Virus record (IMG/VR): IMGVR_UViG_3300001589_000087 | Location: 1 to 31,036 of that record | DNA from: a virus | DNA: 31,036 bases | Direction: 5' to 3' (one strand) | Shown here: positions 1 through 31,036 of the stretch, piece after piece | Position numbering within the stretch: the first letter of the stretch is position 1 | Layout of the letters: every line of letters starts with the position of its first letter | Notes under the pieces: model-generated | What the model was told of the DNA's origin: nothing | Seen by the model: the letters and a program-made list of their open reading frames with translations, nothing else | Databases searched by the model: none | Made by a program: the position numbers and the translations under genes

Positions 1-1523
1 TCACTTACTACAGGAACTCCACTAGCATTATATTGTACTAAGTTACCTGTTGTACTAAGTGAACTAGTTAAATAAGATAGTGCAGTACCACCAGCATTTG
101 AGATAACAACTGCGTCTCCAGTAAATGAACTTACGCCAGTACCACCATGAACAACTGCTAAATCAGTTGTTAAGGTTAAACTAGCTGCACTTGCTGCGCC
201 TGTTACAGTTAATATATCATCAATAGTAGTTGTACCACCAGCTGAATCAATAGTTAAGTTACCTGAAGTAGTATCAATTTCATTGTCACCAGTAATACCA
301 ACTTGAACATTACCTAAGTAAGCTCCGCCAAATTGAGCATCATGCCATGGTGATGAAGCATTGTCTCCACCTGATAAATCTTCGTCTTTAGTAAATGAAA
401 ATCTTTGAGTTTGTATATCAAATCCAAAGAAACCATCTTTAACTGCTGAACCATCATGCCATTTAAATCTAATACCACGATCGAGTCCATCTGCAGAAGC
501 AGTGTCTTTTGCTAATTCTAATACTGGATCAGCTAAAGTAACTACTGTTGAATCAACAGTTGTTGTTGTACCTGAAACTGTTAAGTTTCTTCCAACAATT
601 AAGTCACCGCTTGTATTAACTGTATCTGTAAGTTGATTACCAAGTACTGTATTACCATTAACCTGTAAGTCTGTAGTAACTGTTAAATCATTTCCAATAG
701 TTACATCATTTGGTAAACCAATTGTTACTTTATTATTAGATACAACAACTGTAGTTTCTGCAGCTGTATCTGAGAATGTAAATGTATCTGAAAGTAAGTT
801 AACTGCATCAGTATTTGAATTATCATCAGCAATATTTAGAACAGTTGCAACTGTTACTGTACCGGCAGCTGTTAATCTACCTTGTTGGTCAACTGTAAAT
901 GTTGGAATTGCTGTTTGAGAGCCGTATGAACCAGGAGTTACGGCAGTATCATCTAGATCAATTTCAATTTGATTACCAGAAGCTGATGTTGTTATACCAG
1001 TATCACCGGATATTGTTAATATTTCTGAATCTAAATCAATACTTAATGCGCCACCCGAATCAGCTTGAAAATCTAAGTCTTGAGCTGTTACTTGAGCATC
1101 AACATAAGCCTTAATTGACTGTTGAGTAGCAAGTGCAGTAGCACTGTTAGATGTGAACGAATCTTCATCTTTAATAGTATCAATTGCTACAGCTGAACCT
1201 AAAGCTCCAGTTGCTGCAATCTTAAATGTTGCAGTATTTAAAGCGCTTACATGTGAATTACCATCTGTAATTAAAGCGCTATTTGCTGTTGTTGTTCCGT
1301 GAACGTGGTCTAAAAGGTTGGTATAATATACACCACCAATTATTTCTACCGAGGACGCGTGACCTGATCCATCTTCTGAACCTGTTCCTATATAAAGTCT
1401 ATCACCATTATTTGCTTGTGTTCCAGTAACATACGAGTAAGCTAACTCACCAGTACGTATATTACTAGGCGCTGCGGTGGTAGACCCCGTTGTTAAAATC
1501 TTTATTCTTGTTAAATTAGCCAT
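1..1523 (-). CDS. Tail fibre-like virion protein, 3' end missing
   Basis: The minus-strand frame is open from an ATG at 1523 to the left edge (about 507 residues), so the C-terminus is outside the window. The protein is rich in Thr, Ser, Asn, Asp and Gly and has the beta-rich, aromatic-poor look of trimeric phage fibres. Near residue 190 it has a PGSYGSQTAIPTFTVD stretch followed by DQQGRLTA, then a DVTIGNDLTV segment, a NLTVSGTTTTVDS segment and a GGTG turn. These modules recur in marine T4-like fibre proteins and in the 1349-aa fibre at 2069-6118. It starts directly after the TAG stop of the 69-aa gene. It probably forms part of the host-contacting fibre or baseplate periphery, but the receptor-binding tip cannot be seen. 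The fibre class is fairly sure; the exact role is not. Confidence 0.8.
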   Translation of the reverse strand, partial: MANLTRIKILTTGSTTAAPSNIRTGELAYSYVTGTQANNGDRLYIGTGSEDGSGHASSVEIIGGVYYTNLLDHVHGTTTANSALITDGNSHVSALNTATFKIAATGALGSAVAIDTIKDEDSFTSNSATALATQQSIKAYVDAQVTAQDLDFQADSGGALSIDLDSEILTISGDTGITTSASGNQIEIDLDDTAVTPGSYGSQTAIPTFTVDQQGRLTAAGTVTVATVLNIADDNSNTDAVNLLSDTFTFSDTAAETTVVVSNNKVTIGLPNDVTIGNDLTVTTDLQVNGNTVLGNQLTDTVNTSGDLIVGRNLTVSGTTTTVDSTVVTLADPVLELAKDTASADGLDRGIRFKWHDGSAVKDGFFGFDIQTQRFSFTKDEDLSGGDNASSPWHDAQFGGAYLGNVQVGITGDNEIDTTSGNLTIDSAGGTTTIDDILTVTGAASAASLTLTTDLAVVHGGTGVSSFTGDAVVISNAGGTALSYLTSSLSTTGNLVQYNASGVPVVS

Positions 1524-1733
1524 CTAGTACGTGCCTCCTGTAAACACGGTATTAATATTACCCAATGTTCTTGTTAATTTATATTTAGAAGTGGTAGCGT
1601 CGAATATTAACATTGCTCCATCTCCTAAATCAGTTTTATCTAAATCAGTTAAATCATTAAAGGCAATGTTACCAATTTTTAGAGTTCTTGCTTGAATTCT
1701 ATTTTGCTGAGTTATTTTAGCTTTTATAGCCAT
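1524..1733 (-). CDS. Small conserved virion-cluster protein (69 aa)
   Basis: This 69-aa protein starts MAIKAKITQQNRIQARTL and ends in a Gly/Thr stretch. It has no membrane segment and no catalytic motif that I recognise. Its start overlaps the stop of the upstream 111-aa gene as TAATG, and its TAG stop abuts the ATG of the fibre gene, so it is probably translated by coupling within the late fibre operon. Its position between an Ig-like small protein and two fibres suggests a fibre-attachment or small structural role, but that is inference from context only. Confidence 0.75.
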   Translation of the reverse strand: MAIKAKITQQNRIQARTLKIGNIAFNDLTDLDKTDLGDGAMLIFDATTSKYKLTRTLGNINTVFTGGTY

Positions 1734-2068
1734 TATATTTGCGTCACTCCTGGTGTTACTTCTACTTGTCCTTCCACTATTCTTGTCCTTTTGCCTGCCG
1801 AATCTAGCATTTCAAGGTCATAAACATATCTACCTGCAGCCATTGTTGATGTTGTAGTATCAGTTAAAGCTATAGTAACTTGCCCTGAACTAGGATCTGA
1901 TACTGTAGTAACAAAATCTATTGAAGTTGTTGATGTATAAGACTTTCTTATTTGTCCAGCAACAGTAAATCCTGTAATATTTACAGCATCACCATCTTGG
2001 TCAGTAACATCAATGGTAGCTTCAAAATCTGTACCTTGGTCTATTACTAAATTTGCAACAATTGCCAT
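1733..2068 (-). CDS. Small beta-sandwich (Ig-like) structural protein (111 aa)
   Basis: The protein begins MAIVANLVIDQGTDFEATID and alternates short hydrophobic strands with Asp/Gly/Thr turns (VNITGFTVAGQIRKSY, GQVTIALTDTTT, GRYVYDLEMLDS, VEGQVEVTPGVT). That pattern fits a single Ig-like or BppU-type beta sandwich, a fold common in phage baseplate and fibre accessory proteins. The ATG lies directly after the TAA of the S74 fibre gene, with AAAGG about 7 bases upstream as ribosome binding site. A TATAAATA box at 2080-2087 overlaps that site. The gene sits between two fibre genes, so it is likely a virion component, perhaps a fibre-tip or connector piece. The function is not established from sequence. 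Confidence 0.75.
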   Translation of the reverse strand: MAIVANLVIDQGTDFEATIDVTDQDGDAVNITGFTVAGQIRKSYTSTTSIDFVTTVSDPSSGQVTIALTDTTTSTMAAGRYVYDLEMLDSAGKRTRIVEGQVEVTPGVTQI

Positions 2069-5000
2069 TTATATACCTTTATTTATATCTTTTAATTCTT
2101 TAACTTCATTACGAAGTTCTTTTATTGCTTCAATAAGCAATGGTACTAATTTTTCGTATTGTACCGTTTTATAATCGTTATCGCCTTCACTAATCTCTGA
2201 ATTAATTGGCGCATCTTTTACAGCTTGTGGTAAAACAGCTTGAACTTCTTGAGCTGAAACACCAACTCTTTCTTCTTTTTGATATCCAAGTTCTATAGCT
2301 CTTTCATTTGGTTCATATATAAACCCTGATAAGCTATCTACTTTATCTAATGCGTTTTCTATTGGATTTAATCTTGTTTTTAATCTGTCATCTGAATAGA
2401 AAGCTGTAATATCATTAGTTGCTCTTATTTCACCAGTTGTTCCTGATGCATTTGTTCCTACACCTAATGCAGATAATCTACCTTGAATATTTGGAGCTGA
2501 TGCACTAAAGAATGAAGCAGCTGAATATGTTGTATTGGTATCACTCCAAGGCACATTGACAAACATTTTACCACTTGATAATTCAACTGGATAGTTTTTA
2601 CCATTTTCTCCATAACCAATTTTAACAAGACCTAATGTACTTGACGTTGCTGTTGAATAAGTTGTATTGGTATTTGTATCTGTCGCACTAAAAGTAAATA
2701 CTCCAGCAGAACTTTCAACAATACTTACATTTGTACTAGCTGCTAGTACAATAGCTCCACTTCTAGCAGTACCAGCTACTTTTTGAACTGTAGTTACAGT
2801 ATTAGTATTAGTATCAGTATCACTCCATGGCACATTCACTACCATTTGATTAGCAGCGTTTAATTGTATACCATAAGTTCTACCTGCTGTGGATGTAACT
2901 GCATTAGCACCAGTTGGATTATCTGTATTACTAAAGAGTTCAACAACACCTGCTGTAGTATCAGTTGCTATACCGTATGTTGTATTAGTATCTGTTGAAT
3001 TAAATGTAAATGAACCATCTGCATTATCAGTAATTGTAAGAGCACCAGTATCTTTAAATGTAAGACTACCAGTTCTAAGAGCACCCGTTGTTTCTTTTCG
3101 TATCCCAGTAGTTGTTCCTGAAGGAACATTAAAGTCTACAGTCTCTCCAGCTCTTGTAATAGTTACACCAGTACCAGTTAATCTTACTATTTGTCCTGAT
3201 GAAATATCTGCACCAGTATTTGCTGCATCTGTATCTTCAGCACTTATAGTAAAGCTAGTATAATTATCATACCTATTATCAAAATCGTCAGTTGTAACTG
3301 CTGTTAAATGGCCATTAGTATCAACTGAAAGAGATTTAATATAAGTTCCATCTTCAGTACCACCCTGGCCGAACGTACCATTTAAAGTTGATGTTTGATT
3401 ATGAGAAATTGTAACTTTATCATCCCCAGCAGATGTTATAACTGATATTGCATTTCCACCAGCAAAAGTTAAGGTATCACTATTACTATCCGCTACAATA
3501 TTAGTTTGTCCTGCTACTGCAATTGTTTTAAATATGTTTTGAGCTGAACCTACGTCATCATTTGTAATTGTTAAAGTATTACTAGTAGTATTATATGCAG
3601 TACTTATTCCTGTTCCACCTGCAAAATCTACTGTAGTACCATTTGTAATTCCTTCAGTACCTGAATCAGAATTAATAATCCATGAATCATAATCAGTAGC
3701 TTCTGTTATAAGTTGTGATAATGAACCAGCTACTCCAGCTTCCCAATAATCTCCAGTTTCATTCCATTGTAGTAAAGCGTTTGTTGCACTTCCTCTTTCT
3801 ATTTCTATACCGCCAGGTTCTGTTGGAGAACCAGTAACATCGCTATTTAATACAATGATATTATCTGTGGTTGAAAGAGTTGAAGCTTCAATAGTTACTG
3901 TAGCTCCTGAAACGGTTAAGTTACCTGTAATTACGGCATTACCACCAACGTTTAAGTTATTTGTTACTGTGGCTGAATGTAAAGTTGCAAGACCACCAGT
4001 ACTTAAAGTATCAGTTACAGTTAAATCGTCTCCAATAGTAACATCATCAGGTAAAGAAAGAGTAATTATCTTATTATTACCAGAAGAACTTACCGCCGTT
4101 GAAATTTCATTTGAAGTACCAAGAATTTTAAGTGTATCAGATAAAAGCGATACGTTTTCTGAACTTCCTGTATCAGCTGCAAGAGGGAAGGTTGATGATA
4201 CTGAAGCAGTTGTTGATGCTGTAATTCTACCTTGAGCATCTATTGTTATAACTGGTATTGACGTTGAAGATCCATAAGATCCCGCTGTAACTGCAGTATT
4301 ATTAAGACTAAAATCAAAGTTTTGATTATCGGCATCCCAATTTGCTGTAATATTTGTTTCTGTATTATTAGATATTAAATCTTGAGCATTGTAAAATGTT
4401 ACTATATCAGCAGTATTTGTAGCTGCTGAAGTATTTAACCCAACTAATTGCCATGCTCTGTCTGGCTTAGTTCCTACTTCCCCTTCATTCCACTGTAATG
4501 TAACGTCTGGAGCTGATCCACTTACGTGCTGTCTATCTACTCTTAATCCTTGAACATTAACATTACCATCTAGCTCAATTAAAGCTGTATTAAATGTTAA
4601 TGAAGAACCACCGCCACCAATTATTAATGATGCGCTTGATAAGTCTAAGGTTGTTCCGTTATTAAATGTAAATGTTTTTCCTGATTGCCCAAAGACTAAA
4701 TTACTTTGAATTGTTTGAGTTCCAGCATTTACTAAATCTATTTTTTCTGAAACTAATTCTCTTATACCAGCTGATAAATCAGTTGCTGATAATCCTGTAA
4801 GAGTCATATTACCTATATCAGTTTCATGCTCGTTAATTGCATCTGATAAGGTAGTAGCTGTAGTATTTAATGATTGTCCTGGCTCTACTTTAGTATTTAA
4901 AGTATCTATTTCAGCTTCTAATTCTCCAATTGCAGGACCAACAGTACTTGCGGTAGTTCCCATAACAAGACTTGAAATAGTACCAAGTTCTGCGTCTAAT

Positions 5001-6118
5001 TCATTTACTGCATCAGATAAAGTTGTTGAAGTTGTTGTAAGTGACTGACCAGGTTCTACCTTTGTGTTAAGTGTATCTATTTCAGCTTCTAATTCTGATA
5101 CTGCTCCACTTACTGTACTTGCTGTGGTTCCCATTGCACCAGCTGTAATTGTTCCTAATTCTGCGTCTAATTCATTAATAGAAGAAACAATGTCTGATTT
5201 ATCTGTAGTTGTAAGAGATGCAATATTACCTACATCATCTTGCACTTCGTTGACTGCTGAAACTAAACTATTTGAATCAATAAAAATAGTGTGTCCTGCA
5301 GTTGGTGCAAAATTTAGTTCAATAAATTCTGATATAGCATTATCAACTGTGACTATGCTTGCTGGCATAGCTGATGCAGCTATTTGATTTGATGCTCCAG
5401 TATTACCGTCAACTTTTAAAATTTGAGATTGACTGAAAGAACCAGTTTGTGTTTTTAAATATATATTTGTAGTACCAACAACAAAAGCTAAAGTACCAGA
5501 CCAACTAGCTGAAGCTAAATTTGATCCTTGGTAAAGTGAAGCTCCTTCTGTAAAGGTTGCTGGAATAGTAGGATTTCCTGTTAATACTAAATTACCAACT
5601 GCAGTTGGTATATGGAATCCTGTTGCGTTAATACCTTGAGTAATTTCTGTACCATTTACAGTTACTCGACAAACGCCTTTTCTAAATGATTCTGATAATA
5701 CTCTAGAATGACTTGCACCAGCAATACTATCACCACCTATAGCTAAGTTTTGAGATGCGCTATATGTTCCATTAACAGTATCTACGTAAATCTTTTGAGT
5801 TCCAACGACTGAAACTATCCTACATGAGAATCCACCACTTTGTGTTATCGTTGCTCCAGCTATAAATGAAGCTGGTATAGTAGGTCCACCTTTTAAAATA
5901 ATTGCAATTGCATCAACAGCTATTCCATCACTTATTTCAGTTCTATTTGAACTATAATTAAATGTAGTAGCTACTGCGGTATGAGTTGTTTCGAGATCAG
6001 CAATCCTAGAATCTAGTTGTTCAGTATCTCCTAGACGGATTGAAATTTCGTTAGTACCTTCTCTCCAATCTTCAAAGGTATTAGTTTTCGATATTCTAGT
6101 TTCTTTATTTATTGCCAT
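2069..6118 (-). CDS. Large tail fibre with C-terminal S74 intramolecular chaperone
   Basis: This 1349-aa protein has an N-terminal beta-rich region (about 1-290), two perfect-length 57-aa tandem repeats (residues 314-370 and 371-427, with ELEAEIDTLNTKVEPGQSL in both), a long Thr/Ser/Asn/Gly-rich shaft, and a C-terminal Peptidase_S74 domain. The S74 domain is marked by SDDRLKTRLNPI, with Ser1242-Asp1243 at the expected autocleavage point, then GVSAQEVQAVLPQAV and a terminal coiled coil ending ELRNEVKELKD. S74 domains are known to assist trimerisation of fibres and endosialidases and then to cut themselves off. Residues about 600-750 resemble the downstream partial fibre. This is the best candidate in the window for a receptor-contacting fibre. 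The assignment is strong for the S74 end and general for the shaft. Confidence 0.92.
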   Translation of the reverse strand: MAINKETRISKTNTFEDWREGTNEISIRLGDTEQLDSRIADLETTHTAVATTFNYSSNRTEISDGIAVDAIAIILKGGPTIPASFIAGATITQSGGFSCRIVSVVGTQKIYVDTVNGTYSASQNLAIGGDSIAGASHSRVLSESFRKGVCRVTVNGTEITQGINATGFHIPTAVGNLVLTGNPTIPATFTEGASLYQGSNLASASWSGTLAFVVGTTNIYLKTQTGSFSQSQILKVDGNTGASNQIAASAMPASIVTVDNAISEFIELNFAPTAGHTIFIDSNSLVSAVNEVQDDVGNIASLTTTDKSDIVSSINELDAELGTITAGAMGTTASTVSGAVSELEAEIDTLNTKVEPGQSLTTTSTTLSDAVNELDAELGTISSLVMGTTASTVGPAIGELEAEIDTLNTKVEPGQSLNTTATTLSDAINEHETDIGNMTLTGLSATDLSAGIRELVSEKIDLVNAGTQTIQSNLVFGQSGKTFTFNNGTTLDLSSASLIIGGGGSSLTFNTALIELDGNVNVQGLRVDRQHVSGSAPDVTLQWNEGEVGTKPDRAWQLVGLNTSAATNTADIVTFYNAQDLISNNTETNITANWDADNQNFDFSLNNTAVTAGSYGSSTSIPVITIDAQGRITASTTASVSSTFPLAADTGSSENVSLLSDTLKILGTSNEISTAVSSSGNNKIITLSLPDDVTIGDDLTVTDTLSTGGLATLHSATVTNNLNVGGNAVITGNLTVSGATVTIEASTLSTTDNIIVLNSDVTGSPTEPGGIEIERGSATNALLQWNETGDYWEAGVAGSLSQLITEATDYDSWIINSDSGTEGITNGTTVDFAGGTGISTAYNTTSNTLTITNDDVGSAQNIFKTIAVAGQTNIVADSNSDTLTFAGGNAISVITSAGDDKVTISHNQTSTLNGTFGQGGTEDGTYIKSLSVDTNGHLTAVTTDDFDNRYDNYTSFTISAEDTDAANTGADISSGQIVRLTGTGVTITRAGETVDFNVPSGTTTGIRKETTGALRTGSLTFKDTGALTITDNADGSFTFNSTDTNTTYGIATDTTAGVVELFSNTDNPTGANAVTSTAGRTYGIQLNAANQMVVNVPWSDTDTNTNTVTTVQKVAGTARSGAIVLAASTNVSIVESSAGVFTFSATDTNTNTTYSTATSSTLGLVKIGYGENGKNYPVELSSGKMFVNVPWSDTNTTYSAASFFSASAPNIQGRLSALGVGTNASGTTGEIRATNDITAFYSDDRLKTRLNPIENALDKVDSLSGFIYEPNERAIELGYQKEERVGVSAQEVQAVLPQAVKDAPINSEISEGDNDYKTVQYEKLVPLLIEAIKELRNEVKELKDINKGI

Positions 6119-6348
6119 TATTTACTCGCTATCTTCTTTAAAAGCTTTTTAATTTCCTCAACATCCTTTTTAAGACTTATAATATCTTCGGATTGTTGAG
6201 CATCTAATTTTTGCTTATCAATTTGAGCTAATCTCGCTTCATAAGCAACGTTATTAGTATTTATAATCGCATTCGAAGCAGTATCTCTAATTAGATTAAT
6301 ATCTTCTTCTACAATTAACTTATCTATTTCTTTTTTCTTTCTTGTCAT
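6118..6348 (-). CDS. Small charged coiled-coil protein (76 aa)
   Basis: The 76-aa protein is highly charged (MTRKKKEIDKLIVEEDINL at the start) and its C-terminal half, with DIISLKKDVEEIKKLLKKI, shows the heptad spacing of a coiled coil. There is no signal peptide or membrane segment. Its stop overlaps the ATG of the S74 fibre as TAATG, and it follows the 1764-aa gene by one base. A short helical protein between a giant baseplate protein and a fibre could be a trimerisation adaptor or an assembly helper, but this is a guess from position. I do not recognise the family. Confidence 0.75.
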   Translation of the reverse strand: MTRKKKEIDKLIVEEDINLIRDTASNAIINTNNVAYEARLAQIDKQKLDAQQSEDIISLKKDVEEIKKLLKKIASK

Positions 6349-6349
6349 C

Positions 6350-9300
6350 TTATGTTGCCGCTATTGCTCTAAAGTCTCTTACCATCGGAACGTTCGAACT
6401 ATTTGTTGATGTTAATACTATTTTAAATGCCATTGAACCAAACTTACCAATTGCTGGATCAACACTAAATTTAACTTCATTAAATGCTCCAGAGTTATTT
6501 ACTGGAATAATTCCACTTGAAGGAGTACCTGCAGATGTCCATGCAACATCATTATCAAAATCTGTATCATCACCAGCAGCAAGTACTTTAAAGTATAAAT
6601 TTATAAGAGTATCTTTTGGTTTATTTACTGATAGATATATATCAATTACATCAGCTTCTTCATTTAAGTCAACTCTTTTAGTAATATAACTATTTAAGTT
6701 TGAAGTACCAGTAGCAGATGTATCAGCTACATAAGATGACCCATAAGCACTTTGATTATATGGAGTTGCATTTGATGCGCTATTTGTTCTATTTGAAATT
6801 GTAAATATTGATGTTCTATTCATATCAATTACAGGAGATAAATAACTGTTTCCAGTTAAAGTAGCAGTCAAATCAAATGATTTATTGCTACTCATATAAG
6901 TTGATTCGTTAATTGCAGAACCAACTACTAAAGGTCTAGTAAAGTTATTAGTAGCATTTGCTAATAGTTTTAAGTTTTGCATCTCTGATGTTGTGCCATA
7001 AACATTTGATTCAGCACCATCAATTGATTTACCACCAAATGCATCAAGTGAATAAGATATTCCAGTACCTGGAACCGATAGATTTTGTATTGATGGAAAT
7101 ACTGAATTATACATTTTATTTTCAGTAGCAGTAATAGTAGTTCCACCACCATCTATACCAACTGTTGTTGCTTGTACTCCTGAAATTGTAATAGCATATG
7201 AATCATGTTCTACGTTTGTTATATCATGTGTTGTATTCATTTGGGCTGCAGTAATATTATTTACTGTACCACTTTGACCGCCAATAGTTACTTTATTATT
7301 TGCGCCATACATACCATGATTTGGATGTGAAACTTTAATAATAGTATTTGTAGAGTTAGATACATATCTAAATGGATTAATACCTAATGTTCTTGCTGGA
7401 ATAACATCGTTAACAAAATCAATCGTTGCAGATGTAGAAGTAAAGTTTGCTCTATAAAGAGTAAATTTTAAGTCTTTAGTTTGTTCTGGTGTCCAAGTTG
7501 AAGCGTTTGCTGATGTAAAGAATACTCCATTGTAAGGTTGTTTAGTAACCCTATTAGCTGTATTTTGTAAATCAAATCCACCTGTTTCTGCAATAAAGAC
7601 TTTAAATTCATCAGATTGTGAGATCAATACGATGGCATATTCTTGATCTTGAGCTAAATAAACTGGATGATCAAAAGTTACTGTAGTTGCCTGTGAACTA
7701 TCAGCTGAAGTTGTTATAGCACTTGGATATACTACTACATCAGTACCTGGAACAACTTGTTGAGTTGGTATACCATTTTCAACTGAACGTATTGAAACAT
7801 TCAAAGGTATACTTGCATCTTCAGCTGCAACAAAGAGATCTAGCTTAGTAGTAAATATTCCGCCTTGTTGTGTAATTAAAAATGTCTGAGCAACTGGGTC
7901 AACATATTCAACCTTTTCAGATCTAGTACTTCGTGTAGTAGTTTCTGATATTACTCTATTTGAATTTGTTTCAGAAGTTACAAACCTAGGAACTTTAGTT
8001 GAGATAATAGTATTTTCTTTTACTTCTAATAATCCTTGAGCATGATATAATGTTTCAGCATAAGTAAGCTCGTCATTCTTATTATTTGTAGAAGAATCTG
8101 TTAATCTAAATTCTCGGGTTCCTGTTTTAAATCTAAGAGCTGCTGTAGAAGGTATAATAAATGAACCTTCAATTACACCAGACGCATTTGTAATTAAATC
8201 TGTATTTGATGGATGCGAAGCTACGCCGCTATAACCAAGTACTCCTGAAGTATCTGACCATTGTTGGAATGATTCTTCAGCGCAGAAATTAGTAACATCT
8301 GCTCCATTAAAGAAAGCAAATACTTTAGTATTAGGTTTCATTAATTCAGCTTTAAAGAATATTTTTCTTGAACGTATAAATGGTATAAAGTTAGTTTCTA
8401 CTACTTTAGCTCCAAGTTCTTTTCTTTGAGTATCAGGTACGATAGTTGTAGTTAAACCAGTTCTTGACTGATTACTAGTTACTGTTGAAGCTGTTACAGT
8501 TGTAGTCGCTGTCGTTTTCTTAATTCTGCCTCTTCGGTCATTAACTCTTTGGCGAGTGACTGAAGTAGATGTACCTAATACAGTTGATTCTGTACCAGAC
8601 CAGTTAGTTTCCCATTCGTTCCATACTGTTCCAAGTATATTACTTTGGTTAGCTTGGAATACGAGTTGGTCATATATTCCTTCATCATCAATAACAACAT
8701 CAGGTCTTGTTTCTGTATCTTTCCATTCATCAGATTCTGGTGATAAAGTTATTTTACCAGCCCAACTAAATACATTGTAAGGATTTACAAATTCTGATTC
8801 TGTAGCATAAGGTTGTTTGATATATTCTGCATGGCCGTAAGGAAGAGTTACAATTGAACCTGTTTTTTGTGCTTTTCCACCTGTTCCGTTAGCTTCACCA
8901 GCTTTTCTAATTAAGTTAACATTTGATTCAACATATTTCGGTCTTAAAATGCCGTTTGCTTTATCAATAGCAACTTCGTAATCTGGGTGAGTAACATGTC
9001 CTACATTATGCCCATAGAAACCATCAACTAAGAATCCATTTTTAAATCTTTCAGTTGTGTTATCCATTACTTGAGTATTAGCTGCTTCTTTTTCTAATAA
9101 ATTAAGTGAAGTATAATACTCTAAGTTTTTAACTCGTTTATCAATAGAACCAATATCTCTCATAGTATAACGTTTGTTATCTATTTTAACTGGAGATAGA
9201 TCTTTTGTATTAAATACATAAGGTTGATAATGTAATTCATATATGACCATTGCATTTTCTGGATCTTCTGGTCTGCTTGGATCTGTTGCTGCAACACCAG

Positions 9301-11644
9301 TGACTGTTCCAAAATTACCTTCTCTATCAAGGAAAAGTTTATCAATCCTTGCTAAGTAATGAGTAATATCAGCTTCGATAAAGTCTCCAGGATTTGGAGA
9401 ATCAGATAATGAAGCTCCTGTACCAGTACTAAATTCAGAACCAGTAGTAATAGAACCAGCATTTGCTTTCATAGGTCTAAAGTCTAGACAATCTCTAAGT
9501 TCTACTAATCCATTTAATCCATTAAACGTTGGAATTGCTTCATAGTCTCCAGCTGGATATGAATCTACACAAATATAATCACCAGCACTATGTGTGTAAT
9601 GATCAAATGTAACTGTTAAGTTTTGAGCTCCTAAAGATCCTGCCTGAATAAGTGAAATACTACCTTCATCATAGTAGTTATCTCTTTGTCCGTTATCTAA
9701 TTTAAATAAATGAGTTACATTAACACTAGAAGCATCTACTACAGAAGTTAATTTAATAATATCTGATTTATCTAAGAATAATGCTGATCCGTTAGTTGCG
9801 TTATCACTGCTTAAAGCATAAGTTGTACTTACTGTTGCTTTAGTTTTTGTTTTTCTACCAGTATTATTTTTCTTAACTGTTACTATTGCCTGAACTGTTG
9901 TAGAATTAGCTAAACCAGATATAATAACACTTGATGTTCCGTTACCAGCAACCGTACCACTACCAACTCTTGCTGTAGCTGATGTTCCTATTGCAACATC
10001 TACTGTAGCATTACTATCTAGTATTCCACCAGAAATATTAAATGCAAAGTTTCCGCTTGAATCTGTTGTTCCGTTAAATCTTTGTCTTACTTTATAATCT
10101 AGTGTATCAGCTCCAGAGGTTTGCAATGATTTAATTGCGTCAAATGGTAATTTAAATACTAAACCATTATTACCAGAGTCGAATCGAATACCAGCATTAG
10201 CTAATGTTCCTACGAAGTCTGTTCCACTTGAAAATGCTTGTGATACTGATGTGACAGCAGTAAAACTACCAGAAGTCATGACAATATCAAATAAGAATAA
10301 TCTATAAGCAGTTCCGTCAAATTCTAGTCCTCTAGCTCTTGCAGTTCCTACTGAAGCTCCACCTGAATTTTTAAGTGTAATAGTTTTATAATCATTTATG
10401 TCTGGGCAACCTCTTACAGTTGAAGCTGTAAGTTTAACAAAATTACCAACTGATAATGTTTGTTGTGCTTCAGTTTCTGAAGTAAAATCTCTTGGCTTAT
10501 CTACTGCAACATATTTTGTTGCAACGTTTTCTAATCTAAATCCTTGTACATAAGCTACACTTGGCTCAACACCAATTGCTAATTTAGTTGCTACACCTCC
10601 GTTTCCAGAAGTTAAGTAACCATTATTTCCAACTGCGTCATCAAGATGTTCTCTTATATCTAAGGTAAATGGCCTTACTGAGTAATCACCAGATTCTTCT
10701 GCTGTTCTCCTTGCCATTCTTGCTGTAAGTTCTGTATTACCAGCTTTATTAACTTCTTCTGATTGTATTATACCGGTTTCTAATTTAAGTAATATAATAT
10801 AATTAGAGTATGTTGTGTTTGGTGCAGTTAAAGATTCTTTTATAAGAGCAGTAGCTATTTGATATCTATTTGCTCCAGGAGCGGCTGTATTTGGAACGCC
10901 CTGAGCATTATCTACTAATGTACCATCATTACCTGAAGTTATAACGCTTTCAGTAACATTTAAACCAATAATATAAGATGGAGTATTTGTATACTTATCT
11001 AAAAGAATTGATTGTTTTGCTACATAAACAAATGTACCAGATATAAAGTATGAACCTTCTTCAATATTTGCTTGTGAACCTAAGCCAACTGGATTTGTTA
11101 TTGAAGATGCTGTATTACTACCATCAATATTTGAACCACCACCAACCATAGTTTTACGAGCTGTTCCTCCACTAAATTGTATGATTTCTCCAGCAGCAAA
11201 GGTTGCAGTTGTTTTATTAGTACCGCTTCCAGTATATTTTACATATAAAGTATTTGAGTCTGAACCGGCTGCAGCTACTACTTCAAGTACTGTTGCTGTA
11301 ACGCCAGAAGTTGCACCTGTAACAACCTTTCCTACGAATTCAGATAAATAGCCTGATGTTGTAAATGATGAACCACCAGTTGAAAATGCTTCCTCAACTT
11401 TTACATAATCATATTCAGTATTAATTGAAACTTTACCGCCAACGACTCTTGAACCATCATTAAAACTATATTGTCCGTGTCTATCTAATTGTCCTTGTAA
11501 AGCAGTTTGTAATTGTGTTAATTCCCTTGCTTGAACTGCAAAGCCTGGGCGAAATAATACTCGATGATAATTTTTTGATTCATCATAATCGTCATAATAT
11601 GGCGCTGTTGAGTATGTTTTAACTTTTGATATATATGTTGGCAT
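6350..11644 (-). CDS. Giant DUF4815-type virion structural protein (1764 aa)
   Basis: The N-terminus (MPTYISKVKTYSTAPYYDDY, then NYHRVLFRPGFAVQARELTQ and GQYSFNDGSRVVGGKVSIN) matches the DUF4815 domain found in large structural proteins of marine T4-like phages. The rest is beta-rich with many Ser/Thr/Gly/Asn segments. A middle part has KRVKNLEYYTSLNLLEKEA and GFLVDGFYGHNVGHVTHPDY, and a late part has EYAIVLISQSDEFKVFIAET. It follows gp8 in the operon, where T4 carries genes 9-12, and no separate gp9, gp10, gp11 or gp12 homologue is visible here. It may therefore be the peripheral wedge or fibre-attachment protein of this phage. That equivalence is inference; virion location is well supported by family and context. 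Confidence 0.85.
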   Translation of the reverse strand: MPTYISKVKTYSTAPYYDDYDESKNYHRVLFRPGFAVQARELTQLQTALQGQLDRHGQYSFNDGSRVVGGKVSINTEYDYVKVEEAFSTGGSSFTTSGYLSEFVGKVVTGATSGVTATVLEVVAAAGSDSNTLYVKYTGSGTNKTTATFAAGEIIQFSGGTARKTMVGGGSNIDGSNTASSITNPVGLGSQANIEEGSYFISGTFVYVAKQSILLDKYTNTPSYIIGLNVTESVITSGNDGTLVDNAQGVPNTAAPGANRYQIATALIKESLTAPNTTYSNYIILLKLETGIIQSEEVNKAGNTELTARMARRTAEESGDYSVRPFTLDIREHLDDAVGNNGYLTSGNGGVATKLAIGVEPSVAYVQGFRLENVATKYVAVDKPRDFTSETEAQQTLSVGNFVKLTASTVRGCPDINDYKTITLKNSGGASVGTARARGLEFDGTAYRLFLFDIVMTSGSFTAVTSVSQAFSSGTDFVGTLANAGIRFDSGNNGLVFKLPFDAIKSLQTSGADTLDYKVRQRFNGTTDSSGNFAFNISGGILDSNATVDVAIGTSATARVGSGTVAGNGTSSVIISGLANSTTVQAIVTVKKNNTGRKTKTKATVSTTYALSSDNATNGSALFLDKSDIIKLTSVVDASSVNVTHLFKLDNGQRDNYYDEGSISLIQAGSLGAQNLTVTFDHYTHSAGDYICVDSYPAGDYEAIPTFNGLNGLVELRDCLDFRPMKANAGSITTGSEFSTGTGASLSDSPNPGDFIEADITHYLARIDKLFLDREGNFGTVTGVAATDPSRPEDPENAMVIYELHYQPYVFNTKDLSPVKIDNKRYTMRDIGSIDKRVKNLEYYTSLNLLEKEAANTQVMDNTTERFKNGFLVDGFYGHNVGHVTHPDYEVAIDKANGILRPKYVESNVNLIRKAGEANGTGGKAQKTGSIVTLPYGHAEYIKQPYATESEFVNPYNVFSWAGKITLSPESDEWKDTETRPDVVIDDEGIYDQLVFQANQSNILGTVWNEWETNWSGTESTVLGTSTSVTRQRVNDRRGRIKKTTATTTVTASTVTSNQSRTGLTTTIVPDTQRKELGAKVVETNFIPFIRSRKIFFKAELMKPNTKVFAFFNGADVTNFCAEESFQQWSDTSGVLGYSGVASHPSNTDLITNASGVIEGSFIIPSTAALRFKTGTREFRLTDSSTNNKNDELTYAETLYHAQGLLEVKENTIISTKVPRFVTSETNSNRVISETTTRSTRSEKVEYVDPVAQTFLITQQGGIFTTKLDLFVAAEDASIPLNVSIRSVENGIPTQQVVPGTDVVVYPSAITTSADSSQATTVTFDHPVYLAQDQEYAIVLISQSDEFKVFIAETGGFDLQNTANRVTKQPYNGVFFTSANASTWTPEQTKDLKFTLYRANFTSTSATIDFVNDVIPARTLGINPFRYVSNSTNTIIKVSHPNHGMYGANNKVTIGGQSGTVNNITAAQMNTTHDITNVEHDSYAITISGVQATTVGIDGGGTTITATENKMYNSVFPSIQNLSVPGTGISYSLDAFGGKSIDGAESNVYGTTSEMQNLKLLANATNNFTRPLVVGSAINESTYMSSNKSFDLTATLTGNSYLSPVIDMNRTSIFTISNRTNSASNATPYNQSAYGSSYVADTSATGTSNLNSYITKRVDLNEEADVIDIYLSVNKPKDTLINLYFKVLAAGDDTDFDNDVAWTSAGTPSSGIIPVNNSGAFNEVKFSVDPAIGKFGSMAFKIVLTSTNSSNVPMVRDFRAIAAT

Positions 11645-11678
11645 AAGTTTTCTCTACTTAAAAATATACTAATGTATA

Positions 11679-13082
11679 TTAAAATTCAATTATAAGTTTA
11701 ATGTCTTCAATCTGTGTAGCTGATCTGTTTACTGGATCTCTATTTTCTAAGAATAAAAGCTCTCCAGAATTTCTTTCTACTTCAGCTGCTACGATAGCAC
11801 TTGAAGATTTTAAAGCAGCAGACCCACCTGATGCTCCAGTAACAGTTTCACTATTTTGAAAAGGAACAAATCCTGTTTTAGAATTCTGGTAATAATGTAA
11901 TCTACCATTACTTGAATCTATTTCTACTAAGAATGCTTTAGCTCCTGATGTTCCACCAGTTAATACTGTATCAAGAACAAATCCAGATGTACTAGCACCT
12001 GATGCTAAGTCTAAATATTTAGTTCCTCTTAATGTAGAAGCTGTCGCTGTTGTTCCAGTGCCAGCATTCTTTGGATTTTTAATAAGTGTTACTTGTCTAA
12101 AGTCTTGTCCGATAGCTAAATCACTATTTTCAGAACCAGTCATTTGTGTATTTACTGCAACAAAGAATCCACCAAGTTCATTGATAGGATCTATTCCATG
12201 GCCACCCGTTAAAACGTTTTGTACCTTAGGGGCGTTATTAGGAGCAATAACTGCTCTTCCAGTTGCACCAGAACCACTGCCGCCAGTAATTGCAAGACTT
12301 GCTATATTATAATTTGTTCCTTTAGCAGTAACTGTAATTGCTGTTACAGCTCCACCTGAGACAGTAGCTGTAGCAGTTGCTCCAGTACCATCACCACTAA
12401 TTGTAACTGTAGGAGTTCCAGTATAACCGGTTCCTCCAGCTGTTACTTCGTATCTTTCAATACCTTGAGCTGTAGCTGAATCTCTTGATGCTTTTTGGTT
12501 TAAATATTGTGCGTAATCTCCTTCAGAAAGACCAGATTCCGCAGCAGAGTCATTCGCAAAATTCAATGAAACAGTTTTAACGGGCATAAAACTAGTTGTT
12601 AAGAATTTTTCTGAATCTACTACCTGAACTGTATACATATATTTCCATGTATAACCATCTGATTCTGCAGTTGGATTAGTTAATGTTTGTGTAGGCTGTA
12701 CTGTTGAAGCTCCAGCTCCTTTTACAATACATTTATATACCTTAAATTCTGATGTGATAATATAAAAAGCTTTATCAAAAATACCTGAATCATCTGAATC
12801 CCAAGCTACGTAGCTTCTTCCTGATGCCCAAGTATGTCTTGGCACAACATGAGATACTTCTGCTGATGCTATTTTTTTCATACCAAGTAAATTTTGGTAT
12901 GCTTCATTGATATTATCAATAGTGTCTGATGGAGTAAAAGCTGTTGTATCTGTGGTGTCTGAAGTATTTAAAGACCAAACATCTGATTTGCCTAAACCAA
13001 TATATACACTGTTTCCAGTTACGTCTGCTTTAAAGTTCTCAGCGTTTACTTTTCTAAAATTTGATGTTACGATTGCTGTCAT
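11679..13082 (-). CDS. gp8: Baseplate wedge protein gp8
   Basis: The protein is 467 aa; T4 gp8 is 334 aa. The N-terminal part reads like gp8: [11 protein letters not shown] (residues 27-37), [20 protein letters not shown], then [14 protein letters not shown] (about 109-122) and [12 protein letters not shown], the conserved core of the gp8 wedge family. Residues 211-280 are a Gly/Thr/Ala-rich insertion ([20 protein letters not shown]) that T4 gp8 lacks and that resembles a segment in the 667-aa neighbour. In T4, gp8 dimers sit in the wedge with gp7 and gp10. The start follows CGGGACAG about 6 bases upstream. A minus-strand TATAAATA box at 13127-13134 could give it its own late transcript. Confidence in gp8 is high. 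Confidence 0.88.
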
Positions 13083-13094
13083 TTTTCTGTCCCG

Positions 13095-15098
13095 TTAAGT
13101 AAGTATATTACTTTTAATGTTATATTTATTTATAAGGCTTTCATTGTTAGATCCTATAGTTTTGTCACCAAAAAATTGTATTTGTTGGTTATTCCTAAAG
13201 AAACTTGGAGCATTATATGTTGTTTTTCTATTGAAGAAATTATTATTTTCTAATGTTGAACTTGTTACATGATTTAAGAGTAAAATAAGTATTGGCTGTA
13301 ATCCAGTTGCTCTTATTTCATTATTAACATCTGATTTTATAGTTACTTCTGGGTCATTTACATAACCGTTACCAACATTACCTGGTGTTATCGATGTTAT
13401 TTCACCTTTATGAAACTTAATATTACCTGCGACTATACCTTCTCTTAAACCTTCAGCCTTTGCTGCATCTGCACTAGCTTCTGATGAAGTATATAATATA
13501 TCATTGGCTGCTAGGTTAAATGTTGCTGTAGCTGTTATATTAGTTGATAGTGGATTTCCATCTTCATCAAAGGATTGTGGTTCTTTAATTACAATAGTAG
13601 GAGCAACAAAATATTTACGATTTATACCGCCAACTTTTGTTAATGTCGCAACTTTACCAGAATTAGCATTTGCAGTAATTGAAGCAAATGCTTCTGTATA
13701 TCCACTTCCTGCCGCAGTAATTGAAATTGTATCTACTTGGCCTTCGTTATCGATAGTACATGTAGCTGTAGCTCCTGATCCACCTTCTCCACTAATTGAT
13801 ATTGTAGGAGCTGTAGAATAACCAAATCCAGGAGATGCAATTTCAATAGCTGTTACTTTTCCAGCTGTTCCACCACTACCTAATGTTACTGAAAGACCAG
13901 CTGATTTAAATATTTTAGCTCTTACATTAGGATTAAATGAAGGAGCTAATATTTCCATAATAAAAGCTAAATCTTCTAAACCAATTACACCAGGCTGTAG
14001 TCCTGGCATCGATGATAATGTAAATCTATTTAATCTACTAAAAACATTTTCATATGATTGAGAACCAAGATTCAAATTACTTATTGCTTGATCATCTCCC
14101 AATACTGCACGTACTAATTCGATTTTAAGTAATATTTCACCAAAGAATTTAAATCCCGCTGGATGAATTAGCTTAGTAAATGCATTTGCCCAGTCAGCAG
14201 TGTTTTTACCAGTACGAATAAGGTATGAAAATTTCTGATAGAATAATGAATCTTGTATTTTAATTGTATCTGATAAGAATCCTTTATTATCTAAATATCT
14301 TCCTTGTGAAGTATCGTAATTACCTGATGATGGAATTAAAGTTTTGTCAAAAGGTTGTTGTACTTCTACAGCTTCGTCAAAAAGTAATCTAAAAAATATT
14401 TCTATAGAATCTGAAGAACCTTTTACTTTATATAAATCAACGATTGTCTTATATAGTCCTCTTTTTTCAACTGATAAATTTCTAGGAATAGATGCAGCTA
14501 TTTCTTTTTGCATTTTTTCTAAATACTCTGCACTATTATTATCAATGTTCATAGAATCTTCAATTGTATTTGTTACATATGAAGGATTCGGTAATACATA
14601 ATTAGTTTGTAGTGTTGAAAGACTACAAGATAAATTATTAAATGATGAAAGTCCAGATACCGTAAATGTTTTACCAAATGTTCCGCTACTAGTAGCTAAA
14701 GATCCGGGTAGATCGTTTCCATTTGATATCGTTACATTTGTATTATTTAATGTAACCTGAGTTGTACTACCATTTGTATTTGTAATAGTTAATGTTGAAT
14801 TACCACCTTGATCATCTGAAAAGAATTTATTATTTTCTTGTTTTGGATCTGTTATTCTAAATACTGCTCTTCCATTTGCTATTAAATCATTAACTACAAT
14901 TGTTTCATTATAAAGATATTCTTTTAAATTAAGAAATTCATAATAAGATTCAAGTAATGATTCAAACAGAGGAGCATCAGATAATATTTCTTCAGGTACT
15001 AATTGATTAGTACGAACTTGCTCTTTCGTCTTTTTCTTAGTCGAAACTACCGATTCTATATAACCGGGCGATGAATTATTTGATCCGTAACCTGCCAT
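13095..15098 (-). CDS. Putative baseplate wedge protein in the gp7 position (667 aa)
   Basis: The N-terminus is followed by a helical region with LFESLLESYYEFLNLKEYLY (residues 44-63). Next comes a well-patterned core: LYKTIVDLYKVKGSSDSIEI and FFRLLFDEAVEV (about 215-246), and FTKLIHPAGFKFFGEILLKI (about 307-326). Residues 408-480 and about 560-600 hold Gly-rich repeats of the form GxGYxxxPTIxISGxGGSGATATxT. The gene lies between gp6 and gp8, exactly where T4 has gene 7 (T4 gp7 is much longer, 1032 aa). It overlaps the gp6 stop as TAATG. I infer that it does the gp7 job of tying the wedge together. Sequence alone does not prove homology to T4 gp7. Confidence 0.75.
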   Translation of the reverse strand: MAGYGSNNSSPGYIESVVSTKKKTKEQVRTNQLVPEEILSDAPLFESLLESYYEFLNLKEYLYNETIVVNDLIANGRAVFRITDPKQENNKFFSDDQGGNSTLTITNTNGSTTQVTLNNTNVTISNGNDLPGSLATSSGTFGKTFTVSGLSSFNNLSCSLSTLQTNYVLPNPSYVTNTIEDSMNIDNNSAEYLEKMQKEIAASIPRNLSVEKRGLYKTIVDLYKVKGSSDSIEIFFRLLFDEAVEVQQPFDKTLIPSSGNYDTSQGRYLDNKGFLSDTIKIQDSLFYQKFSYLIRTGKNTADWANAFTKLIHPAGFKFFGEILLKIELVRAVLGDDQAISNLNLGSQSYENVFSRLNRFTLSSMPGLQPGVIGLEDLAFIMEILAPSFNPNVRAKIFKSAGLSVTLGSGGTAGKVTAIEIASPGFGYSTAPTISISGEGGSGATATCTIDNEGQVDTISITAAGSGYTEAFASITANANSGKVATLTKVGGINRKYFVAPTIVIKEPQSFDEDGNPLSTNITATATFNLAANDILYTSSEASADAAKAEGLREGIVAGNIKFHKGEITSITPGNVGNGYVNDPEVTIKSDVNNEIRATGLQPILILLLNHVTSSTLENNNFFNRKTTYNAPSFFRNNQQIQFFGDKTIGSNNESLINKYNIKSNILT
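13127..13134 (-). promoter_or_regulatory. Possible late promoter box for gp8
   Basis: TATAAATA on the minus strand lies within the last codons of the 667-aa gene, 45 bases before the gp8 ATG. A start near 13121 would leave a leader of about 39 bases containing GGGACAG. The octamer is expected to occur by chance several times in DNA this AT-rich, so this is a moderate call. Confidence 0.4.
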
Positions 15099-16963
15099 TA
15101 TGAGCTAAATCTATTTGTAGTTGTATATGATACCGCACCAGTTGTTCCAGCTGTTGCAATTGTATCTTCTTGAGGAGTAATTATTACGTCAGAAGAACTT
15201 ATTGATAGCAGTTGATCTCTTTTTGGAGCAATATCTAATGATAATGGAGTTGCACTTACTTTTATAGCTGTAGTATCATCTGGTCCAAAGCTGTTTAATG
15301 TTATTTTACCAAGTACCGGATCAACTTCTCCTGCGTCTGAAATAACTGTAACGTTTACACCACTTACTACTTTATAAACAATAACATTACGTAATGTAGA
15401 CCCTGATATAGGCTCGTCACCAAAGTAATGGTCAACACCGCCAATTTTAAATGCGCTTGATGATATACTATAATCAGATAATGAGCCTGATACATAGAAT
15501 CCACCAGCAAATGTAAGATTAAAGTTATTAGCTGTTGTAGTGATTGATGGAGTAATGTTTTGAAACATCTTAGGTCTTATTGTTGAGTTAAGAATCGCAG
15601 GATCAGAATTATCTACATCTTGCAATAAAGCTGAATGCCTAAATACACCATCAAATTTATTTAATTCATTAAGACTATAATCATCAATAGTATCTCGTAC
15701 AACAGAAGTTAATTCTACTGAAGATCTATCTGTAAGATTTGGATTAAATTTAAAAAATACTTCTAAAGATAAATTAGTAAAATTAGGATCTACTAATATT
15801 GGAGTAATTGATACAACGTTTTTACCTTTTAATATATTTGTAGTAATGTTTTCTTTTTCTGCTGTGGTTAATACATTTGATGTTACTGGTTTAACACATA
15901 CATAGACACTACCATAATCTGGCGGATCGTTATCTTCACCACCCCAAGTTGATATAGCAGATATATTTGAGAATTCTCTTTGAATAATAGATCTATAATC
16001 ATCTGCTGTAACTGCTCTATTTTGAGCTGTAAATGTAAGCGGAGCATTAAATCGAATTGATTCTAAAGTTTCTTGGTCTGAACCTCCAGCTGCATTTGTT
16101 AATGTTGTTACTGCAATATTAGTAAATCCGCCAATAGTATCAACCATAGTAAATGTAGTTGCTCCATTTGCTTCTGCGGCATTTGAAAATACATAGTCCA
16201 TAGTTACTACATTATTATTAGTAGGTTTAAATCCAGTTACTCCATCTCCAAAATATATTTCGTAAAAACCATTTGCATTTTCTTGTAAATGATAAATTTT
16301 AGTATCACTTACTACGTTAAGTAATGTAGTAAATAATGTGTATATATCAAAGGCTGAAGATTCTTCATTAGCCTGTACTCTCACTCTTAATGTAGAAGTA
16401 TCAACATCTTTGTCTGCTATTTGAAACTTTTGATTTTCAATAGAGTTATCAACTCTAAATTTCATAGTTTTATATGTACCTTCAGAAATTTCAACACTAC
16501 TAAAAGTATATTTTTTAGTACTACCATCAACTACTAAGGTAGCTGTTTGAGTACTTAATACTATAAAGTTAAATTCTTCTCCATCGACTATAGAAGTAAG
16601 CTTAGCTCCTCTATTTAATGTTAAAGTTGTTGGCAATGATCCAGCTTCAGTCGACACATCAACAACTATTTGTACAGATGATCTAGGTGAGAGTATCGAC
16701 CTTGGAACGTATGACAACATTCTTGCTCTTGCGACCACATTACCTCTTATTTGAGCTGAGTCCAAGAACGCTTCGTTTAATGCTAAATGAGCAGTCATTG
16801 CATTATAATGAGTATTATATGCAAGTACATCTAAAAGAACTGACAAACCAGATCCTTCAAAATCATAATCATTAAATGTAGACTGATTCTTTAAATAATT
16901 TTTTAAATTAGTCTTAATATCAGCAAAATCTAATTCAGTTACTTTTAAATCTGTTCCTGCCAT
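15098..16963 (-). CDS. gp6: Baseplate wedge protein gp6
   Basis: The 621-aa protein has the gp6 N-terminal signature FADIKTNLKNYLKNQ followed by DYDFEGSGLSVLLDVLAYNT and HYNAMTAHLALNEAFLDSAQ (residues 13-73), then VVARARMLSYVPRS. The middle contains EIYFGDGVTGFKPTNNN and a baseplate-J-like part with FTAQNRAVTADDYRSI and ISTWGGEDNDPPDYGSVYV. T4 gp6 (660 aa) forms the ring of dimers that holds the wedges together and shares its core fold with phage P2 gpJ. The stop overlaps the next ATG and the start overlaps the gp25 stop (TAATG), as expected for a coupled gp25-gp6 pair. Length and motifs agree with the family. Confidence 0.95.
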   Translation of the reverse strand: MAGTDLKVTELDFADIKTNLKNYLKNQSTFNDYDFEGSGLSVLLDVLAYNTHYNAMTAHLALNEAFLDSAQIRGNVVARARMLSYVPRSILSPRSSVQIVVDVSTEAGSLPTTLTLNRGAKLTSIVDGEEFNFIVLSTQTATLVVDGSTKKYTFSSVEISEGTYKTMKFRVDNSIENQKFQIADKDVDTSTLRVRVQANEESSAFDIYTLFTTLLNVVSDTKIYHLQENANGFYEIYFGDGVTGFKPTNNNVVTMDYVFSNAAEANGATTFTMVDTIGGFTNIAVTTLTNAAGGSDQETLESIRFNAPLTFTAQNRAVTADDYRSIIQREFSNISAISTWGGEDNDPPDYGSVYVCVKPVTSNVLTTAEKENITTNILKGKNVVSITPILVDPNFTNLSLEVFFKFNPNLTDRSSVELTSVVRDTIDDYSLNELNKFDGVFRHSALLQDVDNSDPAILNSTIRPKMFQNITPSITTTANNFNLTFAGGFYVSGSLSDYSISSSAFKIGGVDHYFGDEPISGSTLRNVIVYKVVSGVNVTVISDAGEVDPVLGKITLNSFGPDDTTAIKVSATPLSLDIAPKRDQLLSISSSDVIITPQEDTIATAGTTGAVSYTTTNRFSS

Positions 16964-17412
16964 TATCTTAATCTCCTAAGTTCTATTTCTATCTCTTGTA
17001 TTTCATCAAAATCTTTAATTCTAAATACAAGATATATTCTATATGCGTTATTATCTCTATTATCTTCAACTTTTAATTCAAGAATAGCTATTCTTTTTTC
17101 ATTTTTTGCAAGGACTTTAGTAATTGCAGACTTTAATGCTACTCTTGTTAATACGCTTGCTGGTTCAAATAGTAATCCTCTTAAATTAGCGCCAAGTGTT
17201 GGTTGAAATGGTCGTTCATAGAAATTACTAATTAATAAATTTTTTACAGCATTTTTAATTGCTGCATCATCTCTAAGAGGTGTAATATCTTTTCTGATAG
17301 GATGTTTAGTAAGCTTAAGATTTAAATCACTAAACCCTCGCTTCTTTGATACTATAGAAGAATTCTTACTTTGTCCACTTTTATCTGATAATGAGTTATT
17401 TCCTAATGCCAT
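16963..17412 (-). CDS. gp25: Baseplate wedge protein gp25
   Basis: This 149-aa protein is a gp25/gpW-family sheath initiator (T4 gp25 is 132 aa). It carries the typical DLNLKLTKHPIRKDITPLRD, AIKNAVKNLLISNFYERPFQ, PTLGANLRGLLFEP run, and ends in RIYLVFRIKDFDEIQEIEIE, the beta hairpin that makes the handshake with the sheath. In T4, gp25 sits on the baseplate next to gp6 and gp53 and nucleates sheath assembly. The ATG lies 5 bases after a minus-strand TATAAATA box (17418-17425) and no Shine-Dalgarno sequence is visible, so a late transcript from that box would be leaderless. Its stop overlaps the gp6 start. Confidence 0.93.
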   Translation of the reverse strand: MALGNNSLSDKSGQSKNSSIVSKKRGFSDLNLKLTKHPIRKDITPLRDDAAIKNAVKNLLISNFYERPFQPTLGANLRGLLFEPASVLTRVALKSAITKVLAKNEKRIAILELKVEDNRDNNAYRIYLVFRIKDFDEIQEIEIELRRLR

Positions 17413-17417
17413 ATATC

Positions 17418-17425
17418 TATTTATA
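17418..17425 (-). promoter_or_regulatory. Late promoter box placed at the gp25 start
   Basis: The minus strand reads TATAAATAGATATATGGC, with the box at 17425-17418 and the gp25 ATG at 17412. With T4 spacing the transcript would begin on the A of the ATG. The whole 18-base string is the same as at 21528-21545. It occupies most of the 17-base gap between gp5 and gp25. Confidence 0.45.
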
Positions 17426-17429
17426 CCTA

Positions 17430-18128
17430 TTATTCATCAGGAATTGAAGAATCATTGGTTTTGCCTGAATTACTTCCAGAACCAGTATCCATTGATGTTG
17501 TTTTATGTTTATGAGTAGCAAGAGTTGGAGCGTTACCAGCATCGGTTGAAACGTCTCCTGTACTATGTGTGGTTCCATTTACTAATAGATTACCATGTAT
17601 CGTGGTATTACCAGTGATATCAACAGTCGTATTAGAAGCATTTACAAATACTGTACCATCAGCAGCAATATTAATTGTTGTACCAGACTTATGCTGTATA
17701 TTAATTCGTTCAGAGCCTTCTGTATTATCAAATTCTACTAAATGACCTGCCTCTGTTTTATGTACTTTATTTGTCGGAGGATTAAGCTGAGCTTCAATTG
17801 GTATATCTTTCGTGCCCTCCGTTTGTGTAGCTATGCTGCCTAATACCATAGGGTCTTGTGCTGACGGCCCGTCGCGAAAGAATCCGACAACGAGAGAGCC
17901 TACAACTAATTCGTGATTTGAACCGTTCTCTTTAAATGATGCTGATGTATTAGGCATTACAACAGTTGCCCAGGGAAGATCTTCTTTTTTAATTAGACTT
18001 GTGTCATCTGAATGATATCCATAAGCTCTCACTCTTACTCTATTAAGCATTTCAGTATCATTTATATCTTCTACTAGTCCTAAGAACCAATTAAAGTTAT
18101 CATTTATAAATTGATCATTATCTCTCAT
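17430..18128 (-). CDS. gp5: gp5-like central spike protein without lysozyme domain
   Basis: The 232-aa protein begins with an OB-fold part (FLGLVEDINDTEMLNRVRVR, then LPWATVVMPNTSASF and LVVGSLVVGFFRDGPSAQDP, MVLGSIATQ). After that comes a short beta-helical needle (INIQHKSGTTINIAADGTVF, NTTVDITGNTTIHGNLLVNG). Near the end is a His-Lys-His motif at residues 206-208, in the place where the iron-binding HxH tip of P2 gpV-type spikes lies. T4 gp5 (575 aa) has a lysozyme domain between OB and needle; here there is none, so this is a plain membrane-piercing spike. It overlaps the gp27-like gene as TAATG, consistent with the gp27-gp5 hub complex. The role is well supported. Confidence 0.88.
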   Translation of the reverse strand: MRDNDQFINDNFNWFLGLVEDINDTEMLNRVRVRAYGYHSDDTSLIKKEDLPWATVVMPNTSASFKENGSNHELVVGSLVVGFFRDGPSAQDPMVLGSIATQTEGTKDIPIEAQLNPPTNKVHKTEAGHLVEFDNTEGSERINIQHKSGTTINIAADGTVFVNASNTTVDITGNTTIHGNLLVNGTTHSTGDVSTDAGNAPTLATHKHKTTSMDTGSGSNSGKTNDSSIPDE

Positions 18129-19447
18129 TAGTCAAGCTCCAATACTAAAGAATCTTTTTTACATCTTATATCCATTGTATATTCGTCTTCAAATTTATGT
18201 GTAATACTTGTAATAATGTGTAGACCAGATAATAATTTATCTACCATATTACCTCTTTCGTCTTCTAATTCATCTGGATCTGAAGATTTTGTAAGAGTTA
18301 ATTTAATTTTTTTACCAACACATAAATCGAAATCACCATTTAATTCTAAATCATGGCTCATAAATTCTGTATTTTCTAAATACGCTTCATTTTTTAATAA
18401 TGTAGGTACTAATGGTTGATGATAATTACTTAAATTGCCAAATGCTAATGTATTAGTAGATATAAAATGATTTTTTGCTTTAGTAAATTCATTTAATTTT
18501 TTTGATTGAAATTCTGTACTAAGACTAAAAGGTAAATTTGCGTTTAATCTTTTTAGTTTCTTTTTATCATATCTAAATTCATTCTTTTCTAATTTTTTAG
18601 TAGCAATATCAAATGAGATCATATTAGAAGCATAAGCTCCAGATGAAACAGATAAATATTTAGATAAGTTTAATTCAGAAGATATTTTTCTTATCTTAGC
18701 CATACCTTCTTCATAAGCATCTTTTGAATCCATTTCACCAGTATAAAAAGCTTTTTGTTTATATTCTCTATATGTATCTTCTTCCATTAAATTTTCATAT
18801 GAATTAAAGTTAACGCCATTTGTTGCTGTTTCATAGAAATAAAATGGCGTAGAGTTATCAAATGCATTTCTCAATAACCAAGAAACAGCATTTAATGGTC
18901 GAAGCTTAGGGTATATGCCTTTAATAATATCTTTTGTATCAGTATTAATAAAGTTTGGTTTAATTTCTAAATCTTTTTTACATATACTTTGTACTAATTG
19001 TCCTATTGACCCTTGGAAAGAACGTTCTAATACTTTTAATTGATTAATCCAAGAGTGTTTTGATACTGCTACCATCTCATAATATTGTACACCAGGTGAT
19101 GACTTTGAATAATTTTGTATAGATGCTAGAAATAATTCTAATTTAAATTCTTTTTTCTCGCCTGAATTATCATCTGTAAGTTCAACTGTTTTTAAATGAA
19201 CATTAATTTTTTCATTACCAGTTAATTTTTTTATTTCTAAAAAGTTTAAAGCATCTTGAATAGCAACTGTTAATTGTATTGAAGATCTATATAAACTTTC
19301 TGTTATTGTAATTGCACCAAGCAAATCAATTATATTAATTACATCACCACCATTTGTAGTAATGTCAAACTGCATTATCTGGTATGCTGAAGGTAAAGAT
19401 CCTTCAGAAGAGCCAGCTGCTAATTTTGCATTAAATTGTTTAGCCAT
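18128..19447 (-). CDS. gp27: gp27-like baseplate hub protein
   Basis: The 439-aa protein has a hub-like N-terminus: SLPSAYQIMQFDITTNGGDV, then IDLLGAITITESLYRSSIQL, IQDALNFLEIKKLTGNEKIN and FLASIQNYSKSSPGVQYYEM. Later parts include PKLRPLNAVSWLLRNAFDNS and TPFYFYETATNGVNF, a pattern shared by gp27/gpD-type tail hubs. These trimers cap the tube and carry the gp5 spike. The gene lies directly upstream of gp5 with a TAATG overlap and overlaps the end of gp53 by 8 bases. T4 gp27 is 391 aa, so the length fits. Identity to T4 gp27 rests on layout and pattern rather than strong sequence similarity, and 'baseplate hub subunit' is the safe name. Confidence 0.75.
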   Translation of the reverse strand: MAKQFNAKLAAGSSEGSLPSAYQIMQFDITTNGGDVINIIDLLGAITITESLYRSSIQLTVAIQDALNFLEIKKLTGNEKINVHLKTVELTDDNSGEKKEFKLELFLASIQNYSKSSPGVQYYEMVAVSKHSWINQLKVLERSFQGSIGQLVQSICKKDLEIKPNFINTDTKDIIKGIYPKLRPLNAVSWLLRNAFDNSTPFYFYETATNGVNFNSYENLMEEDTYREYKQKAFYTGEMDSKDAYEEGMAKIRKISSELNLSKYLSVSSGAYASNMISFDIATKKLEKNEFRYDKKKLKRLNANLPFSLSTEFQSKKLNEFTKAKNHFISTNTLAFGNLSNYHQPLVPTLLKNEAYLENTEFMSHDLELNGDFDLCVGKKIKLTLTKSSDPDELEDERGNMVDKLLSGLHIITSITHKFEDEYTMDIRCKKDSLVLELD

Positions 19448-20273
19448 TTATAAGAGTCTCAAATTCTTCTGCAAATTGTTCAACAAATCTAGGATCAAGT
19501 ACTCTAATCTTAGATCGTTCTTCATTTATATCAAAGAGATGAGCTCTGTTTGTTTTAAACGATAAACTATTTGTTGCAACAGTTCCTGCATATGTAGTTG
19601 CGTTTTCTGAAAAGTTAGTTGATGGATATACATATCTTTCTTCAGCATCGCCTGTTTCAAAGTAATGATGAGGAGCATCAGCATATTTGTATACTACATA
19701 TGATGCAACTGAATCACCAGTTGTTTGTCCATCAATATTTTCTGTTGAATTGTTAATAGCATTAGGGTCACCAATAAATGCACCAGTCGTATTTTGAATT
19801 ACTAACTGATTCATATCAACATTTTTTTGTGTTAATGTACCAGCTGCTCCTGATATAGAACCAACTATACCTTCTCCTATTTCAAATCTACCAGCTAAAC
19901 TATCTTTAAAATTAGTTATTTGTTGATCAGTGTTACGTACAATTTCTGGATTAGTTGTAATTGCAAACCCTTCATATTCTTTTTCTATAAATTTATGAAA
20001 AACTTCTGCACTCATAGGCCATGATGAATACCCATCATGTAAAAAATCATTAATTAAAAAAAATGTCCAATAATAATTTGGTGTATTATATAATCTTTGA
20101 GATACTATATCTGGTCTTTCTCCATTTTTTATCTCATAAAATCTATATTGAGATGGGCTATCAACTTTATAATCTAATGGCCTTACAGATTTATGAAATT
20201 CTACTATAGTTTGTAATGTACCATCACGATTAAAATCATATTTGTTTTTTGGAAATTTTCTAAAATAAGCCAT
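19440..20273 (-). CDS. gp53: Baseplate wedge protein gp53
   Basis: The 277-aa protein has the gp53 hallmark near the N-terminus: FRKFPKNKYDFNRDG, then YRFYEIKNGERPDIVSQRLY and NTPNYYWTFFLINDFLHDGY, SSWPMSAEVFHKFIEKEYEG (about residues 43-101). In T4 gp53 (196 aa) this is the LysM-like region that clamps neighbouring wedges. The central part from about residue 130 is a Gly/Thr/Asn-rich extension that makes this protein longer than T4's. The C-terminus ends IRVLDPRFVEQFAEEFETLI. Its start overlaps the gp48 stop (TAATG), and its last 8 bases overlap the hub gene. Confidence 0.92.
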   Translation of the reverse strand: MAYFRKFPKNKYDFNRDGTLQTIVEFHKSVRPLDYKVDSPSQYRFYEIKNGERPDIVSQRLYNTPNYYWTFFLINDFLHDGYSSWPMSAEVFHKFIEKEYEGFAITTNPEIVRNTDQQITNFKDSLAGRFEIGEGIVGSISGAAGTLTQKNVDMNQLVIQNTTGAFIGDPNAINNSTENIDGQTTGDSVASYVVYKYADAPHHYFETGDAEERYVYPSTNFSENATTYAGTVATNSLSFKTNRAHLFDINEERSKIRVLDPRFVEQFAEEFETLING

Positions 20274-21028
20274 TATACGCTCCCATCATTACTTTCTGAT
20301 TTAGGTCGATCTCTTCTATAATTAAGATCTTCACCATATAAATCATCTCTTGTAAGATTCTTTGTTTCTTGGAATGAAAGTTCCATACCTATTTCAGCTG
20401 GAGCTCCATCTGCATGAAATATATTTGTTGATTCATTATAAACAGTATTCATTGTAGTTAAATAAGAATCTAAAATCATTGGCATAAATTTATTTTCATC
20501 TTCACCACTATAAAATTTAATTCTAAATAATGGAGGATATTGTAATGCTAATGCTCCTATTTCCTTTGGATATAAGAATTTTCTAAAGGTATTTTCAATA
20601 AGTCTTCCGTCTTCAGCTTCGTCTGAAGATTCAGATACTAATTTAAAGCTAAAGGTAAATGTTCTAAGTGCAGTTGATTCAAATGCTACTGCGGTGTATG
20701 GATTTGCAGCTATGCCTTGATTTAATTCAGTAAAAGCTGCTGTATCTCCAGTAGTTCCGCCACCAGCTTTTGCGGCAGAAGTAGCTTTTGCAATTGCATC
20801 AGCTTTAGTAAGGCTTGCTCCATCTCCTAAAGCCTGGCCTGCTCCAATTGAGCCTAAATTAACACTATTATATTGTGCAGCATCAGGTACAGATATACCA
20901 GGCGGTAGATAAAGAAAGATTGTTTCAAATGCTTCTGGATCTTTTTTTGAAATAAGCTCAAAAGATATGTACTCGGCTCCTTCATCAGCCATTTGACTTA
21001 ATTTTTTTGGAAAGTATCGTATTGCCAT
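20273..21028 (-). CDS. gp48: Baseplate tail-tube cap protein gp48
   Basis: The 251-aa protein shows the gp48 pattern. An N-terminal region with FLYLPPGISVPD is followed by an Ala/Gly/Lys-rich stretch (about 70-100). Then come RTFTFSFKLVSESSDEAEDG, NTFRKFLYPKEIG, FRIKFYSGEDENKFMPMILD and GAPAEIGMELSFQETKNLTR. gp48 and gp54 sit on the hub and start tube polymerisation; both have a tube-protein fold. It is the first gene of the minus-strand baseplate operon, and a late box at 21063-21070 gives a leader of about 28 bases. A gp54 homologue is proposed on the other strand, which fits this one being gp48. Confidence 0.82.
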   Translation of the reverse strand: MAIRYFPKKLSQMADEGAEYISFELISKKDPEAFETIFLYLPPGISVPDAAQYNSVNLGSIGAGQALGDGASLTKADAIAKATSAAKAGGGTTGDTAAFTELNQGIAANPYTAVAFESTALRTFTFSFKLVSESSDEAEDGRLIENTFRKFLYPKEIGALALQYPPLFRIKFYSGEDENKFMPMILDSYLTTMNTVYNESTNIFHADGAPAEIGMELSFQETKNLTRDDLYGEDLNYRRDRPKSESNDGSV

Positions 21029-21039
21029 ATAAAAACTCT

Positions 21040-21047
21040 TATAAATA
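21040..21047 (+). promoter_or_regulatory. T4-type late promoter box (TATAAATA) for the gp4 operon
   Basis: An exact TATAAATA on the plus strand lies 33 bases before the gp4 ATG. The predicted start is near 21053, leaving a leader of about 28 bases with AAGG at 21071-21074 as ribosome binding site. Together with the minus-strand box at 21063-21070 it forms a facing pair: each promoter transcribes across the other. Confidence 0.6.
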
Positions 21048-21062
21048 AAATTACTATACAGT

Positions 21063-21070
21063 TATTTATA
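21063..21070 (-). promoter_or_regulatory. T4-type late promoter box (TATAAATA) for the gp48 operon
   Basis: The minus strand reads an exact TATAAATA. In T4 this octamer lies at about -13 to -6 and is recognised by the gp55 sigma factor with gp33. The start point would fall near 21057, leaving about 28 bases before the gp48 ATG. It sits in the 52-base gap between divergent operons, where a promoter is expected. In DNA this AT-rich the octamer also occurs by chance, so location is the main support. Confidence 0.6.
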
Positions 21071-21080
21071 AGGTTTAGAC

Positions 21081-21527
21081 ATGAGTTATAAAGGTAAATA
21101 TACAATTAAAAACAAAGAGAAGTATGCTGGAGACTACACTAAAGTAGTCTATCGCTCCCTCTGGGAAAGGCAAACATTTAAATGGTGTGATAATAACCCT
21201 CAAGTAAGGTATTGGAATTCTGAAGAGATTGTAATACCCTATAAATTTCAAGTAGATAAAAAGATACATAGGTATTTTACTGATTTATTTATTGAAATGA
21301 AAGATGGTAAAAGGTTTTTAATAGAAATTAAGCCAAAAAAAGAGACAGTTCCACCTAAGAAAGGTAAAAGAAAGACAAAAAGATATGCTCAAGAGGCATT
21401 TACATTCATTAAGAACCAAGATAAATGGGAAGCAGCTAATCAATATGCTGAACACAAAGGATGGAAATTCCAAGTATGGACAGAAGATACTTTAAAGGGA
21501 TTAGGCATCAAACTACTAAAATCTTGA
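21081..21527 (+). CDS. gp4: Head completion protein gp4
   Basis: The 148-aa protein matches the T4 gp4 (gp50/65) head-completion family. It starts MSYKGKYTIKNKEKYAGDYT, followed by VVYRSLWERQTFKWCDNNPQ, RYWNSEEIVIPY and HRYFTDLFIEMKDGKRFLIE. Glu29, Asp68 and Glu82-x-Lys84 (EIK) are arranged as in PD-(D/E)xK nuclease folds; whether the protein cuts DNA is unknown. In T4 it acts on filled heads before tail joining. It is the first gene of the plus-strand late operon, with AAGG 6 bases upstream of the ATG. In T4 genes 4 and 53 are adjacent; here they are near each other but on opposite strands. Confidence 0.9.
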   Translation: MSYKGKYTIKNKEKYAGDYTKVVYRSLWERQTFKWCDNNPQVRYWNSEEIVIPYKFQVDKKIHRYFTDLFIEMKDGKRFLIEIKPKKETVPPKKGKRKTKRYAQEAFTFIKNQDKWEAANQYAEHKGWKFQVWTEDTLKGLGIKLLKS

Positions 21528-21535
21528 TATAAATA
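21528..21535 (+). promoter_or_regulatory. Late promoter box placed so transcription would begin at the ATG
   Basis: TATAAATA lies between the gp4 stop (21525-21527) and the next ATG (21541). With T4 spacing (last box base at -6), +1 falls on the A of that ATG. No Shine-Dalgarno sequence is present. The 18 bases TATAAATAGATATATGGC are identical to those before and over the gp25 start. Confidence 0.45.
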
Positions 21536-21540
21536 GATAT

Positions 21541-22128
21541 ATGGCAAGTTTATTTGATACACTACAAGCTGGAGCATTTCGTGCTGGTATACAAGCCAGA
21601 ACACGAGAGAGTAATCTTTGGTTTCAAAAAAATGTAAAAAAATTAGGTACTGTAAGTAGGACAGCTCTATTAAAAGACGATGCATTAGATCCGCAATCTA
21701 AATTTATTGCTGGTAATATGTATATGTATTTCTACGATCCAAAATTTAAAGATGAATTACCTTATTACGATAGATTCCCTTTATCAATTATGGTTGAACC
21801 AGCTAAGGGTGGTTTCTATGGTCTTAATTTACATTACTTAGCTCCAGGAGTAAGAGCTCGATTCCTTGATGAGTTAATGAATACAGCTCCTAAAAATATA
21901 ACTGATAGATCTAGATTAAAATTAAGATATAATCTACTTCAAGGTGTAAAAAAATATAAAGAATTTAAACCATGTTTCAAACATTATTTGATGAATCATG
22001 TAGAATCTAAGATGGTAAGAGTACCTATGACAGACTGGGAAATTGCTATATTCTTACCAACTGAACAATTTAAGAAAGTTAAATCTCAATCAGTTTGGAG
22101 ATATTCTAGGAAACAATACGCAGGTTAA
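21541..22128 (+). CDS. Conserved T4-type virion protein, possibly gp2 (DNA end protector)
   Basis: The 195-aa protein begins MASLFDTLQAGAFRAGIQAR, TRESNLWFQKNVK. It has a striking aromatic block, MYMYFYDPKFKDELPYYDRF then GFYGLNLHYLAPGVRARFLD (about residues 60-116), and a C-terminus rich in Lys/Tyr/Trp. I recognise this pattern from marine T4-like phages. In T4 the genes next to gene 4 are 2 and 53, so gp2, which binds packaged DNA ends and shields them from RecBCD, is the likeliest equivalent. I cannot confirm similarity to T4 gp2 itself (274 aa). It has a late box directly before the ATG instead of a ribosome binding site. Confidence 0.7.
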   Translation: MASLFDTLQAGAFRAGIQARTRESNLWFQKNVKKLGTVSRTALLKDDALDPQSKFIAGNMYMYFYDPKFKDELPYYDRFPLSIMVEPAKGGFYGLNLHYLAPGVRARFLDELMNTAPKNITDRSRLKLRYNLLQGVKKYKEFKPCFKHYLMNHVESKMVRVPMTDWEIAIFLPTEQFKKVKSQSVWRYSRKQYAG

Positions 22129-22131
22129 TAA

Positions 22132-22764
22132 ATGGATATAGACAAATTAAAGGCTACGATTAGTAAAAAAGGTGGAGTTGCAAAACAAAACAGATTTAAT
22201 GTCTTTTTTACTCCTCCAAAAGTATCGCTTATAAACAAAAATCCTGCTACTTTAATAGGTACTTTAGTTTCGGGTGGTGGTATAAAGAATGTATTTAACG
22301 ACCCAAGAGATATATCACTACTTTGTGAATCAGCTTCATTGCCTGGTCGGCAAATAAATACAACAGAATATCAAAATACTGATCTAACTAAGAAACAAGT
22401 TAATGGTGTTATAGACGAAGACGTTACACTTAACTTTATTCTTACAAATGATTACTATATAAAGAACATATTTGATGAATGGACATCAAACATAATCAAT
22501 TTAGATAAATATAAAATTGGTTATAAAGAAGATTTTACGACTGACGTTGTTATACAACAGATCAATCATAAAAACATACCAATATATGGTGTGAAGTTGG
22601 TAAATGCGTTTCCAACTACTTTAACTGCTGTGACTTTGGATAATAATAGTGAAAATACTATCCAAAAATTCTCAGTGACGCTATCATATGATAAATATGT
22701 AGAAGAAAATGCGCTGGAAAGCGTTGTTTCTACAGCAAGATCAGTGATAGACTTATTATCATAG
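22132..22764 (+). CDS. gp54: Tail-tube-fold protein, probably gp54 baseplate tube initiator
   Basis: The 210-aa protein has the layout of the gp19/gp54 tube fold: GGVAKQNRFNVFFTPPK near the start, LCESASLPGRQINTTEYQ (about 63-80), VIDEDVTLNFILTNDYYIKN with IFDEWTSNIINLDKYKIGY, and KFSVTLSYDKYVEE near the end. The tube protein gp19 is normally beside the sheath gene gp18, which is not here. The opposite operon starts with gp48, so gp54 is the better assignment; gp48 and gp54 together start tube growth. T4 gp54 is 320 aa, so this form is shorter. A divergent tube paralogue is the alternative. It starts 3 bases after the preceding stop, with AGG about 8 bases before the ATG. Confidence 0.72.
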   Translation: MDIDKLKATISKKGGVAKQNRFNVFFTPPKVSLINKNPATLIGTLVSGGGIKNVFNDPRDISLLCESASLPGRQINTTEYQNTDLTKKQVNGVIDEDVTLNFILTNDYYIKNIFDEWTSNIINLDKYKIGYKEDFTTDVVIQQINHKNIPIYGVKLVNAFPTTLTAVTLDNNSENTIQKFSVTLSYDKYVEENALESVVSTARSVIDLLS

Positions 22765-22776
22765 GAGATATAAATT

Positions 22777-23484
22777 ATGGCTTTGCCACAAGTAAATGTT
22801 TCCAAGTATAAAACGGTTATTCCGTCGCTTGGAAAAGAGGTTGAATATAGACCTTACCTTGTAAAAGAGGAAAAAATATTAATGATCGCTATGGAATCTC
22901 AAGATCAACAACAGATTCTTACAGCAGTCAAAGATGTTATTAGCAACTGTATATATGATGATGTGAAAGTAAGCGAGCTAGCAATATTTGATATTGAAGC
23001 TTTATTCTTAGCATTGAGAGGTAAATCAGTTGGTGAAGGCATCGATTTAAAAATGAAGTGTCATGAATGTGAACATATGAATGACATTGAATTAAATATT
23101 AATGATATCAACATCCCAGAAGTGGACAATGAAGATATTACTATAGCATTAAATGATGAAATAGGAATTGTTATGAGATATCCTTCCTTTGAACAGATTA
23201 ATTCTTTCAAAGAAGGTGAATTAGAAACGGTTGATGGAGTATTTAAACTTCTTAAATCATGTATTAAATCAATATATGACGAAGAAGATGTTTATGATGC
23301 TGATAAAGAAACTGATAAGTCACTTAATAACTTTATTGAAAGTTTGTCAAGTGGTCAGTTTCAAAAGGTATCAGACTTTTTTAATGATATGCCATCGCTT
23401 AGATATAACGTTGAATATAAATGTGTTAAATGTGAGAATGAGAATACTACGGAGTTAAGAGGACTTCAAAGTTTTTTTACGTAG
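22777..23484 (+). CDS. gp26: Baseplate hub / tail assembly protein gp26
   Basis: The 235-aa protein starts MALPQVNVSKYKTVIPSLGK, EVEYRPYLVKEEKILMIA and contains IFDIEALFLALRGKSVGEGI, the signature of the T4_baseplate (gp26) family (T4 gp26 is 208 aa). Cys95/Cys98 (CHEC) and Cys216/Cys219 (CVKC) form two CxxC pairs that could hold one zinc ion. GGAG about 9 bases upstream is a good ribosome binding site. The reading frame ends in AGT TTT TTT ACG TAG, and the -1 frame continues for 65 codons from the T run, so this is probably the short product of a frameshift pair. It precedes the tape measure gene, as tail assembly chaperones do in other long-tailed phages. Confidence 0.87.
   Translation: MALPQVNVSKYKTVIPSLGKEVEYRPYLVKEEKILMIAMESQDQQQILTAVKDVISNCIYDDVKVSELAIFDIEALFLALRGKSVGEGIDLKMKCHECEHMNDIELNINDINIPEVDNEDITIALNDEIGIVMRYPSFEQINSFKEGELETVDGVFKLLKSCIKSIYDEEDVYDADKETDKSLNNFIESLSSGQFQKVSDFFNDMPSLRYNVEYKCVKCENENTTELRGLQSFFT
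23472..23478 (+). promoter_or_regulatory. Slippery heptamer for -1 ribosomal frameshift (T TTT TTT)
   Basis: Seven Ts stand in the exact X XXY YYZ register of the gp26 frame (AGT TTT TTT ACG). Two codons downstream the gp26 frame stops at TAG (23482-23484), while the -1 frame runs to 23675. This is the layout of programmed frameshifts in tail assembly chaperone genes. Confidence 0.7.
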
Positions 23485-23675
23485 GCCTCTCACACGATAG
23501 TCTTGTAAACCATTATAAGACTAATTTTGCAATGATGCAGCATCATGGTTATTCATTAAATGAACTAGATAATATGGTGCCGTGGGAGAGGGAGATATAT
23601 ATTTCTCTTTTACAGGATTATATTAAAGAAGAAAACGAACGTATTAAACGGGAAAATAGGAAGTACAACAGATGA
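23478..23675 (+). CDS. gp51: Frameshift extension of gp26 in gp51 position (65 aa, no own start)
   Basis: Reading in -1 from the T run gives FFYVGLSHDSLVNHYKTNFA, MMQHHGYSLNELDNMVPWER, EIYISLLQDYIKEENERIKR, ENRKYNR then TGA. The SLNELDNMVPWERE part looks like a conserved tail-assembly-chaperone helix. No start codon precedes the conserved part, so I read it as the C-terminal half of a 299-aa gp26-51 fusion (234 residues plus 65). Its TGA overlaps the next ATG as ATGA. T4 encodes gp26 and gp51 as separate genes; calling this gp51 rests on position. An independent internal start at the Met-Met pair is the alternative. Confidence 0.72.
   Translation, partial: YVGLSHDSLVNHYKTNFAMMQHHGYSLNELDNMVPWEREIYISLLQDYIKEENERIKRENRKYNR
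23498..23523 (+). other. Possible frameshift-stimulating hairpin
   Basis: TAGTCTT (23498-23504) pairs perfectly with AAGACTA (23517-23523) around a 12-base loop, 19 bases after the slippery run. The spacer is longer than the usual 5-9 bases for stimulators and the stem is AT-rich, so its role is uncertain. Confidence 0.3.
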
Positions 23676-24049
23676 GCAAAGAAGAATTTAGTGGTGACAT
23701 GAGTAGAAATGAGGTCGAAATCGATCTTAATAAATTCATGGAACTCGTAACTGAGAATTCTGCCCTTAAAGCAGAGATCTTACAATTAAAAACAGATGCT
23801 GAACCAGAAAATCCATGGCAAAGATGGATATATCTATCAAACATGGTAGATTCATGGAGAATATTTCCACGCGCATTCTTAAGCGTGTACATATTCTTAT
23901 TGTATTATTGTACAATGTGGTTTATGGACTTACCAAATCCTACTATGGAACAATCCGGATTAATCAGTATCGTAGTTGGTGCTGGAGCTGCTTGGTTTGG
24001 TCTATACGCAGGTACTGCTAAAGATAAAATAAATGGTAGCGGAAAGTAG
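23672..24049 (+). CDS. Two-TM membrane protein, holin-like (125 aa)
   Basis: Residues 1-45 are charged and helical (IDLNKFMELVTENSALKAEI). Two hydrophobic spans follow: FLSVYIFLLYYCTMWFM (about 69-85) and GLISIVVGAGAAWFGLYAGT (about 96-115), joined by a short loop with DLPNPTMEQS. Size, two spans and the GAGAAWFGLYAGT helix resemble small phage holins of the GTA_holin_3TM type, but lysis genes are not usually placed between gp26/51 and the tape measure. It may instead be a membrane protein carried in the tail or used at injection. It overlaps both the frameshift product (ATGA) and is followed directly by the tape-measure ATG. The gene is certain, the function tentative. Confidence 0.75.
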   Translation: MSKEEFSGDMSRNEVEIDLNKFMELVTENSALKAEILQLKTDAEPENPWQRWIYLSNMVDSWRIFPRAFLSVYIFLLYYCTMWFMDLPNPTMEQSGLISIVVGAGAAWFGLYAGTAKDKINGSGK

Positions 24050-25723
24050 ATGAATAAAGATCAAGAGAATCTAGAAGAGCAAACTAGTCGTTTAGACAAG
24101 ATAGTTGAAGTCTTAAAAGAGCAAAAAGAAAAAGATGATGCAGCATTAGCTACGGCTGAACTGCAGAATAAATTGACAATGGTTCAAAGTGGTGCTGCTG
24201 AGAAATTATCAGCTGATCAAAGTGAAGCTATTGAATCTCTTGTACAAGCCTTAAGTGGTAATAAGTTACAAGAACTTGAAACTCAAAAAGAAAACAACAA
24301 ACGCGCTGAAGAAACTCTTGATTTACTTGGTGATATAGTCAAAAATACTCAACCCGGAGCTGGTGGAGATGTAGAGCTAGACGGTATTGGAATGTTAGGT
24401 GCTGGCTTTGTAGTTGCTATTGGCGGAGCTCTTACAGGTTTAGCTCTTGGTGTTGTATTAGGACTGGGCGATTCTCTTAAAGCTTTAGGTAAAATTCTTG
24501 GTAGAGGAATAAAAGGTATAACACCTAAATTTATTTCTACACCTCTTGCTAATCTTGTTAAAAATGTACAGAATTTCTTTAAAGGAATATCTAAATCATT
24601 TAGTACTAGATTTGCTTCTATTGGTAAAACAATAGCAAATACCTTTAAACCTCTAACGAATGGTTTAAAGAATATATCAAATGCATTTAAAGCTGGATTC
24701 TCTGGCTTAAAAACATTTCGATCCGCAACTGGTCAGTTCGGTAAACTTGGATTCTTTGGTAATATAGGTAAGGCGTTAGGTAATGGATTTAGATTTATTA
24801 CGTCAGGTGTTAAAAATATACGTGCAGGATTCCAACAAATATCAGTTATCTTTGGACAGATTACTAAAACATTTAGTGGTGTAGGTAAAGGTACTGGTGG
24901 AATTGGTAAAATTATATCTCAGCTAGGTAATGTATTTAAAACAGTATTTAAAACATTCACTGCTATCGGTAGAACATTAGGTAGATTATTTCTTCCAGTA
25001 CAAATAGTATTAGGAGTCATTGATGGTGTTAAAGGCTTCATCGACGGGTTTAAGAATCAAGAAGGTGGTTTTCTTAAGAAGCTCGTTGCTGGTATAATCG
25101 GTGGTATTGGTGGAGTTATAAAAGGATTGATTGGTATACCATTAGATCTACTGAAAAAAGGTGTAGGATTCATAGCAGGTCTATTAGGATTTGATAACTT
25201 TAAAGAAACCTTAGAAAGCTTTAGTTTCTCTGCACTGATTGGTACTCTATTTGACGGTATTAATAATATATGGCAAGGAATTATCGATTTCTTCGGTAAC
25301 CTTTTCAGTGATCCAGGAGCTACTATATCAGCAGCTTTTAGTAGCATAGGTGATATAATGGGTAATTTAGTTAAATCAATATTAAGAGCAATACTACCAG
25401 ATCCTTCAGCCGATTATGGATTATTCGATCCACGTGGATTAGCAGTTAAAGCAATACCTGATTCTGTATATGAATATGCAGGAATTAATCCAGACACTGG
25501 AGAAGAAGTAGCACCTCCTGTAGAAGCTCAAGCACCTAGTAATGTTGACGGCGAAGAAATGGATATTGTTTCAAGAGAAAACGCAGCTGCAGCTACTGGT
25601 GTAACTAAGGAAGAAGTAGTTAATGTTGTTGGCGGTAATTCTAATCAACAAACAACTAATCAAACTATTATTCAGAATCCTATTAAAATCGATAAGATAT
25701 CCGCTTCAAACGCTAGTAGGTGA
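24050..25723 (+). CDS. gp29: Tail tape-measure-like protein (gp29 position)
   Basis: The 557-aa protein has an N-terminal coiled coil (about 1-100, with EEQTSRLDKIVEVLKEQKEK). A hydrophobic Gly/Ala segment follows (about 113-145, GMLGAGFVVAIGGALTGLAL). Next come many short Phe/Ile/Gly helices spaced by Lys (FKGISKSF, FKPLTNGLKNI, FKTVFKTFTAIGRTL), a second hydrophobic part (about 330-400), and a Gln/Asn-rich tail with NQQTTNQTIIQNPIKI. This is the composition of tape-measure proteins, which set tail length and pass through the tube. T4 gp29 is 590 aa, so the tail would be close to T4 length. The gene follows the gp26/51 frameshift pair, the classic position. No muramidase or peptidase motif is visible. 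Confidence 0.75.
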   Translation: MNKDQENLEEQTSRLDKIVEVLKEQKEKDDAALATAELQNKLTMVQSGAAEKLSADQSEAIESLVQALSGNKLQELETQKENNKRAEETLDLLGDIVKNTQPGAGGDVELDGIGMLGAGFVVAIGGALTGLALGVVLGLGDSLKALGKILGRGIKGITPKFISTPLANLVKNVQNFFKGISKSFSTRFASIGKTIANTFKPLTNGLKNISNAFKAGFSGLKTFRSATGQFGKLGFFGNIGKALGNGFRFITSGVKNIRAGFQQISVIFGQITKTFSGVGKGTGGIGKIISQLGNVFKTVFKTFTAIGRTLGRLFLPVQIVLGVIDGVKGFIDGFKNQEGGFLKKLVAGIIGGIGGVIKGLIGIPLDLLKKGVGFIAGLLGFDNFKETLESFSFSALIGTLFDGINNIWQGIIDFFGNLFSDPGATISAAFSSIGDIMGNLVKSILRAILPDPSADYGLFDPRGLAVKAIPDSVYEYAGINPDTGEEVAPPVEAQAPSNVDGEEMDIVSRENAAAATGVTKEEVVNVVGGNSNQQTTNQTIIQNPIKIDKISASNASR

Positions 25724-25869
25724 TAGTTCTTAAGCTCCTATTAGGATTAGGTAAAGAAGAAGAATTCAATCCAACTATATTCAATATATTCATAACAGCT
25801 ATTGCTCTAGGATCAGCTTTCTTTGGTTCAATACTTCTTATAATCTATATAATATTATCTATCATATAA
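25720..25869 (+). CDS. Small hydrophobic peptide, GTG start (49 aa)
   Basis: A GTG at 25720 overlaps the tape-measure stop as GTGA and opens a frame of 49 residues: MIVLKLLLGLGKEEEFNPTI then a continuous hydrophobic stretch to the C-terminus (FNIFITAIALGSAFFGSILL, IIYIILSII). There is one long or two close membrane spans and very few charges after residue 15. No strong ribosome binding site is seen, so translation would depend on coupling to the tape measure. It fills the space up to the terminator exactly. It could be a small holin, pinholin or spanin-like peptide, but this is a guess. I read it as a likely gene because of the GTGA overlap and clean membrane pattern. Confidence 0.6.
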   Translation: MIVLKLLLGLGKEEEFNPTIFNIFITAIALGSAFFGSILLIIYIILSII

Positions 25870-25871
25870 AA

Positions 25872-25897
25872 AAAAGGAGCCATTTCTGACTCCTTTT
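25872..25897. terminator. Bidirectional intrinsic terminator between convergent operons
   Basis: AAAAGGAG (25872-25879) and CTCCTTTT (25890-25897) form an 8-bp stem with a 10-base loop. On the minus strand the stem is followed by a long run of Ts (about 8), a strong terminator for the gp32 operon. On the plus strand it ends in TTTT and can serve the tape-measure operon. Confidence 0.85.
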
Positions 25898-25912
25898 CGA
25901 AATTAATTAAGA

Positions 25913-26815
25913 TTAATTTTCTTCAGCTAATTTAGCAAAGTAAGATAAAGTATCATCTTCTCCAGCTGCTGGTGCTGAATCCATTACTGGTTCAGCTACA
26001 TTTCCAACTTTTGGAGCTTCAGCTACTTGAGCTGTTGGAGCTGATTGAACTGGTTCCATACCAGCATCAACACCTAAAACTCTGTTCATCTTCATTTTTA
26101 GCTCATCATATGACTTATAATTACTTTCAGAAGTAAATTCACTTAGTGAGTGAATGTTATTATAAACTTCTTCTAGTCTTTCCTCTTCGCCATTATGTAG
26201 AGCAGCGACTGAAGCAAATTCTGATTTATCATAATTTGTCCAACCTTCTACTTTTCTAATTTTGATTTTAAAGTCAGCGCCTTCCCAGAAGTCATAAGGA
26301 TTTACTGGATCTTCGTCTGCAAATTGTGGCTGCATAACATCCATAATTTTATCAAAGATCTTTTTACCAAACTTATACAGTTTGACTTTTCCTTCGTTCT
26401 GTGGGTTTTCTGGATCCGAAACAATTAGAACATTAGAGATGTAGTGTAAACGTCTCTTTCTGTCTCTAGCTGTTTGTTTATCCTCTTCCCTTCCAGAATT
26501 CCATAAAACAGAATTCATTTCAGAAACAGGATCGTCTTCATTGATTGAAGTCCTCGAGTTTTCTATGTACCATAGACCAGTAGGACCTTTAAATCCGTGA
26601 TCCCAGTATCTTACCCATGGAAGATCTTCACCTTCTTTAGCAGGTAGGAATCTAACAACGGCATAACCGTTACCAGCTTTATCCTGCGTTGGTTTCCAAA
26701 AACGATCGTCAACGTATGATTTCGTATCAGTTTTATTTTCAGAAACAGCTTCTGCAGCCTTGACGAGTTTATCGATTGATGAGCCTCGCGTGCTCTTTAG
26801 ATTTGCAAATGACAT
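25913..26815 (-). CDS. gp32: Single-stranded DNA-binding protein gp32
   Basis: The 300-aa protein (T4 gp32: 301 aa) binds ssDNA cooperatively and organises replication, recombination and repair. The N-terminal LKSTRGSSIDKLVKAAEAV holds the LAST-type Lys/Ser/Thr motif for cooperativity. The core reads RFWKPTQDKAGNGYAVVRFL, DLPWVRYWDHGFKGPTGLWY, LWNSGREEDKQTARDRKRRL, NPQNEGKVKLYKFGKKIFDK, EGADFKIKIRKVEGWTNYDK. The C-terminus is acidic (GEDDTLSYFAKLAEEN), the usual partner-binding tail. The protein has no cysteine at all, so the T4 zinc site (His64, Cys77, Cys87, Cys90) is gone, as also seen in cyanophages. Its own sigma70-like promoter lies in the end of gp59, and GGAG sits about 10 bases before the ATG. 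Confidence 0.97.
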   Translation of the reverse strand: MSFANLKSTRGSSIDKLVKAAEAVSENKTDTKSYVDDRFWKPTQDKAGNGYAVVRFLPAKEGEDLPWVRYWDHGFKGPTGLWYIENSRTSINEDDPVSEMNSVLWNSGREEDKQTARDRKRRLHYISNVLIVSDPENPQNEGKVKLYKFGKKIFDKIMDVMQPQFADEDPVNPYDFWEGADFKIKIRKVEGWTNYDKSEFASVAALHNGEEERLEEVYNNIHSLSEFTSESNYKSYDELKMKMNRVLGVDAGMEPVQSAPTAQVAEAPKVGNVAEPVMDSAPAAGEDDTLSYFAKLAEEN

Positions 26816-26816
26816 A

Positions 26817-26867
26817 TTATATTTCTCCGTATTGCATTGTATTTACTGTATTATCCACTTTATTCAT
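26817..26867 (-). other. Short upstream frame in the gp32 leader (16 codons)
   Basis: An ATG at 26867, about 7 bases after the predicted start of transcription, opens MNKVDNTVNTMQYGEI and stops at TAA one base before the gp32 ATG. The frame covers the gp32 ribosome binding site (GGAG). There is no ribosome binding site for it. It may be chance, or it may tune gp32 translation; T4 gp32 represses its own mRNA through its leader. Confidence 0.25.
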
Positions 26868-26880
26868 AATATATAGTTAT

Positions 26881-26909
26881 ATTATACCACATTTCAGTCA
26901 CTTTGTAAA
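26881..26909 (-). promoter_or_regulatory. Sigma70-like promoter for gp32
   Basis: The minus strand reads TTTACA (26909-26904), a 17-base spacer ending TGG, then TATAAT (26886-26881). The -10 is perfect, extended by TGG, and the -35 differs from TTGACA by one base. The start would be near 26874. The element lies over the last codons of gp59. Confidence 0.75.
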
Positions 26910-27497
26910 GGACTTTTTCATTATATTTACCATTTTTTCGCGGTTAAATTCCACGAAAGGCGCATACTTCGTTACTTTGCGATAGATATCCGGCCACATA
27001 ATAGTTTCCGTTATCTTCTTGCCTTCACGAACCATGAACCCAAGAATATCATTTAGTATAACAATTGTTTCTAAATGAAGTTCCTCCCTAATCCATAGTT
27101 GTATAACTAATGGATGTTGGTTATTATGAGAAAGAAACAGATCATCATATGAGATGTTCTCTTCTTCCATCATTAATACTATATTATTTATATCAGTTTG
27201 AAACACACGTGTTATAGATTCACGTATCTTTTTCCACTCTAAATAATTCTTTTCTCCTTCTAATCCATGCATATCTGCTATATAATTATTATCTTTAATA
27301 AAATTAGCAATCATGTAATGTTTGATTTCTTTTGGATAGTTCTTACCTAATTTTGCAAAGAAGAACTTATCTTTCCTAGCAAAAAATGACTTAGGTGTTA
27401 CCGTTGTTTTAAAATTATACTTCAATGCGTCATATCCATCTTGTTTAAAATGAAGTAGTAATGCGTTGTATAATTTGTAAGCTTCAAATGGGTCCAT
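26898..27497 (-). CDS. gp59: gp41 helicase loader gp59
   Basis: The 199-aa protein (T4 gp59: 217 aa) loads the gp41 replicative helicase onto gp32-coated DNA at forks and recombination intermediates. The start MDPFEAYKLYNALLLHFKQD, then GYDALKYNFKTTVTPKSF, ARKDKFFFAKLGKNYPKE and IKHYMIANFIKDN follow the T4 pattern (YDVIKYNW, RRDKYFFQKL). The second half is helical with FQTDINNIVLMMEEE and EELHLETIVILNDILGFM. It starts where gp33 stops (overlap) and its 3' end holds the gp32 promoter. The order 33-59-32 is the same as in T4. The assignment is strong. Confidence 0.92.
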   Translation of the reverse strand: MDPFEAYKLYNALLLHFKQDGYDALKYNFKTTVTPKSFFARKDKFFFAKLGKNYPKEIKHYMIANFIKDNNYIADMHGLEGEKNYLEWKKIRESITRVFQTDINNIVLMMEEENISYDDLFLSHNNQHPLVIQLWIREELHLETIVILNDILGFMVREGKKITETIMWPDIYRKVTKYAPFVEFNREKMVNIMKKSFTK

Positions 27498-27742
27498 TAT
27501 ATTGGTAACTTATTGCCTCCTTTAGCTCTTAAGAGATTAAGCGATCTAGCTTCCTCTTCTACTTTTTGTTTTAACGAATCAGATAATAGTTTCTTAATAT
27601 TGCTATAATCCATACCTCTTTTTTCTATGACAAAGTTTATAGCATCTAAATACGATAATTTCTTTTCAGATACAACTGTTTCTACCGCGATATTAAAGCG
27701 CTTCTTTGTCATTATTTTTTCATCTAGTAAATTTATAGACAT
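27497..27742 (-). CDS. gp33: Late transcription co-activator gp33
   Basis: The protein is 81 aa from the ATG at 27742 (MSINLLDEKIMTKKRFNIAV). A TTG five codons further upstream is also open, but ATG is preferred. The core TKKRFNIAVETVVSEKKLSY, LDAINFVIEKRGMDYSNIKK, LLSDSLKQKVEEEARSLNLL matches the gp33 pattern (T4 gp33: 112 aa). gp33 bridges RNA polymerase and the sliding clamp gp45 so that gp55-containing polymerase fires late promoters, which fits the TATAAATA boxes in this window. The gene begins inside the end of the 388-aa gene and overlaps gp59 at ATAATG. gp55 and gp45 are not in the window. Confidence 0.82.
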   Translation of the reverse strand: MSINLLDEKIMTKKRFNIAVETVVSEKKLSYLDAINFVIEKRGMDYSNIKKLLSDSLKQKVEEEARSLNLLRAKGGNKLPI

Positions 27743-28899
27743 TTTAATAATATACAATCCTTGTTAATTCTGCCTGATGGCTCATTAACTTTTGTGGTTA
27801 AACTTGCGATGAGTTTGTCATTCTGTTTAGCCGTTTGTTGTATAATTAATGGTAATACTTCATCTGGTTTTCTTAGTTTCATGACTTTTGAATCCTCAAC
27901 ACTCCACTTATAGAGTGTCGAACCGCGTACTTCAAAGCCTTTTCCTTGTTCTGCTTTATAGATAAAGAGATTCTTTTGTTTAACGTTGTAAACATATAGA
28001 AGTTCCTTGTCTGGTATAAGCACAGGATTGATTGATGTAAGTTGAGCTTCTTGACTATCTTTACAATAATGTAGTTTCTCAACTTGTTTGTCGGAGGTTT
28101 TCCTCTTAAGTGTTCTTGGTTTTCTAGTAGCAGTAGCTGACATAGAAAGTCTTTGTAATTCAGCAAATATGTTATCCATAGTTTTAAGCATTTTATTCTG
28201 ATCTGTTCTTTTAATATGAGAATATGCTTCCATTGCTTGATCACATTTTTTATTGTACGCATCTGATACTACATCATATTCGAATTGTACAAGTTCTCGT
28301 AACATATTGATTGCTGCGCCTTTTAGATTATGCGCTCTATATAGATCATATACTGGAAATTTAATATCAAAGTTGCCATCTATCCATTCATCTAAAACTA
28401 ATAAGTCCCAATCATGATAGATTGTAGATTCAAATTTAGCTTTTAGTCTTTCAGCTGGAGATATAACTTTTTTAACTGGAGCGTTTTTCTTTTCTTCTAA
28501 AGCGATTTTTCCATTCTTTAAATGTTCACTTATACGTTCTTTAAATACTTCAATCTTATTGTCAGGATATTCCCAACCAACAGCCCACATACGAATGCTT
28601 GAACCTAAACCTTGATTTAATTTCCAATCAGGTATAGCTTTTAATGCTTGTATTTTTTTAGGTGTATAACCCATAATTTCAGTAGCAAATTTTAAATGAT
28701 ATTCTCTGTTTTCTTTAGGACCATAAAAGTAACTGAACCATCTTAATCCACTCATTAATTCACATCTGTATTCAAATGAGTCAGGATCTTTTGGTGTTTT
28801 ACCAGCTTCAAATACGGGCATCGGGCCCATCATTTGCTCATCAAGCGACAGTCTTTGTGCTCTTGTTCTTGTCTTTTTTATTTTTTTCTTTGCTGCCAT
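27733..28899 (-). CDS. Conserved phage protein of unknown function upstream of gp33 (388 aa)
   Basis: The N-terminus is very basic (MAAKKKIKKTRTRAQRLSLD). A central part has YRCELMSGLRWFSYFYGPKE, MGYTPKKIQALKAIPDW and SSIRMWAVGWEYPDN, then a helical region about 200-260. A C-terminal beta part reads PDKELLYVYNVKQKNLFIYK, GFEVRGSTLYKWSVEDSKVM. I recognise it only as a protein of marine T4-like phages; no catalytic motif stands out. In T4 the genes upstream of 33 are dsbA (a dsDNA-binding protein) and rnh. The basic start and the same position suggest a DNA- or RNA-related role, but neither homology is evident. AGGA about 7 bases before the ATG is the ribosome binding site. A GC-rich hairpin lies upstream. 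Confidence 0.85.
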   Translation of the reverse strand: MAAKKKIKKTRTRAQRLSLDEQMMGPMPVFEAGKTPKDPDSFEYRCELMSGLRWFSYFYGPKENREYHLKFATEIMGYTPKKIQALKAIPDWKLNQGLGSSIRMWAVGWEYPDNKIEVFKERISEHLKNGKIALEEKKNAPVKKVISPAERLKAKFESTIYHDWDLLVLDEWIDGNFDIKFPVYDLYRAHNLKGAAINMLRELVQFEYDVVSDAYNKKCDQAMEAYSHIKRTDQNKMLKTMDNIFAELQRLSMSATATRKPRTLKRKTSDKQVEKLHYCKDSQEAQLTSINPVLIPDKELLYVYNVKQKNLFIYKAEQGKGFEVRGSTLYKWSVEDSKVMKLRKPDEVLPLIIQQTAKQNDKLIASLTTKVNEPSGRINKDCILLKCL

Positions 28900-28916
28900 T
28901 GTATTTCCTATAAGGT

Positions 28917-28965
28917 GGCAGAGCTCCGACTAATTGATATTGATAAGGAGCGCCGGAGCTCCGCC
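28917..28965 (-). other. GC-rich 12-bp hairpin in the gap before the 388-aa gene
   Basis: The arms GGCAGAGCTCCG (28917-28928) and CGGAGCTCCGCC (28954-28965) pair over 12 bp with one G-U, around a 25-base loop. The arms are far richer in G+C than anything near. On the transcribed (minus) strand no T run follows, so it is not an ordinary intrinsic terminator. It starts 10 bases after the stop of the 63-aa gene and ends about 17 bases before the next ATG. It could be an mRNA processing or protection element, or a protein-binding site. Confidence 0.75.
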
Positions 28966-28975
28966 GAAAGTTGTC

Positions 28976-29167
28976 TTATGTATTATCTCCATCAAAATAT
29001 TTTACACTAGATTTATCAAAAGGTCCTGGCTTATCTTCCCTGAACTTTGGTAAATTGTTTAAATGTTTTCTAGCTGCCGCTTTGTCTTGCGAAATAATTA
29101 TGCTAGTACCTATTGCAAATACAGCGGATCCTACTAGTAATAGTACTATAAAAATGTTTTCTATCAT
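28976..29167 (-). CDS. Small single-span membrane protein (63 aa)
   Basis: Residues 4-25 (NIFIVLLLVGSAVFAIGTSI) are one clear hydrophobic span, followed by a basic stretch (DKAAARKHLNNLPKFRED) that would lie in the cytoplasm. There is no cysteine lipobox and no clear signal peptidase site, so it is more likely anchored than secreted. Its ATG overlaps the stop of the 115-aa gene as ATGA, so the two are co-translated. I do not recognise the family. Being in an early-type operon, it may act on the host membrane. Confidence 0.75.
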   Translation of the reverse strand: MIENIFIVLLLVGSAVFAIGTSIIISQDKAAARKHLNNLPKFREDKPGPFDKSSVKYFDGDNT

Positions 29168-29511
29168 CTTCTCATCCTAGCTATATCTATAATATGTTGA
29201 TCGTCGATTACTGGAACTGCATTTGATTTATGCATCGTAGCAATTCCTTTAACTAAAGTACCTGTGTATACCATTCTTTCTTTTTTAGCTGTAGAATCAG
29301 GTTTCATTTGAGAAAGTCTTTTAAGAAAGTCTTGCTTTTCAGCTTCTCTTCTATCTGCTGCTTCTTGCGCAGCTTTAGCTTTGATCGGATCGATCTTCAT
29401 TGGTGTAAATGTTGGCCTTTTCTTTTTGACACGGCTGGCCGCATGGTTTTTTCTTTTCCTACCCGTGTGGTCGTATCGTAACGATCCCATATAAAAATTT
29501 GTTGAACTCAT
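29164..29511 (-). CDS. Basic uncharacterised protein (115 aa)
   Basis: The protein is Lys/Arg-rich, notably at residues about 14-35 (HTGRKRKNHAASRVKKKRP). It continues with an Ala/Glu/Lys helix (DPIKAKAAQEAADRREAEKQ) and ends GIATMHKSNAVPVIDDQHII, DIARMRR. This suggests nucleic-acid or ribosome binding but there is no family match that I know. Two starts are possible: ATG 29511, which lies at the very start of a transcript from the strong promoter just upstream, or ATG 29490 (MGSLRYDHTGRKRK), which would leave a 20-odd base leader. Neither has a ribosome binding site. The stop overlaps the next start as ATGA. Confidence 0.75.
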   Translation of the reverse strand: MSSTNFYMGSLRYDHTGRKRKNHAASRVKKKRPTFTPMKIDPIKAKAAQEAADRREAEKQDFLKRLSQMKPDSTAKKERMVYTGTLVKGIATMHKSNAVPVIDDQHIIDIARMRR

Positions 29512-29518
29512 AAGTTAT

Positions 29519-29547
29519 ATTATACCATACTTTAATCGATATGTAAA
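29519..29547 (-). promoter_or_regulatory. Sigma70-like promoter for the 115-aa gene
   Basis: The minus strand reads TTTACA (29547-29542), a 17-base spacer, then TATAAT (29524-29519), with TGG before the -10. The 15 bases around the -10 (29513-29527) are identical to those at the gp32 promoter (26875-26889), as are the -35 hexamer and the spacer length. The start falls about at the ATG 29511. Confidence 0.75.
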
Positions 29548-29786
29548 CGATTAATTTCAATTAATTTCTTTTCTACTTCAGGCCATGATAAATAGCCTAT
29601 TACGTCTGAGGTAATATCTGTATCGTAGCATAATACTCCAAACATATCAAGGACAGCAAGCTCCCATAAGCTTGACTTGCCACCATAAGAACCAGCATGT
29701 TGAATCACAGAAGCCCCATATCCGTTATCAAATTTATAAACCATTTGTAACCCATCATGGAAAGTATTCATTTCAACTGGTATCAC
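29532..29786 (-). CDS. Conserved small phage protein, GTG start (84 aa)
   Basis: The GTG at 29786 is preferred over the ATG five codons later because GAGGAG lies 7 bases before it, while the ATG has no site. It also follows the TAA of the 90-aa gene with no gap. The protein reads NTFHDGLQMVYKFDNGYGAS, VIQHAGSYGGKSSLWELAVL, then VIGYLSWPEVEKKL. I know this pattern from marine T4-like phages as a conserved small protein of unknown role. It is soluble, with no cofactor motif. The 3' end contains the -35 region of the next promoter. Confidence 0.82.
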   Translation of the reverse strand: MIPVEMNTFHDGLQMVYKFDNGYGASVIQHAGSYGGKSSLWELAVLDMFGVLCYDTDITSDVIGYLSWPEVEKKLIEINRLHID

Positions 29787-30059
29787 TTATTGACTCCTCG
29801 TGTATGAATCGATCAACTCATCACCAGTTCTTCTAGAGCCAAAAGTACGTATAACATTTCCATTCTTACGTCTTTCAATAAGACCACCATTAAACTCAGT
29901 ATCAGTTACCATACCATTTTCGATATCTGTCTTAGATTCTTCAGTTTCATACCACATAGACGTCATGCTATGTACATGAACAGATTTAACTCCATCTGCC
30001 CAAACTTCTGCATCAAGCAAAAGTCTTTGTCTTTCGACAACTTCATCATATTGTCCCAT
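29787..30059 (-). CDS. Uncharacterised small phage protein (90 aa)
   Basis: The 90-aa protein starts MGQYDEVVERQRLLLDAEVW with GGAGG 10 bases upstream. It contains VHVHSMTSMWYETEESKTDI and ends RTFGSRRTGDELIDSYTRSQ. There is no membrane span, signal or recognised catalytic motif. The start lies inside the 59-aa gene upstream and its TAA abuts the GTG of the next gene. Context is a run of small, presumably early, accessory genes. Confidence 0.75.
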   Translation of the reverse strand: MGQYDEVVERQRLLLDAEVWADGVKSVHVHSMTSMWYETEESKTDIENGMVTDTEFNGGLIERRKNGNVIRTFGSRRTGDELIDSYTRSQ

Positions 30060-30225
30060 TTTGTAATTTATCCTCCACGATTTTTTTTACTTTATTTTTA
30101 GAATACCATAGGCCTGAAAACATAGTTTCGTTTCCATTACCCCAATCAACATGGTATCTTTTATATCCAAATGGTCTATCAGAAAATATTCTAACATCAC
30201 CATAATTTTCTACTAATAATCGCAT
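30046..30225 (-). CDS. Small uncharacterised protein (59 aa)
   Basis: An ATG at 30225 opens MRLLVENYGDVRIFSDRPFG, YKRYHVDWGNGNETMFSGLW, YSKNKVKKIVEDKLQNGTI and stops at TGA inside the start of the 90-aa gene (14-base overlap). It starts two bases after the stop of the 107-aa gene. It fills what would otherwise be a 168-base hole in a tightly packed operon. The composition, with aromatic and charged residues, looks like a real soluble protein. No family is recognised. Confidence 0.65.
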   Translation of the reverse strand: MRLLVENYGDVRIFSDRPFGYKRYHVDWGNGNETMFSGLWYSKNKVKKIVEDKLQNGTI

Positions 30226-30227
30226 AC

Positions 30228-30551
30228 TTAGATCTGGTATATATACACATCAAGACGCTCAGCGTGTCGAATAGGTAGGGATTGATCGTAAGCCCTAGGA
30301 TTCCTACCATCAGCAAGAGCAGCTCTAGTACGAGGTCCTCTGGCTTGACACTTAACACGGAATTGAGAATAAGATTGACTCCCATACCCGTCTTTCTTTT
30401 GACGGGTTCCGTATTTAAAACGTTTTAATTCTGAATTTATTACTTTGACAGCTTTACGAACTGTTTCCAATTCAAGCATATCACCTGCACTGCCTGTATG
30501 AGCAGTAAATATGTAGCTTTCAGAGCTACGATCTTTCAATTTATTTATCAT
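30228..30551 (-). CDS. Conserved basic phage protein (107 aa)
   Basis: The 107-aa protein has a strongly basic C-terminal half: FRVKCQARGPRTRAALADGR, NPRAYDQSLPIRHAERLDVY. This block seems conserved among T4-like marine phages, but its function is unknown; the charge suggests binding to nucleic acid. The N-terminal half is helical (LELETVRKAVKVINSELKRF). AAAAAGG, 7 bases before the ATG, is a good ribosome binding site. Its start overlaps the gene before by a few bases. Confidence 0.8.
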   Translation of the reverse strand: MINKLKDRSSESYIFTAHTGSAGDMLELETVRKAVKVINSELKRFKYGTRQKKDGYGSQSYSQFRVKCQARGPRTRAALADGRNPRAYDQSLPIRHAERLDVYIYQI

Positions 30552-30555
30552 AATA

Positions 30556-30750
30556 TTACCTTTTTAGTTTTATAAACTTTCTCCTACTTTTGGAGAATTG
30601 TTTTGAAGGACTTTTATAGAAGATCTCTTCCCTAGTCCCAGTTTTGATATATCCTACATTTTGATTTTTTTGGTTAAAAATGTAGGTGTGATTTGGGACA
30701 TTACATCCGGAATCACTCCAATCTGTTATTTCTTTAAAGTACGTATACAT
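30556..30750 (-). CDS. Small uncharacterised phage protein (64 aa)
   Basis: I start the gene at ATG 30750 (MYTYFKEITDWSDSGCNVPN), which overlaps the preceding stop as TAATG; a TTG three codons upstream is open but less likely. The rest reads HTYIFNQKNQNVGYIKTGTR, EEIFYKSPSKQFSKSRRKFI, KLKR. The very basic FSKSRRKFIKLKR end and the WSDSGCNVPNHTY block look conserved. No function is known to me. Confidence 0.75.
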   Translation of the reverse strand: MYTYFKEITDWSDSGCNVPNHTYIFNQKNQNVGYIKTGTREEIFYKSPSKQFSKSRRKFIKLKR

Positions 30751-31036
30751 TAAGCGCAATGTACCATGTCATATATATCACATTCAAGATCATCATGCGA
30801 ATTTTCAGCATCTCTTGCTTTATCTTGAAATGGATCTACTAGTGCGTAGATAGCTGATTCGAGTTCATTAACTTTTTCACGAACTTTGTCTACTTCATAC
30901 GATACATCAACACCGTTATCTTCAGCCATAGTTTCTATTGCCATGTAGATATTACTTGGCATGTCGAGATATTTAATTTCTCTAGTCTTCTCGTTGACCT
31001 CTCCAACTAAGTAACCTAGATCTTCTTTGATCTTAT
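30750..31036 (-). CDS. Coiled-coil protein, 5' end outside the window
   Basis: The frame ends at TAA 30750-30752 and stays open to the right edge, so the ATG at 30962 is probably internal. The codons before it read KIKEDLGYLVGEVNEKTREI, KYLD, with the same helical, charged character as the part after it (YEVDKVREKVNELESAIYAL). The C-terminus is acidic (SHDDLECDIYDMVHCA). At least 94 residues are visible. This is likely a helical early protein of unknown role. If instead translation began at 30962, it would be a 70-aa protein; no ribosome binding site supports that. Confidence 0.65.
   Translation of the reverse strand, partial: KIKEDLGYLVGEVNEKTREIKYLDMPSNIYMAIETMAEDNGVDVSYEVDKVREKVNELESAIYALVDPFQDKARDAENSHDDLECDIYDMVHCA

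Follow-up and report, generated by a model that had tools for sequence, protein, structure and literature searches.

A predicted −1 frameshift at the gp26 locus of T4-like phages that may yield short and long tail assembly chaperones

We analyzed a 31,036-nucleotide stretch of viral DNA (hereafter the window; IMG/VR record IMGVR_UViG_3300001589_000087), which carries a T4-type gp26 gene. All features at this locus lie on the plus strand.

22132–22764, plus strand: upstream neighbor, a tail tube-type protein (phrog_3629, E 7e-33; phrog_45, E 5e-32; Pfam gp19, E 2e-6, just under the cut-off)
22777–23484, plus strand: gp26, the predicted short product (TAC-N), 235 aa (PF12322 T4_baseplate, E 3.5e-65; phrog_150, E 4.8e-70; AlphaFold2 model)
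23472–23478, plus strand: slippery heptamer T_TTT_TTT, in the gp26 register and conserved across loci
23482–23484, plus strand: TAG codon that terminates the short product, one codon past the heptamer
23472–23676, plus strand: −1 frame extension, 67 codons plus TGA, the predicted gp51-type C-terminal part of the long product (TAC-NC) (phrog_634, E 4.9e-28; matches in ~650 phage records; dN/dS 0.05–0.09 past the gp26 stop)
22777–23676, plus strand: predicted gp26-51 fusion, 299 aa, junction ...GLQSFF-YVGLSHD..., deduced from the slip site and colinear with T4-type gp51
23498–23523, plus strand: 11-bp hairpin of doubtful role, 19 nt downstream of the heptamer (pairing and covariation, 41 distinct sequences)
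23532–23537, plus strand: ATGATG, the first −1 frame start codons (codons 21–22), where a separate small gp51 could begin
23672–24049, plus strand: 125-aa ORF that overlaps the extension at ATGA (phrog_10198, a family of unknown function, E 1.3e-19)
24050–25723, plus strand: 557-aa protein, probably the tape measure (matches to several PHROG tape measure families, the strongest at E 4.5e-15)

PHROG profile matches thus give the order tail tube, gp26, extension, small ORF and tape measure. This is a chaperone-type position, with tail tube families upstream of gp26 and tape measure families downstream; as a correction to the first-pass annotation, the tape measure gene does not come immediately next, since the 125-aa ORF intervenes. 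The C-terminal half of this ORF is hydrophobic, and similarly placed small ORFs are found in Mosig, Melnitz, RHph_I46 and phiM12. The gp26 protein scored 220 bits against PF12322 (curated cut-off 24.5), and the Pfam search returned no match between it and the lambda, P2 or HK97 chaperone families. The family matched by the −1 frame product, phrog_634, is labeled 'baseplate hub assembly catalyst' (gp51).

The 3′ end of gp26 reads AGT TTT TTT ACG TAG, placing a T7 run in X_XXY_YYZ register ahead of the in-frame TAG, as was first described. Translation of the −1 frame from 23472 gives FFYVGLSHDSLVNHYKTNFAMMQHHGYSLNELDNMVPWEREIYISLLQDYIKEENERIKRENRKYNR, with a stop at 23676, and slippage at the run would produce a protein of 299 residues, 234 from gp26 and 65 from the extension. 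The reported ATGA overlap was also borne out, with the ATG of the next gene at 23672. The same T7 run is present in a 96%-identical contig from another metagenome (L005), and it is therefore not the sequencing error that had been raised as a concern. About 5.9 in-phase T_TTT_TTT heptamers are expected per codon-shuffled window in this AT-rich genome; the heptamer alone was therefore rejected as evidence. The window genes checked contain only one, as if the motif were avoided elsewhere.

The arrangement is shared by other gp26 loci. Among the first 84 loci read, which came from public viral contigs, three isolates and the window itself, every one carried NNT TTT TTY and had its extension in the −1 frame (84/84). 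In a total of 228 distinct gp26 loci, 204 had NNT TTT TTN together with a −1 frame extension, and it is this conservation across loci, not the heptamer by itself, that lifts the slip site above chance. The heptamer was TTTTTTT in 109 of the 204, TTTTTTC in 92, TTTTTTG in two and TTTTTTA in one; the base after TTTTTT varies among T, C, G and A, as a slip site permits. Twenty of the other 24 loci, the Ackermannviridae-type loci and Cygsa01, have a −1 frame extension but a different site; S-SCSM1, RaK2 and a pair of T4-type loci make up the last four.

The 204 loci were thinned to 41 representatives, one per 60% gp26 identity. In these, a T precedes the two TTN codons regardless of the amino acid encoded (Ser, Asn, Asp, Ala or Arg). 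Against background codon usage, with the representatives treated as independent, the wobble T before the heptamer has P ~10^-11.5 and the use of TTT as first Phe codon P ~10^-6.7, values that shared ancestry makes indicative only. Both describe codon choice within heptamer-bearing loci, from which the representatives were drawn, and the unselected count is 204/228. The site and the −1 extension are present in the named isolates P-SSM2, Mosig, Melnitz, nt-1, RHph_I46, phiM12, S-SM1, MED4-213, P-RSM6, KVP40, phiAS5, LPCS28, Milchi, XG4, P-SSM7 and Aeh1, and when cyanophage and pelagiphage gp26 loci were aligned, a check suggested at the outset, the T run and the −1 frame proved to be kept. The viral contig scans with KVP40 gp26 and Rhizobium gp26 were narrow, yielding two loci and one locus, respectively.

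Two individual loci merit separate description. In S-SCSM1, ~11 nt are inserted after the site, so that the extension falls in the third frame and has an ATG of its own (L172:2481-2516); it is the only phage of the one-gene layout in which we saw such an insertion, reflecting either a sequencing error or loss of frameshifting. In the jumbo phage RaK2, gp26 carries CGT TTT TTC close to its end, and an MPVTERD motif occurs in the −1 frame (L181:3161-3400). We do not claim RaK2 as a member, as the extension model found no match in its −1 frame.

We consider it probable, at roughly 0.88, that −1 frameshifting at the gp26 locus yields a short and a long tail assembly chaperone. Most ribosomes would terminate at the TAG at 23482 and release the 235-aa TAC-N, and a minority would slip back one base on T_TTT_TTT, where tRNA-Phe could re-pair in both sites with no mismatch. 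The slipped ribosomes would read 65 more codons and make the 299-aa TAC-NC with its gp51-type C-terminal segment. If the analogy with lambda G/GT holds, the short form may coat the tape measure protein while the long form, the less abundant of the two, recruits tail tube subunits, and both would depart before the virion is complete. This reading draws on the slip site, its conservation, coding selection, homology to T4 gp26/gp51, gene order and fold resemblance; that the shift occurs, how often it does, what the two forms bind and that they act as chaperones we infer.

Known systems offer close parallels. Lambda gpG/gpGT, P2 E/E+E′ and HK97 gp13 likewise comprise a short and a long form from one locus, the long one arising when ribosomes shift to the −1 frame close to the end of the first ORF, and lambda-type chaperone loci likewise lie between the tail tube and tape measure genes. 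The slip site of lambda is G_GGA_AAG, not a T run. The gp26 protein is also larger than the lambda-type chaperones, with a second domain after about residue 95. According to a review, lambda gpG and gpGT act when the tail tube is assembled around the tape measure protein (PMC5009743).

Homology to T4 bears on this reading. T4 gp26 and gp51 are both PF12322 members, the same family as window gp26. The gp26 profile (12–235) aligned with T4-type gp51 (6–200), and the extension profile (2–55) with T4-type gp51 (200–252; E 6e-11); because the two align colinearly, T4 gp51 corresponds to gp26 plus the extension in one frame. The first-pass annotation described gp26 and gp51 as separate T4 genes; gp51 itself carries a gp26-like domain and the extension segment. 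The extension does therefore occur in frame with a gp26-type sequence, an arrangement that had been named as contrary to a frameshift, but it does so in what appears to be a duplicate with its own gp26-like N-terminal domain. Unlike the window locus, T4 has two separate genes on opposite strands and lacks the slip site, its gp26 ending AAA GAG TTC TTT GAG TTA CTA TAA.

The same segment clarifies earlier descriptions of gp51. In PMC3037559 (2010), Aeh1 is reported to lack gp51, and cyanophage and vibriophage gp51 is read as a shortened independent gene missing its first ~200 aa. That cyanophage gp51 is the same segment as the window extension, and since T4 gp51 equals gp26 plus the extension, the missing ~200 aa would be supplied by gp26. 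In Aeh1, the extension lies in the −1 frame after GAT TTT TTC GAC TGA (L302:2260-2440; extension model E 8e-19). A frameshift would thus explain both the 'shortened' cyanophage gp51 and the 'missing' Aeh1 gp51. The −1 extensions of Aeh1 and of phiAS5 (L177:3202-3381) are not annotated as gp51.

The AlphaFold2 model of gp26 has a pLDDT of 91. For residues ~1–95, the best PDB matches were 3fgx, 2ob9, 3klu and 5ir0 (Z 7.8, 7.3, 7.2 and 5.5; next row 3.1), all below Z 8, a range in which similarity can reflect a common arrangement; Foldseek E-values for the model exceeded 0.1 and were non-significant. 2ob9 is the HK97 tail assembly chaperone, 3klu is YqbN and 5ir0 is a PICI-like element protein; 3fgx and YqbN we take to be chaperone-like phage proteins. 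The modeled N-terminal fold of gp26 thus weakly favors tail assembly chaperones as its best match.

The alternative that survives best, although we judge it improbable, accepts the frameshift and makes gp26 and the fusion structural parts of the hub instead of chaperones. Databases label gp26 'baseplate hub', and the T4 literature, as summarized in PMC3004832, is split on whether gp26 is present in the hub. According to the same text, however, T4 gp51 is needed for assembly yet absent from the particle. Gene order and the fold resemblance also argue for chaperones, as does a 2022 paper whose title announces the identification of tail assembly chaperones of T4-like phages (Vladimirov, Gautam and Davidson, Virology 2022;566:9-15). 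The proposal that gp26 and gp26-51 are the T4-type counterpart of lambda G/GT is supported by gene order and homology and, weakly, by fold.

The −1 frame is also under coding selection. Past the gp26 stop this frame is single-coding, and extension codons 6–20, which precede the first ATG of the window, have a dN/dS of 0.07; the value is 0.05 for codons 21–47 and 0.21 for gp26 itself. Because codons 6–20 are so constrained, a protein appears to be selected upstream of any usual start. Consistently, 25 of the 41 representatives have no ATG, GTG or TTG before extension codon 21. In the window, no start codon occurs in −1 frame codons 1–20, and to this extent the first-pass statement that the frame has none stands; it fails at codons 21–22, the ATGATG at 23532, just upstream of which we found no Shine-Dalgarno-like purine-rich stretch.

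These data make it very unlikely that the extension is a separate small gene (gp51), translated from an internal ATG or through re-initiation past the gp26 stop, with no fusion made. Deposited records do annotate it so, and such a gene could use the ATGATG of the window, the stop-start overlaps such as TAATG in nt-1, KVP40 and Cygsa01, or the own ATG of S-SCSM1 in its third frame. It would leave unaccounted for, however, the conservation as protein of the codons ahead of the ATG, the many representatives with no early start and the retention of the slip heptamer, and T4 gp51 has the same segment fused to a gp26-like domain. The programmed −1 frameshift fusing gp26 to a gp51-type extension, as originally proposed, is instead what the 204/228 loci and the dN/dS of 0.07 support at the level of sequence.

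We further looked for RNA signals near the site. In the P-SSM2-type clade, an 11-bp hairpin lies 5 nt after T_TTT_TTC, with 93.8% of cells paired, a figure biased upward in that the set was chosen after the hairpin had been seen and ~20 loci of another subclade were omitted. Less affected by the choice of set is its covariation, 0.166 versus 0.088 when shuffled (0/500 shuffles), with slid controls at most 0.063. One pair of this hairpin is UA (32), AU (11) or GC (11), and the encoded residue switches among Glu, Val and Ala. Extension amino acids were seen to change in step with the hairpin pairing in P-SSM2-type cyanophages (L001:4013-4043 and its relatives L216-L281).

The hairpin of the window clade had 78.5% of cells paired and a covariation of 0.175 versus 0.141 when shuffled (slid controls ≤0.081; 41 distinct sequences). 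We rejected the window's own hairpin as a stimulator, given this modest covariation and a 19-nt spacing too far for a classical stimulator. An internal Shine-Dalgarno stimulator upstream of the site was also sought, and anti-SD pairing there was no stronger than in synonymous recodings.

That the same fusion arises by transcriptional instead of ribosomal slippage is highly improbable: a T7 homopolymer could let RNA polymerase add or drop a base, but in many relatives the run is just T6, with C, G or A next, in exact X_XXY_YYZ phase; transcriptional slippage usually requires a longer run, and one clade adds an RNA hairpin at a spacing typical of ribosomal frameshifting.

The Ackermannviridae show a variant of this layout. 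In Vi01- and Kevin-type phages, the extension lies in the −1 frame under selection (codons 5–15, pN 0.026, pS 0.356), mostly without a start before codon 15. Their sites read GAR ATT TTC ATY TAA or CAG GTT TTC ATC TAA and are not X_XXY_YYZ (L176:3242-3300, Vi01; L182:3212-3270, Kevin; L198-L215). P-site re-pairing on ATT TTC or GTT TTC would be mismatched. The Ackermannviridae site recalls the GTTTTT motif reported for Vandenendeviridae (PMC12846349).

Copy number separates the T4-type phages from the rest. We found one PF12322 gene in 20/20 records of other layouts and two in T4, ZHF, RB43, 44RR and a Krischvirus; those of RB43 lie in tandem before gene 25. In an unrooted tree of 40 sequences with long deep branches, T4-type gp26 and gp51 were split from the one-gene forms by a branch with support 99/90, which favors a single duplication as the origin of the T4-type gp26/gp51 pair. 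A scenario that we offer tentatively, at rather less than even odds, is that the single frameshifting gene is probably ancestral and persists in Kyanoviridae, in KVP40-like, Aeh1-like and Rhizobium lineages and in others, accompanied by stimulatory hairpins that differ between clades. The single gene would have been replaced once, by duplication into gp51 (long) and gp26 (short), before T4, RB43, 44RR and the Krischvirus split, with the Ackermannviridae on a non-canonical ATTTTC/GTTTTC site.

Frameshifting in T4-like phages has probably been reported already. PMC12846349, in its citing text, refers to Vladimirov et al. for poly-T slip sites in T4-like TAC-N genes, and judged by this text and the title of the 2022 paper, the TAC-N/TAC-NC described there are probably the same genes as the window locus. 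By its title, the paper points to T4-like phages using a mechanism that is not frameshifting, presumably with reference to T4 itself. Possibly new here are the breadth of the site, the covariation in the hairpin, the contrast in gene copy number and the variant site of the Ackermannviridae. The 2016 review describes G-T frameshifting as widely conserved in long-tailed phages 'except T4' (PMC5009743). Collectively, our results point to G-T-type frameshifting in much of the T4 superfamily, and T4 gp26 and gp51 look like its duplicated remains.
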